Shown one piece after another: positions 1 to 64,000 of a stretch of DNA of 64,000 nt. The stretch lies in contig VGYX01000002.1 of the NCBI GenBank assembly GCA_016872835.1, positions 1-64,000 of the forward strand, read 5' to 3'. Source of the DNA: Planctomycetota bacterium. GTDB taxonomy: Bacteria > Planctomycetota > Phycisphaerae > Phycisphaerales > SM1A02. The notes under the pieces are model-generated. The model was not told the origin of the DNA and ran no database searches. It worked only from the letters and a program-made list of their open reading frames with translations. A program made the translations under genes and the position numbers. How positions within the stretch are numbered: the stretch's first letter is position 1; each line of letters starts with the position of its first letter.

Positions 1-1
1 C

Positions 2-199
2 GATGAACTCGCCAACGACTACCACGGGAAGGCGAAGATCGGCAAATTGAATGTGGATAATGCACGCGATACCGCGATGAAGTTCCAAATTCAGTCGATC
101 CCAACGATCGTCATCATGAAGAACGGTCAGGTCCATAAAAAGTTGATCGGGCTTGTTTCCAAGAGTGTGCTCGCGGGTGCGATCGACTCAGCGATCTGA
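2..199 (+). CDS. Thioredoxin, C-terminal part (5' end outside window)
   Basis: This open frame enters from the left edge and stops with TGA at 197-199. It encodes the last ~65 residues of a thioredoxin. The translation contains IGKLNVDNARDTAMKFQIQS followed by IPTIVIMKNGQ, which matches the typical thioredoxin segment with the cis-proline (IPT) loop and the glycine-containing turn before the last helix. The catalytic CxxC lies upstream of the window and cannot be checked. Thioredoxins are cytoplasmic disulfide reductases. The identity of the fold is clear; which paralogue it is cannot be said. Confidence 0.85.
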   Translation, partial: DELANDYHGKAKIGKLNVDNARDTAMKFQIQSIPTIVIMKNGQVHKKLIGLVSKSVLAGAIDSAI

Positions 200-274
200 T
201 CGGTCGCTTTTGTTAGACTCTGAACCGAACACGGTGGTCGCGAGTGCGCGGGCCCGTGGGTTGACAATTTTGTT

Positions 275-347
275 GGGCCTGTAGCTCATTTGGGAGAGCG
301 CTTCCATGGCATGGAAGAGGTAGTCGGTTCGACCCCGATCAGGTCCA
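275..347 (+). tRNA. tRNA-Ala (anticodon GGC)
   Basis: A full cloverleaf can be folded by eye. The acceptor stem GGGCCTG/CAGGTCC contains the G3:U70 wobble that is the alanine identity element. The D-arm is GCTC..GAGC, the anticodon stem is CTTCC/GGAAG with loop ATGGCAT (anticodon GGC), and the T-arm is GTCGG-TTCGACC-CCGAT with discriminator A347. The CCA end is not encoded. An antisense integrase gene ends inside it (TGA at 286-288), so this tRNA is the integration target of the element to its right. A TAGACT hexamer lies at 214-219 and a TTGACA at 261-266, but no well-spaced promoter pair is evident. Confidence 0.95.
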
Positions 348-1690
348 CTGAATCGTTTCCAGCAGTCCGATCACCAGTCGCCACAAAATGGCGACGGTGG
401 TCTGCTGCTTCAGAAACGGGCTTTTGGTCGTCGGATCGTGGCGACACGGACATGATCCGATGACGGCTGACCAACGGAGAAACCGTCACATTCACATCAC
501 CCGCTAGGGCTTTGGGCTCGACGTTCGATGCCGAGCCCGAAGCCTGATCCTGAGCTGCTCGCAACGCAGCTTGGGAGGCGTGATCGGGCGTGATGTTTCG
601 CAGGTAGTGGTTGTGGAGGACGACCTCCGTATGTCCAGCCCAAGCCGCGACCTCAGAGAGCTGGTGCTCCCTAGCCCAATCCGTGATGCACGAGGCACGA
701 AGGCTGTGCATGACCTTCGGGTACGGCTCGACTCCCGCAGCCTCGACCAGTCGCCTCATTCGCACGTTGAGGTTCGTATGAATGCTAAGGGTCGGCAGGA
801 TGAAGCCCGAGCTGTCGCTTAAAGTCGAATGGGCCTTCTGAAGCAGATCAAACAGCTCTGGGAATAAGCGAATCAGCCTCGACACCTTGCCACAGGATGC
901 TGTCTTGGATGACATCACCTAGTTCTCGACGGTCCCAGTTCACGTCGCTCCAGCAGAGTTTCTTGATCTCACTGGGAATGCGAAGACCGCCGAAACGTGC
1001 CAAGCCGAGAAGACAGCGATCCTCATGGTCGGTGGCGTGTTGTATGACCTGCAGCACATCTGATGCGGACACATACACCTCGCGAGCCTTGTTTCGACCT
1101 GCTGAGATCGGAACCTTCCCCAGCTTGAACGGGTTGTGCGTGATGACACCTTCTAGGATCGCCTGATCCATCACCATCGACATGACTCCGCATGTCTTTC
1201 GTACGGTGGCGTCAGCCATTGTTCCACCCTGCTTTCCAGGCAACTTGAGCAGGTGCCGTCTAAAGGCTTGGGCTGCGGTTGCATCCACGCTCTTGAGGGC
1301 GTGACCGGCGAAGAACGTTTGGCAGTGCGTCTTGGCACGGTTCCACACCTTCAGGGTGCCCTGCGTCTTGCCGTGCCCGTGGTTCCGGATAAACGCATCG
1401 ATGGCATCGATCACAAGCATGTCGTGCGTTCGAGGTCTGACCAAGCCCAAGTCCTGGATCTTGCGATACAGGCGTTCGGGGATGTTCTTCAGCCACTCCT
1501 GCACCTCTAGTGTCGGGGTGGTTCCAAGGGTGGAGCAGGCGATCAGAGCTTCAAGCTTGACCCTAACGAAGTTGTGGTCGGCCTTGCTGAGTAGACCCAC
1601 TGACTTCAGTTGCATGGTCGTCTTGAACCCGCTTGGGAGTTCAATCGACAGGCGATAGCCCTTCTTGTCCTGATTGATCGAGACGCTCAT
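286..1690 (-). pseudogene. Tyrosine recombinase/integrase of the tRNA-Ala element, frameshifted
   Basis: Two minus-strand frames together make one phage-type integrase. The N-terminal part (1690 to ~920) has the SAM-like core-binding domain and the start of the catalytic domain with RFGGLRIPSEI, the first active-site Arg region. The C-terminal part (~918 to 286) carries HSLRAS (His-x-x-Arg), AGHT and the nucleophile region HNHYLR. The frames join near 913-925, where reading must skip one base after CTA to pass from WDRREL into VMSSKTAS. The C-terminus (GVEPTTSSMPWKRSPK) is encoded by the antisense of tRNA-Ala, as is common for integrases that use a tRNA attachment site. The start codon overlaps the stop of the upstream HTH gene (ATGA). 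Either the gene is broken or there is a one-base sequence error; a programmed +1 shift is less likely. Confidence 0.8.
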
Positions 1691-1914
1691 GCTGCCTCCT
1701 TTCCCACGATGCCACGCAAGAAGTCCTCGATGGCACTCTTTGGAATGCGGATAACGCCACGGAATCGAACGACACGGATCTGCCCGGCTCGGATCATCCG
1801 GCGGATGGTTGATTCGCTGACCTTCAGGATGTGATCAGCTTCTCGGACGCTGTAGGTAAGGCACGATGTTTCGCCATTTGAACCCTGGCGAGGGGTTTTT
1901 TTGAAATTAAGCAT
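1687..1914 (-). CDS. Excisionase-like helix-turn-helix DNA-binding protein (HTH_17 type)
   Basis: Encodes a protein of about 75 residues. The core YSVREADHILKVSESTIRRM followed by IRAGQIRVVRFRGVIRIPKSAIEDFL is the MerR-like winged helix-turn-helix found in excisionases and in small regulators next to integrases. The role is probably recombination directionality or control of the int operon. I chose ATG at 1914-1912 because a TATATT -10 element sits six bases before it; the in-frame ATG at 1932 would lie inside the promoter. The stop codon overlaps the integrase start by 4 bp (ATGA), which points to translational coupling. The family is clear; the excisionase role is inferred from position. 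Confidence 0.8.
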   Translation of the reverse strand: MLNFKKTPRQGSNGETSCLTYSVREADHILKVSESTIRRMIRAGQIRVVRFRGVIRIPKSAIEDFLRGIVGKEAA

Positions 1915-1920
1915 GCCAAA

Positions 1921-1949
1921 AATATACAACATTATCGGACTATAGGCAA
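1921..1949 (-). promoter_or_regulatory. Promoter of the xis-int operon with possible operator
   Basis: On the minus strand TTGCCT (1949-1944) and TATATT (1926-1921) are separated by exactly 17 bases, a near-consensus sigma-70-type pair. The start codon of the HTH gene is six bases past the -10, so the transcript would be leaderless. The surrounding AT-rich stretch contains an inverted repeat ATTATC (1931-1936) / GATAAT (1961-1966) and the palindrome ATAATTAT at 1962-1969, a plausible autoregulatory operator. The promoter is well supported by sequence; the operator is speculative. Confidence 0.65.
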
Positions 1950-2065
1950 ATAGAAAATCTGATAATTATTTCCGTAGTGTGCAGGATTGGCTTTGCTCAC
2001 CCGTAGAAGCGGGGCGTACTGGATCCCAAGCGGGCTTCCATTTCGGGGCTTCGGGAAAAACAACC

Positions 2066-3117
2066 ATGAAGGTAGCGGTGGTTCGTTCGTTTGGTTTGTT
2101 CGCATCTGCCCTGATCGCAGGAGCTGCTGGTGCTCAGTCAACCCAAGCCGTGGAGTGGAAGGTGAGCGAGGGGGGCAATGGGCATTGGTGCGGCTTTGTC
2201 TCATGGCCCAGTCGTTCAACCTGGAGAGACTCTCGCCAGTGGGCTGAGGATCGTGCCGGTCACTTGGTCACTTTGACATCTGGTGCCGAAGACACCTTCG
2301 TAACCAACACGCTGATGACTGTCCCAAATATGTGGAATGGCGTTCAGGGCCCATGGATCGGTGCGTTTGGGACTGCTCGATGCAGTGGTGGAAACTCGTG
2401 CTTCCAGTGGGTCACTGGAGAACCATTTCTTACACCCGCTGGCACCCTAGAAATCCAGACAACATTCGTGATACTCGGGGGGGATTGACGCCAGTGTGCT
2501 TCTGGGAACCTTCTTGGACGCGGGCATGGCAAGACCAAACTGAGGAGTCATACTCGCAGCCAGATTCAAGAAGTGCAGTGATTGAATGGGATGCTGACTG
2601 CAACGGGGACGGGATCGTGGACTACGGGCAGATCCTCCGAGGCGAGCTGCAGGACGACAACCAAAACAACGTCCCTGACGTCTGTGAGTACACCATCACG
2701 GGCGTGATCCCTGTATCTGGTCCTGTAGGTGGGGGCACAACCATCATCATCAATGGAACAAACTTCCCCGCGAGCCCAGTCGTCAAGGTTGGCGGTGTTG
2801 CGGCTACCGATGCGGTTCGAGTCTCAGCCACTCGCCTGACGGCGGTTACCCCAGCAGGCTTTCCGGGTATGACCTCTGTCACGGTAAGCAACTGGGTCCA
2901 GCCCAACGCCTTCTACTACCGGCCTGAGTGCGGCTCCGACCTCGACCAGAACGGCTCCGTGGACGCGGGTGACATTGCAATCATCCCGCTGGACTTCGGT
3001 CCGTGCTACTCCAACGCGGCAAGCACCCAGCCCGACGACTCCAAGCCCTTCATGCTTCGTGAAGAGCCCGCTCCTGAAGCTCCTCGCTTTGGCTGGTCCC
3101 AACATCTAAAACTATAA
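2066..3117 (+). pseudogene. Secreted C-type-lectin-like / IPT / dockerin-tagged protein, frameshifted
   Basis: The first frame (ATG 2066) gives a signal peptide (hydrophobic FGLFASALIAGAAGAQS) and the first two thirds of a C-type-lectin-like domain (WRDSRQWAEDRAGHLVTLTS, then GPWIGAF and WVTGEPF). The fold continues in the next frame from ~2435 (SYTRWHPRNPDN, the expected lectin continuation). The break is at a T run in CCATTTCTTAC; one extra T would restore the frame. The second part holds a Ca-binding-like DCNGDGIVDYG and DDNQNNVPDVCEY segment, an IPT/TIG domain (about 2695-2900) and a dockerin-like motif DLDQNGSVDAGDIAI ending DFGPC. Such domain strings are typical of planctomycete exported proteins. 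It is either decayed or a sequence error in a homopolymer. Confidence 0.75.
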
Positions 3118-3123
3118 CTCCTC

Positions 3124-3152
3124 AAGACCTCTGGCTGCAAGCCGGAGGTCTT
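3124..3152 (+). terminator. Hairpin terminator after the lectin gene
   Basis: AAGACCTC (3124-3131) pairs perfectly with GAGGTCTT (3145-3152), and the inner bases GGCT/AGCC extend the stem. It lies 7 bp after the TAA at 3115-3117 and is followed by GTCTTTGG, which has only a weak T tract. Confidence 0.65.
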
Positions 3153-3262
3153 GTCTTTGGGGCTCTCAAATTCATTTGCTCAATCGTCGGATGGGATGAG
3201 CTTGAAGCCAGCCCCGAGGCTTTGAACAGGCGTGGTTGTGCAGACTGCCGTATGATTTCGCC

Positions 3263-5536
3263 ATGACTGCACTGAGCAGAGCGGGGAATCACATCATTCG
3301 AATCGATAAGGCAGCGGAGCTGGTTCTTGATGGCAAGTGGCAATTGCCGCACTTTCAGAGGCCGTACGTCTGGTCGAGAGACCAGCAGCGAGAGCTCTTT
3401 AAAAGTCTCATGGAGAACTTTCCAGTCAGTTCCATTCTGCTGTGGGATTGGGATCGTACTAAAGGGCCCCCGATCCCTTTTTCCCTTGGGCCAGCCAGCG
3501 TCGAATTGGATAAGGCAACGCACCTTGTGATTGATGGGCAGCAGCGTCTGGCCACAATCGCTAAGCAGTACCTGCTGGCAGAGACGGAAATGGGTCACTG
3601 GAGTCAGTTTGATGGCCGTTCCACGGGGGTCGTACAAATCGACTTCAGTAACAAGGACTATGAGGAGGATCTTCGCTTGATCATCCCCGGCAAGGCGGCT
3701 GAGCGGGGTCGATACGCCGAGCGAGATGGCCGCGTGTTGCTTCCGGGGCTACTACGAGACGACTTTGAGAGGCAGGTTTTGGACCACCTGCCATCGGAAC
3801 TTCAGCGGCGTAGGGCCATGAAGGTTCGGAACGCCCTGACTCAAAGAATCCTGCTCTACGACACTTTGCCACGAACCGCGAATATCGATCAAGCAATTGA
3901 TGCATTCGAGAGAATCAACAGCGAAGGCACCCGACTTGGAGTCGTTGATATCGCCGCGGCTCAAATATTCTTTGCTGATCGCAAACTCAGCACCGCGACC
4001 AAAAAGCTGCACCGTGAGCTTGCTGGTAAGCCAGATTCGCCCAATCGGTTTCCTGTATTTGGTATCGATCTCCTGATTAGAAGCATCCTGTTCCACGCAT
4101 ATGAGGTGCGTGGGATCCGTACAGCAAGCCCCGCTGTTACCCAGAAAATGGGCCGAAGCAGAATGCCCAACAAGACGAAAGTCAGTCGTGCGTGGAAGGT
4201 CACCAAGAAGGCCTTCGAGGAACTGAAGGACTTTCTTACGAATGACTTTAAGCTGCTTGATTCGTCAGCACTGGGCAGCTCAAAGCTCGCGATTCTGGTG
4301 GCGAGTCAGGCATTTGTCAGACGGCGATTGACAGAAGAGGACCGGCAGAGGCTGAAGCGCTGGCTTGTGCTTGCGGCGGTTTTCAAGCCTTACAGCGGCA
4401 CCTCCACAAATACGAATGTCGATCGGGATATGGATGCGATGAGCAGGTCTGGCTCGATCGACTGGACGACCCTCGATCGAACTCTTCAGGAAAATGCCCG
4501 TGGCAGTAGTCAGCTGGAGATTCTGCCGGAGCATCTCTATCCGGATGAGCAGCCGCTTGGGAGGCAACATATTTTGAACCATGTCACATGGCTTCTGGCC
4601 CATCATCAAGGAGCGATCGACTGGGTCAGTGGCTCCCCAATCCCTGCACTACACCCTGGTGTTGCCACAAGCTCGTGGGATAGGCACCACATCTTTCCTG
4701 TGAGCTACATGCGTGAGTCTGATTCTTACCGCCCTCACACCAACCGAGCCGGCAATAAGGCGTGGCTCAGCAAGGACACGAATCGGAATCACCTAAGGAA
4801 TCGACCGCCTGACGATTACCTGAAAAAGGTCCGGTTGAGCGACTTTGGCGAACGTGCTCTTAAGGCTCAGTCTGTCTCGTTTGATCCTCGAAACTACGGG
4901 GATCCTGTCGCTTTCATTGCGGCTCGGGAGAAGCAGCTGGCGGTTGAGATCAACCAGCTGCTTACGCTTTGGGGTACGGGGCGAGAAAGCAAGTTTGAGG
5001 TTGATTTGCCGGCAAAACGCCGTGTGCAAGATCTCATTAAGCGAGGCGAAGAATCGCACACGGTTGAGTTCAAGTCGTCGTTTCATATCGAGCCCAACAC
5101 CGGTCAGAAGCAAGGCTTCCTTCAGCATGCGGTTTTGAAGACCCTAGTCTCCTTTGCCAACTCTGGCGGAGGCACTCTTCTTGTTGGAGTCGATGATGAT
5201 GGACGAGTTCATGGGATCGAGGGAGAGACCGAGGTCTTGAAGCGGTTGAGCAGTAGTGGTCGAGCTGAGCTGCCAATTTTGATCCGCGACTATGTGAAGA
5301 AAGAGACCTATCCGAAGGGTAAGAACTCTTTTAGCCGGGTTGACTATCTCGCGATTGAGGTTGAACCGCATGGAGGGAAGAAGGTTCTGGTCGCTCGTGT
5401 ATTTCAGACGCCCGAACCGATCTGGATGTTTACGAAGCCCGTCGGTACGCCTGATCGAGGGGTGTGTGTCGTGTACCAGCGTTCGGGGGCCTCGACGGAA
5501 GTGGTCCGTGAGGCTGCATCCCCGCCACAGGATTAG
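3263..5536 (+). CDS. DUF262-DUF1524-AlbA_2 (Schlafen) fusion protein, putative anti-phage nuclease
   Basis: Encodes about 757 residues with three modules. Residues ~10-260 are DUF262, the ParB/GmrS-like NTPase domain, with FQRPYVW (31-37), DGQQR (91-95) and FERINSEG. Residues ~440-530 are DUF1524, the HNH-type nuclease of GmrSD-like enzymes, with WDRHHIFP (His475, His476) and SKDTNRNHLRN. Residues ~590-740 match a Schlafen AlbA_2 domain with ESHTVEFK (Glu602), LVSFANSGGG and GVDDDGRVHGIEGE (Asp644-646). DUF262-DUF1524 proteins include the type IV restriction enzyme GmrSD and SspE, which cut modified or unprotected phage DNA; AlbA_2 domains occur in RNA- or DNA-targeting proteins. The start ATG 3263 is favoured because TATGAT lies six bases upstream; a TTG at 3236 is the alternative. 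It is the only large intact gene in the tRNA-Ala element. The defence function is inferred. Confidence 0.85.
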   Translation: MTALSRAGNHIIRIDKAAELVLDGKWQLPHFQRPYVWSRDQQRELFKSLMENFPVSSILLWDWDRTKGPPIPFSLGPASVELDKATHLVIDGQQRLATIAKQYLLAETEMGHWSQFDGRSTGVVQIDFSNKDYEEDLRLIIPGKAAERGRYAERDGRVLLPGLLRDDFERQVLDHLPSELQRRRAMKVRNALTQRILLYDTLPRTANIDQAIDAFERINSEGTRLGVVDIAAAQIFFADRKLSTATKKLHRELAGKPDSPNRFPVFGIDLLIRSILFHAYEVRGIRTASPAVTQKMGRSRMPNKTKVSRAWKVTKKAFEELKDFLTNDFKLLDSSALGSSKLAILVASQAFVRRRLTEEDRQRLKRWLVLAAVFKPYSGTSTNTNVDRDMDAMSRSGSIDWTTLDRTLQENARGSSQLEILPEHLYPDEQPLGRQHILNHVTWLLAHHQGAIDWVSGSPIPALHPGVATSSWDRHHIFPVSYMRESDSYRPHTNRAGNKAWLSKDTNRNHLRNRPPDDYLKKVRLSDFGERALKAQSVSFDPRNYGDPVAFIAAREKQLAVEINQLLTLWGTGRESKFEVDLPAKRRVQDLIKRGEESHTVEFKSSFHIEPNTGQKQGFLQHAVLKTLVSFANSGGGTLLVGVDDDGRVHGIEGETEVLKRLSSSGRAELPILIRDYVKKETYPKGKNSFSRVDYLAIEVEPHGGKKVLVARVFQTPEPIWMFTKPVGTPDRGVCVVYQRSGASTEVVREAASPPQD

Positions 5537-5723
5537 CAGAGCGGCCTGGCGTTTGGGGGTAGACGTGACTGGGTTGCTTGGTGGCAAGCCACTCAATGAA
5601 TCTCTTTGGAGGCTTAGTTCGGGATTGAGTGGGCGGAGTCAGCTTTTTGAATGCCTCTTTAAATGAACGGACGCGTTGCTTCGTTTCGTGATCCAATGGC
5701 GGTGATGAGGTTGTCTTGGGCAT
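5430..5723 (-). CDS. Small hypothetical protein (uncertain)
   Basis: A 97-codon minus-strand frame starting at ATG 5723. Its first ~50 residues (KQRVRSFKEAFKKLTPP and KPPKRFIEWLA) look like a small basic helical protein and lie outside other genes. The last third is antisense to the end of the DUF262 fusion gene and looks non-coding (Pro/Arg/Ser-rich). There is no clear Shine-Dalgarno sequence and no TANNNT hexamer at the expected distance. No family recognised; it could be chance. Confidence 0.25.
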   Translation of the reverse strand: MPKTTSSPPLDHETKQRVRSFKEAFKKLTPPTQSRTKPPKRFIEWLATKQPSHVYPQTPGRSANPVAGMQPHGPLPSRPPNAGTRHTPLDQAYRRAS

Positions 5724-6905
5724 GGGGGTTCTCTGGTCTCTTCTGTAGGTGTTCCACAGACAGCCTCAAGAACCCGTGAGCCCCATGACTGCGGGGCCTC
5801 AAGAAAACAAGTGAATCTGAAGGTGCTGGAGGTCTTGAGCCTGCATCATGATCCTGTCCCTGTAGACCTTCAGACCCAAGGCCTCAAGACCCATACCACT
5901 CAAGAGCCTTGGGAACTGGAGGATCAGGTGGCAGGGGATCTTTGGAGGATCAACGGCTAGAGGGTCTTGTGGCTTGGCTCACCATGATCTCGGGGGATTG
6001 AGGTGGTTGAAGAGGAGGATCATCAGGAACCAGACTCCAACAGGCACCAGTTACTTGATGCTCTCTAGCGACCTCTTGAGCATTCCCTTTAGAGTCATCT
6101 TGAGGATCCTTAGGACCTGTTGCTTAGGACACCTCATGTACGGGTACAGTTGCAATGACCCCTCTTCAGAGGTCATCACTCACATGTACGGATGCACGTG
6201 TAGCAACGGCAAGTCTTCCACCATTTTGGCTGAGTAGGGCCTACTTCAGGCTTGCATGAGTACAGCAGGGGAACTGCTGGAGCGGGATAGAGTCTCTTCC
6301 CGCCTCGTGGTACGGCATCAGTGCCGCACTCAAAGTGTTCTGTCACTCTCGCCGGACAGGAGCTCTCGTTTGGATCCCCAATATGGGTGGTTGCCCTACG
6401 ACCGGAACGAGGCCGGGAACTGAGATTCACTTGGCACGAGACAGGATCCGAACCCGTGGTCGTCCATGAGTATGTATGTCCCGTTTGAGCATCCGAATTG
6501 GAATCGGGTGGGATTCCACTTCACGGGGGTCTCGTTGCTACCGGAAAGGTTCCGGAATGGGACCCGTTCCGGAATCACTGTGGGGACGGAACGGGGGATG
6601 GCTTCATCCGTGGGCTTATCCCGACGGCTGCTGCGGCTTCTGTGGGTGGTTTGGAAGTGCTTGTCGCGGCGAAGGGCATCAACCCACTCCCCGGCCATCC
6701 TGAGAGGTGCTGACACGCTGTAGAGCTCGCAGGGCCATCACCACCAAGACCCGTACGGTCTCCGGCAACTGGCCCCACAGCTCGACGAGCTCTCCCAGTT
6801 GATTGGAGTCGCACGACGTTGCACCCCGAAAGGGGGGAGTTGAGGGGGGAGTCTTGGACAGACCCTCCAGAGCAGCGGAAATTCCTGAGAGAATTTGAAG
6901 GGCTG
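5537..6905. other. Long non-coding right part of the integrated element
   Basis: No convincing gene is visible in most of this 1.4-kb stretch apart from the two doubtful minus-strand frames listed separately. Between about 5760 and 6120 the word CTCAAGA/TCTTGAG and variants recur many times on both strands (for example near 5765, 5799, 5832, 5883, 5899, 6075 and 6099), with a small hairpin GCCCC..GGGGC at 5780-5797. Between 6498 and 6580 there are palindromic words: GGAATC..GATTCC, and TTCCGGAA twice. Composition is lower in GC than the core to the right. It may be decayed coding DNA, a structured RNA region or att-proximal debris of the element. Confidence 0.5.
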
Positions 6906-6933
6906 ACAGCTTGGAAGGCTGCCGCTCTACCAC
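6679..6933 (-). pseudogene. Remnant of an integrase-associated planctomycete ORF running out of tRNA-Gly
   Basis: This frame begins inside the tRNA-Gly fragment and runs away from the core chromosome. The stretch LGELVELWGQLPETVRVLVV followed by MALRAL resembles, from memory of planctomycete genomes, the short 'W..LPe.ir.gi.AMV.aa' segment found beside or at the end of integrases at tRNA sites. No start codon or ribosome-binding site is obvious. I treat it as a remnant of a second integration event at tRNA-Gly. The resemblance is weak and needs a profile search. Confidence 0.3.
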
Positions 6934-6947
6934 TGAGCTACTCCCGC
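6906..6947 (-). pseudogene. tRNA-Gly(TCC) 5' half, 3' half missing
   Basis: On the minus strand the sequence starts GCGGGAG-TA-GCTC..GAGC-G and continues into the anticodon arm GCAGC-CTTCCAA-GCTGT (anticodon TCC, 6915-6913). That is a standard tRNA-Gly 5' half with acceptor strand, D-arm and anticodon arm. After position ~6906 the expected variable loop, T-arm (GG-TTCGA-TCC) and the complementary acceptor CTCCCGC are absent, and I could not find them within the next 1.3 kb. The gene is therefore truncated exactly where the element-like DNA meets core DNA, which marks an old recombination boundary. Confidence 0.75.
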
Positions 6948-6987
6948 AGAGCCCGGAAGTGTATCCGGCGGATGCGAGCCGTCGTCG

Positions 6988-7818
6988 TCAGCCGAACACG
7001 CTGGGCAGGCTCGGATACAGCCAGCGCACCAGCTCGTTGGTGAACTGCGCCAGCACCAGATTCAACATGATGATCGCCATGAAGTTGCTCACGAAACTGC
7101 TGGTGGCGGCCTGGCCCACCCCGGCGGCGCCAGGGCGACAGTGAAAGCCCTTGTAGCAGCTGATCAGGCCGATCGCGAGGCCGAAGAAGACGCTTTTGAT
7201 CAGGCCGCCCGCGGGCTCGCGCCACGAGACGAATTGCGCCGTCCAGAACCAGTAGTCCTCGCTGCTGACGCCGTAGATCTTGGTGGTCACGTACCACGCG
7301 CCGATGCTGCCGAGCAGGTTCGAGTAGATCGTGAGCACGGGCGTCATGAGCGTGCAGGCGATCACGCGCGGCACCACCAGATGCTGGATCGGATCCGCGG
7401 CCATCGCGCGCATGGCGTCCAGCTGTTCGGTCACGCGCATGGTGCCCAGTTCGGCGGCCAGCGCGCAGCCGACGCGACCGGCCACCATCACCGCAGCAAG
7501 GACCGGTCCGATCTGCTTCACCACGCTCACGTTGATGATGCCGCCCATGCGGTCCTGCTGGCCGATCTCGGCGAACTGGTAGTAGCCCTCCAGGGCCAGG
7601 ATCATGCCGATGAACGCACCCGTGATGGCGACCACGGGGATGCTGAGCACGCCGATGGCGTAGAACTGCGGCCCAAGCAGCCGCCAGCGCAGGCTGTGCC
7701 ACGGATGCTGCGCGATGTGCCACAGGGTCAAGCCGCAGAATCGCATGAAGCGTCCGAAGTCCGCGATTCGCGCCTGTGACGTCCACGCGGCGCGTTCGAT
7801 GTGAGCGAAGACGTGCAC
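6988..7818 (-). CDS. mlaE: MlaE-family ABC transporter permease
   Basis: About 276 residues with several membrane segments. The stretch IPVVAITGAFIGMILALEGY, then GPVLAAVMVAGRVGCALAAE, LGTMRVTEQLDAM and the C-terminal TNELVRWLYPSL are hallmarks of MlaE/YrbE permeases, which move phospholipids between inner and outer membrane with the ATPase MlaF and the MCE protein MlaD. The start is placed at GTG 7818-7816 because TATGCT lies six bases upstream (7830-7825); the longer frame to 7887 would cross this promoter and a terminator. No mlaF or mlaD is next to it in the window, so partners must be encoded elsewhere. The truncated tRNA-Gly follows its 3' end. Confidence 0.85.
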   Translation of the reverse strand: MHVFAHIERAAWTSQARIADFGRFMRFCGLTLWHIAQHPWHSLRWRLLGPQFYAIGVLSIPVVAITGAFIGMILALEGYYQFAEIGQQDRMGGIINVSVVKQIGPVLAAVMVAGRVGCALAAELGTMRVTEQLDAMRAMAADPIQHLVVPRVIACTLMTPVLTIYSNLLGSIGAWYVTTKIYGVSSEDYWFWTAQFVSWREPAGGLIKSVFFGLAIGLISCYKGFHCRPGAAGVGQAATSSFVSNFMAIIMLNLVLAQFTNELVRWLYPSLPSVFG

Positions 7819-7851
7819 GCGGCGAGCATAGCGGCGGGGCAAAACGCGAAA

Positions 7852-7875
7852 GGGCCCCGGTTTGCACCGGGGCCC
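7852..7875 (-). terminator. Terminator of the large secreted protein gene
   Basis: A perfect 10-bp stem GGGCCCCGGT (7852-7861) / ACCGGGGCCC (7866-7875) with a 4-base loop. It lies 24 bp past the stop codon at 7900. Read on the minus strand it is followed by TTTCGCGTTTTG, so it serves the gene 11052-7900. Confidence 0.8.
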
Positions 7876-7899
7876 CTGATCGAGCAAGGTGAACTCAGG

Positions 7900-10800
7900 T
7901 CACTGGCAGGGGCCGGTGCTGAGCAGGATCAGTGCCACGTCGCCGAAGTCGACTTCGCCCGAGCCGTCGAGGTCGGTCGGGCAGCCGGGGCAGGCACCGA
8001 AGTCGATCAGCGCGAACGCCACGTCGCCGTTGTCCACTTCCAGGCTGCCGTCGACGTCGCCGAAGCAGCCACCCGCGTTCGGGCACGCCGTGTTCTCGGC
8101 GCCCGGCGTGTCGGTGCGGGTGGCCGGATCCAGGAAGTAGCCGTTGCCAACGAACCAGTAGCCGACCGGGCTGCAGCGGTAGATCTGGGACGGCGTGCCG
8201 GCCGAGTTCGGGCCGATGCGCGGCGCGTACCACCACTCGACGGTCGAGCCGGTCGGAGGCGCGGTGCGAATCGAGGTGACCACGGACACCTTGTCGAGCA
8301 CCGCATCCCACGGGGTGATGTCGATCACGCCGTCGTCGTTGGTGTCCAGATCGGTGTTGATGGCGCCAGTGAAGCCCTGCACCAGCACGAGGGTGACGTT
8401 GTCAGTGTTCTCCAGGTTCAGCGACGCGGTCTGCAGGTCGCCCGCGACCGGGCTCAGGCCGGCCGAGGCGTAGTTCTTGAAGATGGTGCCGTCACGCGCC
8501 GCGGTGCCCGTGGCCTCGTTCTTCACCGTGATCAGGAACTTGCCCGAGGCCGGAATGGTCTGGCCCGCGAGATCCACCACGCACTCCACGGCGCCCGACT
8601 TCAGGTCGGTGTTGGTGCCGCCCACGGAGACCGTGGCGTCACCCAGCACGATGAAGGCCAGACCGTCCAGCGCGGTCCCGGGTGCGCCACTCAGCTCCAC
8701 GTACTCGTCCACATCGTCGCCGGACTGGTCCATGCGCGCCTCGCTGATGACCACCGGAGAGTTGCCGCCACCGCACGCGGTGAGCGTTCCGGCGGCGGTG
8801 ACGCAGGCGTCATCCCAGGCCACGTTGCAGCAGTCCGGAACCGCGGCGCACACCGCCTCACAGCAGGCGCGGTTGAAGCAGTGGCTGTTCGGGTGGGCCA
8901 GGTAGCAGTCGCCCGCGTCGCTGTCACCGCACGAGAAGATGCGGGGCAGGCTGCAGCTGCCGTTCACGGCGCCGGGTGTGTCGTAGCCGGTGGTGATCGA
9001 GCCGGGGCCGATCGTCCACTCGCCGGTCTCGACGCAGCGGTAGACCTGCGCCGGCAGCGTGCCGTTCGAAGGTCCGACCGACGGGCTGGCATAGACTGCG
9101 CCCGTGTCGCCGATCACGCCGACCTCGGCGATGGCCGACATCCACGGAGCGGCGTCGATGATTCCGTCGTCCTCGGCGTCGAGATCGGTGCCGATCGCGC
9201 CGTAGTAGTTCCACACCAGGTACACGCTGAGCGCACCCGAGTTGTCGAACACCAGACCGCCACCGCAGTTGAAGTCGGTGGAGACGCCCGAGAGCGCGAA
9301 GGTCTGCTCGGTCACCAGGAACCGGCCGCTGGCGCCGATCGAGAGACCGTTCAGGCTCACGGCTGCGCGGATCACGCCGGTGTTGGGCTGGTTGTTGCCG
9401 TTCACGCCGAGGTTGTTCAGCACCACGATGCTGACGCCGGTGAGCGAGGTGCCCGGGGCGCCCGTGAGTTCGAGGTACTCGTTCTGGTCGATGTTGTTGA
9501 CCACGTTGTCCGGGTCACGCAGTCGCATTTCGCTCAGCTCGAGCTCCGGCGGATTGCCTGGTTCGAGGCAGTTCGCCAGGGCCGTGCTGGCACAGTTGCT
9601 GTCCCACTGCGTCTCGCAGCAGGTGGGGATGAAGCTGCAGACCGCGCTGCAGCAGCTACCCTTGTCGCAGCCAGGATTGGCATGCGCCAAGAAGCAGCTG
9701 CCGCTGCCGGGCTCGCCGCACGCGGAGCACTCGGGGTTCACGGCCTTCGGCGTGTCCTTGTTGTTCGAGCCGGCGCCCACCGGGTCGAAGGAGCCGATCT
9801 TCCAGCCGCCCTGCGGACTGCAGCGATAGATGTGTCCGGGGACGAAGGTGGTGTCGGGGCCGACCATCGGGGTGTTGCCGCCGATCTCGTTGGCGACCGA
9901 GTAGGTCCACTCGCCGAGGTTCGTGCCGACGTCCGGTGCCTTCACGGGGCCGGTCGCAGCGAACTTCACGAAGCCGACGCTGTCAACCACGCTCGCCCAC
10001 GGCTTGATGTCGAGCTCACCGTCGTCGTCCAGGTCGAGATCGGTGCCGATCGCGCCGCCGGTCCAGCCGCGCACCAGAATGTGCGTGACGTGGTCGCCGT
10101 TCTCGAAGGTCAGCGCCGCGGTCTGCAGATCGCCAGCCCGGCCGAACGCGATGCCGTCCTGGCCGCTCGTGTTCTTCAGCGTGATGAGGAAGATGCCGCT
10201 GGCAGGTATCGTCTGCCCGGTGAGCGGGATGATGCACTCGGCCACGCCGCTCTTGGTGCTGGCGTTGCCGTCGCCGATCACGACGTAGGTGAAGTCGGCC
10301 AGGCTGGTGCCGGGCTGGCCCGAGAGTTCCGCGTACTCGTCGTTGTCGGTGCCCGTCTGATCGATTCGGATCTCGTTGATCTGCACGAAGCCCGCCGTGC
10401 AGGCCGGGTTCGCCGCGCCGGGAGTGTCACCGGCCACGCTCACGTCGGCCAGACCGACCTGCCACAAGCCGGTGATCGGGCACTTCTTGGCGTAACTCAC
10501 GAATGAGCCGCCGTCGGGGCCGACCTGATTCGCGCTGTAGACATAGTCGCCCGAGATGCCGTCAGGATTCGCGACGGCCATCAGCGCCACGTCCGAGACG
10601 ATCTCGCTCCACAGCGGATTGTCGATCGTGCCGTCGTCGTTCAGGTCGATGTCGTCGCCGGGGAAGCCGCTGAAGTTGCGGACCAGCAAGAAGGTCTTGT
10701 TGTTGTCGGTGCCAATGCCCAGCGCCGAGACCAGGTCAGGCACGGTGAGCGTGTACGTGGGCTCCGCCATCACGAAGAAGCCACTCGAGGGGATCGCCTG

Positions 10801-11052
10801 ACCGGTCAGGTTCACCACGCTCTCGATGGATCCGTTCTGCGCGGGCGGCAGCGCGAAGTCGTCGTTGCCGACGATCACGAGGCTGAGGTCATTGAGGCTG
10901 GTCGCGGCCGTGCCGGCGATCTCCACGTAGATCTGAAGGTCCACGCCAGTCTGCTGAGTTCGGATCTCGCTTAATTGGGTGATGTTGGTTACTTGGCCGA
11001 ATGCGGTGGCTACAGTCAGACAGGTGGCGAAAGCGGCGAGCGTGGTGCGCAT
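7900..11052 (-). CDS. Large secreted protein: four lamin-tail-like repeats, cysteine modules, dockerin-like tag
   Basis: Encodes 1050 residues with an N-terminal signal peptide (TTLAAFATCLTVATAFGQ). Four homologous ~220-residue blocks follow, each starting like a lamin-tail domain (SEIRTQQTG, NEIRIDQTGTDNDEYAELSG, SEMRLRDPD, SEARMDQSGDDVDEYVELSG) and each ending near a '(V/I)YRC.....W.(I/V)G' segment and a 'TPGA.N..C' motif. Two cysteine-rich inserts (GCDKGSCCSAVCSFIPTCCE and CFNRACCEAVCAAVPDCC) separate blocks 2/3 and 3/4. The C-terminus is a double dockerin-like Ca-binding motif (FGDVDGSLEVDNGDVAFALI, then DLDGSGEVDFGDVALILL). It is probably exported to the cell surface or medium; the function is unknown. 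It is monocistronic, with a TAGACT promoter at 11151-11146 and its own terminator. Confidence 0.85.
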   Translation of the reverse strand: MRTTLAAFATCLTVATAFGQVTNITQLSEIRTQQTGVDLQIYVEIAGTAATSLNDLSLVIVGNDDFALPPAQNGSIESVVNLTGQAIPSSGFFVMAEPTYTLTVPDLVSALGIGTDNNKTFLLVRNFSGFPGDDIDLNDDGTIDNPLWSEIVSDVALMAVANPDGISGDYVYSANQVGPDGGSFVSYAKKCPITGLWQVGLADVSVAGDTPGAANPACTAGFVQINEIRIDQTGTDNDEYAELSGQPGTSLADFTYVVIGDGNASTKSGVAECIIPLTGQTIPASGIFLITLKNTSGQDGIAFGRAGDLQTAALTFENGDHVTHILVRGWTGGAIGTDLDLDDDGELDIKPWASVVDSVGFVKFAATGPVKAPDVGTNLGEWTYSVANEIGGNTPMVGPDTTFVPGHIYRCSPQGGWKIGSFDPVGAGSNNKDTPKAVNPECSACGEPGSGSCFLAHANPGCDKGSCCSAVCSFIPTCCETQWDSNCASTALANCLEPGNPPELELSEMRLRDPDNVVNNIDQNEYLELTGAPGTSLTGVSIVVLNNLGVNGNNQPNTGVIRAAVSLNGLSIGASGRFLVTEQTFALSGVSTDFNCGGGLVFDNSGALSVYLVWNYYGAIGTDLDAEDDGIIDAAPWMSAIAEVGVIGDTGAVYASPSVGPSNGTLPAQVYRCVETGEWTIGPGSITTGYDTPGAVNGSCSLPRIFSCGDSDAGDCYLAHPNSHCFNRACCEAVCAAVPDCCNVAWDDACVTAAGTLTACGGGNSPVVISEARMDQSGDDVDEYVELSGAPGTALDGLAFIVLGDATVSVGGTNTDLKSGAVECVVDLAGQTIPASGKFLITVKNEATGTAARDGTIFKNYASAGLSPVAGDLQTASLNLENTDNVTLVLVQGFTGAINTDLDTNDDGVIDITPWDAVLDKVSVVTSIRTAPPTGSTVEWWYAPRIGPNSAGTPSQIYRCSPVGYWFVGNGYFLDPATRTDTPGAENTACPNAGGCFGDVDGSLEVDNGDVAFALIDFGACPGCPTDLDGSGEVDFGDVALILLSTGPCQ

Positions 11053-11312
11053 GTCTGGGGGCCCTTGAGTTGCCCCGGCAGGCCCAATGACAGAGCGCGG
11101 AATCCTTCTCGCGGCCTCTGAAAAGGCACCCGACGGGTTTGGCGCAGTCTAACCCCGAAGTTCTCAGGCACAAGAAAAGGCCCGCGGGAAGCCCGGAATC
11201 AGTCAAATGAGGATCGACTTGAACGGTTGCTGAACGATCGCAAAGTCCGAGATCGAGATATTTGGTGCCAATACAGGGGTGCGCTGGGCGTCGCAGGCTG
11301 CCCCGGAAAAAG
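11053..11312. other. Intergenic leader/promoter region
   Basis: Together with the neighbouring terminator this is the ~325-bp gap between two minus-strand genes. The half next to the secreted-protein gene is its probable 5' leader of about 95 nt. The remainder (11175-11312) shows no reading frame or repeat I can support. Confidence 0.5.
11146..11173 (-). promoter_or_regulatory. Probable promoter of the large secreted protein gene
   Basis: On the minus strand TTGTGC (11173-11168) and TAGACT (11151-11146) are 16 bases apart, the same spacing and the same -10 hexamer as the tRNA-Asp promoter in this window. The implied leader to ATG 11052 is about 90 nt, unlike the many leaderless genes here. 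Confidence 0.5.
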
Positions 11313-11341
11313 AACAAGCCGGACAAGTTGTCCGGCTTGTT
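11313..11341 (-). terminator. Terminator of the OmpA-like lipoprotein gene
   Basis: A perfect 13-bp stem AACAAGCCGGACA (11313-11325) / TGTCCGGCTTGTT (11329-11341) with a 3-base loop. On the minus strand it is followed by CTTTTTCC. It sits 37 bp past the stop of the gene ending at 11379 and is the strongest intrinsic terminator in the window. Confidence 0.9.
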
Positions 11342-11378
11342 CGGGGTCCTGATTCGATCGGGCTTTCGCCCGAGCGGT

Positions 11379-12224
11379 TCACTTCGTGGGTTCGTCGTCG
11401 TCGGACTTGCTGCGCACCGGCGCAGGCGCCGACTTCGCCGCTGGCGCATCCATCGGGTTGCCGGTGCCCATGATCGGCACCGTCATGGGCGACAGGAAGA
11501 TCTCGACGCGACGGTTCGCTGCGGCACCGTTCGCGCCATTTGGAACGATCGGGCGGAATTCGCCGTAGCCCGCGACCTGCATGCGATTCGCCGTGACACC
11601 GTCGGACACCAGCGCGTCACGCACGCTGATGGCGCGGTGCGCCGAGAGGTGCATGTTGGTCGGATGCTGGGCCGCGACACGCTTGATCGGCTGGTTGTCG
11701 GTGTGACCGACGACCTTCACCTCGAAGGGCTGCGCGATCGGCGTGTTCAGGATGCCGGCAAGCTTCGCCACCAGGCCTTCCGCGCTCTTGTTGAGCGCGG
11801 CGGATCCCGAGGCGAAGGTGAAGTCGCTGTTGAAGCGCAGCATGCCAGTGCGCTGATCGAAGGTCAGCACGTCGGGGTACTGCGCGGCAAGGTCGGCGAG
11901 CGCCTTGCTGAGCTCGGCAGGAAGGGGCCCAAGGTTCGCGTCGGCGATCTGCTTGGCGTAGGCCGCGAGCTTCGACTTCAGGCGCTCCAGTTCGGTCGGG
12001 TCGGCGCTGGCGCCTGCGGCCTCGATCTCGGCCTGCAGCGAGGCGAGCTGCGCGCGAAGGCGCTCCTCGTTGGCGCGCGAGGTCTGCAGATCGCTCTGCA
12101 CCGCAAGCAACTGCTGCTCCTGACCGCGATAGGCGGTGAGCAGGTCGTCGTACTTCTGCTGGGGCACGCAGGCGGCGAGGCCGAGCGAGCAGATTGCTAG
12201 CACGCTGAGACGCTTCCAATCCAT
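11379..12224 (-). CDS. OmpA-family peptidoglycan-binding lipoprotein
   Basis: About 281 residues. The N-terminus MDWKRLSVLAICSLGLAAC is a lipoprotein signal with lipobox LAAC (Cys19). Residues ~25-100 form a coiled coil (repeated Gln/Leu/Glu heptads). The C-terminal half is an OmpA/MotB domain with FASGSAALN, VVGHTDNQPI, NMHLSAHRAISVRDALVSDG, VAGYGEF and NRRVEI, which in this family contacts the diaminopimelate of peptidoglycan. A Pro/Ala/Ser-rich charged tail ends the protein. The start ATG 12224 is preceded by a good Shine-Dalgarno (GGAGGA); a TACACT -10 lies further up near 12290. It probably anchors an envelope layer to peptidoglycan, as Pal or MotB-like stators do. Confidence 0.88.
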   Translation of the reverse strand: MDWKRLSVLAICSLGLAACVPQQKYDDLLTAYRGQEQQLLAVQSDLQTSRANEERLRAQLASLQAEIEAAGASADPTELERLKSKLAAYAKQIADANLGPLPAELSKALADLAAQYPDVLTFDQRTGMLRFNSDFTFASGSAALNKSAEGLVAKLAGILNTPIAQPFEVKVVGHTDNQPIKRVAAQHPTNMHLSAHRAISVRDALVSDGVTANRMQVAGYGEFRPIVPNGANGAAANRRVEIFLSPMTVPIMGTGNPMDAPAAKSAPAPVRSKSDDDEPTK

Positions 12225-12418
12225 TCCGAGTTCCTCCGCCGATGATCGGCTGTTGATGCCGGGGACCATTCCCACGGCGCGTCCGGAGTGTAGCGAAACC
12301 GGACAGGGGCGTGGCTACAGGGCGCGGCCGTGAGGTGGTGTGTGGCCTAGGCTTTGGCCGGTCCGCAGCGAAGTCGAGGCGGCCTTCGAGCCGATACCTT
12401 CTCAGGACCCCCGAACCC

Positions 12419-12835
12419 ATGTCACAAAGCGCAACAGCAGAGGTGGATTGGCGGCGGCTTGCGGCGCGCACCGGCCTGTATCCGGCCGAGGCGTTCCAGT
12501 TCGTGCGTGATGGCTTGAACCGGACCTCGGAGTTGGTGCATGGTCCGGGCGGCCCGAGCGAGGCCGACCGCCACGTGAGCGGCCAGCAGCTGTGCATGGG
12601 ACTGCGCGACTACGCGATCGAGCGCTACGGCATGCTGGCGCTCTCGGTGTTGAGCGGTTGGAACGTGCACCGCACCGACGACTTCGGGCGGATCGTCTTC
12701 GCGATGATCGACGCGGGCCTCTTCAGCAAGAGCCAGCGTGACTGTCTGGATGACTTCCGATGCGTGTTCGACTTCCAGGAGGCCTTCAGCCGTGATCGGC
12801 TGGTGAGCGCGATCGGACGGCGGGGTCACCCGTGA
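12419..12835 (+). CDS. Minf_1886 family protein (TIGR04138)
   Basis: About 138 residues, soluble, no signal peptide. The pattern YPAEAFQFVRDGL, then HVSGQQLCMGLRDYAIERYG, LALSVLSGWNVHRTDDFGRI, VFAMIDAGLF and DDFRCVFDFQEAF matches the Minf_1886 family, a protein of unknown function known mainly from Planctomycetes and Verrucomicrobia. The start is ATG 12419. The stop overlaps the GTG of the next gene by 4 bp, so the two are likely coupled. This supports the taxonomic assignment of the window but gives no function. Confidence 0.8.
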   Translation: MSQSATAEVDWRRLAARTGLYPAEAFQFVRDGLNRTSELVHGPGGPSEADRHVSGQQLCMGLRDYAIERYGMLALSVLSGWNVHRTDDFGRIVFAMIDAGLFSKSQRDCLDDFRCVFDFQEAFSRDRLVSAIGRRGHP

Positions 12836-14172
12836 GCGTGGACGGCACCGAGCCCTCGGGCGATGGTCGGGGCGGGCTCGCGCGACTTCACCTGTGGCAG
12901 ATCCAGGGCGTGCGTGATGTGGTGCTGGTGGCGCTGGTCATCGCGGTGGTGTATGTGGGCTACGCGCTGCGAAGCGTGACCGTGCCACTGCTGGTGGCGT
13001 TCGGGCTTGCGTATCTCGTGGAGCCGGTGGTGCAGGGATTGTGCAAGCGATTCGGCCTGAGCCGGACGGCGGCGGTCGGTGTGCTGATGGCGACGGCGGG
13101 CGTGGCGCTTGTCACGGCGCTGGCGGTGATGGTGCCCGTGGTGGTGGGGCAAAGTGCAAGTTTCGTCACGAGTCTTCGCGAGGGGCGCTTCAACGCCGCG
13201 ATCAGCCGTGCCGAGCAGTTGGTGCCCGAGGCGTATCGCCCCGAGGTGGCGCGCGCGCGGGAGTGGTTCCAGAGCGCGACGCAGACGGCGCCGTTGGGCG
13301 CACCGGTCGAGACGAAGTCGGCGCCGACCGAGCCCAGCGAGCCAGAGTCCGTACGCAAGGCGGCGCAAGTTGAGGCGGATGCGTTGCAGCGTGCGGTGGC
13401 GGCGGAGTTGGATCGCCGCGGCGTGGCGCCGGCACCTGCCGCTGCGCATGCTGACGTGCCGTGGGCGGCGGTCGTGGGAACGAGCGCGGGACAGGTGCTT
13501 CAGACCGCGCTGTCGGTGCTGACGTTCGGCTTCCTCGCCGCGCTGGTGCCGTTTTACTTCTGGTTCTTCTCGATCAACTTTCCGTCGGCGCTGGCGTTCA
13601 TCGGCGGGCTGCTTCCTGTGAATCGCAGGGAGCGCATTCTGGCACTCGCGGTGGAGATGGACCGGGCGGTGAGCGGGTTTGTGCGCGGTCGGATCGTGGT
13701 GAGCACGGTCATGGGCGTGCTGATCGCCATTGGTTGGCGGTTCTTCGGCGTTCCCTACGCGATCACGCTGGGCGTGGTGGTGGGGGTGTTCAGCCTGGTG
13801 CCGTATTTGAGCGTGATCGGATTGCCCATCGCGATCGCGCTGCTGGCGGTGGATCAGTTGGCGCTGCCGGAGGCGGAGCGATTGACGTGGCTGTGGATCC
13901 TGCTTGGGCCTGCGCTGGTGTACGGCATCGTGCAGTTCCTGGAGGGCTATGTGCTGATTCCGCTGATCGCGGGCAAGGCGACCGATCTGGATCCGGTGAG
14001 CATCTTCGTGGCGGTGCTGGCGGGCGCCGCGATGGCGGGCGTGTACGGCATGCTGCTGAGCATTCCGGTGGCGGCGTGCCTGAAGATCTGGCTGCGCGAG
14101 GTGGCGATGCCGCGGCTGCGTGCGTGGAGCAGCGGGCGCGCGGATGATCCGCTGCCGTTCGATCGGGCGTGA
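12832..14172 (+). CDS. AI-2E family transporter (PerM/YdiK-like membrane protein)
   Basis: 446 residues with about eight hydrophobic segments. Two occur near the start (VVLVALVIAVVYVGYALRSV, then VPLLVAFGLAYLVEPVV), followed by a long soluble insert of ~100 residues, then the block from FGFLAALVPFYFWFFSINFP to the C-terminal helices with GVPYAITLGVVVGVFSLVPY and ILLGPALVYGIVQFLEGYVL. This is the arrangement of the AI-2E/UPF0118 family, whose members export autoinducer-2 or act as Na+/H+ antiporters. The substrate cannot be told from sequence. The insert has an Ala/Pro/Ser/Glu-rich linker. It is translated from GTG 12832, overlapping the Minf_1886 gene by 4 bp. Confidence 0.85.
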   Translation: MSVDGTEPSGDGRGGLARLHLWQIQGVRDVVLVALVIAVVYVGYALRSVTVPLLVAFGLAYLVEPVVQGLCKRFGLSRTAAVGVLMATAGVALVTALAVMVPVVVGQSASFVTSLREGRFNAAISRAEQLVPEAYRPEVARAREWFQSATQTAPLGAPVETKSAPTEPSEPESVRKAAQVEADALQRAVAAELDRRGVAPAPAAAHADVPWAAVVGTSAGQVLQTALSVLTFGFLAALVPFYFWFFSINFPSALAFIGGLLPVNRRERILALAVEMDRAVSGFVRGRIVVSTVMGVLIAIGWRFFGVPYAITLGVVVGVFSLVPYLSVIGLPIAIALLAVDQLALPEAERLTWLWILLGPALVYGIVQFLEGYVLIPLIAGKATDLDPVSIFVAVLAGAAMAGVYGMLLSIPVAACLKIWLREVAMPRLRAWSSGRADDPLPFDRA

Positions 14173-14240
14173 GTGCGCGGGTGATGGGTGCGGCCGAGGG
14201 GCGGCGGGTCTGGAAACGACCTCCGACGCTCTTTTCTGGC

Positions 14241-15725
14241 TCAGCGCTTCTTGCGCTGCTTGAAGCGTGACTTGATGCTCTGCGTCTGCGTGCTGCCGCG
14301 GCCGCCAAGGCCGGGGAATCCGCCCATGGCACCGGGACCCGCGCCGGCCATGTCACGCATGGCCTTCATCTTGCCAAGCGCACCCATACCGGCCATCTGC
14401 TGTGTCATCTTCTGCATCATCTCGAACTGCTTCGCCAGGCGGCCGACTTCCTGCTGCGTCACGCCGCTGCCCTGCGCGATGCGGCGGGCGCGGCTCTTCT
14501 GCTGGTCGACCAGACGCACACTCTCGCGCTCGTCGGAGGTCATGCTGCGCACCATGCCCTCGACGCGGTCGAGCTGACCCTCGTCGATCGGCAGGTCCTT
14601 CATCATGCCGCCCACGCCCGGCAGCATGCCGAGCAGGTTCTTGATGGGCCCAAGGCGCCGGATCGTGCGCAACTGGCCCACGAAGTCGTCCAGCGTGAAC
14701 TGGCCCTTCGCCATGCGATCCGCCACGCGCTCGGCCTCGGCCTGATCGACTTCCTGCTGCGCCTTCTCGACCAGGCTGACCACGTCGCCCATGCCAAGGA
14801 TGCGGCCAGCCACGCGCTCGGGATGGAAGGGTTCGAGCGCGTCGAAACGCTCGCCGGTGCCGGTGAAGAGGATCGGCGCGCCGGTGACCTTGCGCACGCT
14901 CAGCGCCGCGCCGCCGCGCGGATCGGCGTCGAACTTGGTCAGGATGATGCCGTCGATCGGAAGTCGTTCATGGAAGGCCTTGGCCGCGGTGAGCGCGTCC
15001 TGCCCGGCCATGCCGTCGACCACGAGGAGCACCTGATGCGGCTCGACGGCGCGGCGCACCCCCTCGAGTTCGCGCATGAGCGCGTCCTCGATGTGGAGGC
15101 GACCCGCGGTGTCCACGATGAGGGTGTCAAAGCCGCCTTCGCGCGCCGCACGCACCGCACGCTGCGCGACCGACACGGCCACGCCGACGGCCTTGCCGTA
15201 CTCGGCGCACTTGTCGGGCTCGCCGTAGAAGGCCACGCGAGCGCCGCCCTTGGCGTCGGCGGCGATCTGATCGATCACGAGGCGCAACTGCTCGACCGCG
15301 GCGGGACGCTGCAGGTCGCACGCCGCGACCATGGCGCTGCGGCCCTGCCGGCGCAACAGTGCGGCGAGCTTGCCGGCGGTGGTCGTCTTGCCCGAGCCCT
15401 GCAGGCCGCAGAGAAGGATCACGGTGGGGCCGGGCGAGGCCTGCGCGATCTTCGGGTCGCCGGGGCCCATGAGCTCGACGAGCTTGCGATGCACGACGCC
15501 CACCATCTCCTGCGCGGGCGTGAGGCTGCGCGTGACGCCCAGCCCGATCGCGTCGCGCGCGACCTCGTCGCAGAAGTGTCGAGCGACCTCGTGATGGACG
15601 TCGGCCTCGAGCAGGGCCGTGTGCACCTCGCCCATCACCTCGCGGACGTTGTCCTCGCTGATGCGGCCGCGACCGGAGAGGTTGCGGAAGGCGTCGCCGA
15701 GGCGTTCCGTGAGGCGGTCGAACAT
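14241..15725 (-). CDS. ffh: Signal recognition particle protein Ffh
   Basis: 494 residues, the full bacterial length. It has the N-domain four-helix bundle (1-90), a GTPase G-domain with P-loop GLQGSGKT (107-114), DLQRPAA, DTAGRLH, TKFDAD and TGAP, then the methionine-rich M-domain (about 330-470) that binds signal sequences and 4.5S RNA. The tail GGFPGLGGRG and KSRFKQRKKR is a Gly-rich, basic end common in Ffh. It binds ribosome-nascent chains and docks with FtsY at the membrane. Only 12 bp separate it from dxs upstream, so it is probably co-transcribed with dxs. No 4.5S RNA gene was seen here. Confidence 0.97.
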   Translation of the reverse strand: MFDRLTERLGDAFRNLSGRGRISEDNVREVMGEVHTALLEADVHHEVARHFCDEVARDAIGLGVTRSLTPAQEMVGVVHRKLVELMGPGDPKIAQASPGPTVILLCGLQGSGKTTTAGKLAALLRRQGRSAMVAACDLQRPAAVEQLRLVIDQIAADAKGGARVAFYGEPDKCAEYGKAVGVAVSVAQRAVRAAREGGFDTLIVDTAGRLHIEDALMRELEGVRRAVEPHQVLLVVDGMAGQDALTAAKAFHERLPIDGIILTKFDADPRGGAALSVRKVTGAPILFTGTGERFDALEPFHPERVAGRILGMGDVVSLVEKAQQEVDQAEAERVADRMAKGQFTLDDFVGQLRTIRRLGPIKNLLGMLPGVGGMMKDLPIDEGQLDRVEGMVRSMTSDERESVRLVDQQKSRARRIAQGSGVTQQEVGRLAKQFEMMQKMTQQMAGMGALGKMKAMRDMAGAGPGAMGGFPGLGGRGSTQTQSIKSRFKQRKKR

Positions 15726-15737
15726 GGCGTTGGGCGC

Positions 15738-17711
15738 TCAGCGTGCGGCGGCGGGGCGCGCGGCCGCGGCATTCGTGGCGCGTGGGGCGCTCGGCGCGGC
15801 GGCCACCGCGGTGCGGATGGCGCGCGCGATGCTGGCCGCGTCGAGACCGGCCTCCACGAGCTGCTCGCGCCGCTCACCCTGGTAGATCCAGTGGTCGGGC
15901 AGGGCGAGACGCGTGACGAGCCGGGTGTCGAGGCCGAGATCGGCGCACGCCTCGAGCACGCAGCTGCCGAAGCCGCCGCGGATCGAGTGGTCTTCCACGG
16001 TGAGAACGGGCACGCCACGCGTGAGCAGGTCGCGCAGCAGGTCGGCGTCGACCGGCTTGGCGAAGCGGGCGTCGTACACGTCCACGCGATACTCGCCGTC
16101 GAGCTGCTTCACGGCGTCCATCGCCCCGATCGCCATCACGCCGTAGCCGAGCACGGCCGCGTCGGGTTGCTCGTGCGTGACGAGCGCGCGCGCCTTGCCG
16201 AGCTCGAAGGCCGGGCAGGGCTGCGAGGCGAACATCGGGCTCACGGCGTCGCGCGGGTAGCGCAGCGCGGAGAGGCCCGTGTCGTAGGTGCGCATGAACT
16301 CCATCGCCGCCTTCAGGCTCGGCTCGTCCATGGCGGCCATGAGCGCGGCCTTGGGCAGCGTGGCCAGCAGCGCGACGTCGCAGAAGCCGTGGTGCACCGC
16401 GCCGTCGCCGCCGACGAGGCCGGCGCGATCGAGCAGCAGGCGCACCGCGAGGCCCTGCAGCGACACTTCCTGGAACGCCTGGTCGTAGGCGCGCTGCAGG
16501 AAGGTGCTGTACACGGCGAAGAACGGACGAAGGCCCGACTTCGCCATGCCGGCCATCATGTCGAGCGCGTGGCTCTCGCAGATTCCGGTGTCGAAGCTGC
16601 GATCGGGGAACTTGGCGAGCGTCTTGCTCACGCCGGTGCCGTCGGGCATGGCGGCGGTGGCGACCACGACCTTCTCGTCGCGGGCCATGATCTCGCACAT
16701 CGCCTCGCCCACGGCGCCGGTGAAGCTGCGCGCGCTCTTCTTGAGCTCGATGCGGCAGCCTTCGCTCTCGACGTCGTCCGGCAGGCTGAAGGGGCCCGGC
16801 GAGTGCGTGGCGCTCGGGTCGTTCTCGGTGAACGAGAAGCCCTTGCCCTTCACGGTCTTCACGTGCAGCACCATCGGGCGGTCGAAGTGCTTCGCCTCGT
16901 TCAGGAACTCGAGCAGCGTGGGGAAGTCGTGGCCGTCGATCGGGCCGACCGCCACGATGCCGAAGTGCTCGAACCACGCGTCCTGGCTCACGGCGGCCTT
17001 GCTCATCTCGCCCATGCGGTGATAGAGGTCGGAGAGGCCCTTGCCGCCCGGGATGTGCTTGGCGAATTCCTTCGCGCGCTTCTTGAACTCGGCGTAGCCG
17101 TGGCTCAGGCGCATGCGGCCGAAGGTGCTGGCCATCGCGCCCTGCGGCTTCGCGATGCTCATGCCGTTGTCGTTCAGGATCACCAGGAACTGACGGTGCA
17201 GCGTGCCCGCCGCGTTCAGGCCCTCCATGGCAAGCCCGTTCACGATGCTCGCGTCACCGATCAGGCTGACCACGCGACGACCGGACTCGTTCTCGGGGGT
17301 CCAGCCCTGGCCGTTGAGCGCGTCGCCGCGCGCCATGCCGACGGCGGTGCTGATCGCGGTGCCCGCGTGGCCCACGCTGAACAGGTCGTAGCCGCTTTCG
17401 CGCGGCTCGGGGAAGCCCGCCATGCCGTCGCGCTGGCGCAGGCGGCCAAGCAGGTGGCCGCGGCCCGTGAGCAGCTTGTGCGTGTAGCACTGGTGGCCCA
17501 CATCCCACAGCATGCGGTCGTGGCCGAAGTCGAAGGTGTGGTGCAGGGCGATGGTGAGTTCCACCACACCGAGGTTCGGCGCGAGGTGGCCGCCGCTCTT
17601 CATGCACTGGTCACAGATCGCCTTGCGCACCTCGGCGGCGAGTTCGGGAAGCGCCGAGACGGGAAGGGCGCGAAGGTCGGCAGGGCCGTGGATCGTTGGG
17701 AGAATCGCCAT
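15738..17711 (-). CDS. dxs: 1-deoxy-D-xylulose-5-phosphate synthase
   Basis: 657 residues, full length. It condenses pyruvate and glyceraldehyde-3-phosphate with thiamine diphosphate, the first step of the MEP isoprenoid pathway. Visible features are the N-terminal region with GGHLAPNLGVVELTIALH, GHQCYTHKLLTGR, SVGHAGTAIS, the TPP motif GDASIVNGLAMEGLN, the middle pyrimidine-binding domain (DTGICESHALDMMAGMAKSG, RAGLVGGDGAVHHG) and the C-terminal transketolase domain. The tail is Ala/Arg-rich. It lies between ispA (77 bp upstream, same strand) and ffh (12 bp downstream), giving a cluster for isoprenoid precursors and protein targeting. Confidence 0.97.
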   Translation of the reverse strand: MAILPTIHGPADLRALPVSALPELAAEVRKAICDQCMKSGGHLAPNLGVVELTIALHHTFDFGHDRMLWDVGHQCYTHKLLTGRGHLLGRLRQRDGMAGFPEPRESGYDLFSVGHAGTAISTAVGMARGDALNGQGWTPENESGRRVVSLIGDASIVNGLAMEGLNAAGTLHRQFLVILNDNGMSIAKPQGAMASTFGRMRLSHGYAEFKKRAKEFAKHIPGGKGLSDLYHRMGEMSKAAVSQDAWFEHFGIVAVGPIDGHDFPTLLEFLNEAKHFDRPMVLHVKTVKGKGFSFTENDPSATHSPGPFSLPDDVESEGCRIELKKSARSFTGAVGEAMCEIMARDEKVVVATAAMPDGTGVSKTLAKFPDRSFDTGICESHALDMMAGMAKSGLRPFFAVYSTFLQRAYDQAFQEVSLQGLAVRLLLDRAGLVGGDGAVHHGFCDVALLATLPKAALMAAMDEPSLKAAMEFMRTYDTGLSALRYPRDAVSPMFASQPCPAFELGKARALVTHEQPDAAVLGYGVMAIGAMDAVKQLDGEYRVDVYDARFAKPVDADLLRDLLTRGVPVLTVEDHSIRGGFGSCVLEACADLGLDTRLVTRLALPDHWIYQGERREQLVEAGLDAASIARAIRTAVAAAPSAPRATNAAAARPAAAR

Positions 17712-17788
17712 GGTGTTTTCGGGCTTCCTGCCCTGATTCGGGTGATGGTAGCGACGAAGGGGTTTCGGGTCGCCCCCCGGGCGCGGAT

Positions 17789-18670
17789 TCAGGACGTGCG
17801 GGTCGCCAGGTTGCGGGCCAGAGCGCGGAGCGGATCCGACGCCGAATCAAGGCCCGAAAGCGCGGTCAGCGCCTCGTCGAGGAGTTGCTGCACGAACGCG
17901 CGGCTGCGGTCGATGCCATGCACGGCGGGGTAGGTGGTCTTGCCCTGCGCCTTGTCCTTGCCCGCGCTCTTGCCGAGCGTCTGGCTGGACTGCGTCTCGT
18001 CCAGGATGTCATCGACCACCTGGAACATGTGTCCCATCGCCTCGCCGTAGCGCGTGAAGCGCTCGAGCATGGCCGGGTTCGCGCCGGCGGCGATCGCGCC
18101 CACGCGGCAGGCCCCGCGCAGCAGCGCGCCGGTCTTGTTGCGGTGGATCAGCGCGAGTCGATCGGCCGGCGCGTCGCAGCCGGTCGGGAAGCCGCCGAGC
18201 GTGTCGTAGACCTGCCCCGAGATCATGTCGGTGCAGGCGCGCGCGACCTCGATCGCCACGCGCTCAGGTGCGCGCGGGCTGGCCAGTGCGGCCTCCATGG
18301 CCAGCGACTGCAGGCCATCGCCAGCGAGGATGGCGAGCGCCTCGCCGAAAGCCTTGTGCGTGGTGGGCCGCCCGCGACGCAGATCGTCGTTGTCGAGCGG
18401 GGGCAGGTCGTCGTGCACCAGGCTGAACGCGTGGATGAACTCGAACGCGATGGCGGCCGGCAGCAGGGCACTGGCGTCGGGGGCGCCGACGGCGAGGCCG
18501 CAGCGGATCGCGAGCAGGGGCCGCACGCGCTTGCCGCCACCGAGCGAGGCGTAGCGCATGGCCTCGGCCAGCTTGGGGGCGAGGGCGCGACCATCGATCG
18601 CCTGCGCGAGCGCGCGCTCGACGGATTCGAGGAGGGTGGCGTCATCCAGCATCGTGGCGGTGCCTGGCAC
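17789..18670 (-). CDS. ispA: Polyprenyl (farnesyl/geranylgeranyl) diphosphate synthase
   Basis: About 293 residues, typical of short-chain trans-prenyltransferases. It carries GGGKRVRPLL, the first aspartate-rich motif LVHDDLPPLDNDDLRRGRPT (the longer DDx4D form typical of IspA), GDGLQSLA, GKTTYP and the second motif VVDDILDE. It extends DMAPP with IPP to C15 or C20 prenyl diphosphates; chain length cannot be fixed. The start is set at GTG 18670 because TATACT (18683-18678) lies seven bases before it; the ATG at 18676 is too close to the -10 and ATG 18652 is the alternative. It is divergent from the ExbB gene and upstream of dxs on the same strand. Confidence 0.9.
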   Translation of the reverse strand: MPGTATMLDDATLLESVERALAQAIDGRALAPKLAEAMRYASLGGGKRVRPLLAIRCGLAVGAPDASALLPAAIAFEFIHAFSLVHDDLPPLDNDDLRRGRPTTHKAFGEALAILAGDGLQSLAMEAALASPRAPERVAIEVARACTDMISGQVYDTLGGFPTGCDAPADRLALIHRNKTGALLRGACRVGAIAAGANPAMLERFTRYGEAMGHMFQVVDDILDETQSSQTLGKSAGKDKAQGKTTYPAVHGIDRSRAFVQQLLDEALTALSGLDSASDPLRALARNLATRTS

Positions 18671-18677
18671 GCGCATG

Positions 18678-18712
18678 AGTATAAGGACATGACGCGAGAA
18701 GATTCGTATGAT
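18678..18712. promoter_or_regulatory. Divergent -10 elements for ispA and exbB-like gene
   Basis: The minus strand has TATACT at 18683-18678 for ispA and the plus strand has TATGAT at 18707-18712 for the ExbB/TolQ gene. Both are within 7-10 bases of the preferred start codons. No Shine-Dalgarno sequences are seen. Facing promoters this close would overlap and could interfere. Confidence 0.5.
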
Positions 18713-18722
18713 CGCAACCCTC

Positions 18723-19370
18723 ATGGGTGTCCTCCAGTCGTTCCTCGCGTTCATGCAGAAGGGCGGCTTCGTGCTGTGGCCGCTTCTGCTTCTCAGCATC
18801 CTGTCGCTTGGCATCACCAGCGAACGAATTCTGTTCTGGGCGCGCATGTCCGGCGCGGCTGCGCGTGCGCGCGTGAGCCGGCTCACGGAGGCGCTGCGTC
18901 GCGGTCGCAAGGAGGAAGTGATGCGCCTGTGCGACGGCAGCAACCAGCCGGAGATGATGGTGGCGCTGCGTCTGGCGCTCGATGGGGCCAATGACGGCGT
19001 GGCGATGGCGGCCGCCGAGATCCAGCGTCACCGGCTGGAGCGCTTCAGCGTGGTGCTTTCCACGATCATCACCGCGAGCCCGATGATCGGCATCCTGGGA
19101 ACCGTGATCGGCATCATCAAGAGCTTCAACGTGCTTGGTGCGCAGTCGCAGCTTGCGGATCCGCGCGGCGTGTCGGGCGGCATCGGCGAGGCGCTGATCA
19201 CGACCGCCACGGGACTCGCGGTGGCACTTGTCACGCTGTTTCCCTACATGAGTTTCAAGGGACTGGCCGACCGCGCCATGGGACGGATGGAATCCGTCAT
19301 CGCCGCGGCACAGACGGGTCTGCCCGCGAAGCCGGAGCGCATCGACGATCCCGCAGCGGTCAACGCGTGA
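18723..19370 (+). CDS. MotA/TolQ/ExbB proton channel family protein
   Basis: About 215 residues with three membrane helices. The first is GGFVLWPLLLLSILSLGITS; the second and third are in the conserved C-terminal block STIITASPMIGILGTVIGII and GGIGEALITTATGLAVALVT, the signature of TolQ/ExbB/MotA proton channels. Such proteins harness proton flow to energise TonB, Tol-Pal or motility systems. The usual partner (ExbD/TolR) is not adjacent; instead the stop codon overlaps the start of an FHA-phosphatase gene by 4 bp. An upstream ATG at 18708 overlaps the TATGAT -10, so ATG 18723 is preferred. Confidence 0.85.
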   Translation: MGVLQSFLAFMQKGGFVLWPLLLLSILSLGITSERILFWARMSGAAARARVSRLTEALRRGRKEEVMRLCDGSNQPEMMVALRLALDGANDGVAMAAAEIQRHRLERFSVVLSTIITASPMIGILGTVIGIIKSFNVLGAQSQLADPRGVSGGIGEALITTATGLAVALVTLFPYMSFKGLADRAMGRMESVIAAAQTGLPAKPERIDDPAAVNA

Positions 19371-20980
19371 GCTCGACGCTTCGCATCGTCTTCCTGCAGC
19401 CTCGGCGCGACACGATCGAGGTGAAGGCCGGTAACGCGGTGAGTCTGGGTCGGGCGCCCGATTCGCAGGTCCGTCTGGAGGCCGCGCAGGTCTCGAGTCG
19501 ACACGCGACGATCGCGGGGCATGAGGGTCGCTGGATGCTGATCGATCAGGGCAGCCGCAACGGCACGCTGCTGAACGGCACGTTGGTCGCCGCGCAGGCG
19601 CCGTGCGAACTTCGCCAAGGCGACGAGATCACGATCCAACCGTTCCGGTTCCGGGTGGACTTGGGTGCGCCGGGCGGCGCGAGCACGCTGGCCACGGTGC
19701 AGTCCGACGAGCGGGGAGGACAGGTTCGCAAGATCGAGGAGTCGGAGATCGAGTCGATGGCGGGGCGTCGCCTTCGGCTGCTCATCGACTCCGCGTCGAT
19801 GCTGCAGGCGGCGCAGGACATTCCGTCGTTGGCCCAGTCGGCCACGCGGGCGCTGCTGCATGGCACCGGTTTTGCGCGGGCACTGCTGTTGCGCGGCACC
19901 GAGTCCACCATGGAGATCGTGGCCTCGACCATGCGCGAGCCCTCGAAGGACGCGCCGCGCCTGAGCCGAAGCCTGTTGCGCGCGGCGGCCGAGGGTAAGC
20001 CGGTGTGCCTGGATGACTCGAATCTGAACATGGCCGAGAGCATCGTGGGCTCAGGCGTGACGGCTGCGCTCTGCATCCCGCTGCTGATCGGCGAGTCGGT
20101 CGAGGGCTTCGTGTATCTGGACTCGATCGGCGGCGCGCGTCCCGGCGAGGACGCGGCCGCGTTCGCGACGGCGTTGGCGCGATTCGTGGCGCTGGCATTG
20201 GGCGATCATCGCCGGCGCGAGCTGGCGGATCGCCAGCGGGCGCTGGAGGAGGAGCTGTCGGCGGCACACGACGTGCAGCGGCGCCTCATGCCCGTGGAGC
20301 GTGGTTCGTTGATGGGATGGCGCTGGCGCCTGCATTCCGAGCCCGGTCGATTCGTCGCCGGCGACATCGTGGCTGCGGGCGAAGGGCCCGACGGTCCGTG
20401 GGCCTTCCTCGGCGACGTGGCCGGCAAGGGTGCGGCCGCGGGCATGCTGATGGCAAGCATTCAGGCGCATCTTGCCAGCGATCTGGCGCGAGGCTGTCCG
20501 CTGGTCGAGGCGATGAACCGCGTGAACGACTACGTGCGCAAGCATCGTGGCGGCGGGGAGTTCGCCACGCTCTTCGCGGTTCAATTCTCCGCCGATGGGA
20601 CGCGACTCGAGGCCGTCGATGCGGGGCATGGTCTTGCAGCGCGTGTCGGGGCCGGACAGGCCGCGCAGCAACTGCAGTGCGAGGGCGGGCCGCCACTTGG
20701 CGTGGCGGATTTCCCATATCAGAGCTCGACCTTCGATCTGGCGCCGTCGGAGCGGGTCGTGCTGTTCAGCGATGGCGTGAACGAGCAGAGGTCAGCCGCG
20801 GGCCAGGAGCTTGGCATCGAGCGCGTGCTCTCCACGCTTCGGGCGGAGGGTGACGTGGAGATCGACGTCGAGGGGCTGATCGGAACCCTGCGCGGACACG
20901 CCGCCGGCATTCCCTACGCCGACGATGTCAGCGTGATCGGGCTCTCGTTCGAGGGCCGGGCGGACGCGACACGCGCGTGA
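19367..20980 (+). CDS. FHA-GAF-SpoIIE protein: PP2C-type serine phosphatase
   Basis: 537 residues in three domains. Residues ~20-100 are an FHA phosphothreonine-binding domain (SLGRAPDS, SSRHATI, GSRNGTLLNG). Residues ~130-280 are GAF-like (LLIDSASMLQAAQDI.. to VEGFVYLDSIGG). Residues ~300-530 are the PP2C/SpoIIE (RsbU) phosphatase with FVAGDIVAAGEG, FLGDVAGKGAAAGMLM, VDAGHG, GGPPLGV and VLFSDGVNE, where the Asp residues bind metal. A helical linker (RQRALEEELSAAHDVQRRLMP) precedes the phosphatase as in RsbU. It probably dephosphorylates an anti-sigma antagonist or another phosphoprotein in response to a signal. It is coupled to the ExbB-like gene (GTGA overlap), a pairing that hints at an envelope-linked signal. 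Confidence 0.9.
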   Translation: MSSTLRIVFLQPRRDTIEVKAGNAVSLGRAPDSQVRLEAAQVSSRHATIAGHEGRWMLIDQGSRNGTLLNGTLVAAQAPCELRQGDEITIQPFRFRVDLGAPGGASTLATVQSDERGGQVRKIEESEIESMAGRRLRLLIDSASMLQAAQDIPSLAQSATRALLHGTGFARALLLRGTESTMEIVASTMREPSKDAPRLSRSLLRAAAEGKPVCLDDSNLNMAESIVGSGVTAALCIPLLIGESVEGFVYLDSIGGARPGEDAAAFATALARFVALALGDHRRRELADRQRALEEELSAAHDVQRRLMPVERGSLMGWRWRLHSEPGRFVAGDIVAAGEGPDGPWAFLGDVAGKGAAAGMLMASIQAHLASDLARGCPLVEAMNRVNDYVRKHRGGGEFATLFAVQFSADGTRLEAVDAGHGLAARVGAGQAAQQLQCEGGPPLGVADFPYQSSTFDLAPSERVVLFSDGVNEQRSAAGQELGIERVLSTLRAEGDVEIDVEGLIGTLRGHAAGIPYADDVSVIGLSFEGRADATRA

Positions 20981-20986
20981 GCGTGT

Positions 20987-22000
20987 CTAGGGCGTCACAC
21001 TGAAGATCGGGCCGGGATTCGGGCCCTCGGGCCACGCGGCAAGATCGATCCAGCAGCGAAGATCCGCGAGTTCAGCCATCGATGCGGCGGGGACCGCGCC
21101 GTCGATCGTGACGCGCTGCAGCGCGCGCGGGTCGCGTCGCATCGGAACGGCTTGAGGAACCAGCACGCGAAGGGTGTCGGGATCGGTGGCGGAACTCTCC
21201 CAGATGCGCGTGCCCGCAAGGCTTGGCGGCGACACGAGCGGCGTGCCAGGCGCTTCGGGATGAGGGAGGTCGTCGGGTCCTCCCGCGGGCGCGAGGGCCG
21301 CCGGGCAGAACAGCGTCAGCTGGTCAGGAAGTCGCGCGGCCGCGATCTTCCGCAGGATCACGTTCAGGGAGGCAGACTCGCCCATCTTCAGCGCGCTCGC
21401 GAACGCCGCGGTGGGCTTGGCGTCGCCCAGCGCAAGACGAGGCGCTCCTTCCGCGCGTGCGCGCCAGACGCCACCGATGTGCCAACCGTTGTAGGCGAAG
21501 GAGGGCTGCAGCGCGACGGTGCGGCCGGCGGTTTCGGTCGGGAGCGACGCGATGGAGGCGATCGGGTCGGGGGTGCTCACGCCGGGTCGATCGGACCATG
21601 GTGCCGCAGTGGTGGAGGTTTCCGCGCTCGCCTCGCCGGGGCGCTGTTCCATCATCACGTCCCATGCGTTGTCCAGGCAGGGCATGAGCCGCCACGGGTA
21701 GCTCTGCGAGACGTCGCGTGGAAGACGATCGGAATCGGAGCCGGGGATCCTCGCCGGCGCCTTTGCGCGGATCTTCCAGACCTCCTGCACCTTCGTCTCG
21801 ATGAAGCCCGGCAGGATGCTGCCGCTCGCCTGATCGGCGTACATCGTCCACGCGACGTGCAGCTGCCGGAGATTGCTCGCCTGGCGACGCGCCTGCGCCG
21901 CGCCGCGTGCCGAGCCGATGCCCACCAGCAGCAGGCCCGCCAGCAACGCGATGATGCCGATCGTGACGAGCAGCTCGACGATCGTGAAGGCGCGCCTCAC
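20987..22000 (-). CDS. Type II secretion/pilin-like protein with prepilin N-terminal methylation site
   Basis: 337 residues. The N-terminus RRAFTIVELLVTIGIIALLA followed by GLLLVGIG is a class III prepilin signal: a short basic leader, cleavage before Phe, Glu at +5 and a hydrophobic helix. The following NLRQLHVAWTMYADQASG resembles the post-helix region of planctomycete DUF1559/prepilin-type proteins. The rest is soluble and Ala/Pro-rich with no known domain. It is probably processed by a prepilin peptidase and assembled into, or passed through, a type II secretion pseudopilus. The GTG start overlaps the ispG stop by 4 bp, an unusual operon partner. Confidence 0.85.
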   Translation of the reverse strand: MRRAFTIVELLVTIGIIALLAGLLLVGIGSARGAAQARRQASNLRQLHVAWTMYADQASGSILPGFIETKVQEVWKIRAKAPARIPGSDSDRLPRDVSQSYPWRLMPCLDNAWDVMMEQRPGEASAETSTTAAPWSDRPGVSTPDPIASIASLPTETAGRTVALQPSFAYNGWHIGGVWRARAEGAPRLALGDAKPTAAFASALKMGESASLNVILRKIAAARLPDQLTLFCPAALAPAGGPDDLPHPEAPGTPLVSPPSLAGTRIWESSATDPDTLRVLVPQAVPMRRDPRALQRVTIDGAVPAASMAELADLRCWIDLAAWPEGPNPGPIFSVTP

Positions 22001-23250
22001 TGGCCGCCCACGGTCACCTTCTCGACGAGACCCTTGCGGATGCGGTCCACGCCCGAGCCAAGTTCACCGATCGGATCCGGCGGCACGATCTCCACGATCT
22101 TCTCGCCGAGCTTCGCCTCGCCGCGGTTGACCTTGGCCTCGAATTCCTTGCACTCCTGCAGCAGGCGCGGAAGGATCTCCTCCTCGGGGACGTTCGCCAC
22201 GCGCTGTCCCTGCACGTAGATGATGCCGCGGCGATCGCCGGCGAACACCGCCACGTCGGCGCCCTCGGCCTCGCCGGGGCCGTTCACTACGCAGCCCATC
22301 ACGGCCACCTTGATCGGGAGCGTGATCTCCTTGTCGAGCTTGCGCTCGACCTCCTTCACCAGGCTGAACAGGTCGACCTGGATGCGACCGCACGTGGGGC
22401 AGGCGATCAGCTCCACACCCTTGCGGGTGCGCAGGCCGAGGCAATACAGGATCTCGAGGCCGTCCTTCACCTCGTCGATGTGGTCGCTGGCGTAGCTGAT
22501 GCGGATCGTGTCGCCGATGCCGTTGGCCAGAAGCGTGCCGAGCGCGACGGCGGTGCGGATGGTGCCGGTCGACTTCGGACCCGCGTGCGTGACGCCGAGG
22601 TGCAGCGGATACGGGAAGCGCTTGGCGATCTCGGTGTAGGCGTCGATGCAGAGCTGGGCGTCCATGCTCTTGGCGCTGATCACGATGTCCTCGAAGCCGC
22701 GCGCGTGGAAGATGTCGAGGTACTCCTCGAGCTTGGCGACCATGAGGGCGAGCAGGTGGCCGGACTTGTGGCCCTCGAAGTACATGCCCAGCTCCTCGGC
22801 GCGACGCTGCTTGTCCTTGCGCTCGATGATGCTGCCCTCGTTCACGCCGATGCGGATCGGGATGCCGCGCTCCTTGCAGGCGTCGATGACCTTGTTCACC
22901 TGGTCGCGGTCGCTGATGTTGCCGGGGTTCAGGCGGATCTTGTGGATGCCGGCCTCGACGGCCTCGAGCGCGCGCTGGAAGTGGAAGTGCACGTCGGCGA
23001 CGAGCGGCACCTTCACCTGCGGGATGATCTGCTTGAGCGCCTCAGTGTCCTTGCGCTCGGGCACGGCCACGCGCACGATGTCGGCGCCGGCGTCGGCGTA
23101 GCGGTTGATCTCGGCCACGCAGGCGTCGATGTCGTGCGTGTAGCCGGCGGTCATCGTCTGCACCGCCACGCGGGCGTCGCCGCCGATGCCGAAGCGGCCC
23201 ACGCGGTCGTCGCCCACCATCACCTTGCGCGTCCTTCGTCGCTCGATCAT
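21997..23250 (-). CDS. ispG: (E)-4-hydroxy-3-methylbut-2-enyl-diphosphate synthase
   Basis: About 417 residues. It catalyses the penultimate MEP-pathway step, reducing methylerythritol cyclodiphosphate to HMBPP with a [4Fe-4S] cluster. Visible are VAVQTMTAGYTHD, VPLVADVHFHF, KIRLNPGNI, IRIGVNEGS and the cluster-binding cysteines in ACPTCGR and AVMGCVVNGPGEA, with the final glutamate-containing segment intact. The start ATG 23250 lies seven bases after TACACT (23263-23258), so the message is probably leaderless; the longer frame to 23373 would run through this promoter. With dxs and ispA it is the third isoprenoid gene in the window. Confidence 0.96.
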   Translation of the reverse strand: MIERRRTRKVMVGDDRVGRFGIGGDARVAVQTMTAGYTHDIDACVAEINRYADAGADIVRVAVPERKDTEALKQIIPQVKVPLVADVHFHFQRALEAVEAGIHKIRLNPGNISDRDQVNKVIDACKERGIPIRIGVNEGSIIERKDKQRRAEELGMYFEGHKSGHLLALMVAKLEEYLDIFHARGFEDIVISAKSMDAQLCIDAYTEIAKRFPYPLHLGVTHAGPKSTGTIRTAVALGTLLANGIGDTIRISYASDHIDEVKDGLEILYCLGLRTRKGVELIACPTCGRIQVDLFSLVKEVERKLDKEITLPIKVAVMGCVVNGPGEAEGADVAVFAGDRRGIIYVQGQRVANVPEEEILPRLLQECKEFEAKVNRGEAKLGEKIVEIVPPDPIGELGSGVDRIRKGLVEKVTVGGQ

Positions 23251-23320
23251 TTGGGCAAGTGTAGCGAGGGTGGAGGTTTGGGCCCGCCCCACGCGCGATT
23301 CGCCGTTACCCTCCGAGGCC

Positions 23321-24673
23321 ATGAACGCAATCGCCGCTTGCGTGCCGTTCCTGAAGTTCCGCCTCTCGCTCATGATGTTCCTTCAGTACGCCGTGTGGGG
23401 CGTCTGGCTGCCGGTGCTGGGCGGCTATCTGGGATCGCCGGTCGAGAAGGGCGGTCTGGGTTTCACCGGTGGTCAGATCGGCATGATCCTGGGAACGGCG
23501 GGCGCGTACGGCGCGATCCTCGCGCCGATCATCGCGGGACAGGTGGCCGATCGGTTCATGAACGCGGAGAAGGCGCTGGGGGTGCTGCTCTGCCTCGGCG
23601 GTGCGGCGAACTGGCTGCTCGCAGGGGCGAAGACCTACGAGTCGTTCTTGGCGATGTCGATCCTGTACTCGGTGCTGTACATGCCCACGTTGAGCCTCTC
23701 GAACTCGGTGGCGATGGCGAACCTGTCCAACGCCACGACCGACTTCCCGCGCGTTCGTGTGTGGGGCACCATCGGATGGATCGTGGCGAGCGCGGTCTTC
23801 CCGCTCATGTGGCTGCAGGAGCATCTTCAGTTCACGCCGGTGCCGTGGTTCGTGACCGGCACCGAGAAGCCGAACGCGACGGCGCTCGTTCCCGACGCGT
23901 TGCGTTTGAGTGGGGTGGTAAGCCTGGTCTATGGCGCGTTCGCGATGTCGATGCTGCCAGCGACGCCCCCGAAGGGAAGCGCGCCCCATCCGCTCGCGTT
24001 CCTTGAGGCGTTTGCGCTCCTGAAGCGGCGGGCGGTGCTCGTGCTCACGGTGGTCGCGGTGCTGATCGCGATGATCCACAACGTCTACTTCATCCGCACG
24101 GCGAGTTGGCTCGAGACCGTCGGCTTCACGAAGGCGAACGCGCCCGCCGCGATGACGGTGGGACAGATGGTCGAAATTGGCACGCTCGCGGTGCTCGGGT
24201 GGTTCATCGCGAAGCTCGGGTTCCGGAACGTGCTGGTGATCGGCGCCGCGGCGTACTACCTGCGCTTCTGGGTGTTCGCGTCGGCGACATCGCCTGGCTT
24301 GGCCTACCTCGGCATCGCGCTGCACGGCTTCTGCTACGCGTTCTTCTTCGCGGCCGCGTTCCTGTACGTCGATCGTGTGGCGCCCGCCGATGCGAGGCAC
24401 AGTGCGCAGACGGCGTTCGGCATCGCGATCCTCGGCGTCGGGCCGATCCTCGCCGGGTTGTTCAACGGCTTCCTCGACTCGGTGAGCATGCAGGGGGCCG
24501 AGGGTTTCGCGGCGTCGTGGCAGAAACTGCTGGTGTCGTGGCGTGGCCTCGAGATCCCCGCGAGCGGGCCAAGTTGGCCGGTGCTGTGGCTGACCGAGGC
24601 GGCGGTGGGCGGACTGGCGTTCGCGGTGCTCGTCTTGGGCATGCCGCACGCGGGCGAGCCGGCTGCGAAGTGA
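23321..24673 (+). CDS. MFS nucleoside permease (NupG/XapB family)
   Basis: About 450 residues with 12 predicted membrane helices. The N-terminus FRLSLMMFLQYAVWGVWLPV, then GTAGAYGAILAPIIAGQVAD and LSLSNSVAMANL, is typical of the nucleoside:H+ symporter branch (NupG/XapB); the second half includes GFCYAFFFAAAFLYVD, which also fits. It probably imports nucleosides with protons. The start ATG 23321 lies eight bases after TACCCT (23307-23312). It is divergent from ispG, whose -10 is about 50 bp away. The substrate is inferred from the family only. Confidence 0.85.
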   Translation: MNAIAACVPFLKFRLSLMMFLQYAVWGVWLPVLGGYLGSPVEKGGLGFTGGQIGMILGTAGAYGAILAPIIAGQVADRFMNAEKALGVLLCLGGAANWLLAGAKTYESFLAMSILYSVLYMPTLSLSNSVAMANLSNATTDFPRVRVWGTIGWIVASAVFPLMWLQEHLQFTPVPWFVTGTEKPNATALVPDALRLSGVVSLVYGAFAMSMLPATPPKGSAPHPLAFLEAFALLKRRAVLVLTVVAVLIAMIHNVYFIRTASWLETVGFTKANAPAAMTVGQMVEIGTLAVLGWFIAKLGFRNVLVIGAAAYYLRFWVFASATSPGLAYLGIALHGFCYAFFFAAAFLYVDRVAPADARHSAQTAFGIAILGVGPILAGLFNGFLDSVSMQGAEGFAASWQKLLVSWRGLEIPASGPSWPVLWLTEAAVGGLAFAVLVLGMPHAGEPAAK

Positions 24674-24745
24674 GCATCGTATTGGTGCTGCGGCGGGCCG
24701 GTGCAGCCCGTTGGCACAAGTGGTCGAGAACGACCTCCGACCCTG

Positions 24746-27400
24746 TTACGCGGACTTCGCACGGACGGCGTCGGCATGCACGGCGAGTTCCTGCACGCCG
24801 CCGGGCAGGATGAAGTCGCTCGCCAGCATGCCGCTCTCGACGGAGCGGCCATCCATCGTGAACACCTTCACGCCGGGATTCGCCGCGTCATGCGCGGCCA
24901 GTGTCTTCTCGAGTTCCTTCTGCTTGTCCTCGGGCAGCTTGGTCCAGGTCTCGCGTCCGCGACACTTGGGGAAGCCGCTGCAGCCGAGCCACGGTCCGCG
25001 CTTGCCGGAGCGCAGGTTCAGCTTGCGGCTCTGGCACTTCGGGCAGTCGAGGTCGGTCATCAGCGGCGGGGGGCTCGGCAGTTTGATCTTGCCCTTCGGA
25101 TCCACGTTGATGATGAACGGTCCTTTCGGCTTCGGCGCCTCGGGCTCGCCCTTCTTCCGGCGCTTCTTCACCTTGGGCGCGGGCGGCATGTCCGGCGCGA
25201 TGAACTTGCCGAAGCGACCCGTGCGCAGCACCATCGGTTGCCCGTTGTCCGGACTCTTGATGTTCACGCGCTCGGGCAGCATGGGCCGACCCTCGCGGTC
25301 GACGGGCGCGGCGTAGTCGCAGTCGGGATAGGTGGCGCAGCTCAGGAAGCGCCCGTTCTTGCCGAAGCGGTAGCCCGTGCGCGCGCCGCACTTGGGGCAG
25401 GCGAAGGGCGCCGGGTCCATCTTCGCCTTGACATGGTCCTCCATCATCGCGCCCTTGACCATTGGGCCGAGCCGCCCCTGGAAGTCGCGCAGCATTTGGT
25501 GCCACTCGAGCTGGCGCTGCGCCACGTCGTCGAGCTCCTTCTCCATCTCGCGGGTGTAGCCCACGTTCAGAAGTTCGTCGAAGCACTTGACCAGGAAGTC
25601 GGTGACCTTCTCGCCCAGCGCGGTGCTCTCCAGACTCGTGCCGCGGCGCTCCACATATTGACGCTCCACGATCGTGTTCACGATGCTGGCGTAGGTGCTG
25701 GGACGGCCGATGCCCTCGTCCTCGAGCACCTTGATCAGGCTGCTCTCGGTGAAGCGCGCCGGCGGCGAGCTGAACTTCTGGAGCGCCTCGATGCCGAAGG
25801 GCGCGGTCTCCGCGCCTTCCTTCACGCGGGGCAGCTCAGCGTCATCAGCGCCGCGCGGCGCGAGCTTCAGGAATCCGTCGAAGGCGAGCGTGCGGCCGCT
25901 GGCACGCAGCACCGCGCCGGTCTTCGTGTCCGATCGCTCGAGGCGCAGCGTGGTGCGCTCCCAGCGTGCGTCGCTGGCCTGGCACGCCATGAAGCAGCGC
26001 CAGATGAGGCCGTAGAGCTTCGCCTGCTCCTCGGTGAGCTCGCGGTTGGCGAACTCGGGCGTGCGGTTCGGGTCGGTGGGGCGGATCGCCTCGTGGGCTT
26101 CCTGCGCGCCGGCCTGATGGTTCTCCCAGATGCGCGGCTTCTCCGGCACGTAGGCCTCGCCGAAGTTCTTCGTGATGAAGTTGCGCGCCGCCTGCATGGC
26201 CTCGGGGGCGAGGTGCAGGCTGTCGGTTCGCATGTAGGTGATCCAGCCCGCCTCGTAGAGCTGCTGCGCCACGCGGCCCGTGCGATCGGCGGTGAAACCG
26301 ATCGAGCCGCCGGCGCGCTGCATGGTGCTGGTCTTGAAGGGCGGGTACGGCCGGCTGGTCTCGCCCTTCGACTCGATGCTTGCCACGCGATATCGCGCCG
26401 CAGGATCCAGCGTGCCGGTCAACTTCACCACATGCGCGGCGGGGCCCTTGCCGCTCGGGTTCTCGGTGCGCGTCGCCTTCACCTGCACCAGGCCGCACGC
26501 CTCCGCGGCACTGACCGCAGGCTTCGACAGGTCCACGGGCTTGGCCGCGGGACAGCCGAGCTCGAACTTCTGGCCGCCGAGCTCGATGAGCTCCGCCTCG
26601 AAGCCGCCGTGATCGGCGAGCCACTGCACCTGCTCCTTCTGCGTGGGACCCTTGCCGCGCTCGTCCACACGAGCCAGCAGTTCGCCCCATTGCTTCGTGA
26701 GCGTGGCGGCGCGGGTCGTGTCCGCGGTCAGCTGCACGGCGACCGACCACGACTCGTCCGGCACATGCGCCCGGATCTCGCGATCGCGTTCCACCACAAG
26801 CCGGGTGGCCACGCTCTGCACGCGGCCCGCGCTCAGTCCGCCCGCGACCTTCTTCCAGAGCACGGGACTCACCTGATAGCCCACCAGACGGTCGAGGATG
26901 CGGCGCGCCTGCTGTGCGTTCACGCGGTCAAGGTCGATCGGTCGCGGCTGCTGGAAGCCCTCAAGCACCGCGCTGCGGGTGATGGCGTTGAACACCACGC
27001 GCTTGGCGTGGACGGGATCGACATCGAGCAGTTCCGCGAGATGCCAGGCGATCGCCTCGCCCTCGCGGTCCAAGTCGGTCGCGAACCAGATGTCGCTGGC
27101 GCCCTTGGCGGCCTTGCGCAATTCCGCCACCAGGCCCTTCTTGTCGGTGTCGACCTCGTAGTGAGGCTCGAAGGTGCCTTCCTCGACCTCGACCCCCGGA
27201 ACGGCCCGCTTCACACCCTTGGGGTTCTTGCCGGGAAGGTCGCGAATGTGGCCGCGGCTGGCGATGACCGTGTAGCCCTTGCCTAGGAATTCCTGCAACT
27301 TCTTGGCCTTTGTGGGGCTCTCCACGATGACCAGTTGGGCGCCACCGGCGGCCGCCTTGGGGGTCTTGGGAGCGCTCTTGCTGGAGGTCTTTGCAGGCAT
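24746..27400 (-). CDS. topA: DNA topoisomerase I
   Basis: About 884 residues. It relaxes negative supercoils through a 5'-phosphotyrosine. The TOPRIM domain begins LVIVESPTKAKKLQEFLGKG and contains the acidic triad FATDLDREGEAIAW. The active-site tyrosine is in GWITYMRTDS. The core contains HEAIRPTD and EDEGIGRPSTYASIVNTIVE. The C-terminus has two Cys4 zinc ribbons (CPKCGARTGYRFGKNGRFLS with the second Cys pair after it, and CPKCQSRKLNLRSGKRGPWL likewise), separated by a Lys/Pro-rich linker. The start is ATG 27400; the open frame to 27559 has no support. The final ~40 residues after the last zinc ribbon are extra. Confidence 0.96.
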   Translation of the reverse strand: MPAKTSSKSAPKTPKAAAGGAQLVIVESPTKAKKLQEFLGKGYTVIASRGHIRDLPGKNPKGVKRAVPGVEVEEGTFEPHYEVDTDKKGLVAELRKAAKGASDIWFATDLDREGEAIAWHLAELLDVDPVHAKRVVFNAITRSAVLEGFQQPRPIDLDRVNAQQARRILDRLVGYQVSPVLWKKVAGGLSAGRVQSVATRLVVERDREIRAHVPDESWSVAVQLTADTTRAATLTKQWGELLARVDERGKGPTQKEQVQWLADHGGFEAELIELGGQKFELGCPAAKPVDLSKPAVSAAEACGLVQVKATRTENPSGKGPAAHVVKLTGTLDPAARYRVASIESKGETSRPYPPFKTSTMQRAGGSIGFTADRTGRVAQQLYEAGWITYMRTDSLHLAPEAMQAARNFITKNFGEAYVPEKPRIWENHQAGAQEAHEAIRPTDPNRTPEFANRELTEEQAKLYGLIWRCFMACQASDARWERTTLRLERSDTKTGAVLRASGRTLAFDGFLKLAPRGADDAELPRVKEGAETAPFGIEALQKFSSPPARFTESSLIKVLEDEGIGRPSTYASIVNTIVERQYVERRGTSLESTALGEKVTDFLVKCFDELLNVGYTREMEKELDDVAQRQLEWHQMLRDFQGRLGPMVKGAMMEDHVKAKMDPAPFACPKCGARTGYRFGKNGRFLSCATYPDCDYAAPVDREGRPMLPERVNIKSPDNGQPMVLRTGRFGKFIAPDMPPAPKVKKRRKKGEPEAPKPKGPFIINVDPKGKIKLPSPPPLMTDLDCPKCQSRKLNLRSGKRGPWLGCSGFPKCRGRETWTKLPEDKQKELEKTLAAHDAANPGVKVFTMDGRSVESGMLASDFILPGGVQELAVHADAVRAKSA

Positions 27401-27437
27401 CGTTGGGCAACTACCTTGAGCCCGGAGCATCGGTCCG

Positions 27438-28403
27438 TCAAGTCGGCGAGGGTGAATTCCCCGTCCGAGAACCGGCCAGGACCCAGTCCGCGACCTGCCT
27501 CGACCACGCCCCTTCGGGGCTGTGGTCGGCCTCGATCCAGAGCGATTTTTCGCCGTCACGGAACTTTTTCAGCCAGGTCCGCTGCTGCTTGGCGAAGCGT
27601 CGCGTCCGGGTCTTGATCCGTTCCGCGGCGTCGGCGAGGGTCAGGCGACCTTCGATCGCCTCCGCAAGTTCGCGGTAGCCGACGGCCTCGAGTGGTTGCG
27701 CAAGCAGGGGACCGCGTTCGAGCAGCGCGATCACCTCGCGCTTCCAGCCCGCGTCGAGCATGCGCTGCACGCGCGCGTTGATGCGCGCGTTGATCGCGGC
27801 CGTGCTCCAGTCGATGCCGATCAGGCGCATGTGCTTGGGAATGCGCACGGCGGCGTCGCTCCACTGATCGCGTGCCGCGCTTGCGGGCGCGCCGGTGAGC
27901 GCGGCGATCTCGAGTGCGCGGATCGTGCGACGGCGATCGTTGGCGTGGATCACGGCCGCGGTGGCGGGGTCGGTGTCCTGCAGTTCCCGGCGCAGGTCCG
28001 CGGTCTCGCGTGCCTCGAGCGCAACGCGCACGGCCGGATCGCTCGGCACTTCGCGCGCCATGCCCTCAAGCAGCAGACGCAGGTACAGGTTCGTGCCGCC
28101 GACCACGACCGGCCAACGCCCGCGCGCGCGAATGTCCTCGATCGCCGTCTCGGCCACGCCAAGCCATGCCGCCGCCGTGAACGCGTCGCGATGTGGATCG
28201 GCAAGGTCAAGCGCGTGGTGGGGAATCTCGGCGCGTTCGGCCGGGGTCGGCTTCGCAGTGCCGATGTCCAGGCCGCGCCAGACCTGCATGCTGTCGGCGC
28301 ACACGATCTCGCCGCCGCCCGGCAGTTCGCGTGCCAGGCGCATCGCGAGTTCGCTCTTACCGCCGGCGGTGGGGCCGGCGATCACCAGACACGGATGCAA
28401 CAT
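27438..28403 (-). CDS. miaA: tRNA dimethylallyltransferase
   Basis: About 321 residues. It transfers a dimethylallyl group to A37 of tRNAs that read codons starting with U. The P-loop is GPTAGGKSELAMRLA; DSMQVWRGLDIGTAKPT, GGTNLYLRLLLEGM, NDRRRTIRALEI and the C-terminal RTRRFAKQQRTWLKKF are all MiaA signatures. The start ATG 28403 lies seven bases after CATACT, so it is probably leaderless. It is divergent from pgk and shares overlapping -10 sequence with it. It uses DMAPP, the product of the pathway whose genes dxs and ispG are nearby. Confidence 0.96.
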   Translation of the reverse strand: MLHPCLVIAGPTAGGKSELAMRLARELPGGGEIVCADSMQVWRGLDIGTAKPTPAERAEIPHHALDLADPHRDAFTAAAWLGVAETAIEDIRARGRWPVVVGGTNLYLRLLLEGMAREVPSDPAVRVALEARETADLRRELQDTDPATAAVIHANDRRRTIRALEIAALTGAPASAARDQWSDAAVRIPKHMRLIGIDWSTAAINARINARVQRMLDAGWKREVIALLERGPLLAQPLEAVGYRELAEAIEGRLTLADAAERIKTRTRRFAKQQRTWLKKFRDGEKSLWIEADHSPEGAWSRQVADWVLAGSRTGNSPSPT

Positions 28404-28410
28404 GGGCGCA

Positions 28411-28418
28411 AGTATGCT
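28411..28418. promoter_or_regulatory. Overlapping bidirectional -10 element between miaA and pgk
   Basis: The 8-mer AGTATGCT reads CATACT on the minus strand (28416-28411, seven bases before the miaA ATG) and TATGCT on the plus strand (28413-28418, 27 bases before the pgk ATG, which has its own GGAG). The two promoters share four bases, so RNA polymerase could open only one at a time. Confidence 0.5.
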
Positions 28419-28445
28419 CTCGCCCCACGAACTCCGGAGACCCCG

Positions 28446-29657
28446 ATGCCCAAGAAGACGATCGAACAGCTTGACGTGAAGGGCCGCCGCATCTTCGTGC
28501 GCGCCGATTTCAACGTGCCGCAGGACGACAAGGGACGCATCACCGACGACCGTCGCATCCAGGGCACGCTTCCCACGATCCGCAGCGTCCTGTCGCGCGG
28601 GGGTTGCGTGGTGGCGGCGAGCCATCTGGGTCGGCCCGAGGGCAAGGGTTTCGAGGGGGAATTCTCGATGGCACCCGTGGCGGTTCGGCTGCGGGAACTG
28701 CTTGGGGAGGATGCGAGCGCCGTGCGGCTGGTCGGCAAGTTGCCAACGGACGTGGACGCCGCCGCCGCCGCCGCCGTGCTGAAGCCCGGCGAGGTGCTGG
28801 TGCTGGAGAACCTTCGCTTCGAGAAGGGTGAGAAGAAGGGTGACGCCACGTTCGCCGGCAAGCTGGCCGCCTACGCCGACGCCTATTGCAACGACGCCTT
28901 CGGCGCGAGCCATCGCAACGACGCAAGCATGCTGGCGCTGCCCTCGGCGATGAAGCCGAAGCCCTGCGTGACCGGACTGCTGCTGGCGCGCGAGCTGAAG
29001 TTCCTGGGCGAGACGATCGCGCACCCGCCGCGACCCTTTGTGGCGATCCTGGGTGGTGCGAAGGTGAGCGACAAGTTGCCGGCGCTGCATCACCTGATCG
29101 GTCGCGTGGACATGATCCTGATCGGTGGCGCGATGGCTTACACGTTCCTGCTGGCGCAAGGCAAGTCGATCGGCCGCAGTCTGGTGCAGCGCGATCTGGT
29201 GGAGCAGGCGCGCGCGATGCTGGAAGAGGCGCCACGCAAGGGCACCCGGCTCGTGCTGCCGGTGGATCATGTGTGCGGCCAGTCGCTCGAGGACAACGTA
29301 CCCACGGAGGTGCATGCCGAGGTCCCCGACGAGTGGATTGGTCTGGACATCGGACCCGCGAGCCGCACCGTGTTCGCGGCCGAGATCGCGAAGGCGTGCC
29401 TGGTGGTGTGGAACGGCCCGGCCGGCGCCTTCGAGGTGAAGCCCTTCGACGCGGGCACGGTGGCGCTTGCGCGGGCCGTGGCGGCGGCGACCAATGCTGG
29501 AGCCACCACCATCGCCGGTGGCGGCGACACCGCGGCCGCGGTCGAGGTCGCCGGTCTGGCCTCGGCGCTCACGCACATCTCCACCGGCGGAGGCGCGAGC
29601 CTCGAGATGCTCGAGGGCAAGGTGTTCGACTCGCTCGGACCCTTGGACGAGGCGTGA
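28446..29657 (+). CDS. pgk: Phosphoglycerate kinase
   Basis: About 403 residues, normal length. It interconverts 1,3-bisphosphoglycerate + ADP and 3-phosphoglycerate + ATP. Visible are the substrate-binding RIFVRADFNVP, AASHLGRPEG, LENLRFEKGEKKGD, DAFGASHRNDAS, GGAKVSDKLPALHHLIG, the nucleotide site NGPAGAFEV and the terminal GGGDTAAAV...STGGGASLEMLEG. The start ATG 28446 follows a GGAG ribosome-binding site. It heads a same-strand run with a redoxin-like gene, rpe, accD and lnt. Confidence 0.97.
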   Translation: MPKKTIEQLDVKGRRIFVRADFNVPQDDKGRITDDRRIQGTLPTIRSVLSRGGCVVAASHLGRPEGKGFEGEFSMAPVAVRLRELLGEDASAVRLVGKLPTDVDAAAAAAVLKPGEVLVLENLRFEKGEKKGDATFAGKLAAYADAYCNDAFGASHRNDASMLALPSAMKPKPCVTGLLLARELKFLGETIAHPPRPFVAILGGAKVSDKLPALHHLIGRVDMILIGGAMAYTFLLAQGKSIGRSLVQRDLVEQARAMLEEAPRKGTRLVLPVDHVCGQSLEDNVPTEVHAEVPDEWIGLDIGPASRTVFAAEIAKACLVVWNGPAGAFEVKPFDAGTVALARAVAAATNAGATTIAGGGDTAAAVEVAGLASALTHISTGGGASLEMLEGKVFDSLGPLDEA

Positions 29658-29695
29658 TCGCGCGTTCCTATCATCCGCGGACTGGAGTCCCTGAC

Positions 29696-30781
29696 ATGCG
29701 ACAGACCCTGCTTCGAACCTGTTTTGGATGCCTCGCGTTCGTGCTCGCGGTGACGCCGTGCCGCGCTGACGACAAGCTCATGGTCGGCTCGTCCGCACCG
29801 GCGCTTGCGCCCACGACGATGGTGAAGGGCCAGATGCCGGACCTGAAGACCTCCGCTGGCTGCGTGGTCGTGCACTTCCTGGTCTCGAGCGAGGCTCCGT
29901 CGCGCAACTCGGTCATGGTGATGAACCGGCTTCACAAGGAGTTGGGCGCCAACGGCGCGGTGCAGATCGTGGGCATCTTCGACGAGGACGCGAAGGACGT
30001 CGAGACGTTCGCGAAGGGTTCCGGCGCGCCCGAGTACCCGATTGCCTCGGACCGCGACGGCAATTCCCGGCGCGAATGGCTCGGGGCGGCCGAGCTGAAG
30101 AATCTCCCGCAGGCCTTCATCGTGGCCCGTGGCGGCAAGATCCTGTGGATCGGGAACCCGCTCGAAAGCACCTTCGACGGCATCGTGCGGAAGGCCATGA
30201 GCGGCCGCTACGACCCGGCCGCTCGCGAGAGGATCGATCCCGCGCTCAAGGCCGCGAAGCAGTGCGCGGACGTGCGCAACTGGGGCGAGGCGTACAAGCA
30301 TTTCGACGAGGCGATCGACGTGGAGCCGGGCGTGGCGCTGGACGTGGTCGCGGAACGCTACAAGACCACGCTGCTACGCGAGGGCAAGCCCGAGGCGGCC
30401 AACGCGTGGCTGGTGCAGACCACGAAGAAGCGCTTCACCTCGGACCTCGGTGCGGTCTCGTTCCTCGTGGACATGCTGCTGACGGATCCTGAGGTGAAGC
30501 CGCGCAATCCGGAGACGGCGAGTCAGCTGATCGACCTCTGCACCGTGAAGAACGGCGCCGGAATCCTGAGCTTGCGCGCCAAGGTCGCCAACGCCGGTGG
30601 CGACATGAGGAAGGCGGTCGATCTGCAGACCGACGCGTGGATGGCCGCGCCGCCCGAGGAGAAGGCGATCTTCAAGCGCCAGCTCGACGAGTATCGCGCC
30701 GCCGCGAAGCGCCCGCCGGCCGCCGCCGCGCCGAAGGCGAGCGACGCGAAGCCAGCCACGGAACCCAAGAGTGGCTCCTGA
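29696..30781 (+). CDS. Secreted redoxin/TlpA-like protein without CxxC, with helical C-terminus
   Basis: About 361 residues. A signal peptide (RTCFGCLAFVLAVTPCRA) precedes a thioredoxin-like fold of the TlpA/AhpC-TSA type: LMVGSSAPALAPTTMVKGQM, VVHFLVSSEAP, VQIVGIFDED, YPIASDRDGNSRREWLGAAE, LPQAFIVARGGKILWIGNP. At the place of the redox CxxC the sequence is VSSEAPSRNS, so no catalytic disulfide is present. The C-terminal ~170 residues are helical and TPR-like (NWGEAYKHFDEAIDVEPG), with an Ala/Pro/Lys tail. The role is unknown; it could be a binding rather than a redox protein in the periplasm. The rpe gene overlaps its end by 11 bp. Confidence 0.75.
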   Translation: MRQTLLRTCFGCLAFVLAVTPCRADDKLMVGSSAPALAPTTMVKGQMPDLKTSAGCVVVHFLVSSEAPSRNSVMVMNRLHKELGANGAVQIVGIFDEDAKDVETFAKGSGAPEYPIASDRDGNSRREWLGAAELKNLPQAFIVARGGKILWIGNPLESTFDGIVRKAMSGRYDPAARERIDPALKAAKQCADVRNWGEAYKHFDEAIDVEPGVALDVVAERYKTTLLREGKPEAANAWLVQTTKKRFTSDLGAVSFLVDMLLTDPEVKPRNPETASQLIDLCTVKNGAGILSLRAKVANAGGDMRKAVDLQTDAWMAAPPEEKAIFKRQLDEYRAAAKRPPAAAAPKASDAKPATEPKSGS

Positions 30782-31463
30782 GCTGAATCTCTTCCGACGC
30801 GCACCGGCTCGGCCGTTGTTGGCGGCCAGCATCCTGTCCGCGGACTTCGCCTGTCTGGGTGCGCAGAGCGCCGAGGCGCTGGCGGTGGGGGCGGACCTGC
30901 TGCATGTCGACGTGATGGACGGCCACTTCGTGCCCAACCTGTCGATGGGTCCAGCGGTGTGCGCCGCCGTGCGTCGCGCATGCCCGGACGCGTTCCTCGA
31001 TGTGCACCTGATGGTCACGGATCCTGCGCGCTTCATCGAACCCTTCGCGAAGGCGGGTGCCAACTCCGTCACCTTCCACGTGGAGGCAGTGGCGGACCCC
31101 GCGGCGTTGGCCGCCCGGGCGCGCGGGCTTGGCCTCGGCGTGGGACTGGCGAGCAATCCCGAGACGCGCGTCGAGCGGCACGAGCCGTTCCTGCGCGCCT
31201 TCGACCTGCATCTGGTGATGAGCGTGCACCCGGGTTTCTCGGGACAGGCATTCATCGACGCCACGCTGCGAAAGACGGAATGGCTGCGCAACCGACTCGG
31301 CGCCGAGGCGCGGGTGCAGATGGACGGAGGCGTGGGGCCGGAGACAGCGCGGGTGTGCGCACGTGCCGGCGCCGACGTGCTCGTGAGCGCGTCCGCACTC
31401 TTCGGTGCGAAGGACCTTCGCGCCGCCGCCGCCGCGATTCACCGCGCCGCCTCGCTCGGATAG
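30771..31463 (+). CDS. rpe: Ribulose-phosphate 3-epimerase
   Basis: 230 residues, a TIM barrel. It interconverts ribulose-5-phosphate and xylulose-5-phosphate. Visible are LLAASILSADFACLG (substrate Ser and Asp), LLHVDVMDGHFVPNLSMGP with the metal-binding His/Asp, LDVHLMV, FHVEA, MSVHPGFSGQAFI with the second catalytic Asp later in VQMDGGVG, and a phosphate loop near GADVLVSASALFG. The GTG start at 30771 overlaps the previous gene by 11 bp, indicating an operon. Confidence 0.95.
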   Translation: MAPELNLFRRAPARPLLAASILSADFACLGAQSAEALAVGADLLHVDVMDGHFVPNLSMGPAVCAAVRRACPDAFLDVHLMVTDPARFIEPFAKAGANSVTFHVEAVADPAALAARARGLGLGVGLASNPETRVERHEPFLRAFDLHLVMSVHPGFSGQAFIDATLRKTEWLRNRLGAEARVQMDGGVGPETARVCARAGADVLVSASALFGAKDLRAAAAAIHRAASLG

Positions 31464-31473
31464 GATCCGCGAC

Positions 31474-32310
31474 ATGGCCGAGACGAGTTGGGAGTCCGCA
31501 GGCGCAGCCACCACGAAGAAGTCCGTGCCGGATGGCCTCTGGATGCCCTGCGACGGGTGCTCGGAGACGCTCTTCCGCAAGGCGCTCGAGGCGAACCTGT
31601 GGGTCTGCCCGCGCTGCGACCATCACCATCGCATCTCCGGGCGCCAGCGCGTGGAGCAACTCGTGGATCCAGACTCGTTCGAGCCCATGAACGCGAAGAT
31701 GGCCCCGATGGATCCACTGCAGTTCCGCGACCTGAAGGCTTACACCGATCGCATCCGGGACGCCCAGCGCACGACCGGCGAGAACGACGGCGTGCAGACC
31801 GGCACCGGCTTCGTGAAGGGCCGCAAGGTGGCGCTTGGGTGCATGGACTTCACGTTCCTGGCGGGTTCGATGGGAAGCGTGATCGGAGAAAAGCTCACGC
31901 GGATCATCGAGCACGCGACGGATCACGACCTGCCGTTGGTGATCGTGAGCTGCTCCGGTGGCGCGCGCATGATGGAGAGCGGCTTCTCGCTGATGCAGAT
32001 GGCCAAGACCAGCGCGGCGCTGGCGCGCTTCGACGACGCCGGCGGCCTCTTCATCAGCGTCCTCAGCGATCCCACGACGGGTGGCGTGACTGCCAGCTTC
32101 GCGATGCTCGGCGACGTGATCCTGGCGGAACCCAAGGCGCTGATCGGCTTCGCCGGCCCGCGCGTGATCCGCCAGACGATTCGGCAGGAACTGCCCGAGG
32201 GTTTCCAGACCGCCGAGTTCCTGAAGGACGCGGGCTTCGTGGACCGCATCGTGCACCGCTCGCAGCTTCGCAGCGAGATCGGTCGCGTGATCGACTACGC
32301 GGGCAAGTGA
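31474..32310 (+). CDS. accD: Acetyl-CoA carboxylase carboxyltransferase subunit beta
   Basis: About 278 residues. With AccA it transfers the carboxyl group from biotin to acetyl-CoA in fatty-acid synthesis. The N-terminal Cys4 zinc ribbon is visible (MPCDGCSETLF...VCPRCDHHHRI), followed by the crotonase-like domain with GTGFVKGRKVALGCMDFTFL, GSMGSVIGEKLTRIIEHAT, SCSGGARMMESGFSLMQMAK and PTTGGVTASFAMLGDVILAE. The start ATG 31474 lies seven bases after TAGGAT (31461-31466), so it may also have its own leaderless transcript although it is only 10 bp from rpe. accA is not in the window. Confidence 0.96.
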   Translation: MAETSWESAGAATTKKSVPDGLWMPCDGCSETLFRKALEANLWVCPRCDHHHRISGRQRVEQLVDPDSFEPMNAKMAPMDPLQFRDLKAYTDRIRDAQRTTGENDGVQTGTGFVKGRKVALGCMDFTFLAGSMGSVIGEKLTRIIEHATDHDLPLVIVSCSGGARMMESGFSLMQMAKTSAALARFDDAGGLFISVLSDPTTGGVTASFAMLGDVILAEPKALIGFAGPRVIRQTIRQELPEGFQTAEFLKDAGFVDRIVHRSQLRSEIGRVIDYAGK

Positions 32311-32314
32311 CGCG

Positions 32315-35068
32315 ATGACCTGGGCGCGACCGTGGATTCGCCCGGCGCTGCTGTCGGCGCTCGGTTCCATTCTGATCTGCCTGTCCGTGCCGCCGATCGG
32401 TTGGTGGTGGCTCGCGGCCATCGCGTGGGCACCGCTCACGCTGGTCGCGGTCGAGGCCTCAGGAAACCGCGATGCCATGCGCCGCGCGGCGCTCGTGGCG
32501 TTCGTCGTGGCGCTCGGACGGTGGATGTGGCTGGAGCTCTGGATCCGCGAGGTCAGCGACGCGGGCTGGCCGGCGCTCGCGATCGCGATGGCGTGTTTCG
32601 ACGCTTTGTACGCGTGGGCCGTGGCGCGCAGCGAGGCGAGCCCAACGCAGGTGCGTTGGCCGCTTGCGGCACGCACGGCGGTTCTCCTCGTGGGATGCGA
32701 GTGGTTCCGTGGCCGCGTGTTCCTGGAGGGGTACCCCTGGTTCATGCCTGCACAGCCGCTGATCGAGTGGCCGCTTCTGGCGCAGGGGGCGGACCTGATC
32801 GGTGCGGCGGGGATGGGGCTGTTGCCGGCCGCGCTTGCGGGCGCGTGCGCGGATCTGGTCCGCGTGAGGTGGCACCCGAGGCGTGCCCGCATCGGCGCGA
32901 TCGCGACCGCGAGTCTCTGGTTGGCCGCGGTCGCCTACGGGTCGGCGCGCATCGCCGGCATGCCGGAACCGGCAGGCGTGCTTCGCGTGCTCGCCGTCCA
33001 GACCAATGTGGCCCAGAGCAACAAGGACGCGCCCGATCGCGCCAAGCAAGACCGACAGTTCGGTCGTCTGCTCGAGCTCACGGTCGAGGGACTCGCGGCC
33101 GCGCGTCGGACGGGCGAGCCTGTGGATCTCGTGGCGTGGCCCGAGACGATCGTGCCCGGTTTCGGATTCGAGCGCGACGCGATCCTGCTGCAGAGGCAGC
33201 GGGGGCTCTGGCCCGCCGACCAATATGTGGGTTCCGTCGAGGCGCTTGCGGAGCGCGCCGGCGTGCCGATCCTTCTTGGAAGCGGCGCGTTCATCGGCCT
33301 GCGCGTGGAGGGCGATCGTTACGCATGGGACCGCCAGTTCAACAGCGGCTACCTCGTGCGCGGCCCGGGCGACTTCGATCGCGTGGACAAGATCCTGCTC
33401 ACGCCCTTCGGTGAGACGATGCCCTACATCAGCAGGTGGAAGTGGCTCGAGCAGAAGTTGCTTGATCTGGGCGCGCGCGGCATGCAGTTCAACCTGAACG
33501 CGGGCGACGCGGGTCGACTGCTCGAGGTGCAGGGTGCGGCAGGGTTGGTTCGGGTCGGCGTGCCGATCTGCTTCGAGGACACGGTGTCGCGCGCGGTGCA
33601 GGCGATCGTGTCGGCGGGAGAGGGGGCGAGCGCGCTCGTGAACCTCTCCAACGACGGATGGTTCGGCGACTACCTGCCCGGCCGTGCGCAGCACGAGCAG
33701 GCCGCGCGTTGGCGCACGATCGAGCATCGCGTGCCGATGGTGCGCGTCGCCAACACCGGCGTGACCGCCGCGTTCGACTCCAACGGTCGGCGCATCGCGG
33801 GCCCGCTTCCAGCGGGAACGGAGGGCTCGCTGCGCGTCGAGTTGCCTGTGGGTTCGCGTAGAAGCCTCTTCACGCGCACGGGCGATGTAGCATCGTGGAT
33901 CATGTTGCTCGGCAGCATCCTGATGATGGTGAGGGCGCGCGTGCTCCGGCCCGGTGTCGCGGTGGTTCGCGCGGCGGCCTCGTTCGCGCTCCTGGTGCTC
34001 CTGTGCGCATGCGGCGGCTCGAAGGACGGACGCGTTGAATCGTGGAGCAGCAAGCAGCAGAGCATGACCGAGGACTCGACGGTGGCACTGTCGAAAGGGC
34101 CCCGCGTTCGAGCGCAGCTTCCGGTGAGCGCCGCGGCAGATCCTGCGCGAAACGCCCGTCAGCTTCTGGACGAGGCGTCTCGCTCGGCCGATCCGATGAT
34201 CCGGGCGATCGCGATCGAGGCGATGGAGCACGACCCCACCGTGCTGGAGCCTGCCGTGCGCCGCGGTCTGGGTGACCCCAATCCTGGCGTGCGATTCTGC
34301 GCCGCGGTCGTCGGCAGCAAGGCTGCACTGCCCGGCCTTGCCCCGCTGGTCGAGCCGCTGCTGCTCGACGCCAGCCAGAGTGTCCAGGCGGGCGCGATCC
34401 TCGCGCTGCACCGGTGCGGAAGGCCGGTGGATCCGACGCCGCTCGCCGCGATGGTCGTGTCGCCGAGTTCCGAGATCCGCGGCAATGCGGTGATGGTGCT
34501 TGGTGACCTTGGCAATCGCACCGCGATGCCGTTGCTGAAGCATGGATTCGAGACGCCAATGCCTCGGGCCATGCCGGCCGCCGTGCGCGTGGTCGATCTT
34601 CAGATCGCCGAGGCCATGGCGAAACTGGGCGACATGTCGCAGTTGGAGCCGATTCACGCCGCGCTTTTCTCGCGCAGCGATCAGGGCGAGTGCATCGCGT
34701 TGGCCTGCCAGATCGTGGGCACGCTGCGCGACAAGTCCTCGTTGCCCATGCTGCAGCGGCTGATCGACGCGAGCGGTGACGACACGCGCCCGCTGGAGAT
34801 CCGGCTTGTCGCCGCGATCGCCTGCATGAAGATCCTGAATCCTGGTCCCGAGGCACTTGGCGATCTGGGCCTGCTCGGCGCCCAGGACAAGCGCCCCGAA
34901 GTCAGGGCCCTTTCGGCCCGTTTGCTGGGGTGGTTCCAGTCGCCGCAGGCTGCCGCAGCCTTGTCCCAGTTATTGCGCGACCAGGACCCTTCCGTCCAGA
35001 TCTCCGCGGCCGCCTCCCTGATCCTTCAGGACGCCGCCGCCCGGGGCCGAGACCCCTCCCAGCGTTGA
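32315..35068 (+). CDS. lnt: Apolipoprotein N-acyltransferase fused in frame to a HEAT-repeat lipoprotein-like domain
   Basis: 917 residues in one frame. Residues 1-540 are Lnt, which N-acylates lipoproteins: several membrane helices, then a nitrilase domain with the catalytic triad Glu277 (WPETIVPG), Lys359 (DKILLTPFGE) and Cys419 (VPICFED), and a last helix ASWIMLLGSILMMV. Without a stop codon the frame continues into RAAASFALLVLLCACGGS, which looks like a lipoprotein signal with lipobox LCAC (Cys566). After that come ~350 residues of HEAT/armadillo-like repeats (for example NPGVRFCAAVVGSKAA, SSEIRGNAVMVLGDLG, RPEVRALSARLLGWF). Lnt is normally ~500 residues. An internal TAGCAT eight bases before ATG 33902 could express the second part alone. 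It is either a true fusion or two in-frame genes. Confidence 0.85.
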   Translation: MTWARPWIRPALLSALGSILICLSVPPIGWWWLAAIAWAPLTLVAVEASGNRDAMRRAALVAFVVALGRWMWLELWIREVSDAGWPALAIAMACFDALYAWAVARSEASPTQVRWPLAARTAVLLVGCEWFRGRVFLEGYPWFMPAQPLIEWPLLAQGADLIGAAGMGLLPAALAGACADLVRVRWHPRRARIGAIATASLWLAAVAYGSARIAGMPEPAGVLRVLAVQTNVAQSNKDAPDRAKQDRQFGRLLELTVEGLAAARRTGEPVDLVAWPETIVPGFGFERDAILLQRQRGLWPADQYVGSVEALAERAGVPILLGSGAFIGLRVEGDRYAWDRQFNSGYLVRGPGDFDRVDKILLTPFGETMPYISRWKWLEQKLLDLGARGMQFNLNAGDAGRLLEVQGAAGLVRVGVPICFEDTVSRAVQAIVSAGEGASALVNLSNDGWFGDYLPGRAQHEQAARWRTIEHRVPMVRVANTGVTAAFDSNGRRIAGPLPAGTEGSLRVELPVGSRRSLFTRTGDVASWIMLLGSILMMVRARVLRPGVAVVRAAASFALLVLLCACGGSKDGRVESWSSKQQSMTEDSTVALSKGPRVRAQLPVSAAADPARNARQLLDEASRSADPMIRAIAIEAMEHDPTVLEPAVRRGLGDPNPGVRFCAAVVGSKAALPGLAPLVEPLLLDASQSVQAGAILALHRCGRPVDPTPLAAMVVSPSSEIRGNAVMVLGDLGNRTAMPLLKHGFETPMPRAMPAAVRVVDLQIAEAMAKLGDMSQLEPIHAALFSRSDQGECIALACQIVGTLRDKSSLPMLQRLIDASGDDTRPLEIRLVAAIACMKILNPGPEALGDLGLLGAQDKRPEVRALSARLLGWFQSPQAAAALSQLLRDQDPSVQISAAASLILQDAAARGRDPSQR
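33888..33904 (+). promoter_or_regulatory. Possible internal leaderless promoter and start for the HEAT lipoprotein
   Basis: TAGCAT (33888-33893) stands eight bases before an in-frame ATG (33902-33904), the same geometry as at the starts of hrpA, the SurA-like gene and others in the window. A protein starting here would begin with a short hydrophobic stretch and an Arg-rich n-region and carry the lipobox LCAC 37 residues in. Confidence 0.4.
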
Positions 35069-35204
35069 CATTTCAGGCCCGGAACGGGTATCCCTTAGAC
35101 ACCTCAGGTCCTGCGGTGCGCCGCCGATCCTGGGGAAGCGCGCCCCACGCGGCCCCAAAGGCCGAACCCTCAAGCGCGTGACCCTCTGGTCTGGAGTTGC
35201 TGCC

Positions 35205-36107
35205 TTGCACATTCTCACCAAGATCTTCATCGTTCTCACGTCGCTGCTCTCGGTGGCGCTTGTCCCACTGGTCATGCTGAACGCCGCCAACGAGGAGACC
35301 TTCAAGAAGAAGTGGATCGACGAGCAGGCGCGCTCCAAGGAGGCCGTGTTCGCGAAGGAGGCGGCCCAGCGTCTGCAGGAGACCGAGGTTCGCGCGGCGA
35401 TGGATTCCGCGACCGACCTTCGCGTGCGTCTGGAGCGCGTCACCCAGGAGCGTGACGGCGCGCTGTCCGAGGCCGTGAAGGCCGCCGCGCAGATGGCCGG
35501 CACGCAGGAGCAGTTCAATCGACTGACCGCGAACCTGCAGGTCCTGACCGAGAGCAACAAGGTCAGCGGCGATCTTGCCGCTGCCGTGATCGCCGAGTTG
35601 AACTCGCTGCGCACGCAGCTCACGTCCGCGCTCGAGGAGAACAACAGCCTCGATCGCGAGAAGGCCGTGCTTCAGAACGCCAACGAGGTGCTGACCGCGA
35701 GCAACCGCCGCTTGAAGGAGGACCTTGACAAGGCCGGCAAGGAGAAGGCCGACGCGCAGGCGAAGGTCAGCCAGTTCGTGGCGCAGGTGGGCGATCTGCC
35801 AGGTGCCCGCCCCGGCGCGATCCGTGACGTGACCGCGAAGGTGCCCGCCGATCGCGCGCTCAGTGCGACGATCCTGGGCGTCCGCCGTGGCGCCTCGGGC
35901 ACGCTGGCCGAGATCAACGCGGGCAGCCGAGACGGCGTCCAGCCGGGCTGGACCATGACCATCGCCGATGGTGGCAAGTTCGTGGGCAACCTGCGCATCA
36001 CCACCGTCGACGTGAACCGCTCGGTGGGCGTCGTGGAGCTTGAGGACGCAGGCAATCGCGGCGAGGTGAAGGCCGGTCTCCGCGTGATGAGCCGCAAGGG
36101 CGAGTGA
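35205..36107 (+). CDS. Coiled-coil inner-membrane protein upstream of mreB
   Basis: About 300 residues. One N-terminal membrane helix (ILTKIFIVLTSLLSVALVPL) is followed by ~170 residues of coiled coil (AQRLQETEVRAAMDSATDLR through NRRLKEDLDKAGKEKADAQA). A ~90-residue globular end has a repeated 'aGsrdGVqpGw' type motif (INAGSRDGVQPGWTMTI and NRGEVKAGLRVM). The end resembles the beta-rich domain of MreC (SRDGVREGD in the mreC of this window). The start is TTG 35205, with GGAG nine bases before; GTG 35178 is the alternative. It is probably a periplasm-facing partner of the Mre system, as it lies just upstream of mreBCD. This is inferred from position and the MreC-like motif. Confidence 0.75.
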   Translation: MHILTKIFIVLTSLLSVALVPLVMLNAANEETFKKKWIDEQARSKEAVFAKEAAQRLQETEVRAAMDSATDLRVRLERVTQERDGALSEAVKAAAQMAGTQEQFNRLTANLQVLTESNKVSGDLAAAVIAELNSLRTQLTSALEENNSLDREKAVLQNANEVLTASNRRLKEDLDKAGKEKADAQAKVSQFVAQVGDLPGARPGAIRDVTAKVPADRALSATILGVRRGASGTLAEINAGSRDGVQPGWTMTIADGGKFVGNLRITTVDVNRSVGVVELEDAGNRGEVKAGLRVMSRKGE

Positions 36108-36112
36108 CACCA

Positions 36113-36274
36113 ATGGCAGACCTTCCTCTGATCCCGCAGCGCCGTCCGCAACCCAACGTCTACACCGTGCTCGTCGTGGCAAGCACGCTGTTGCTGCTCG
36201 CGGGCAGCGTGCTGGTGGCCCTGAAGAATCAGGAACTGACCGGCGCAGGTCCGTTCGAGTACCAGACTCGGTGA
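36113..36274 (+). CDS. 53-residue single-pass membrane protein upstream of mreB
   Basis: A short gene starting at ATG 36113, five bases after the previous stop, and ending TGA 36272-36274. The protein begins ADLPLIPQRRPQPNVYTVLV and has one hydrophobic helix (TVLVVASTLLLLAGSVLVAL), then KNQELTGAGPFEYQTR. The N-in topology suggested by the basic, Pro-rich N-terminus would leave ~15 residues outside. Its tight spacing in the mre cluster and good membrane helix argue that it is real. No family recognised. Confidence 0.65.
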   Translation: MADLPLIPQRRPQPNVYTVLVVASTLLLLAGSVLVALKNQELTGAGPFEYQTR

Positions 36275-36347
36275 TGATCGCGACCCGTCCCGCATCGGAC
36301 GGAACCGACCCGGCGGCACCGGACGGCGGATTGGAACAGGGCTCGTC

Positions 36348-37397
36348 ATGCTCGACTCACTCCTGAGCTGGTTCAGCGTCGACATGGGCATCGACCTGGG
36401 CACCTGCAACACGCTCGTGTGCGTGCGCGGTGAGGGCATCGTGCTGAACGAGCCCAGCGTGGTGGCCGTGCGCAAGGGCACCAACAAGGTGCTCGACAAC
36501 GGCGAGGCCGTCGGCTGGCGCGCGAAGGAGATGCTGGGCAAGACGCCGGGATCCATCAGCGCGATCCGTCCGCTGAAGGACGGCGTGATCAGCGACTTCG
36601 AGATGACCGGGGCGATGCTGAGCTACTTCATCCGCAAGGTGAACGGCCGCGGTCGGCTGTTCGGCCCGCGCGTGGTCATTGCGGTGCCCAGCGGCATCAC
36701 GGCGGTCGAGAAGCGCGCCGTGCTGGACAGCGCCGAGCAGGCCGGTGCGCGGCGCGTGTTCCTGGTCGAGGAACCGATGGCGGCCGGCATCGGCGCGGGC
36801 CTTCCGATCATCGAGCCCACGGCCAGCATGATCGTGGACATCGGCGGCGGCACCACCGAGGTGGCCATCATGAGCCTCGGCGACATCGCCAGCTGCGAGA
36901 GCGTGCGCGTGGCGGGTGACGACCTCGACGAATCCATCATCAACTACATGAAGCGCCGCCACGGCATGGCGATCGGCGAGCAGACCGCTGAGCGTGTGAA
37001 GATCGAGATCGGCAGCGCTGCCGCGGTCGGTCCTCCGACCACCATGGAAGTGCGCGGTCGTGGCGTGGTCGATGGGCTTCCCAAGAAGGTCACCGTCACC
37101 AGCGACGAGATCCGCGATGCACTCGCCGAACCCGTCGACTCGATCGCCGAGGCCGTGCGCCGCACGCTCGAGCAGGCGGAGCCGGAACTGGCGGCCGACC
37201 TCGTCGAGAACGGCATCACGCTGGCCGGTGGCGGCGCGCTCCTGCGCGGTCTGGACATCGTGCTGCAGACGAAGACCGGGCTCGATGTGAAGATCGCCGA
37301 GGACCCGCTGACCTGCGTGGCGCGCGGCACCGCGATCTACCTTGAGAGCCTTGAGCAGTGGAAGTCCACGCTCGAGTCCGATTCCGACGAGATCTGA
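36348..37397 (+). CDS. mreB: Rod shape-determining protein MreB
   Basis: 349 residues, the standard length for this actin homologue, which forms membrane-bound filaments guiding wall synthesis. Nucleotide-binding motifs are DMGIDLGTCNTLVCV (phosphate 1), IAVPSGITAVEKRAV, VDIGGGTTEVAIMSLG (phosphate 2) and ITLAGGGALLRGLD (adenosine). The N-terminal MLDSLLSWFS is an amphipathic membrane-binding helix. It is followed 15 bp later by mreC. A complete MreBCD set argues for peptidoglycan-based elongation in this planctomycete. Confidence 0.97.
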   Translation: MLDSLLSWFSVDMGIDLGTCNTLVCVRGEGIVLNEPSVVAVRKGTNKVLDNGEAVGWRAKEMLGKTPGSISAIRPLKDGVISDFEMTGAMLSYFIRKVNGRGRLFGPRVVIAVPSGITAVEKRAVLDSAEQAGARRVFLVEEPMAAGIGAGLPIIEPTASMIVDIGGGTTEVAIMSLGDIASCESVRVAGDDLDESIINYMKRRHGMAIGEQTAERVKIEIGSAAAVGPPTTMEVRGRGVVDGLPKKVTVTSDEIRDALAEPVDSIAEAVRRTLEQAEPELAADLVENGITLAGGGALLRGLDIVLQTKTGLDVKIAEDPLTCVARGTAIYLESLEQWKSTLESDSDEI

Positions 37398-37412
37398 TCC
37401 GGAGCGCCCCTG

Positions 37413-38270
37413 ATGCGCGCTGGCCAAGCACCCGGGCGCGCGTTCCTGGTGGTGGTTCTCGCCACCGCGGCCGTGGCGATCGCGCCCGCCCGCTGGCTTC
37501 GGCCGTGGACAACGGACCTGTCGGGCCTCATCTGGGTTCCGCTTCGCCCCCCGGCGCACCTGCTGACCGCGCTGCGTCACTGGCTCCGGCCCGTCGGCGA
37601 GGACTCGTCCACGCGTGACATGCAGTTGCTGGTCGAGGACCGTGACCGGTTCCGCGCGCTCTGGCACAGCGAGCAGCTTCGTGCCGAGGAGCTGCAGCAG
37701 CGACTGGCACAGATCGACCGCACCAACCGCATGAATCGTGGAGGCGTGCCGGTCGAGCCGCTGATCGCGAGCGTGACGGGCCGAGGCACGGGAACCAGCG
37801 AGCGCTTCCTGTCGCTGGCGGCAGGCTCGCGCGACGGCGTGCGTGAGGGTGATCCGGCCGTGATCGGAGGCGATGTGCTGGTCGGACGCGTGCTTGGCGC
37901 GCCCACCGACGTCTCGTGCTGGCTCGCGCCGATCGTGGATTCATCTGCGGGACGGCTCGACGTCTACATCACCTCGGCCGACCGACCCGAGGCGGGTCCC
38001 AGCGAAGGCGTGAAGGCGCAGATCCGTCCGGGTTCGCGCGGTCTGCTGGTGGGCGAGGTCGACGGATCCGCCACGCGCATCAGCGAAGGTGACATCGTGC
38101 GTCTGTGGGACGCCACGTGGAAGCCCGCGGCGCAGGGCATGCGCGTGGGCGTGGTGCGGCGGGTGGGACGGAGTGATCGAAGCCCGCTGCGCACGCAGGT
38201 CGAGGTGGAGTGCGGGGTGGATCCGTCGCGCCTGCGTCAGGTCACGCTGAAGGTGGAGGCCTCCCAGTGA
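37413..38270 (+). CDS. mreC: Rod shape-determining protein MreC
   Basis: 285 residues: an N-terminal membrane helix (AFLVVVLATAAVAIAPA), a short coiled coil (VEDRDRFRALWHSEQLRAEE) and the beta-barrel MreC domain with ERFLSLAAGSRDGVREGDPA, VLVGRVLGAPTD and GLLVGEV. MreC links MreB and MreD to the penicillin-binding proteins of the elongasome. The order mreB-mreC-mreD is the usual one. The mreD start (GTG) overlaps the stop by 4 bp. Confidence 0.9.
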   Translation: MRAGQAPGRAFLVVVLATAAVAIAPARWLRPWTTDLSGLIWVPLRPPAHLLTALRHWLRPVGEDSSTRDMQLLVEDRDRFRALWHSEQLRAEELQQRLAQIDRTNRMNRGGVPVEPLIASVTGRGTGTSERFLSLAAGSRDGVREGDPAVIGGDVLVGRVLGAPTDVSCWLAPIVDSSAGRLDVYITSADRPEAGPSEGVKAQIRPGSRGLLVGEVDGSATRISEGDIVRLWDATWKPAAQGMRVGVVRRVGRSDRSPLRTQVEVECGVDPSRLRQVTLKVEASQ

Positions 38271-38818
38271 ATTGGAGCGCATTCACCATGGCGGCGGCCG
38301 TCGCGCTGACGCTCGACGCCTCGCTGATGCCCGCCTTCAAATTCGCGGGGGCCACGCCGTCGCTCGTTGGGTGCCTGGCGGCGTACGTGGCGCTGCATGC
38401 CGAACGCAAGCGCGCATGGTGGGGCTGCTGGTGGCTCGGCCTGCTTCAGGACTTCTCGAGCCCGATGTCCGTCGAGGGCACGATCACCTTCGTGCCGGGC
38501 CCGTTCGCGCTGGGGTTCCTGCTTGGAGGCGCCCTGATCCTGGCGGTGCGCGCCGAAGTCATGCGCCGCAGCATGGTCGCCGCGGCGGTCGCCACGCTGG
38601 GACTGCTGTCGATGGCGGGGCTGGTGTGGACGATGGTGTGGACGCTCCGCGGCTGGAGCACTGACGCGGGATGGCCTTGGGCGGGAAGCGGACTTGGACA
38701 ACTCTGGCAGATGTTCCTGGTCGCCGCGATCTCGGCGCCCGTCGCGCTTCCGATCTCATGGCTGCTGGGTCGGACATTCGACCACTGGGGATTCCCGGCT
38801 TCGCGTCGACGTCGCTGA
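38267..38818 (+). CDS. mreD: Rod shape-determining protein MreD
   Basis: About 183 residues with five to six hydrophobic helices (for example FTMAAAVALTLDASLMPAF and MVAAAVATLGLLSMAGLVWT), length and position as expected for MreD. Sequence conservation of MreD is low, so the call rests on size, topology and the coupled position after mreC (GTGA overlap). It is the membrane component of the elongasome. PBP2 and RodA, often next in the operon, are not present; a nucleotidyltransferase gene follows after its own promoter. Confidence 0.85.
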   Translation: MNWSAFTMAAAVALTLDASLMPAFKFAGATPSLVGCLAAYVALHAERKRAWWGCWWLGLLQDFSSPMSVEGTITFVPGPFALGFLLGGALILAVRAEVMRRSMVAAAVATLGLLSMAGLVWTMVWTLRGWSTDAGWPWAGSGLGQLWQMFLVAAISAPVALPISWLLGRTFDHWGFPASRRRR

Positions 38819-38852
38819 ACCGGCCGCCGCGGGGCCGGTACCCTTCGCCGTC

Positions 38853-40130
38853 ATGGGCGTGTCGCGAATCGTCTTCGAGGATGGCGGTGGACGGCTGGGG
38901 CCGCTGACGGATCTTCGTTGCGCCTGCGAGGTGCGCTCGGGCGGCTTGCTTGGCTGGCAGCGGCTCGGTGCGGATGCGCTGTTCGTGTCCGCGGCGCGTG
39001 AACAGTCGGTGGCGGCGCGTACCGGCCTGCGCGTGAACGGGTTGCCCAAGGCTGCGCGCTTCCTGCTGCTGAACGGCCGGCTTCTTGCGGAACCGAAGGA
39101 TGCTCGGCGGCTCGCGGTCGGCGAGGCGCTGGTCGACGCCGATGGCGCCGTGCTTGCGGCCTGCCTGGAGGAGACGGACGCGGCCGGCGTGATCCTGGGG
39201 CGTTGGCCGGAAGGTCTTCGTCGTGCCACGCTTGAGCACGCCGAGGTGATGCGTCGGCCCTGGGATCTGCTTTCGAACGAGGCGCTCGAGCGCCGGATCA
39301 CCGCCGATGCCGACGCGATTGCGCGGCGCTGGAAGAAGGCGGGTGAACTCGCAAAGCCTTCGCAGGTGGCGGCATGGCGCAACGAGAAGGGCAAGTCCTG
39401 GCTCATGCGGTGGACAGGCAAGCGCACACGGCCGATCGCCTTCGAGGGTGACGCCGTGATGGTGCACGCGTCGGCGCAGGTGGACGCGTTCGCCGTCCTG
39501 GATTCGAGCCACGGGCCGGTGGTGATCGATCGCGAGACGCACATCGGCGCGCACGCGGTGCTGCATGGCCCGCTCTACGTGGGCCCGGGCACCATCGTGG
39601 CGCCGGGCGCGCTGCTGAAGGCACGCACCGTCATCGGGCCGCGCTGCCGCGCTGCGGGCGAGATCGGGGCCACGATCATTCAGGGCGAGTCGAACAAGGC
39701 GCACGACGGCCATCTGGGCGACGCGATCATCGGGCGCTGGGTGAATCTTGGCGCGGCCACGGTGAACAGCAACCTGCTGAACACCTACGGCGAGGTCAGC
39801 ATGCGCGTGGAGCCCGAGACTCCGATGGAACGCACCGGCCGCCAGTTCATGGGCTGCATCGTCGGTGACCACGTGAAGACCGCGATCGGCACCCGCATCA
39901 TGACGGGCACCACGCTGGGCACGGGCAGCATGATCGCGTGCAGCACGCCGCCTCCAGCCAGCACGCCTCGCTTCAGCTGGCTCACCGACGATGGCGCGAA
40001 GGTGCATCGGCTGGATCGCTTCCTCGCGACCGCCGAGGTTGTGCTGAAGCGACGCGGTGAGACGCTGCACCCCGGCGAGAGGGCGGAGATCGAGGCGCTG
40101 CACGCGAAGGCGGCCGGCGGCGCGGCGTGA
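38853..40130 (+). CDS. GlmU-like putative sugar nucleotidyltransferase
   Basis: About 425 residues. The N-terminal half resembles the NTP_transf_4 family (IVFEDGGGRLGPLTDLRCAC, FLLLNGRLL, RRPWDLLSNEA). The C-terminal half is a left-handed beta-helix of hexapeptide repeats (VMVHASAQVDAFAVLDSSHG, then VIDRETHIGAHAVLHGPLYV, PGTIVAPGALLKARTVIGPR) ending with GRWVNLGAATVNSNLLNTYG, a typical acyl/acetyltransferase region of this family. The likely role is a bifunctional sugar-phosphate uridylyl/acetyltransferase in wall precursor supply. The start ATG 38853 lies eight bases after TACCCT. polA overlaps its stop by 4 bp. Confidence 0.85.
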   Translation: MGVSRIVFEDGGGRLGPLTDLRCACEVRSGGLLGWQRLGADALFVSAAREQSVAARTGLRVNGLPKAARFLLLNGRLLAEPKDARRLAVGEALVDADGAVLAACLEETDAAGVILGRWPEGLRRATLEHAEVMRRPWDLLSNEALERRITADADAIARRWKKAGELAKPSQVAAWRNEKGKSWLMRWTGKRTRPIAFEGDAVMVHASAQVDAFAVLDSSHGPVVIDRETHIGAHAVLHGPLYVGPGTIVAPGALLKARTVIGPRCRAAGEIGATIIQGESNKAHDGHLGDAIIGRWVNLGAATVNSNLLNTYGEVSMRVEPETPMERTGRQFMGCIVGDHVKTAIGTRIMTGTTLGTGSMIACSTPPPASTPRFSWLTDDGAKVHRLDRFLATAEVVLKRRGETLHPGERAEIEALHAKAAGGAA

Positions 40131-43009
40131 GCGATCCTGCGGGCGATGAACTGTGGATCATCGACGGCCACGCGCAGTTCTTCCGCGCGTACCACGCGAT
40201 CCGCGGGGGCATGACCAGCCCCATCACGAACGAGCCCACGCACATGGTGTTCGGTTTCACGGGCACGCTGCTGAAGCTGCTGCGAGAGCGCAAGCCGCGC
40301 TGTCTGGTGCTGGTGATCGACGCGGCCGGCGACCAGGGCACCTTCCGCTCGGAGATCTACCCCGCGTACAAGGCGCACCGCGAGCCGCCTCCTGGGGACT
40401 TCCGGCCGCAGGCTGAGCGATGCGTGGAGATCTGCCGGCTGCTCGGCATCCCGGTGGTGGCGGTTCCGAGGGTCGAGGCGGACGACTCCATCGCCACGAT
40501 CGTGCGGCGCGCGCGCAGAGCGCACCCCTCGCGACCGATCCGCATTCTCAGCCGCGACAAGGATCTGGGTCAGCTGCTCGACGCACATGCCGTGCTGGTC
40601 GACGGACAGACGGGCCAGATGATGGACGCGGAGGCGCTGTTCGAGAGCAAGGGCGTGAAGCCGGGGCAGGTCGTGGACATGCTCACGCTGATGGGCGATC
40701 CGGTCGACAACGTCCCGGGCGCCAAGGGCATCGGACCGAAGACGGCGGCGTCGCTCATCACCCAGCATGGCTCGCTGGAGGCGCTGCTTGCGAAGCTCGA
40801 CACGCTCACGCCGGCCAAGCGTCAGGCGATCGAGGCGGTGCAGGACGCCTTCCCGATGACACGACAGCTCGTGTCGCTGAAGGAGGACTGCGCGGTCGAG
40901 GCGGGCATCGAGGATCGACCGCTCGACCTCTCGAAGGCCGACGCGCCGGCCGTGATGGAACTCATGCATCGGCTCGGCTTCCACCGGCTGCGCGGCGAGA
41001 TGGCCGAGGTGCTTGGCGTGACGGCGGCGGCGGAGCCGGTGAAGGCGGCCGAGACGGCACCGAGGAGCGCTGTGCCGCGCACGCGCAAGTCCGAAGCCGG
41101 GCCATCGCTGTTCGACGCCCCGGCTGACGAGCCGCAGGCCCCGGCGCTGGATGGCATCACGCGCGACGGGACCTACGCGATGCTCGGAACGGCCGAAGCG
41201 GTCGACGCATTCGTGCGTGACGCGCGCGCGGCCTGCGCGAAGGGTGCCGTGCTTGCCTTCGACACCGAGACTGACGCATTGGCACCGACGCGATGTGGAC
41301 TGGTGGGGGTGTCGCTGGCGTTCGAGACGCAGCGAGGCGTCTACATCCCCGTGCGCAGCCCGCAGACGGCGCGGCATCTCGACTGGGAGACGCTGCAACC
41401 GCTCCTGAGGCCGCTGCTCGAGGACCCGCAGGTTCCGAAGACCGCGCACAACGCGAAGTTCGACCTGATCGTGTTGCAACGCCACGGCGTGTCCGTGCTC
41501 GGACTGGTGGATGACACCCTGGTCTCCAGCCATCTGGTCGACGCCTCGCGGGTGGGTCACGGTCTCGACGCGCTCGCGGAGGCGTTGCTGGGTCACCGGA
41601 ACATCCCGATCGAGAGCCTGATCGGAAGTGGCAGGGCGCAGCGAAGGTTCGACCAGGCGGATCTGGATCTCGCCACCGAGTACGCCGCCGAGGACGCCGA
41701 CATCGCCCTGCGCCTGCACCGCCATTTCGCGCCGCAGATCGCGACGCAGGGGCTGCGGAGCCTGCTGGACACGGTGGAGCTGCCGCTGGTGCACGTGATC
41801 GCACGCATGGAACGCTGGGGCATTCGCGTGGACGCTGCGGAACTGGATCGCCAGCGTGAGGGACTGGAGCGACGCCTGGTCGAGATCCGCACGCAGGTGA
41901 TCGCGGCCAGTCCCCGCGAGTTCAACCTGGACTCGCCCAAGCAACTCGCCGAGGTGCTCTTCAACGCGCCCGGCGACGCCATGCCTGGGCTTGGTCTGAA
42001 GGTGGTCAAGCGCACGAAGACGGGTGCCAGCACCGACATGGAGGTGCTGGAGAAGCTCGCCGCGGATCCCGCCGTGCATTCGGCCGTGCCGTCGCTGGTG
42101 CTGCAGCATCGACAGCTCTCGAAGCTGGTCGGCACGTATCTGGTGGGTCTGAAGGAGGCGATCGATCCCGCCGACGGCCGGGTGCACGCGAGCTTCCATC
42201 AGCTTGGCGCGGCGACGGGGCGCCTGTCGAGCAGCGATCCGAACCTTCAGAACATTCCCATCCGCACGGGCGAGGGCCGTGAGATCCGGAAGGCGTTCAA
42301 GCCTGAGGCCGGCTTCGTCTTCGTCAGCGCGGACTACTCGCAGATCGAGTTGCGGCTGCTGGCGCATCTGTCGGGCGATCCGGGTTTGAGCAAGGCCTTC
42401 CGCCGCGGCGAGGACATCCACCGCGCGGTGGCCGCGCAAACATTCGGCGTGCCGATCGATCAGGTGACCGACGCGCAACGCAGCGCCGCGAAGATGGTGA
42501 ACTTCGGCATCGTGTACGGCATCACGCCCTGGGGACTGGCGCGCAGGCTCGGCCCCGATGCCAGCGTGGAGCACGCGACGCGGATCATCCACGACTACAA
42601 GGCGAGGTTCCAGAAGATCCAGTCGTTCCTGGAAGCGTGCGTGGACAAGGCGAAGACGGATGGATTCGTGGCCACCATGCTGGGAAGGCGTCGACCGATT
42701 CCGCAGGTGCACTCACGCAATCCCGCCGAACGCGCGCTTGGCGAACGGATGGCCATCAACACCGTGGTGCAGGGGAGCGCGGCGGACCTGATCAAGGTGG
42801 CGATGGTGCGGCTGGCCCAGGTGCTGCCCATGGAACATCCGAAGGCCCGTCTGCTGCTGCAGGTGCACGACGAACTGCTGGTCGAGGCGCCGGAACGCGA
42901 AGCCGAGGCCGTGCTGGCGTGCATGCAGCGGGTGATGGAGAGCGCCATGCGTCTCGACGTGCCGCTGAAGGCCGACGGAGGCATTGGCCACGACTGGTTC
43001 GAGGCGTGA
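40127..43009 (+). CDS. polA: DNA polymerase I
   Basis: 960 residues. The N-terminal 5'-nuclease domain has IDAAGDQGTFRSEIYPAYKA, EADDSIA, SRDKDLGQLL and GDPVDNVPGAKGIGPKTAAS. The 3'-5' proofreading domain keeps its acidic residues (FDTETD with Asp379/Glu381, HNAKFD, and YAAEDAD), so it is probably active. The polymerase domain has motif A (VSADYSQIELRLLAHLSGD), motif B (RSAAKMVNFGIVYGI) and motif C (LLQVHDELLVEAP). It fills gaps in repair and removes RNA primers. The GTG start overlaps the nucleotidyltransferase stop (GTGA). Confidence 0.97.
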   Translation: MSDPAGDELWIIDGHAQFFRAYHAIRGGMTSPITNEPTHMVFGFTGTLLKLLRERKPRCLVLVIDAAGDQGTFRSEIYPAYKAHREPPPGDFRPQAERCVEICRLLGIPVVAVPRVEADDSIATIVRRARRAHPSRPIRILSRDKDLGQLLDAHAVLVDGQTGQMMDAEALFESKGVKPGQVVDMLTLMGDPVDNVPGAKGIGPKTAASLITQHGSLEALLAKLDTLTPAKRQAIEAVQDAFPMTRQLVSLKEDCAVEAGIEDRPLDLSKADAPAVMELMHRLGFHRLRGEMAEVLGVTAAAEPVKAAETAPRSAVPRTRKSEAGPSLFDAPADEPQAPALDGITRDGTYAMLGTAEAVDAFVRDARAACAKGAVLAFDTETDALAPTRCGLVGVSLAFETQRGVYIPVRSPQTARHLDWETLQPLLRPLLEDPQVPKTAHNAKFDLIVLQRHGVSVLGLVDDTLVSSHLVDASRVGHGLDALAEALLGHRNIPIESLIGSGRAQRRFDQADLDLATEYAAEDADIALRLHRHFAPQIATQGLRSLLDTVELPLVHVIARMERWGIRVDAAELDRQREGLERRLVEIRTQVIAASPREFNLDSPKQLAEVLFNAPGDAMPGLGLKVVKRTKTGASTDMEVLEKLAADPAVHSAVPSLVLQHRQLSKLVGTYLVGLKEAIDPADGRVHASFHQLGAATGRLSSSDPNLQNIPIRTGEGREIRKAFKPEAGFVFVSADYSQIELRLLAHLSGDPGLSKAFRRGEDIHRAVAAQTFGVPIDQVTDAQRSAAKMVNFGIVYGITPWGLARRLGPDASVEHATRIIHDYKARFQKIQSFLEACVDKAKTDGFVATMLGRRRPIPQVHSRNPAERALGERMAINTVVQGSAADLIKVAMVRLAQVLPMEHPKARLLLQVHDELLVEAPEREAEAVLACMQRVMESAMRLDVPLKADGGIGHDWFEA

Positions 43010-43075
43010 GCTCGGCTCGGGAGTTCCGCGGAACTGCCTGAAAACACGGGCACCGGAGCGGCCCGCGTCGCCCCA

Positions 43076-43103
43076 TTGACCCCCAATGGTCCTTCGCTAG
43101 ACT
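43076..43103 (+). promoter_or_regulatory. Promoter of the tRNA-Asp / tRNA-Val unit
   Basis: TTGACC (43076-43081) and TAGACT (43098-43103) are 16 bases apart, and the tRNA-Asp gene starts 28 bases later. A short inverted repeat CCAGACG..CGTCTGG lies between the promoter and the tRNA (43111-43126) and may be part of the precursor leader. Confidence 0.65.
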
Positions 43104-43130
43104 TGCCCCTCCAGACGCTCGTCTGGTGTT

Positions 43131-43204
43131 GGGGCGGTAGCTCAATTGGTTAGAGTACCGGCTTGTCACGCCGGTGGTTGCGGGTTCGATTCCCGTCCGC
43201 CTCG
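43131..43204 (+). tRNA. tRNA-Asp (anticodon GTC)
   Basis: The acceptor GGGGCGG/CCGCCTC (one G-U) folds with D-arm GCTC..GAGT, anticodon stem CCGGC/GCCGG with loop TTGTCAC (anticodon GTC) and T-arm GCGGG-TTCGATT-CCCGT, and discriminator G43204, the aspartate identity base. CCA is not encoded. Confidence 0.96.
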
Positions 43205-43213
43205 CTTGTTCAG

Positions 43214-43275
43214 GCCGCAGCGAGAACTGCGGCTGAGCCGGAAAGGACGAGGCCGTCGCCCGAGTGCGACGGCCT
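43214..43275 (+). terminator. Two hairpins between tRNA-Asp and tRNA-Val
   Basis: GCCGCAG (43214-43220) pairs with CTGCGGC (43227-43233). AGGCCGTCGC (43250-43259) pairs perfectly with GCGACGGCCT (43266-43275). Neither has a strong T tract, so they may be processing signals or weak terminators rather than full stops. Confidence 0.45.
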
Positions 43276-43302
43276 TGCCGTTTCCGGGTGGATCGGTGTC
43301 AC

Positions 43303-43375
43303 GGGCGCTTAGCTCAGTTGGCAGAGCACCGCCATTACACGGCGGGAGTCACAGGTTCGAGTCCTGTAGCGCCCA
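43303..43375 (+). tRNA. tRNA-Val (anticodon TAC)
   Basis: The acceptor GGGCGCT/AGCGCCC is fully paired. The D-arm is GCTC..GAGC, the anticodon stem CCGCC/GGCGG has loop ATTACAC (anticodon TAC), and the T-arm is ACAGG-TTCGAGT-CCTGT with discriminator A43375. CCA is not encoded. Confidence 0.96.
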
Positions 43376-43384
43376 CTGCGCTCG

Positions 43385-43558
43385 GCAAGACGAAGGCCTT
43401 CGGCCTGCGTCTTGCCTCGCTTCGTGTGCGCTTGCGTGCGGGCTTCGCCCGCCCGCGGCGCGGCTCTGCCGCGCCCCGGCCTCACGACGCGGCTTCGCCG
43501 CGTTCGAGTCCTGCGGTGTGTCCGGTCGCCACGAGCGGCTTTGCCGCGTGCGAGTCCT
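43385..43558. repeat. Cluster of five GC hairpins with a duplicated tRNA T-loop sequence
   Basis: Five strong stem-loops follow each other: 43385-43415 (GCAAGACG..CGTCTTGC with an inner AGGCC/GGCCT), 43438-43452 (GCGGGC/GCCCGC), 43457-43475 (GGCGCGGC/GCCGCGCC), 43487-43503 (ACGCGGC/GCCGCGT) and ~43535-43547 (GCGGC/GCCGC). All have tiny pyrimidine loops (TTC, TCT, TTT). The first may terminate tRNA-Val. The 11-mer TTCGAGTCCTG of the tRNA-Val T-arm (43356-43366) recurs exactly at 43503-43513, and CGAGTCCT again at 43551-43558. No gene is visible here. Confidence 0.6.
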
Positions 43559-44088
43559 CAATTCAGTCGCCACAGCGCGAAGTTCAGCGCGCTGGCGAAG
43601 GAGACCCATGCCGCGTAGGGCAGCAGCAGCAGTGATGCCGTGCGCGCGATGGGCCACGCGATCGTGACCGTCGCGACGATGCATGCCAGCAGCGTGATGA
43701 TGACGACGAACGCCAGCCCTGGCGCGTGAAGCCCGAAGAAAACCGGGGTCCAAGCGAAGTTCAGGGCAAGCTGGATCGCGAAGAGCGTGGAGGCTTTGCG
43801 GCCCGCCGGCCTCTTTCGCTCGGTCCAGAGAATCCAGCCCGCGACGCCGATCATGATGTAGAGCACGGTCCACACGGGTCCGAATAGCCACGGTGGGGGC
43901 GTCCACGTGGGCTTCGCGAGGGACTGGTACCACGCACCCGGAGGCGTCGCGAGTCCGCTGGCTGCGCCGCCGACGACACAGAGCATGCAGAAGGCGAGGA
44001 GCGCTGCCCAGGGGCGTCGAGTGCGCTCGAAAGCACGAGAATTCGGCGCATTCACGCCGATCGCGGCGAAAGTTTCTGGATTCGCCAT
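43558..44088 (-). CDS. TspO/MBR family membrane protein
   Basis: 176 residues with five membrane helices. Hallmarks are WYQSLAKPTWTPPPWLFGPV, WTVLYIMIGVAGWILW, LALNFAWTPVFFGLH and the end YAAWVSFASALNFALWRLN, all typical of the tryptophan-rich TspO/translocator protein family, which binds tetrapyrroles and cholesterol-like ligands. The N-terminal ~25 residues are extra. The start ATG 44088 lies seven bases after TAAACT, so the transcript is probably leaderless. It is divergent from a CotH-type secreted protein gene with a shared AT-rich promoter. Confidence 0.92.
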   Translation of the reverse strand: MANPETFAAIGVNAPNSRAFERTRRPWAALLAFCMLCVVGGAASGLATPPGAWYQSLAKPTWTPPPWLFGPVWTVLYIMIGVAGWILWTERKRPAGRKASTLFAIQLALNFAWTPVFFGLHAPGLAFVVIITLLACIVATVTIAWPIARTASLLLLPYAAWVSFASALNFALWRLN

Positions 44089-44114
44089 CGGTTTCAGTTT
44101 ATATCAGGGGCTCG
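44089..44114. promoter_or_regulatory. Short divergent promoter between tspO and the CotH gene
   Basis: Only 26 bp separate the two start codons. The sequence contains TAAACT on the minus strand (44101-44096, seven bases before the tspO ATG) and TATATC on the plus strand (44100-44105), followed by AGGGGC, a possible Shine-Dalgarno, before ATG 44115. The two -10 elements overlap. Confidence 0.45.
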
Positions 44115-46712
44115 ATGAATCGCGAGACTGCCGAGCCGCTGCGCCCAATTTGGCTGCTGTCGCTCGGCCTCCTGCTGGCTGTGCCTGCGTTGGCCAGCGT
44201 CCGGATCAACGAGATCCAGTCCAGCAACACGGTCACCATTCGAGACGAGAACAACGACTCCTCGGACTGGATCGAGCTTTATAACGACGGCACCGCTGCC
44301 GTGAACCTGCAGGGTTGGGCGCTCTCCGACAGCGCCTCCACTCCATTCAAGTGGACTTTCGGAACCGTCACGATCCAGCCTCGCCAGTACCTGCTGGTCT
44401 GGGCGAGCAGCAAGAACCGTCCGAACGGTCCCGAGGTCCACACGAACTTCGCGATCAGCGCTTCCGGCGAGCCGATTCTCCTGACGCAGCCGGACGGCAC
44501 GCGCGCCGACGAGTATCCAAGCATCGCGGTCGCGCGCGACACCTCGATGGGTCGCAAGCCGGACGGCACGGGCGCTCTCTTCTTCTTCGCCTCTCCAACG
44601 CCCGGCGCCGCGAACACCACCGCCGGCACCTCGGTGGAGACCCTCGCGCAGCCGACCTTCTCGGTTGCGGGGGGCATGTACACGGGTCCTGTCACCGTGT
44701 CGATCGCGTCCAGCGTCTCGGGTGGAACCGTGCGCTACACGCTCGACGGTTCCGATCCGACCGAATCATCGACCGCGTACACGGGCCCCATCACGCTCAA
44801 CAGTCGTGCGGGCCAGGCCAACGTCTACTCGGCGATCCCGACGAACTATCTCGCCCCCGGTCCGCCGTATTACGAAGGGTGGCAGGCTCCCGCCGGCGAG
44901 GTGTTCAAGATCCATCCGCTGCGCGCGCGCGTGTTCCGGTCCGGTTCGCTGCCGAGTCGCATCACGACGCAGTCCTATCTCGTTGATCCGCTCGGATCGG
45001 GTCGCTATCCGTTCCCGGTGGTGTCGCTGAACACCACGCCTGCAAACCTGTTCGACAGCGCGATCGGCATCTACGTGCCGGACAACTACTACAACGAAGG
45101 CAGCGCATGGGAGCGTTCGGGGCACATCGAGTTCTACGAGCAGGGCGGGGCGCTCGCATTCCAGGGCGAGGTCGGCATCCGCATCCATGGCAACACGACT
45201 GTGAGCCGTCCGCGCAAGGCGCTTCGGATCTATGCGCGCAACCCGACCGGCAACCAGCCCTTCAGCCACCGGATCTTCCCCGAGAAGGACGTGGACGCGT
45301 TCGACACGTTCCTGCTTCGGGCCGCTGGAAACGACTGGGGGCACTCGATCTTCCGCGATGCGCTGGTGAGCGACATCGCGTCGCCGACGGGCCTGGACCG
45401 CATGAGCACGCGCCCGGCCGTGGTGTTCATCGATGGTGAGTACTGGGGTATCCACAACGTCCGTGACCGCATCGATGAGGGCTATCACTTCCATCACTAT
45501 GGCCTGGGCGAGAACGACTACACGCAGCTTGAGATCTGGTCGGGAGCGGCGCCGAGCAGTGCGCCGATCTACGACCGCGGGAATCCCTCGATGCTTCCGG
45601 ACTATCAGGACATTCTCTCTCGCGCCGCGACGGGGGAGTTCGCGACCGCGGCTGGGTACGCGGCGCTCGAGGATCGCATCGACGTGGGCAACTTCATCGA
45701 CTACTCATTCCACGAGATCTGGTGCGGCAACACGGACTGGCCCGGCAACAACGTGCGCCTCTGGCGCAAGGTCGTCCCGGACCGCTCGGCGGGCGCGCAT
45801 CCGCGGCATGACGGGCGCTGGCGCTGGATCCTGTACGACGCGGACTTCGCGTTCGCGCTGAACTTCTCGTATGTGCCGGGCTGGAATTCCAGCGCCGCCA
45901 CCACCGCGCAGTACGACTGCCTGGCGCATGCCACCGCCACCAACGGCACCTTCTGGAGCAACAACGAGATCGGAACGCGTCTGCTTCGGAAGTGCCTGGA
46001 CAACGCGAGCTTTCGCCAGCGATTCATCAGCCGGGCCTGCGACCTCCTGAACACCACGCTGTCCGCGGCCGGAACCACCAGCCGACTCGACGCGTTCCAG
46101 GCCGCGTACGCACCGGGTATGACGGAGCACGTCGCGCGGTGGCGTCAGCCAACCAACTGGACGGGCGAACTCGCGCGCTTGCGCACCTACATGCAGGCAC
46201 GGCCTGCCGCGATGTTCGGGCACATCGCCACCAAGTTCGGCCTGCTGGGTACCGCCACGTTGACGGCCGATGTCGACGCCCAGTCCGAGGGTGTGGTGCA
46301 GGTGAACTCGATCGTGCTGGACGCGGGCACCGCGGGAGTCGCCGCAGCGCCCTATCCATGGACGGGCACCTACATGCGCGGCGTTCCCGTCACGCTCACC
46401 GCGCGGCCACGTGACGGGTTCCGCTTCGCCGGCTGGGTCGACAGCGCGGGCTTGGCGGGTGTCGATCCGGACAGCGAGAGCGTGCAGGTGCTGCTGTCAG
46501 GAGCCCGGACGATCCGGGCCAGTTTCGAGCCGCTGCTGTGCCTGGCGGACCTGGATGGAAACGGTGAGGTGGACCCGGGCGACATCGCGATGGCGCTTCT
46601 GGACTTCGGATCGTGTGGCGGTTGTCCCGCGGATCTCGATGGCACCGGCGAGGTCGATTTCGCCGACGTTGCGCTGATCCTTGTCGATTTCGGCAGCTGC
46701 GCTGGGCGCTGA
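44115..46712 (+). CDS. Secreted CotH-kinase family protein with lamin-tail, chitobiase-like and dockerin-like domains
   Basis: About 865 residues. A signal peptide (WLLSLGLLLAVPALA) is followed by a lamin-tail domain (RINEIQSSNTVTIRDENNDS, SDWIELYNDGTAAVNLQGWA), a chitobiase-C-terminal-like Fn3 unit (GTVRYTLDGSDPTESSTAYT), and the CotH domain (PFPVVSLNTTPANLFD; GHIEFYEQGG; RKALRIYARN; FDTFLLRAAGNDWGHSIFRD; FIDGEYWGIHNVRDRID; RWILYDADFAFAL). An InlB-like repeat (LTARPRDGFRFAGWVDSAG) and two dockerin-like motifs (ADLDGNGEVDPGDIAMALLD and ADLDGTGEVDFADVALILVD) close it. CotH domains are secreted protein kinases in Bacillus spores, but the planctomycete ones are uncharacterised. The substrate is unknown. 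Confidence 0.88.
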   Translation: MNRETAEPLRPIWLLSLGLLLAVPALASVRINEIQSSNTVTIRDENNDSSDWIELYNDGTAAVNLQGWALSDSASTPFKWTFGTVTIQPRQYLLVWASSKNRPNGPEVHTNFAISASGEPILLTQPDGTRADEYPSIAVARDTSMGRKPDGTGALFFFASPTPGAANTTAGTSVETLAQPTFSVAGGMYTGPVTVSIASSVSGGTVRYTLDGSDPTESSTAYTGPITLNSRAGQANVYSAIPTNYLAPGPPYYEGWQAPAGEVFKIHPLRARVFRSGSLPSRITTQSYLVDPLGSGRYPFPVVSLNTTPANLFDSAIGIYVPDNYYNEGSAWERSGHIEFYEQGGALAFQGEVGIRIHGNTTVSRPRKALRIYARNPTGNQPFSHRIFPEKDVDAFDTFLLRAAGNDWGHSIFRDALVSDIASPTGLDRMSTRPAVVFIDGEYWGIHNVRDRIDEGYHFHHYGLGENDYTQLEIWSGAAPSSAPIYDRGNPSMLPDYQDILSRAATGEFATAAGYAALEDRIDVGNFIDYSFHEIWCGNTDWPGNNVRLWRKVVPDRSAGAHPRHDGRWRWILYDADFAFALNFSYVPGWNSSAATTAQYDCLAHATATNGTFWSNNEIGTRLLRKCLDNASFRQRFISRACDLLNTTLSAAGTTSRLDAFQAAYAPGMTEHVARWRQPTNWTGELARLRTYMQARPAAMFGHIATKFGLLGTATLTADVDAQSEGVVQVNSIVLDAGTAGVAAAPYPWTGTYMRGVPVTLTARPRDGFRFAGWVDSAGLAGVDPDSESVQVLLSGARTIRASFEPLLCLADLDGNGEVDPGDIAMALLDFGSCGGCPADLDGTGEVDFADVALILVDFGSCAGR

Positions 46713-46772
46713 AGCGGATCTCTTCCCGTGATCGTTCTTGCCCCGTCCCCAATCGCGCCTACCTTGCAGGGC

Positions 46773-47813
46773 ATGAAGGGTTGGCTCATTCCACTTCTGG
46801 CATGTGCGCCGATGGCGACCGCCGGTGCCGAGGTGGTGCGTTGGGAGTGCGTGCTGGATCCGGCCACCACCTATCAGCAGACCACGAACACCTCGGTGCC
46901 GGTCGTCGGCGACTGGATCGGCAGTCATGACGCCACGCTGAACCCTGGGGGCACCCGTACCTTGCCCGGGCTCTTCGGGGGGTCCGGCAACGTCGCAATT
47001 CCCTACACCGGATCTGCGCGCTCGCTCATCGAGCTTCCCGCGGCGACGCCACTTGGTGGCTTCACACTGTGGTTTGACGAGGCCACGGCACAGCTGCGCA
47101 TGAATTTCTTGATGGTCGACGCGCTGGCCGGGCGCACCGGCGTGGTGCGGTCGAGTCTGGTGGTGACCTATGGAAACTTCCGGACCGTCGCACCAACCTC
47201 CACCTATCCGGGCGCCTCGAACCTTGCGCTCCCCCTCGCGGATGGCGTGATCACCTTGGTGGAGGCGACCCAGACCAGCGAGGCGATGACGACAGCGACG
47301 CCAGTGGGCGATGCGCTGTGGGACTTCATCCTGAACGTGCCGGTGCAGGTGCGCGCCGTCGGCACCGTGATGGGGGACCCGTTCGAGAACGTCGAGCCCG
47401 CGACACTCTCGCTGCAAGGACGAATCGACCTCACGCAGGGAACCTTGCGTGTCTCAAGCCAAGGCACCGTGAGCGAGACCGCGCCTGTGCCGCCGCCAGC
47501 GCCCTTGGTTCGGTGGCCCATGAGCATCCCCACGATTCTTCCGCCCGGCGCCACGGCGAACCTGCTCGTGAACGGCACGTTCTCGCAGGGTTTGTCGACC
47601 ACCACGGCAAGCACGAACCTGCTTGCCACGGGCCGCCGCATCTGCCCCATCGATTTCGACGTCTCGGGCGTGATCGACTACGGAGACGTGACGCTGGTCC
47701 TGCTGGAATTCGGACCCTGCGAGGGATGCGCGACCGACGTGGACGGCACGGGAGAGGTCGACTACGGCGACCTCGTGCTGGTGCTGCTCGAGTTCGGTCC
47801 GTGCGGCGGCTGA
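46773..47813 (+). CDS. Secreted protein with dockerin-like tag, function unknown
   Basis: About 346 residues. A signal peptide (KGWLIPLLACAPMATAGAE) is followed by a beta-rich region without a recognised domain and a tandem dockerin-like end (FDVSGVIDYGDVTLVLLEFG and DVDGTGEVDYGDLVLVLLEF, each followed by a GPC or similar). The start ATG 46773 lies seven bases after TACCTT; the frame further up to 46728 is not supported. It shares the C-terminal tag with the CotH protein just upstream, and both are probably exported by the same route. Confidence 0.8.
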   Translation: MKGWLIPLLACAPMATAGAEVVRWECVLDPATTYQQTTNTSVPVVGDWIGSHDATLNPGGTRTLPGLFGGSGNVAIPYTGSARSLIELPAATPLGGFTLWFDEATAQLRMNFLMVDALAGRTGVVRSSLVVTYGNFRTVAPTSTYPGASNLALPLADGVITLVEATQTSEAMTTATPVGDALWDFILNVPVQVRAVGTVMGDPFENVEPATLSLQGRIDLTQGTLRVSSQGTVSETAPVPPPAPLVRWPMSIPTILPPGATANLLVNGTFSQGLSTTTASTNLLATGRRICPIDFDVSGVIDYGDVTLVLLEFGPCEGCATDVDGTGEVDYGDLVLVLLEFGPCGG

Positions 47814-47829
47814 GGCCGGAGCGGGCGGC

Positions 47830-48639
47830 TCACTTCTTGAACTTGCGCGACGACTTCTTCGCGTTCGCGTCGACCGCGGCCTGCGCCTCGGCGAGCTTGC
47901 GTTCCTGTTCCACCTTGCGCTCGGCCGCCGCACGCTTCTCCTGCACGGCGATCTCCGTCGCGTTGATCTTGCGATGCACCTCGTCGCACACGCGCGCGTG
48001 GACCACGATGATGGGCAGCGTTCCCACCGCGAACTGCTTGATCTTCTTGTCGTCGCAGTTCTCGTACTGCCAGCGATAGAGCGCGATCGATCGCGGCTGG
48101 CGAAGGGACTGCTCCCACAGGTACTCGCGGTCAAGATCCGCCGCCGCGAGCGCCGACAGCCGCTGCAGCACGGCGGTCTGTTCGGCGGAGAGCGCCGTGG
48201 GGAGCGGCGCCCCCGACTCGGCCGATGCCTTGGTCAGGATCAACCTCATCGCAGTGTGGTTGGTGACCATCCGGTGTCCAAGATCCTTGACGGCCTGCGA
48301 TTCCCCGCTCCGCTTCACGAGCTCGCCAAGCTCGATCTCCATCAGCGCGTCGGCCATGGCGAGTTCGGCGAATCGGGTGGCGGCGATCTCGGCGTTGATG
48401 TCCACCGGCTTCGGCCGCGCCGGGGGGAAGGGGTTGCCATTCTCGTCGAGGAGCGGGGACGGGGCCTGCTCGGCGCCATCGGTCGCCGCCTTCGCACCAT
48501 CATTCGGCTTGGTGTCGGCGGCGAGCGCAGGCGAGGCGAACGTCAGGCACATCGCGAGCAGGGCAAGGAGCCGCGGTGCGGCGCCGGTTGTGACATGCGT
48601 CTGGCGTTGGGTTCGAGCGTTCAGGCGGGGATGGATCAT
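47830..48639 (-). CDS. Secreted DUF4142-like protein
   Basis: 269 residues with a signal peptide (PRLLALLAMCLTFASPALA). The middle (FAELAMADALMEIELGELVK, SGESQAVKDLGHRMVTNHTA, then LDREYLWEQ) follows the pattern of DUF4142, a ferritin-like helical domain found in exported bacterial proteins. A Lys/Ala/Glu-rich C-terminal helix (AEIAVQEKRAAAERKVEQER region) ends in SSRKFKK. It starts eight bases after the stop of a TonB-receptor fragment on the same strand, with GAGG as a likely ribosome-binding site, so it was probably the second gene of a receptor operon that has been truncated. Confidence 0.7.
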   Translation of the reverse strand: MIHPRLNARTQRQTHVTTGAAPRLLALLAMCLTFASPALAADTKPNDGAKAATDGAEQAPSPLLDENGNPFPPARPKPVDINAEIAATRFAELAMADALMEIELGELVKRSGESQAVKDLGHRMVTNHTAMRLILTKASAESGAPLPTALSAEQTAVLQRLSALAAADLDREYLWEQSLRQPRSIALYRWQYENCDDKKIKQFAVGTLPIIVVHARVCDEVHRKINATEIAVQEKRAAAERKVEQERKLAEAQAAVDANAKKSSRKFKK

Positions 48640-48647
48640 GGAGGTCC

Positions 48648-49040
48648 TCAGAAGATCATCGAGAAAGTCAGGCCGAACTGCAGATCGATGCCGGCGGTGT
48701 AGGTGGAGTTGGTGCCCGTCTGCCCGTCCACGGTCTCGTACTGCGTCTCACGGACCGGATTGGTCAGGTTCTTGGCGGCGAAGTTCAACGCGAAGCCCCA
48801 CAGCAGGGGCTGACGAAGCGTGAAGTTCAGCGTCGGGTAGGGCTGCTGGTAGATCGCGGGCACGAGCAGCGTGCCCGGCTGTGGACCGGGGGGAGCGGGC
48901 GGGGACGGCGTCGCGTCGGTGGTGGCGGCGGAGATGAGCGACTTGCCCTGGTAGTTGTAGAACAGCCCGAGTTGCGTGCCCCACGGTTCGTAGTCGTAGG
49001 TCAGGTTCGCGTTGAAGAGATAGTCCGGCGTGCCGGTCAT
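48648..49040 (-). pseudogene. TonB-dependent receptor, C-terminal fragment
   Basis: The frame encodes ~130 residues typical of the last beta-strands of a TonB-dependent outer-membrane receptor: TPDYLFNANLTYDYEPWGTQ, LGLFYNYQGKSL, YPTLNFTLRQPLLWGFALNF, AAKNLTNP and the terminal AGIDLQFGLTFSMIF ending in aromatic Phe. Receptors are 700-1000 residues; everything upstream, including plug and signal peptide, is missing. Upstream of 49040 the sequence changes abruptly to the end of a dockerin-tagged gene on the other strand. The fragment cannot be secreted and is presumably dead. Confidence 0.75.
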
Positions 49041-49173
49041 GGGGATCGACGTGGCCTTCGCGCTGCTTGACTACGGTCTGTGCCTCGGCTGCCCCACCGA
49101 TCTCGACGGTACCGGCGAGGTCGATTTCGGCGACGTGGCACTGATCCTGCTGAGCACCGGCCCGTGCTCGTGA
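49041..49173 (+). pseudogene. Dockerin-tagged secreted protein, C-terminal fragment
   Basis: The frame reads IDVAFALLDYG and then CPTDLDGTGEVDFGDVALIL, ending LSTGPCS with TGA at 49171-49173. It closely matches the last ~44 residues of the secreted protein at 7900-11052 (VAFALIDFG, CPTDLDGSGEVDFGDVALIL, LSTGPCQ). Nothing upstream continues it; instead the 3' end of a TonB receptor gene lies on the opposite strand. It is followed by a strong terminator, as expected for the end of a real gene. Confidence 0.75.
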
Positions 49174-49198
49174 GCTGACACGGCAAGCCGGCAGTTTC

Positions 49199-49224
49199 GG
49201 GCCCCGGCCTTCGCGCCGGGGCCC
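49199..49224 (+). terminator. Terminator after the dockerin fragment
   Basis: A perfect 10-bp stem GGGCCCCGGC (49199-49208) / GCCGGGGCCC (49215-49224) with a 6-base loop, followed by ATTCATTTTT. The stem is nearly the same as that of the terminator at 7852-7875, in keeping with the paralogous gene ends. Confidence 0.85.
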
Positions 49225-49275
49225 ATTCATTTTTCACGGGGCCAAGGCCGGCGCGCGGCTTCCTAGCATCTCCCC

Positions 49276-52200
49276 ATGCCCGCGCCCAAGCCGGCCGAGG
49301 ATCGCCATGCCCGGCGCCGCGCCATTCGTGAGGCGGCCGCGGTGGAGCCTCGCTACCCGGCTGAGCTTCCCGTCGCGGCGCACCGCCAGCAGATCCTGGG
49401 CGCCCTTCGCGCCAACCCGGTGGTCGTGGTGCAGGCCGACACCGGAAGCGGCAAGACCACGCAGCTCCCCAAGATGCTGCTGGAGCTCGGCTACGGCGTG
49501 GCGGGCGAGATCGCCCATACGCAGCCGCGGCGGCTGGCCGCACGCGCCACGGCCCTGCGGATCGCGCACGAGCTTGGTGTGCCGCTTGGTTCGGTGGTCG
49601 GTTTCCAGGTGCGCTTCGACGATCGCAGTGACGACACCACGCGCCTGCGCGTGATGACCGATGGCGTGCTGCTGGCGCAGTTGGCCAACGACCGTTGGCT
49701 TCGTCGCTACGACGCGATCGTGATCGACGAGGTGCATGAGCGAAGCCTGAACGTCGACTTCCTGTTGGGGTCGCTGCGGCGGATCCTTCCGCGCCGCCCG
49801 GAGCTTCGGGTGGTGCTTGCAAGCGCCACCATGGAGGCGGACCGCCTCAGCGCCGCCTTCGGCGACGCGCCGGTTCTTTCCGTGCCCGGGCGGCTCCATC
49901 CGGTCGAGGTGCGCTGGCAGCCCACGCCCGATGGCGAGCCTGCCGATCCGCAGCAGGTGGCCGACGCGGTCGAGACGTGTCTGCGCGAGGGCCCGGGCGA
50001 CGTGCTTGCCTTCCTGCCAGGCGAGCGGGAGATCCTCGAGGCGGCCGAGATCCTGCGGGGGCGCCCCGCGGCGGGCGAATGCGAGATTGCGCCGCTGTAC
50101 GGACGGTTGGGGGACACGGATCAGGATCGCGCGATCGGAACCTGTCCGCGCCGGCGCGTGACGCTGGCCACGAACATCGCGGAAACCAGCCTGACCGTGC
50201 CCGGCATCCGGTGGGTCGTCGACGCGGGTCAGGTGCGCATGAGCCGGTGGAGCGCGAAGGCGCGCGTGCAGCGGCTGCTGATCGAGCCTGCATCGAAGGC
50301 GTCGCTGGAGCAGCGGAAGGGACGCGCGGGTCGTGTGGCCGCGGGAACCTGCGTGCGTCTCTTCTCGGAGGCGGAGTTCGCGCAGCGTTCGGACGCGGCG
50401 ACGCCGGAGATCCTTCGATCGAATCTGGCGGGCGTCGTGCTTCGCATGAAGGATCTTGGCCTTGGCGAACCGGCGCAGTTCCCGTTCATCGATCCGCCAG
50501 GCGAGCGACGCCTGCAGGAGGCCGAGGAGACGCTGCGCGAGATCGGCGCGATCGATCGTCGCGGAGAACTCACGAAGCTGGGTCGACAGATGGCGCGGCT
50601 TCCGGTCGATCCACGCGTGGCGCGTGTGCTGCTCGAGGGCGTGAAGCAGGAGTGCGGCGCCGCCACCCTGACCGTCGCGGCGTGGCTTTCCAGCGTGGAT
50701 CCGCGCGAGCGGCCGGGCGAGCGCGCGCAGGAGGCGGATCTGGCGCACGCTCCCTTCCGCGATGGCGAGGGGGACCTGATCGGCGCGCTGCGACTGTGGC
50801 AGGCCTGGCGGGAAGCGCAGGAGACGCTTGGATCCTCGGCGCTTCGGCGATGGTGCCGCGAGCGGATGCTGAGCCACCGTCGCCTGCGCGAGTGGTCGGA
50901 CGTGCGTCGGCAGCTCGAGCGGCTGCTTCGCGAGCGACTCGATCTTGACCCCGGCCAGGATCACGGCGCGTGGCGTTCCGCGCCGGTGCATCGAGCCGTG
51001 CTCGCCGGATTCGCCACGCAGGCGGCCCTGAAGGGTCGCGACGGGCAGTACCGCCTTCCGGACGGCAGCCAGTTCACGCTGCATCCGCGAAGCGGGCTGG
51101 CACGCGTCCAGCCGCCTTGGGTCGTGGCGCTCGAGATCGTGGACACCGGCCGTCGACAGGCGCGCGTGGCTGCGCGCATCCAGCCGAATTGGGTGGAGCA
51201 CGCCGTGCCGCATCTGGTGAAGCGCACGCTGAGCGAGCCGCATTGGGTGCGCGAGACGGGACAGGTCGCGGCATGGGAGCGGGTGAGTCTGGGCCAGCTG
51301 GACCTGATCGACCGGCGCCGCGTTCCCTATGGCCCGGTGAATCCGGCGGATGCGCGCGTGGTGTTCCTGCGCGCCGCGCTGGTGGAGGAGCAGCTGGGCG
51401 TCGCCGCGGAATTCCTGGAGCGCAATCGCGCCATGCGTGTCGAGGCGGAAGCGTGGGCGCAGGCGCGCCGACGAACCGATCTGCTCGCCGACGCGGACGC
51501 CCTCTATCGCTTCTACGACGAGCGCGTGCCGACCAGCGTGCACAGTCGCCCCGACTTCGAGCGGTGGCGTCGCGAGGCGGAGCGGCGAGACGCCGCGGTG
51601 TTGCGCATCACGCGTGATCGTCTGGTGACCGAGACGCCCGATGACGCGGCCTTCCCACGGCAGTTCGAGAGCGGTTCCGGGCCGCTTCCGGTGCGCTACG
51701 TGCATGCGCCGGGCACGGACACGGATGGACTGACGCTGCAGGTCCCGCTCGTGGCCTTGCCGGCGCTCGACATCGAGCGCGTGGAATGGTCCGTGCCGGG
51801 GCAGCGTGCGGAGCTGGTGGAAGCGCTGATTCGCTCGCTTCCGCGAAGGATGCGGGCTCGCTTCCAGCCGGTCGAGGAGTTCGCATCGGGATTCCTGCAG
51901 GCACATGCGTCGGCGCAGGGCGCGCTTGTTCCCGCGCTGGGGGCGCATCTTTCGGCGGCGAGCGGACTCGAGGTGCGCCCCGAGGACTTCGAGCGCTCGG
52001 CGGTGCCGGCGCATCTGCGGCCGAGAGTCGAGGTGACGCATGGCGGCGAGGTGCTGGCAGCCTCGAGAGAACTGCAGACATTGCGGAACGACTGGCTTGA
52101 ACGCGCGAACGCCGCGATCACGCAGGGCATGCAGGCGCTCGATGGTGGTCGGTGGTGCGGACGATCGCAGGCGCACTGGCCTGCCTTCGCGCCCATGCTG

Positions 52201-53025
52201 CCGGTCGATCTCTCGCTTGAGGTTGGCGGCACGCGCATCGAGACGCTCGGCACGCTGGATGTCGGTCCCGATGGCGTCCGCACCAGCTGGACCTCGGATC
52301 GCGCGACGGCGGAGCGTTGGCTGCGGCGCGCGTGCGTGCATCTCTGCCTGAAGGCGGTGCAGGGCGAGGTGCGTCACCATCTTGACTTCGATCCGAACTA
52401 TCGCCCGCTGGATTGGAGCGCGCGTGGACTCGGTGCGCCTGCAAGCCTTGTCCAACTCGCGGCGTTGCTCACGATCGCGCAGGCGTGGCCGGCGCGACAC
52501 CCGGTACCGACCAACGAGACCGCGCTTCTGGCGTTGCTGGATGCCGTGCGGCCGAATCTCTTCCAGGCGTCGCATGGCGTGCTTGCATGGATGGAGGCGG
52601 CTTCGCGTGCGGTCGAGCGGCTGGACACGGAGCTTGCGCGCCCAGCGCCCGCGGAGTGGGGGCCGGTGATCGATGCGACGCGTGCGGACCGAGCGTGGCT
52701 GCTGGATCCCGAGCGACTGGAGACGCTGGATTCGGGCAGGTTGGCCCGGGTGCCGGTCCTCCTTGGGGCTTGCACCGATCGCCTGCGACGGCTTTCGGGT
52801 GGCGGTGCCTCGGCCGTTCTTCAGGGACTTGCCGGTCTGGATGGCTGGCTGGGAAACGCGAACGCTTCCGCACCCCGAGGGGTTTCCGCATCGGACTGGC
52901 TTGTCTTCGTGTGGCTTGTGCGCGAGGCCCGTTTGGGACTCTTTGCGCGCGAGGGCGGCCCATGGCCGCGGGTTCGGGACCTCGAGGCGGCGTGGGGCGC
53001 GCTCTCGAGGCCCCCGACCGCATAG
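49276..53025 (+). CDS. hrpA: ATP-dependent RNA helicase HrpA (DEAH/RHA family)
   Basis: 1249 residues. The helicase core has the P-loop ADTGSGKT (54-61), HTQPRRLAAR (Ia), the Walker B box DEVH (151-154; DEVH rather than DEAH), LASATMEAD (III), ATNIAETSLTVPGIRWVVDA (V) and LEQRKGRAGRV (VI), followed by the HA2/OB domains. The long C-terminal half is the DUF3418 region of HrpA (for example RMRARFQPVEEF and DVGPDGVRTSW). HrpA rescues stalled or collided ribosomes. The start ATG 49276 lies six bases after TAGCAT (49264-49269). Length and domains are complete. Confidence 0.93.
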   Translation: MPAPKPAEDRHARRRAIREAAAVEPRYPAELPVAAHRQQILGALRANPVVVVQADTGSGKTTQLPKMLLELGYGVAGEIAHTQPRRLAARATALRIAHELGVPLGSVVGFQVRFDDRSDDTTRLRVMTDGVLLAQLANDRWLRRYDAIVIDEVHERSLNVDFLLGSLRRILPRRPELRVVLASATMEADRLSAAFGDAPVLSVPGRLHPVEVRWQPTPDGEPADPQQVADAVETCLREGPGDVLAFLPGEREILEAAEILRGRPAAGECEIAPLYGRLGDTDQDRAIGTCPRRRVTLATNIAETSLTVPGIRWVVDAGQVRMSRWSAKARVQRLLIEPASKASLEQRKGRAGRVAAGTCVRLFSEAEFAQRSDAATPEILRSNLAGVVLRMKDLGLGEPAQFPFIDPPGERRLQEAEETLREIGAIDRRGELTKLGRQMARLPVDPRVARVLLEGVKQECGAATLTVAAWLSSVDPRERPGERAQEADLAHAPFRDGEGDLIGALRLWQAWREAQETLGSSALRRWCRERMLSHRRLREWSDVRRQLERLLRERLDLDPGQDHGAWRSAPVHRAVLAGFATQAALKGRDGQYRLPDGSQFTLHPRSGLARVQPPWVVALEIVDTGRRQARVAARIQPNWVEHAVPHLVKRTLSEPHWVRETGQVAAWERVSLGQLDLIDRRRVPYGPVNPADARVVFLRAALVEEQLGVAAEFLERNRAMRVEAEAWAQARRRTDLLADADALYRFYDERVPTSVHSRPDFERWRREAERRDAAVLRITRDRLVTETPDDAAFPRQFESGSGPLPVRYVHAPGTDTDGLTLQVPLVALPALDIERVEWSVPGQRAELVEALIRSLPRRMRARFQPVEEFASGFLQAHASAQGALVPALGAHLSAASGLEVRPEDFERSAVPAHLRPRVEVTHGGEVLAASRELQTLRNDWLERANAAITQGMQALDGGRWCGRSQAHWPAFAPMLPVDLSLEVGGTRIETLGTLDVGPDGVRTSWTSDRATAERWLRRACVHLCLKAVQGEVRHHLDFDPNYRPLDWSARGLGAPASLVQLAALLTIAQAWPARHPVPTNETALLALLDAVRPNLFQASHGVLAWMEAASRAVERLDTELARPAPAEWGPVIDATRADRAWLLDPERLETLDSGRLARVPVLLGACTDRLRRLSGGGASAVLQGLAGLDGWLGNANASAPRGVSASDWLVFVWLVREARLGLFAREGGPWPRVRDLEAAWGALSRPPTA

Positions 53026-53028
53026 GTT

Positions 53029-53238
53029 TCAGTGGCGACGGTGGCGGGTCTGCTGCACCGCCCGGCGCAGCGTGGCGTTCTCGCGCCGGGTGGCCTCCAG
53101 GTCGAAGCCTTGATAGGTGAGCAGCAGCGAGAGCCGATCGAGTCGATCCAGAAGCCCTGCACGCCGCGAGTCGTTCGTCTCGAGTTGCGTCCACTGCTGG
53201 CGCAGGTCGTCGAGTGCCTGAATGAGTTGCGTGTCCAT
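53029..53238 (-). CDS. Small coiled-coil protein, function unknown
   Basis: A 69-residue protein starting at ATG 53238 with a strong Shine-Dalgarno directly before (GGGAAGGGAG). The sequence MDTQLIQALDDLRQQWTQLE, then NDSRRAGLLDRLDRLSLLLT and LEATRRENATLRRAVQQ, is helical with heptad-like leucines, ending in a basic tail HRRH. It converges with hrpA, three bases after whose stop it ends. No family recognised. Confidence 0.6.
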   Translation of the reverse strand: MDTQLIQALDDLRQQWTQLETNDSRRAGLLDRLDRLSLLLTYQGFDLEATRRENATLRRAVQQTRHRRH

Positions 53239-53380
53239 CTCCCTTCCCTCCACGCACACCGTGCATAGCGCGGCGCTGGGAAGCAAGGCCGATGCACCAG
53301 CGTGTGGTAGATTCCGCGCGCTGCAGGCGCGCCAGACGGAACAGACGGAACGCCGGGGGGGCTTCACCCGCCAGGCAGGT

Positions 53381-54025
53381 TCACTTGACCATCGACTGCG
53401 CGCGCTGGACCGCGCGTTGCGCGGCCTGCGAGGCCTTGGCAAGCGCCGCCTGCAGCGTCTCCGGATCGCGTCGAAGCTCGCCCAGCAGGCTGATCAGGTG
53501 GGCGTCGAGCGCGAACTTCCAGCGCTGGAAGAACTGCTCGATCTGGTTGCGGTTGAAGCGGGTCATGGGGTCGTCCACGCCGCTTTGGGCGACGGCCCAC
53601 TCGATCAGGCGGCCGGGGGTGCCGTCGAAGCGGTAGAGCGCCAGCGTGTGCTCCAGGCGCTTCTTCATGCTGAGGAAGGGGTCCGTGGCGGCCGGCGGCA
53701 GGCTGGTCATGACCTCCTCGGGGCCGCGCCGCTCGATCGAGCCGAGCCAGCCGCCCTCCTTGGCCTTCTCCACATCGGTCAGGGTGGTGGGGCGGTGGAT
53801 GGCGGTCAGCACATCGTCGTCGCCGCCTTCGGCGGGAATCAGGTCGGCGGCGCTGGCGAGCAGCGTCTTCATGCCGACCGCTGCGAAGCGCACGTAGATG
53901 CGCTGGTCGGTCTTGCCCTGAAAGGTGATGGCCTCGAGCTTCATGATCGAGCCCACGCCCCATTCAGGACGCTTGCTCGAACGGACCTTGTCACCCATCT
54001 TGAACGCGATCGCGGTCATGCCCAT
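53381..54025 (-). CDS. DUF3553 domain-containing protein
   Basis: 214 residues. Residues ~8-70 (MGDKVRSSKRPEWGVGSIMK, YVRFAAVGMKTLLASAADLI) form a DUF3553 domain, a small beta-barrel resembling the CarD/TRCF RNA-polymerase-interacting (Tudor-like) fold and often found fused to UvrD helicases. The rest (about 80-214) is helical, with RFNRNQIEQFFQRWKFALDA and an Ala/Gln-rich end. It could be a nucleic-acid or RNA-polymerase accessory protein; this is inferred from the domain alone. ATG 54025 and ATG 54019 are both possible starts. Confidence 0.75.
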   Translation of the reverse strand: MGMTAIAFKMGDKVRSSKRPEWGVGSIMKLEAITFQGKTDQRIYVRFAAVGMKTLLASAADLIPAEGGDDDVLTAIHRPTTLTDVEKAKEGGWLGSIERRGPEEVMTSLPPAATDPFLSMKKRLEHTLALYRFDGTPGRLIEWAVAQSGVDDPMTRFNRNQIEQFFQRWKFALDAHLISLLGELRRDPETLQAALAKASQAAQRAVQRAQSMVK

Positions 54026-54097
54026 GGAAGTCTCGTTGGGAACGCGGTCGAGACATGGCCGAGAGGCCCGTCACCGCCGACTCGTTAGAGTGTACCG

Positions 54098-54925
54098 ATG
54101 CCGCGCCCAATCCGCATCCTGTTCCTTGGTGACGTGGTGGGAGCCCCCGGGCGCGCCGCCGTGCAGAAGCATCTGCCGGAGCTGCGCGCAAGCCTGAAGC
54201 CTGACGCCGTCATCGTGAACGGCGAGAACATCCGAAATGGTTCGGGCATCACCGCCGATCTGTACCGGGCGCTGCGCGAGGCGGGTGCGGATGCCGTGAC
54301 GCTGGGTGACCATGTCTACAAGGACGCGCGGATCTCGCAGACCATCGAGGATCCGGGCGAGCCGATCCTTCGGCCCGCGAACCTTTCCGCGAAGGCCCCC
54401 GGAAAGCGCTGGATCCGCATTCCGGCGCATGGCGAGCGCAGCCGCGACATCTTCGTCGCCACGGTGCTTGGGCGCGTGGTGTTCCCGATGCCTGCCGACG
54501 ATCCGTTCGCCACCTGCGACGAGATCCTGCGCAACCTGCCCGATCGCAAGCCGATCGTGATCATCGAGGCGCACATGGAGGCGACCAGCGAGAAGGCCGC
54601 GCTGGCGCATCATCTGGACGGTCGCGTGGCGGCGGTGCTTGGCTCGCACACGCACGTCCCCACGGCCGACGAGCGGATCCTGCCGGGTGGCACCGCGTTC
54701 CTGAGCGATCTTGGCATGTGCGGCCCATGCGACGGCGTGATCGGCCGCGACGCCAGCCGCGTGGTGCACCACATGACCACCGCGATGCCCGTGCAGTACG
54801 AGGTGAGCGGTGGCGAGATCCGCGTGACGGGCGCCCTGATGGAGGTCAGCGCCGACACGGGGCTTGCGCTCTCGATCGAACGCGTCGAGGCGGGGGAACC
54901 GCGGCGCACACGCGTGCGCGCCTGA
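54098..54925 (+). CDS. ymdB: YmdB family metallophosphoesterase (TIGR00282)
   Basis: 275 residues. It has the di-metal phosphoesterase residues RILFLGDVVGAPGRAAVQKH, IVNGENIRNGSGITADLYRA, GDHVYKD and IIEAHMEATSEK, and the end motif VLGSHTHVPTADERILPGGT with FLSDLGMCGP. In Bacillus, YmdB hydrolyses 2',3'-cyclic nucleotides and influences biofilm and motility. The usual HxxxH and NGEN residues are present. The start ATG 54098 lies six bases after TAGAGT (54086-54091). It is divergent from the DUF3553 gene. Confidence 0.92.
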   Translation: MPRPIRILFLGDVVGAPGRAAVQKHLPELRASLKPDAVIVNGENIRNGSGITADLYRALREAGADAVTLGDHVYKDARISQTIEDPGEPILRPANLSAKAPGKRWIRIPAHGERSRDIFVATVLGRVVFPMPADDPFATCDEILRNLPDRKPIVIIEAHMEATSEKAALAHHLDGRVAAVLGSHTHVPTADERILPGGTAFLSDLGMCGPCDGVIGRDASRVVHHMTTAMPVQYEVSGGEIRVTGALMEVSADTGLALSIERVEAGEPRRTRVRA

Positions 54926-54934
54926 GCACCGACC

Positions 54935-55738
54935 TCACTTGCCGCCGAAGAAGCGCTTGATGCCGCGGATCGTGGCCTGACGGCCAATCATGGCGATGCT
55001 CTCCGTGAGCGGGATCTCCTTCGGGCAGACCTTCACGCAGTTCTGCGCATTGCCACAGTCGTTCACGCCGCCCTCGCCCATGAGCACGTCGAGGCGCTCG
55101 TCGGCCAGCGTGGCGCCGGTCGGATGGCTGTTGAACAGGCGCGCCTGGTTGATGGCATGTGCACCGATGAAGCTCGAGTCCCACTTCGAGGCGTCGGGCT
55201 CCTGGTTGAACTGCGGGCAAGCTTCCAGGCAGCAGCCGCAGCTCATGCAGGTGCTCATCACGTAGCGCTGTTCCTGGCTGGAGGGCGTGTCCTTCGGGCC
55301 CGCGCCGAGAGAGTAGGTACCGTCGATCGGAACCCACGCCTTCACGCGCTTGAGGTTGTGGAACACGCGGCTGCGGTCCACGCTCAGGTCGCGCACCACG
55401 GGGAACTTGCTCATGGGTTCGAGGGTGAGTTCGTTGGAGTCATCCACGATCTGGTCGATCAGCGCGGAGCAGCTCTGTCGCACGCGGCCGTTGATCAACA
55501 TCGTGCAGCTGCCGCACACCTCCTCCAGGCATCCGCTGTCGTAGACCACCGGCGTGCTGGCGTTGCCGTCGGTGGTCGTGGGGTGTGCGGCGATCCACTG
55601 GAGCACGCTGATCACGTTGGCGCCGGGCTCGACCGGAACGCGGTAGCTTTCGGTGCGGCGGGGGGCGGCGGGGCCGTCCTGACGGACGACATGGACGGTG
55701 ATCGTGCGGGCGGAGGCGTCGGACTTCGGGGCGACCAT
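54935..55738 (-). CDS. sdhB: Succinate dehydrogenase/fumarate reductase iron-sulfur subunit
   Basis: 267 residues. It carries electrons from the flavoprotein SdhA to the quinone site. The three cluster motifs are intact: CLEEVCGSCTMLINGRVRQS with the following Cys ([2Fe-2S]), CMSCGCCLEACP ([4Fe-4S]) and CGNAQNCVKVCP ([3Fe-4S]). The start ATG 55738 lies six bases after TAGGAT, so it has its own probably leaderless promoter. Unusually, it is separated from sdhC-sdhA (58236-60985, same strand) by two genes on the opposite strand. Confidence 0.95.
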   Translation of the reverse strand: MVAPKSDASARTITVHVVRQDGPAAPRRTESYRVPVEPGANVISVLQWIAAHPTTTDGNASTPVVYDSGCLEEVCGSCTMLINGRVRQSCSALIDQIVDDSNELTLEPMSKFPVVRDLSVDRSRVFHNLKRVKAWVPIDGTYSLGAGPKDTPSSQEQRYVMSTCMSCGCCLEACPQFNQEPDASKWDSSFIGAHAINQARLFNSHPTGATLADERLDVLMGEGGVNDCGNAQNCVKVCPKEIPLTESIAMIGRQATIRGIKRFFGGK

Positions 55739-55813
55739 GAAGCGATCCTATTCGGGGTCCGGCGTCCGGTCACCTGCTGGCGAACCGGGGCGAAAACTGC
55801 CGATACAGCCCCC

Positions 55814-56767
55814 ATGGCCCCATGGCTGCAGCTGCTCCGACCCGGTGACTGGACGAAGAACGTCTTCGTGCTGGTCCCCGCGGTGTTCTGGCTGTCGGGC
55901 GAGGGACGGGGGTTCGACCTCGCCGAGGAATTCGAGGTGCGCTTCCGGCCCCTGATATGGGCCTTCGTGGCGTTCTGCCTGGCGGCGAGCGGAACCTACT
56001 GCGTGAACGACGCGCTGGACGCGCCGAAGGATCGGCAGCATCCGGTGAAGCGGCGCCGGCCCGTGGCGTCGGGGGCGGTAGGCGTGGGCGCGGCCATGCT
56101 GGTGGGCTATGCGATGCAGGGTTTCGCGCTCGGGCTGGCGTGGAACACCGCTGGCAAGGTGGTGGGTGCGTGCGTGCTCGCCTACCTGCTGCTGCAGCTG
56201 GCCTACAACGTTCGCCTGAAGCGTGTGCCGCTGGTCGACGTGTCGGTGCTCTCGACCGGCTTCTGTCTGCGTGCCGCCGCGGGCGCCGCGGCGATGGACG
56301 TGAAGGTCTCGATCTGGCTCATGCTGTGCGTGTTCTTCCTCACGCTGTTCCTGGGGTTCACGAAGCGGTTGTGCGACCTGTCCGCCGCGGAGAACGCGCG
56401 GGCAGCCGGTCAGCAGGTGGATTGGAAGCCGCGCATCGGCTACGAGACGCGGGATCAGATGAACTGGCTGCTGGGCGTGAGCGGTTCGCTGCTGGTGATC
56501 GTGTATTTGATGTACACGCTGTCCTCGCTTGCCGAGCGGTTGTACGGCGCGCGCGCGATGGGACTGGCGCTGCTCACGCCGCTCGTGATGATCGCCATCC
56601 ATAGGTTCTATCGCCGCGCGAACCTTGGACTGAGCGACGCGCCGCTCGAGACGCTGCGCACGGATCGTGCCCTGCTTGCGGCGATCGCCGCGTACGTGAT
56701 CGGCACGCTGCTGGTGCTGCAGTGGCAGCCGGTGGAGACGTTGCTGAAGGGGCTGCTGCTGCGCTAG
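55814..56767 (+). CDS. UbiA-family decaprenyl-phosphate phosphoribosyltransferase-like enzyme
   Basis: About 317 residues with about eight membrane helices. The conserved first aspartate motif NDALDAPKDRQHPVKRRRPV and the second region KRVPLVDVSVLSTGFCLRAA belong to the UbiA superfamily; the form N-D-x-x-D with HPvKrrRP is characteristic of DPPR synthase (Rv3806c type), which moves phosphoribose onto polyprenyl phosphate. In mycobacteria this leads to decaprenylphosphoryl arabinose for arabinan synthesis. The start is ATG 55814. A GT-C glycosyltransferase gene follows 16 bp later, which would fit use of a polyprenyl-phosphate sugar. Confidence 0.85.
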   Translation: MAPWLQLLRPGDWTKNVFVLVPAVFWLSGEGRGFDLAEEFEVRFRPLIWAFVAFCLAASGTYCVNDALDAPKDRQHPVKRRRPVASGAVGVGAAMLVGYAMQGFALGLAWNTAGKVVGACVLAYLLLQLAYNVRLKRVPLVDVSVLSTGFCLRAAAGAAAMDVKVSIWLMLCVFFLTLFLGFTKRLCDLSAAENARAAGQQVDWKPRIGYETRDQMNWLLGVSGSLLVIVYLMYTLSSLAERLYGARAMGLALLTPLVMIAIHRFYRRANLGLSDAPLETLRTDRALLAAIAAYVIGTLLVLQWQPVETLLKGLLLR

Positions 56768-56783
56768 GCGCGGCGGGTGTCTC

Positions 56784-58163
56784 ATGCGTGAGTCGCACGC
56801 GGGTCGCGCGCCGTGGATGTGGATGCTGGGATTCGCCGCGGTGTTCGTGGCGCTGGTGATTCCGGCGATCGTGGCTGGCGGCGGCGGCACCAGTCAGGCC
56901 AACGACATGATGGACTATCACTCCATCGAGATACGTCGGATCGAGACACAGTGGCCCACGCCGGATCTGCGTGACGCGTTCACCACCACCACGCCGGGAT
57001 TTCATCTGTTGCTCGCGGGCCTCGCGAAGCTTGGCTGCTCGCCCCTGGCGCTGCGCATGATCGCGGCGCTGGCTGGCTTCGCCGCGTGGCTGATCGCGTG
57101 GAGATTGGCGGCGGCCTGGTGTGGCGCGGCGCGGGCGACGCTGCTGATCGCGCCGATGGCGGTATCGCCGTATGTGCTGGGCTCGGCGATCTGGCTCACG
57201 ACGGATGCGGTCGCGCTGGCATTGGGTGCAGCCACGATGGGGCTTGCGCTCGTGGGTTGGCGGCGTTCCCGCGATGCCTGGGCCACAGCCGTGCTGGGTG
57301 CCGGCACGGTGCTGGTGCGGCAGATCATGCTTTGGTGCATCGTGCCGGGTGTTCTGCGCGCCTGGATGGATGGGGGAAGCCTGCCCACGCGAGTCCGGGG
57401 TGTCGCGAGGGTCGCACTGCCCGCGGTGGCGTGCGTGGTCGCGTTCTTCCTGCTGTGGGGCGGGTCGATGCCGCCACGGTTCCAGCCCTTTCACCAAGCC
57501 GTGTGGAATCCCGCGGCGATCACCTTCGCGCTGGCGATGATGGGCGCCTGTGGGATCTTCCTGCTTCCTTGGATCTGGACGAGACTCAATCGAGCAATGC
57601 GACGGGGAGCGTTGGTGGCGGCGGTGATCGGCGTGGCGATGGCGGCTGTTCCATCGAGCGACTATCGCAAGGTTCTGCCGCCCGATGCGCAGCGGGTGGG
57701 TACGCGTACCGAGAAGACCTGGGGGCCCACCGCGCCCCATGTGGTAAAGGGGGCTGGTGAGGTCGGGCGATGGGGTGGGCCGCTGTGGGATGCCGCGAAA
57801 GCGGCGCCGGTCGTCGCGGGGCGCTCCACGCTGCTGGTGGGACTCGCGGGCCTTGGAGCCGCTGTACTCACCGGCTTGTGGAGTCTCGCGGACCGCGCGG
57901 GGCGTGGGCGTTCGGCAGGGATGCTGCTCTTCGCGATGGCGGGCATGGTGGCCGCGCAATGCCTCAACGCGCAGACCTTCGAGCGTTACTTCGATCCGTG
58001 GGTGCTGCTGTCGATCGGATGGTTGGCGGCCATGGCGACTCCGCACGCGCGCGAACGTTCGCTCTCGGTCGGGATGCTGCTTCTCGCCGCCGCGCAGATC
58101 GGCATGTCGATGGCGGTGGTGCTGCGACCGGCCTTCACCGGGCCGGCGCTGGGAAACTGGTGA
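56784..58163 (+). CDS. Polytopic membrane protein, probable GT-C glycosyltransferase (ALG10-like)
   Basis: 459 residues with ten or more membrane helices. After the first helix comes an outside loop with DMMDYHSIEIRRIETQWPTP and DLRDAFTTTTPGFHLLLAGL, a pattern reminiscent of the D-x-Y-H and TTP segments in ALG10/DIE2-type and other GT-C glycosyltransferases that use polyprenyl-phosphate sugars. The remainder is hydrophobic with one long soluble loop (about 295-345). No other motif is clear. It sits 16 bp after the DPPR-synthase-like gene, so the pair may make and use a prenyl-linked pentose. Family assignment is tentative. Confidence 0.6.
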   Translation: MRESHAGRAPWMWMLGFAAVFVALVIPAIVAGGGGTSQANDMMDYHSIEIRRIETQWPTPDLRDAFTTTTPGFHLLLAGLAKLGCSPLALRMIAALAGFAAWLIAWRLAAAWCGAARATLLIAPMAVSPYVLGSAIWLTTDAVALALGAATMGLALVGWRRSRDAWATAVLGAGTVLVRQIMLWCIVPGVLRAWMDGGSLPTRVRGVARVALPAVACVVAFFLLWGGSMPPRFQPFHQAVWNPAAITFALAMMGACGIFLLPWIWTRLNRAMRRGALVAAVIGVAMAAVPSSDYRKVLPPDAQRVGTRTEKTWGPTAPHVVKGAGEVGRWGGPLWDAAKAAPVVAGRSTLLVGLAGLGAAVLTGLWSLADRAGRGRSAGMLLFAMAGMVAAQCLNAQTFERYFDPWVLLSIGWLAAMATPHARERSLSVGMLLLAAAQIGMSMAVVLRPAFTGPALGNW

Positions 58164-58235
58164 CCGAGAACCAGGGTCAGACGTTGTTACTGACCACCCG
58201 CGGAAGAAGTCCGCAACAGCCTCTGACCCTCGTTC

Positions 58236-60113
58236 TCAGACCGTGGCGGGCTCGGGCTTCGCGGCGACCTTCGACTCGACCTTGCCATAGGTGCGCGCAC
58301 GCGGCTGCACCAGCGGCGTGGCGACCGGCTCGAAGCTGATCTGCACCTTGCGGCGCACTGGATCGAACTTCGCCACGGTGGTCTTCAGGAAGTCCGGATC
58401 GTTCCGCTCCGGGAAGTCCGTGCGGAAGTGGCTGCCGCGGCTCTCGCGCCGCTCCAGGCTGCCCTCCACGATCGCGTCGGCGATGAGCAGCATGTCTCCC
58501 ACCGCGCGTGCGTGGCTCAGGTTCTGGTTGGTCCAGAGGCCCGTGTCGCTCAGGCGCACGCGGCTGAAGCGCTCGCGCAGCTCGGCGATCTTGCCGCGCG
58601 CCTGCAGCAGGCGCTGCTCGTCCTTCACCACCGTGCAGGCGGCCGTCATCTCCTCGCCCATCTCCTTGCCGATGAGGTACGGATTCTCGGAGCCCTTGCC
58701 TTCGGCCAGCGCCGACACGATGCCCTGCTCGGCCTTCACGCCCTCGTCGAACATGGCGGCGGGAGCTTGCGCGGCGGTCTCCTTGCGGTCCTTCACGAAC
58801 GTCGCAACACCAGCACCGCTGAAGAGGCCGTCGAAGATGCAGCTGAGCAGCGCGTTGGCACCAAGCCGGTTCGCGCCGTGGTACTGGTAGTTCACCTCGC
58901 CGAAGGCGTAGAGCCCGGCGACGTTCGTCATCATGCTGTTCGGCGCGCCCGCCAGCATGCCCTTCGAATCGGGCTTGGCGGTGTAGGTGGTCCACAGGCC
59001 ACCCATCGAGTAGTGCATACCCGGGAAGATGCGCATTGGAACCTCGCTGGGCTCCTCGCCGACGAACTTGCGGTAGATGTCCACGATGCCGCCGAGCTTG
59101 CGGTCCATGTACTCGCGGCCGAGGTGGGTGAGATCCAGATACACCTGATTCTGGCCCGCCACACCCATGCCCAGCTTCACGCAGACCTCGAAGATTTCGC
59201 GCGTCGCGATGTCGCGCGGCACGATGTTGCCGTACTTGGGGTACTTCTCCTCGAGGAAGTACCAGCGATCCGCGTCGGGGATCTGGCGCGGATCGCGGTT
59301 GTCGCCCTTGGTACGCGGCACCCACACGCGGCCGCCCTCGCCACGCGCGCTCTCGCTCATCAGGCGCAGCTTGTCCGCGCCCGGAATGGCGGTGGGGTGC
59401 ACCTGGATGAACTCGCCGTTGGCGTAGAACGCGCCATGCTGGTAGCAGCGGCTGGCCGCCGCGCCGGTGCACATGACGCTGTTGGTGCTCTTGCCGAAGA
59501 CGAGGCCGCAACCGCCTGTCGCCATCACCACGGCGTCACCGCGGAAGGCGCGGATCTGCATGGTGCGCAGATCCTGTGCCACGATGCCCTGCGCCGCACC
59601 GGAACCGTCCACCACGGGCCGCAGGAACTCCCAGTGCTCGTACTTGGCGACCTTGCCCTCGGCCTCCCAGCGGCGCACCTGCTCGTCGAGCGCATAGATG
59701 AGCTGCTGGCCGGTCGTGGCACCCGCGAAGTGCGTGCGCTTGTACAGGCTGCCACCGAAGAGGCGCAGGTCGCGCATGCCTTCAGCGGTGCGGTTGAAGG
59801 GCACGCCCATGCGATCCAGCAGGTCGATGATCTTCGGCGCCCAGTGCGCCATCTCGTAGACGGGAGGCTGGTGCGCCAGGAAGTCGCCGCCGTAGATCGA
59901 CTCGTCGAAGTGCTCGTACTCGCTGTAGCCCTGCTGGCGCGCGACCTCGTTGCACGCGTTGATGCCGCCCTGCGCGCACACGCTGTGCGAGCGCTTCACC
60001 GGCACGATGCTGAACAGATCGACCGGGATGCCGGCTTCCACGATCCGCACGGTCGCGGCCAGCCCTGCAAGGCCGCCGCCGACCACGATCACGCGCTGCT
60101 GACGGGTGTTCAT
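58236..60113 (-). CDS. sdhA: Succinate dehydrogenase/fumarate reductase flavoprotein subunit
   Basis: 625 residues. The FAD-binding site begins IVVGGGLAGLAATVRIVEAG, and the covalent FAD histidine is His43 in RSHSVCAQGG. The substrate and active-site segments include GEFIQVHPTAIPG, ESARGEGGRVWV, PGMHYSMGGLWTTY and GLYAFGEVNYQYHGANRLGA. It oxidises succinate to fumarate. The ATG overlaps the sdhC stop by 4 bp (ATGA). Overall it resembles the B. subtilis/Bacteroidetes-type enzyme (SdhC fused cytochrome b558 type) rather than the E. coli four-subunit form. Confidence 0.95.
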   Translation of the reverse strand: MNTRQQRVIVVGGGLAGLAATVRIVEAGIPVDLFSIVPVKRSHSVCAQGGINACNEVARQQGYSEYEHFDESIYGGDFLAHQPPVYEMAHWAPKIIDLLDRMGVPFNRTAEGMRDLRLFGGSLYKRTHFAGATTGQQLIYALDEQVRRWEAEGKVAKYEHWEFLRPVVDGSGAAQGIVAQDLRTMQIRAFRGDAVVMATGGCGLVFGKSTNSVMCTGAAASRCYQHGAFYANGEFIQVHPTAIPGADKLRLMSESARGEGGRVWVPRTKGDNRDPRQIPDADRWYFLEEKYPKYGNIVPRDIATREIFEVCVKLGMGVAGQNQVYLDLTHLGREYMDRKLGGIVDIYRKFVGEEPSEVPMRIFPGMHYSMGGLWTTYTAKPDSKGMLAGAPNSMMTNVAGLYAFGEVNYQYHGANRLGANALLSCIFDGLFSGAGVATFVKDRKETAAQAPAAMFDEGVKAEQGIVSALAEGKGSENPYLIGKEMGEEMTAACTVVKDEQRLLQARGKIAELRERFSRVRLSDTGLWTNQNLSHARAVGDMLLIADAIVEGSLERRESRGSHFRTDFPERNDPDFLKTTVAKFDPVRRKVQISFEPVATPLVQPRARTYGKVESKVAAKPEPATV

Positions 60114-60985
60114 CGGGTCACTCCTTCGCTCACCGATTCAATGCCGGTGGAGGCGTGCGGTCGAGCGGCAGTCTTCAATTCCGCGCCCTCCATCCGCTCC
60201 GGTTCTCCGGCCTGATACTGCCTTTCGATGGCGCTCGCCTTCTCCGGGTCCAGCGTGGCGAAGCCAAACACGGCCGCCACCGCCGCGCCCGCCAGGCCGA
60301 GGCCCAGCGCCGCGCACACCTGGCCCCAGCGACGCTGCGCCGCCACGCTGACGGTGACGCCCCACGTGATTGCCGCGGTCCAGAGACCGTTGGCGAAGTG
60401 GAACACGAGCGCGAGCACGCAGACCAGATAGAACGCTGCCATCCAGAGGCCCGTGGAGCCCTTCTGCAGGTGGGTCGCCAGCGAACTGGCTGCGGCGTCG
60501 GCCTCGAAGGTCGGCATCAAGCCGCCGTAGTTCCAGCCCCAGCGCAGGCTGCTGACGTGCATGAAGATGAACAGCACGCCCAGGTATCCGCTGAGGCGCT
60601 GCCACACGTAGCGCCAGTTGTCCTGATACGCGTAGCGCGAGGTGTTGAAGCGACCGGTGCGCGCGAACCACACGCCCACGCCCGCGTGGAACAGGATCGG
60701 CAGCCACAGCACGAAGACCTCGATGAAGATCAGCGCAGGCAGTCCGTGGATGAAATCCACCTCATGCTGGAAAGTGGCCACGCCCGCTCCCGCGGCGTCG
60801 ATGCCGCGATCGGCGAACTTCGCGCCGTTCAGCGCCTTGCCCCAGAGGATGCTGCTGTTCGTGGTGAGGTGCGGGATCAGAAAGAGCCCGATCGGGAAGA
60901 CACCGCTGAGCGAGTGAAGGCGGCGTATCAGATGATAGTGGCGATCGAGGAAGCTCTTCGGCATAGCGGCGGTGGCAGTGCTCAC
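60110..60985 (-). CDS. sdhC: Succinate dehydrogenase cytochrome b558 subunit
   Basis: 291 residues with five membrane helices. Heme-ligand-type histidines are present in RRLHSLSGVFPIGLFLIPHL, FQHEVDFIHGLPALIFIEVF, LPILFHAGVGVWFA, GVLFIFMHVSSLRWGWNYGG and LVFHFANGLWTAAITWGVTV, as in the diheme SdhC of B. subtilis. It anchors SdhAB and reduces quinone. The start is GTG 60985. It is the first gene of sdhC-sdhA; sdhB is found 2.5 kb downstream beyond two opposite-strand genes. The C-terminus is extended by ~40 hydrophilic residues. Confidence 0.92.
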   Translation of the reverse strand: MSTATAAMPKSFLDRHYHLIRRLHSLSGVFPIGLFLIPHLTTNSSILWGKALNGAKFADRGIDAAGAGVATFQHEVDFIHGLPALIFIEVFVLWLPILFHAGVGVWFARTGRFNTSRYAYQDNWRYVWQRLSGYLGVLFIFMHVSSLRWGWNYGGLMPTFEADAAASSLATHLQKGSTGLWMAAFYLVCVLALVFHFANGLWTAAITWGVTVSVAAQRRWGQVCAALGLGLAGAAVAAVFGFATLDPEKASAIERQYQAGEPERMEGAELKTAARPHASTGIESVSEGVTR

Positions 60986-61014
60986 GGTTCAGGTCTCGTC
61001 GATGCGTGTCTGGT

Positions 61015-61491
61015 TCAGGGAACGACCAGCTTGGGTCCGGCTGGGGGCTCGCCGGCGCGGCCCATCGGGGTTGCGCCAGCGGGGGCAGTGGGCACGCCCT
61101 GGCCGCTTGCCATGCGCGCGGCGACCGCCTGAGCGATCTGCACGAAGCGCGAGCGCAACTCAGCCAGGACTTCCTTCAGGTCCTTCGCTTCCTCGGGGGT
61201 GAGGTTCCCCTTGGTCTTCTCCTCGACGACCGCCAGCAGGTCGATCGCGAAGCGGCTGCCCACCAGGTCCACCATCACGCGGCCCTGCTCGTCGGCGTAG
61301 CCGCCCAGTCCATTCACGGCTTGGCTGGCCAGAATGCCCACCAGGCTGCGGAAGTCGGCGGGAGGCATCTCCTCGCGGCCTCCCTTGGGGGCCTTCTCGG
61401 CCTCCTGCTTGCTCAGGCGCTCCTTTTCGGCCTGTGCCTGAGCCTTCCAGTCGCTGTCCACATGAAGTTTGGGGGTTTCGGCGTCGCTCAC
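61015..61491 (-). CDS. DUF1844 domain-containing protein
   Basis: About 158 residues, soluble. The centre MPPADFRSLVGILASQAVNG, LDLLAVVEEKTKGNLTPEEA-like segment and VLAELRSRFVQIAQ match DUF1844, a small helical family widespread in Planctomycetes, Deltaproteobacteria and Acidobacteria. The N-terminal ~40 residues are charged. The start is GTG 61491 with GGAGG before it; TATACT at 61515-61510 gives a short leader of ~10-15 nt. The upstream frame to 61881 runs antisense through the SurA-like gene and is not supported. Confidence 0.85.
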   Translation of the reverse strand: MSDAETPKLHVDSDWKAQAQAEKERLSKQEAEKAPKGGREEMPPADFRSLVGILASQAVNGLGGYADEQGRVMVDLVGSRFAIDLLAVVEEKTKGNLTPEEAKDLKEVLAELRSRFVQIAQAVAARMASGQGVPTAPAGATPMGRAGEPPAGPKLVVP

Positions 61492-61561
61492 GGGGCCTCC
61501 AGATCGACGAGTATAGGGGTCAGGAAGGCGGTGGTCGCGCGGCCGCAGGTAGCATCCCGCC

Positions 61562-62878
61562 GTGCGACGGATCGCGCTGCTTGCCGCCTGCTGCCTGCCG
61601 CTTGTCGGGTGCCTCTCGATGGACGAGACGCCCGAGGACAGCCGCGACATTCCCACGGCCGCGTTCGTGAAGGGATCGGTGCCGGAGGGGGTTCGCCCGT
61701 CGGTGGTGGAGATTCCCGCGTCGGACTTCGAGCCCGATCCCGACGAGACGCAGGACACCACGGTGCAGGTGGACGCCTCGGGCAAGGCCACGACCTCGGT
61801 GACGCGCACCATGCGCACGCCGGGATCCACGATCGGCGCCGACGGCACGAAGACGCCCGACGCCTCGATCACCAACGGCATCTGGCCGGTGGATTCGCTG
61901 ATCGGTCAGATCAACGGCAAGCCGCTCTATGCGAACGACTTCCTGATCCCCCGAGAGGATCGTCTTCGGCGCATCGCCACGGGAACTCCGAACGAGCGCG
62001 AGAAGGCCTACGAGGAGTTCCGCCGGATCATCTACGAGGCCTTCGACCAGTTCGTGAACAACGAGCTTGTGATCAGCGAGGCCGAGTCCACCATTCCCGA
62101 CGAGGCGAAGGAGGGCCTGCTGGCGTGGATGCGCGAACTGCAGGAGAAGGAGATCGCCAGCCGCGGCGGCACGCGCAGCGAGGCGGAACGCAGCATCGAG
62201 GAGGAGTTCCCCGGCATGACGATCGAGGACTTCACCAAGCGCCAGAAGAACGAGGCGCTGGCGAACGACCTGATGCGTCGGCGCGTGCGCCCGCGCGCGA
62301 TCGTGAGCTGGCGCGACATCGACCGTCTCTACATGCGCAACTACGAGGTCTACAACCCGCCGCTGATGCTGCGCGTGGGTCGCATCGCGGTGCCCAAGGC
62401 GGATCAGGCGAAGGTGGACCAGGTGAAGGCGCTCTTCGCCGAGGGGAAGACCTTCGAGGAGGTCGCCGCGGCGATGAACGTGCCCAACGGCGGCCTGTGG
62501 CGCGAGTTCAAGCTGGGCGCGCAGGGGGTGGACGGCATCCCCGACCTGGTGGAGGACCTGAAGGTGCGCATCAAGGGCCTGAAACAGGGCGCGATCGACG
62601 GTCCGGTCGAGCAGCGCGCGCAGGTCTCGTGGATGACGCTGTTCGCGTCGAAGCAAGCCGTGGCCCGCAGCATCTTCGACCCGCGCCTGCAGCTGCAGTT
62701 GCGCCGACAGCTGGAGGGCGAACGCTTCGCGATCGAGCAGAACCGGTACCTGAACGCGCTTCGCACGCGGTGGATCGCCGAGGACCTGCTGCAGATGCGC
62801 GAGCGCCTCTTCAACTTCGCGCTGGATCGCTACTGGCCGGGCCGGCGCCCCGCGGCGTCGAACGCCCTTGGCACGTGA
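61562..62878 (+). CDS. Lipoprotein with SurA-like/peptidyl-prolyl isomerase organisation
   Basis: 438 residues. The signal RRIALLAACCLPLVGC has a lipobox LVGC. After a ~90-residue disordered Thr/Asp/Glu-rich stretch, a SurA-N-like helical chaperone region follows (IGQINGKPLYANDFLIPRED, EAFDQFVNNELVISEAES, RQKNEALANDLMRR). Then comes a shortened parvulin-like section (MLRVGRIAVPKADQAKVDQV, FAEGKTFEEVAAAMN) and C-terminal helices. A classical catalytic parvulin signature is not obvious, so it may act only as a periplasmic chaperone. The start GTG 61562 lies six bases after TAGCAT (61550-61555). Its 3' end overlaps the convergent yraN gene by 49 bp. Confidence 0.75.
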   Translation: MRRIALLAACCLPLVGCLSMDETPEDSRDIPTAAFVKGSVPEGVRPSVVEIPASDFEPDPDETQDTTVQVDASGKATTSVTRTMRTPGSTIGADGTKTPDASITNGIWPVDSLIGQINGKPLYANDFLIPREDRLRRIATGTPNEREKAYEEFRRIIYEAFDQFVNNELVISEAESTIPDEAKEGLLAWMRELQEKEIASRGGTRSEAERSIEEEFPGMTIEDFTKRQKNEALANDLMRRRVRPRAIVSWRDIDRLYMRNYEVYNPPLMLRVGRIAVPKADQAKVDQVKALFAEGKTFEEVAAAMNVPNGGLWREFKLGAQGVDGIPDLVEDLKVRIKGLKQGAIDGPVEQRAQVSWMTLFASKQAVARSIFDPRLQLQLRRQLEGERFAIEQNRYLNALRTRWIAEDLLQMRERLFNFALDRYWPGRRPAASNALGT

Positions 62879-63240
62879 CGCAGCGACTCCGGGCGCCCCT
62901 CGGCGTCGAGGGTGACGGCGATCACGTCGAAACGGACGGCACGACGGCGCAGCCCGGGTCGACACAGCAGCATGCGTGCGGCGGTTTCCAGATGGAGTCG
63001 CTTGCGTCGATCCACCCTGAGCTCAGGCGCGTGACGGCCGCCGCGGCGCGCCTTCACTTCGGTGAGGACCAGCGATCCGTCGGCTGGATCCGTGGACACC
63101 ACATCGACCTCCAGATGGCCCAGCCGAAGGTTTCGCGCGAGCACGTGATGCCCCAATCGCTCCAGCAGCGACACCGCGGCCTGTTCAGCGGCGAGGCCTG
63201 CGGCGCGTCGACGGTCGGGCGTGGGGCCGCTTGCATGCAT
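62830..63240 (-). CDS. yraN: YraN family (UPF0102) nuclease-like protein
   Basis: 136 residues, the usual size. It contains GLAAEQAAVSLLERLGHHVL, ARNLRLGHLEVDVVSTDPAD and LTEVKARRGG, which match the YraN/UPF0102 restriction-endonuclease-like fold with the acidic G-h-x-E-x-D and E-V-K catalytic positions. The cellular role is unknown; it is often near rplS or Holliday-junction genes, which is not the case here. The C-terminus lies antisense to the last 49 bp of the SurA-like gene. The start is ATG 63240, and other starts are possible. Confidence 0.88.
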   Translation of the reverse strand: MHASGPTPDRRRAAGLAAEQAAVSLLERLGHHVLARNLRLGHLEVDVVSTDPADGSLVLTEVKARRGGRHAPELRVDRRKRLHLETAARMLLCRPGLRRRAVRFDVIAVTLDAEGRPESLRHVPRAFDAAGRRPGQ

Positions 63241-63313
63241 GCGGGCATCGTGGCGCGCCCGCGCGGGGTTCGAGTCACTTCATGCCCTTTTTCGCTGCTA
63301 ATCTTCCGGACCT

Positions 63314-64000
63314 ATGGCCATCGTCATCTTCGAGCACTCGGCGGACTGCCCGGCGGACATCCTGATCGACTCGCTTCGCGCCTTCGGGCAGAAGCTGCGC
63401 GTGGTGAAGTTGCATGCGGGGCAGCAGGTTCCGGCGGATCTCGATGACGTGCACGGCGTGGTCAGCCTTGGCGGTCCGCAGACCTTGCATGAGATGAGCG
63501 CGCCGTGGATGCAGGCCGAGATGGGCCTGCTGCGCGACGCGCACGGCGCCGGCATTCCAGTGCTGGGCCTGTGCCTCGGAGCGCAGCTGCTGGCTGCGGC
63601 GCTTGGTGGCGAGACCGGGCGCATGGCCGCGCCCGAAGTCGGCTGGAAGGAGATCTCGCTGAGTCCGCATGGCCGCGAGGATGCGCTGTTCGCCGGGCAG
63701 CAATGGAAAGGCCCGCAGTTCTGCTGGCACTCGGATCACGTGTCGAAGCTGCCCGAGGGCGCCACGCTGCTTGCGAGCAGCGCCGGCTGCAAGGTGCAGG
63801 CCTTCGCGGTGGGGCTGCGCAGCTACGGCATCCAGTACCACCCCGAGTGGAGTGCCGCGACCGTTCGCCGCGAGATCGAGACGGGCGCGGCCTCGGTGAA
63901 GGCGGCGGGCGAGAGTGCGGAGGCGCTGCTGGCGGACACCCAGCGGCTTGGTGCGCAGAGTGAGCGTCTGGCGCGGCGCTTCTTCGATGCCGTGAGCACG
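63314..64000 (+). CDS. Class I glutamine amidotransferase, GMP-synthase-like (3' end outside window)
   Basis: 229 codons are present before the window ends; the frame is still open. The triad is complete: Cys87 in GLCLGAQLLAAALG, and His176 and Glu178 in IQYHPEW. Other features are the start AIVIFEHSADCPADILIDSL, SLGGPQTLHEM, and FCWHSDHVSKLPEGATLLAS. This matches stand-alone GMP-synthase-like amidotransferases (YfeJ type) that deamidate glutamine or gamma-glutamyl compounds. The start ATG 63314 lies nine bases after TAATCT. It is divergent from yraN. Confidence 0.88.
   Translation, partial: MAIVIFEHSADCPADILIDSLRAFGQKLRVVKLHAGQQVPADLDDVHGVVSLGGPQTLHEMSAPWMQAEMGLLRDAHGAGIPVLGLCLGAQLLAAALGGETGRMAAPEVGWKEISLSPHGREDALFAGQQWKGPQFCWHSDHVSKLPEGATLLASSAGCKVQAFAVGLRSYGIQYHPEWSAATVRREIETGAASVKAAGESAEALLADTQRLGAQSERLARRFFDAVST

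Follow-up and report, generated by a model that had tools for sequence, protein, structure and literature searches.

Can a single gene encode a self-sufficient defence protein, in which a DNA nuclease is joined to a Schlafen-type module? This question was raised by a gene, subsequently designated P0001, which lies close to one end of the analysed DNA (the window; 64,000 nucleotides of a planctomycete contig). An initial annotation had proposed that its product joins a DUF262 domain, a DUF1524-type HNH nuclease and a C-terminal AlbA_2 domain, and that no system with this order was known to have been described.

Three domains in one open reading frame

The open reading frame starts with ATG at 3263 and its stop codon ends at 5536; it encodes 757 residues and is free of internal stops. 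The ORF, Pfam and an AlphaFold2 model agree on the proposed domain order in one protein, i.e. a DUF262/GmrSD_N domain is followed by an HNH region resembling those of BrxU and SspE and by a C-terminal SLFN_AlbA_2 domain (Table 1). The model has a mean pLDDT of 69.9, with values of ten-residue blocks ranging from 80 to 93 in residues 471–570 and from 60 to 94 in residues 591–757.

Table 1. Coordinates of P0001, its domains and the surrounding island features in the window
Feature	Position	Strand	Evidence
CDS of P0001 (DUF262-HNH-AlbA_2, 757 aa)	3263..5536	+	ORF, Pfam, AlphaFold2 model
DUF262/GmrSD_N (ParB/Srx-like), residues 25–236	3335..3970	+	Pfam E 4.8e-25
HNH region, about residues 423–557; H475/H476, N507	4529..4933	+	structure model, conserved residues
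SLFN_AlbA_2, residues 597–746; E597, E602, K604, D645	5051..5500	+	Pfam E 1.3e-14
Tyrosine integrase gene, two reading frames	286..1690	-	Phage_int_SAM_5 E 2e-8 (848–1690 piece)
HTH_17 (excisionase-like) ORF	1687..1932	-	Pfam E 1.7e-12
Lectin-like/TIG-domain gene, two reading frames	1979..3117	+	TIG E 2.4e-12 (2332–3117)
Island right end: 46-bp direct repeat with 5' part of tRNA-Gly(TCC)	6907..6952	-	repeat copy

The GmrSD_N match exceeds the curated Pfam cut-off, and ParB structures match residues 9–223 of the model with Z about 7. The motif VIDGQQR occupies residues 89–95, and its DGQQR part (residues 91–95) is invariant in all 56 aligned fusion proteins. In the HNH region, H476 and N507 are each kept in 55 of the 56 aligned proteins (relative L098 has lost both), and BrxU, SspE and Cas9 provide matching folds; however, Pfam GmrSD_C (DUF1524) has no match in P0001 even at E 1, and at E≤0.01 it is found in only 7 of the 58 fusion proteins. 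The HNH assignment is therefore based on the HHIFP...N pattern, its conservation and the structure model, to which BrxU aligns across both domains (residues 7–569; Z 18.3), the C-terminal domain of SspE with Z 12.0 and the Cas9 HNH domain with Z 5.8 (residues 429–557). The residue numbers His476 and Glu602 had been given correctly.

Absence of an AlbA_2 fold from the C-terminus had been named as a finding that would speak against the original proposal. Indeed, the fold is present: the model is matched by DIP2311 (Z 13.2), by the rSAMD9 structure 9o0d, which carries the title "tRNase domain" (Z 10.2), and by structures of SLFN5/11/13/14 (Z about 9, within residues 579–757), and the Pfam match likewise lies above the curated cut-off. 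E597, E602, K604 and D645 are invariant in 56/56 aligned fusion proteins and pair with E209, E214, K216 and D252 of human SLFN11. According to a published study, E209, E214 and K216 are the three residues of SLFN11 essential for RNA cleavage, while activity was not abolished by D252A (PMC9482658). D644, whose column is unconserved, was dismissed as counterpart of the third Schlafen carboxylate, as the SLFN11 alignment pairs D252 with D645. P0001 possesses a single AlbA_2 lobe according to Pfam, whereas the animal Schlafen core has an N- and a C-lobe, and therefore we assign the domain to the AlbA_2 superfamily rather than to Schlafen proper.

The E...E-F-K pattern was present in 20 of 21 AlbA_2 domains examined, two of which belong to fusion members, and it also occurs in AlbA_2 proteins usually regarded as regulators. 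Its conservation is therefore no proof of RNase activity and also suits a GmrSD/BrxU-like restriction enzyme whose AlbA_2 domain merely binds nucleic acid or regulates, e.g. in target recognition or dimerisation, without acting as RNase. In line with such a role, AlbA_2 domains of this phylum are found in numerous further contexts, including the C-termini of two proteins (L015/L016) that read like HsdR-type helicases from their sequence, and the title of SAMD9 AlbA_2 structure 7ksp names a DNA-binding domain with DNA. Retention of all three SLFN11-essential residues throughout the fusions and the shared fold with the rSAMD9 tRNase domain argue against it, and we give this alternative appreciable but minority weight.

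An island in tRNA-Gly

P0001 sits in a genomic island that is inserted in tRNA-Gly and bounded by a 46-bp repeat. In the repeat copy of the window, the tRNA-Gly(TCC) part breaks off within the anticodon arm; a 100% copy is located on a second contig (G000:C24:5383-5428), where the tRNA is whole. At that other end of the island, an integrase-like ORF runs into the tRNA-Gly without a frame break, and a 666-aa ORF is also present. The integrated element suspected previously is thus real, with boundaries other than those the window alone shows, while P0001 is its sole large intact gene only as far as the window is concerned, given the unbroken ORFs on contig C24. A tRNA-Ala (275–348) was discarded as island boundary, the boundary being tRNA-Gly, and no second att site of this tRNA-Ala was found in the window at up to 3 mismatches. 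Of the split genes, the 286–918 piece of the integrase has no Pfam match, and Lectin_C (0.009) stays under the cut-off in the 1979–2488 piece of the lectin-like gene. The examined part of the island yielded no other identified defence gene, and Pfam revealed no type I RM gene beside P0001.

Among 294 genomes of the phylum and 397 of the class, P0001 has no close relative: all matches of at least 300 residues show at most 30% identity, and shorter AlbA_2 stretches reach up to ~55%. Any match at E≤1e-6 was obtained in 35 of the 397 class genomes, and the genome of P0001 is the sole match within its family among the family genomes listed. P0001 is a lone, divergent member of the fusion group. Together with the two split neighbouring genes and the very long branch of P0001 (see below), the lack of close relatives could suggest that it is no defence protein at all, i.e. 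a housekeeping or degenerate gene in a decaying island. However, 757 codons are open, every motif residue is intact, the distribution is accessory rather than core and restriction genes lie beside some relatives, which makes this explanation very improbable.

Relatives, their neighbours and the origin of the fusion

P0001 turned out not to be a one-off. In a genome scan 161 loci were confirmed, and among the best 80, which were kept, 55 encode the three parts in one open frame; as the query had been built from fusions, this fraction reflects no prevalence. These 55 loci are spread over archaea and 17 named bacterial phyla, and with two haloarchaeal plasmids that also encode the fusion the number of relatives with three parts rises to 57. 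Some belong to named strains, e.g. Thiohalophilus thiocyanatoxydans (L049) and Psychroserpens burtonensis (L094). Two of the 55 touch a contig end, where L107 starts and L063 stops. Of the other loci, 12 did not enter the alignment because a contig end truncates them or their frame is broken (L050, L054, L058, L059, L060, L071, L075, L079, L080, L091, L093, L109), and 13 were excluded as lacking AlbA_2 motifs (L102, L104, L108, L110, L112-L120), L104 being cut by a contig end. In ten relatives that lack AlbA_2, Pfam recognised no family other than GmrSD_N, so that none was assigned to their C-terminal extensions (10/10).

Viral contigs yielded five pattern matches but no relative in a single-sequence scan and 0/96 with query A2, and two records of a phage collection matched the query over just 11% of its length, within DUF262. 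Fusions were detected in a viral collection by query A4 alone, which gave 62 loci, two of them with whole fusions (L208, L212) and one with a partial fusion (L218); these were judged by eye, and the contigs are putatively viral as members of that collection.

The initial annotation had suggested looking for relatives near tRNA genes and defence genes. Proximity to tRNA genes was rejected as a general feature, since only 7 of 37 loci scanned (from the best 80, mostly those with long flanks) have a tRNA in the fetched flank. Defence genes do occur beside some relatives, but not beside all. From 49 of the 55 fusion loci 166 neighbour genes were called by longest-ORF rules, and Pfam detected at least five HsdM_N, at least four Methylase_S and at least five HSDR_N among them; type I restriction genes are thus neighbours of some fusion relatives and were not seen among 77 control genes, which were taken from 20 regions of other planctomycete genomes and not from the genomes of the fusion loci. 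At E≤1e-15, neighbour sets of 81 and 85 genes matched 156 and 253 PADLOC models, respectively, and the control genes matched 7, a contrast that is overstated because models rather than genes are counted and one gene may match many models. Three of the seven control-matched models belong to the MADS system; mad2 and mad5 likewise rank with the top models of the fusion neighbours. Each model, among those listed, was matched by at most 2 of the 81 genes of the first set, and consequently a restriction context applies to just a part of the relatives.

The island location of P0001, its patchy distribution (sole match in the family, a minority of class genomes) and the relatives on plasmids and viral-collection contigs would also be compatible with a competition factor, by which an island or prophage excludes rival mobile elements. 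Such a factor would employ the same chemistry and differ from a host defence protein in its beneficiary, the island, with equal mechanism. This is unlikely in our view, since type I RM-like genes lie next to a few of the relatives on chromosomes.

A single clade of fusions was rejected by the DUF262-HNH tree. The first tree (80 rows) required three changes of the fusion label, at least two of them forced, and two changes remained in a later tree, from which four long-branched rows without AlbA_2 had been dropped. P0001 has a branch of 5.8 in the DUF262-HNH tree, and no row of the tree is more than 26% identical to it. In the AlbA_2 tree it falls outside the other fusions; all of these are quick trees and P0001 is very long-branched. 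The AU test rejected neither a joint clade of the AlbA_2 domains from all fusions (p 0.248) nor a placement of P0001 together with the haloarchaeal sequences (p 0.421 and 0.512), and therefore a separate AlbA_2 capture for P0001 is not claimed.

A putative two-effector protein and its known counterparts

We estimate a probability of about 0.5 that P0001 is a stand-alone, single-gene defence protein, in which a nucleotide-gated DNA nuclease is combined with a Schlafen-type RNase as second effector. The DUF262 domain (ParB/Srx fold) would bind and hydrolyse nucleotide and thereby license the HNH domain, which by analogy with BrxU, GmrSD and SspE may cut or nick incoming, probably modified DNA. 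The AlbA_2 domain would act as a metal-dependent RNase that probably cuts tRNA and stops translation once DNA cutting has begun or failed. For P0001, DNA and RNA cleavage as well as trigger, RNA target and phage protection are inferred. Counted in favour were the domains and their folds, the invariant residues, the neighbour context, mobility (tRNA-Gly island, haloarchaeal plasmids, two fusions on viral-collection contigs) and the precedents of HEPN fusions and of PrrC, which to our knowledge is not an AlbA_2 protein. Counted against were the generality of E...E-F-K, the single lobe, the strong divergence of P0001, the unmatched Pfam DUF1524, the state of L098, restriction neighbours for some relatives only and the lack of another identified defence gene in the examined island part.

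If both nucleases work, a single protein would attack the DNA of an invader and could halt translation as well, with neither a partner gene nor a modification system needed. It would then provide a prokaryotic example of a restriction enzyme that is guarded by a Schlafen-type RNase. More tentatively, DUF262-HNH-AlbA_2 proteins might constitute a so far unnamed family of "two-warhead" defence systems, shared by bacteria and archaea and encoded by one gene each, with a nucleotide-gated sensor controlling a DNA nuclease and a Schlafen tRNase in one chain, assembled more than once; the Schlafen module would then be a regular backup effector of restriction enzymes in prokaryotes and a direct counterpart of the animal antiviral Schlafens. 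The 57 relatives, some in named strains, render the idea testable by point mutation of active sites.

As anticipated, no described system or paper with this architecture was found in a search of mainly openly accessible journal papers. Among PDB structures, P0001 is matched best by BrxU, in profile (E 8.4e-31) as well as in fold. It shares with GmrSD, a family of modification-dependent endonucleases whose cleavage of modified-cytosine DNA is stimulated by NTP, a DUF262 domain with DGQQR followed by an HNH region (type IV restriction, DUF262-DUF1524); P0001 differs by the extra AlbA_2 domain and by the unmatched GmrSD_C. The BREX partner PglZ (PF08665) has no match in the genome of P0001 (98.9% complete). 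As additional domains, Machnicka 2015 names DUF4268, DUF4357 and DNA_binding_1, whereas its text mentions neither AAA_4 nor PF04326 (PMC4619093). The phosphorothioate-sensing DUF262-DUF1524 proteins SspE and DndI (Z 11.9) have a similar two-domain fold and differ by lacking AlbA_2; PADLOC models of SspE match P0001 weakly (0.0098). DndC (TIGR03183), the sole phosphorothioation component searched, gave no match in the genome of P0001, and control genomes likewise had none over the cut-off.

The PADLOC candidates HEC-05 (two models) and PDC-M55C match 58/58 fusion proteins, and hence the part with DUF262 has already been catalogued among defence candidates. In P0001, the best stretches cover residues 12–65 (HEC-05) and 11–99 (PDC-M55C) of models with 554–621 positions, and no match of either was seen to reach the AlbA_2 part. 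Schlafen tRNases SLFN11/13/14 and SAMD9 resemble P0001 in their AlbA_2 fold (Z about 9–10) and E-E-K residues; P0001 differs in that its single lobe is fused to a DNA-nuclease-like part and its RNase role is predicted. An identical plan is found in ParB(DUF262)-HNH-HEPN fusions, e.g. VNG7073, as listed in PMC3710099: DUF262, HNH and a predicted endoRNase reside in one chain, the RNase module being HEPN there and AlbA_2/Schlafen in P0001. The setting of accessory genes among type I RM genes, which is shared by a few fusion relatives, is described for RloF, a DUF262 gene between hsdS and hsdR (PMC4619093), and for PrrC, a tRNA nuclease that is encoded within a type I RM locus, guards the restriction system and fires upon its inhibition (PMC12707154).

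Three domains in the P0001 chain

The initial annotation had assigned a DUF262, an HNH and a Schlafen-like AlbA_2 domain to P0001, which is encoded by one open frame of 757 codons. Pfam recognized the first and the last of these (see table), but no DUF1524 match was obtained even at E 1, and the NCBIfam search of P0001 returned none. Of the PADLOC models 27 matched, headed by the candidates HEC-05 (3.7e-22) and PDC-M55C (7.6e-19), both aligning best within the first 100 residues; weaker matches were obtained for NsnA, Orf5, HEC-06, PD-T4-2 and SspE. An AlphaFold2 model calculated with 55 relatives reached a mean pLDDT of 69.9 and a pTM of 0.56. In ten-residue blocks, pLDDT was 80–93 over residues 471–570, 60–94 over 591–757 and lower in the DUF262 part. 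Using this model, Foldseek retrieved BrxU (1.0e-7) as the sole match under E 0.001, followed by SspE (1.1e-3) and then DIP2311, Schlafen 13 and SAMD9. Upon re-alignment, BrxU scored Z 18.3 over residues 7–569, but with an rmsd of 19.6, indicating that the domains are arranged differently in the model. Further scores were obtained for DIP2311 (Z 13.2, residues 579–755), the SspE C-terminal domain (12.0), DndI (11.9), the rSAMD9 "tRNase domain" (10.2, residues 589–751) and SLFN14, SLFN13, SLFN5 and SLFN11 (9.0–9.6). ParB (about 7, residues 9–223) and the Cas9 HNH domain (5.8, residues 429–557) remained under 8, where a score possibly reflects just a common arrangement. Among PDB sequences, BrxU (8.4e-31), SLFN14 (1.5e-9) and SLFN11 (4.3e-8) were detected with a profile built from 58 fusions (55 genome loci, two plasmid proteins and P0001). 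Taken together, these results support all three domains, the sequence evidence being weaker for HNH than for the other two.

Among 56 aligned sequences, DGQQR is invariant, as are E597, E602, K604 and D645, while H476 and N507 are each present in 55; locus L098 has lost both. A phmmer alignment paired the four acidic and lysine positions with E209, E214, K216 and D252 of human SLFN11 (7zel; residue 237 of the chain was equated with E209, in agreement with the E, E, K, D spacing). According to the relevant part of PMC9482658, tRNA cleavage by SLFN11 is abolished by E209A, E214A and K216A, but not by D252A. The E...EFK pattern was present in 20 of 21 AlbA_2 domains inspected, two of which belong to fusions, and therefore marks the AlbA_2 domain rather than the fusion.

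Distribution and history of the architecture

The DUF262-HNH-AlbA_2 architecture is widespread. A plasmid protein search found the same three parts on Haloquadratum walsbyi plasmid PL100 and on plasmid phalar01 of haloarchaeon DL31, and further fusions occur in planctomycete genomes. With a profile of the HNH-AlbA_2 half as query, 161 loci were confirmed in a collection of 84,980 species genomes; since this query derives from fusions, the numbers measure breadth, not prevalence. Among the best 80 of these 161, 55 carry all three parts in one open frame of 688–966 codons (L107 starts and L063 stops at a contig end). Of the other 25, 12 are truncated or have a broken frame and 13 are without AlbA_2 motifs. 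The 55 comprise seven archaeal loci and members of 17 named bacterial phyla; six have no phylum assignment. In Pfam, GmrSD_N and SLFN_AlbA_2 both match 58/58 fusion proteins at E<=0.01 and GmrSD_C matches seven. In the viral collection, the fusion was recognized by eye on three contigs, complete on two and partial on the third.

A DUF262-HNH tree was calculated from the 58 fusions and 18 rows without AlbA_2, after four long-branched rows had been dropped. A constraint to a single fusion clade was rejected (log-likelihood 176 lower, p-AU 1.2e-12). The fusions fall into a set of 49 bacterial and methanogen proteins and one of nine, in which P0001, L066 and L083 group with six haloarchaeal proteins; the support of 91 is not decisive. 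In the AlbA_2 tree, a single fusion clade was not rejected (p 0.248). AlbA_2 was either gained once and then lost, or added twice. P0001 itself is a lone member, sharing no more than 26% identity with any sequence in the DUF262-HNH tree and having a branch length of 5.8.

Ten DUF262-HNH relatives of 652–906 aa (L102, L108, L110, L112–L115, L117, L118, L120) carry C-terminal extensions, for which Pfam found no family beyond GmrSD_N. On the DL31 plasmid, the fusion has a further DUF262 gene and a stand-alone AlbA_2 gene within 6 kb. In two planctomycete proteins resembling HsdR-type helicases by reading (L015, L016), the C-terminus is formed by an AlbA_2 domain similar to those of the fusions, which suggests that such a tail may recur among restriction enzymes.

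Neighbourhoods of relatives and proposed function

Up to two ORFs of at least 120 aa per side were collected at 49 of the 55 loci (166 genes) and compared by PADLOC (E<=1e-15) with 77 genes from 20 regions of other planctomycete genomes. One set of 81 neighbours matched 156 models, none by more than two genes, headed by type I REase, SoFic and DISARM/BREX/Dpd-type helicases; the other 85 matched 253, including type I methyltransferase (up to seven genes), mad2 (six) and specificity subunit (four). The controls matched seven (RtcR, MADS, subtilase), none of restriction-modification, although these model counts overstate the contrast because many models fit one gene. Pfam detected at least five HsdM_N, four Methylase_S, five HSDR_N and seven SWI2_SNF2 matches among the 166 genes, and housekeeping families as well, so neighbourhoods are mixed. 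At L088, L090 and L103, motifs alone point to an NPPF/Y/W-type methyltransferase-like gene upstream and a DExH gene (1008–1070 codons) downstream. RloF is a DUF262 gene located between hsdS and hsdR, as stated in the pertinent section of PMC4619093. A tRNA gene lies inside the fetched flank at seven of 37 loci scanned.

The portions consulted of the literature on DUF262/GmrSD with AlbA_2 or Schlafen, and on bacterial Schlafens, contained no description of the three-part architecture. In the corresponding part of PMC12839542, GmrSD and Schlafen are treated as separate BREX add-ons, with reference to a 2025 preprint for bacterial Schlafens. We call the fusion a variant on a known theme, a restriction-type DUF262-HNH enzyme plus a Schlafen module. 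As reviewed in sections of PMC10952713, DUF262 nucleotide hydrolysis switches on the DUF1524 nuclease in SspE, and BrxU/GmrSD cleave modified DNA NTP-dependently. By analogy, the N-terminal three quarters of P0001 should be a nucleotide-gated DNA nuclease; AlbA_2 most likely adds an RNase. The analysis demonstrates the domains, the residues, their recurrence and the context, and we infer both nuclease activities, the switch, the target and protection. Excerpts of PMC12707154 and PMC3710099 provide precedents, namely PrrC, a tRNA nuclease that becomes active upon inhibition of restriction, and ParB(DUF262)-HNH-HEPN, a single chain combining DUF262-HNH with a predicted RNase.

The tRNA-Gly island

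P0001 lies in a tRNA-Gly island, 1.4 kb from the right end; the island spans the gap between the window contig and contig C24 of the same genome (G000), as judged from a truncated tRNA, a 46-bp repeat, an empty site and lower G+C. An intact tRNA-Gly(TCC) is found next to mlaE at 11 of 12 loci of the same genus; the exception, L144, matches mlaE at only 34%. In the window, mlaE is followed by just the 5' part of this tRNA. The end of the repeat falls in the anticodon arm, with the whole tRNA at the integrase end and the 5' fragment at the opposite end. The ORF on C24 was classed as integrase-like by reading and from its weak similarity to the window integrase (22% identity, E 0.002). Up to the break, locus L127 aligns with the window (80% over 1.7 kb), and past it with C24 (75% over 1.1 kb); it thus represents the empty site. 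G+C is 54–57% in window 1–6000 and 54–66% in C24:1–5500, as compared to 64–72% elsewhere. The window part also contains an HTH_17 ORF and two split genes, an integrase and a lectin/TIG gene. The genome yielded no PglZ match, which disfavours a BREX partner. It also yielded none to the DndC family, the one phosphorothioation component covered, for which the control genomes likewise stayed below the cut-off; a phosphorothioation partner is perhaps less likely on this account.

Coordinates of features (C1 and C24, further contigs of source genome G000)
Feature	Position	Remark
P0001 coding sequence	window 3263–5536 (+)	
GmrSD_N (DUF262)	P0001 residues 25–236	Pfam E 4.8e-25
SLFN_AlbA_2	P0001 residues 597–746	Pfam E 1.3e-14
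mlaE	window 6988–7887	
tRNA-Gly(TCC), 5' part	window, ending at 6907	
46-bp repeat	window 6907–6952; G000:C24:5383–5428	exact copy; tRNA-Gly(TCC) whole on C24
Integrase-like ORF	G000:C24 from 4142, into tRNA-Gly	no frame break; integrase end spans C24:4142–5459
Thioredoxin-like gene, tRNA-Ala(GGC)	window 1–348	second, diverged copy
Other thioredoxin-like/tRNA-Ala copy	G000:C1 about 34053	tRNA 97%, thioredoxin 52% aa
Stretches recurring on C24	window 5667–6272, 1912–2061, 3071–3210	95%, 89%, 86%
tRNA-Gly(GCC) call	window 10234–10330	ARAGORN
AlbA_2 gene and DUF262 gene, DL31 plasmid	L040 2538–3449, 5368–7230	
HsdR-type-helicase-like proteins	L015 1–2058; L016 1–2058	

The second thioredoxin-like/tRNA-Ala copy adjoins the split integrase at the contig end. 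Two of the recurring stretches (the 89% and 86% ones) flank the split lectin/TIG gene in the window and, on C24, an ORF of 666 aa that reads as dockerin-like, as if cargo genes had been swapped between shared flanks. The tRNA-Gly(GCC) call is probably false, because it lies within a 1050-aa ORF and is absent from the Rfam list of the same region.
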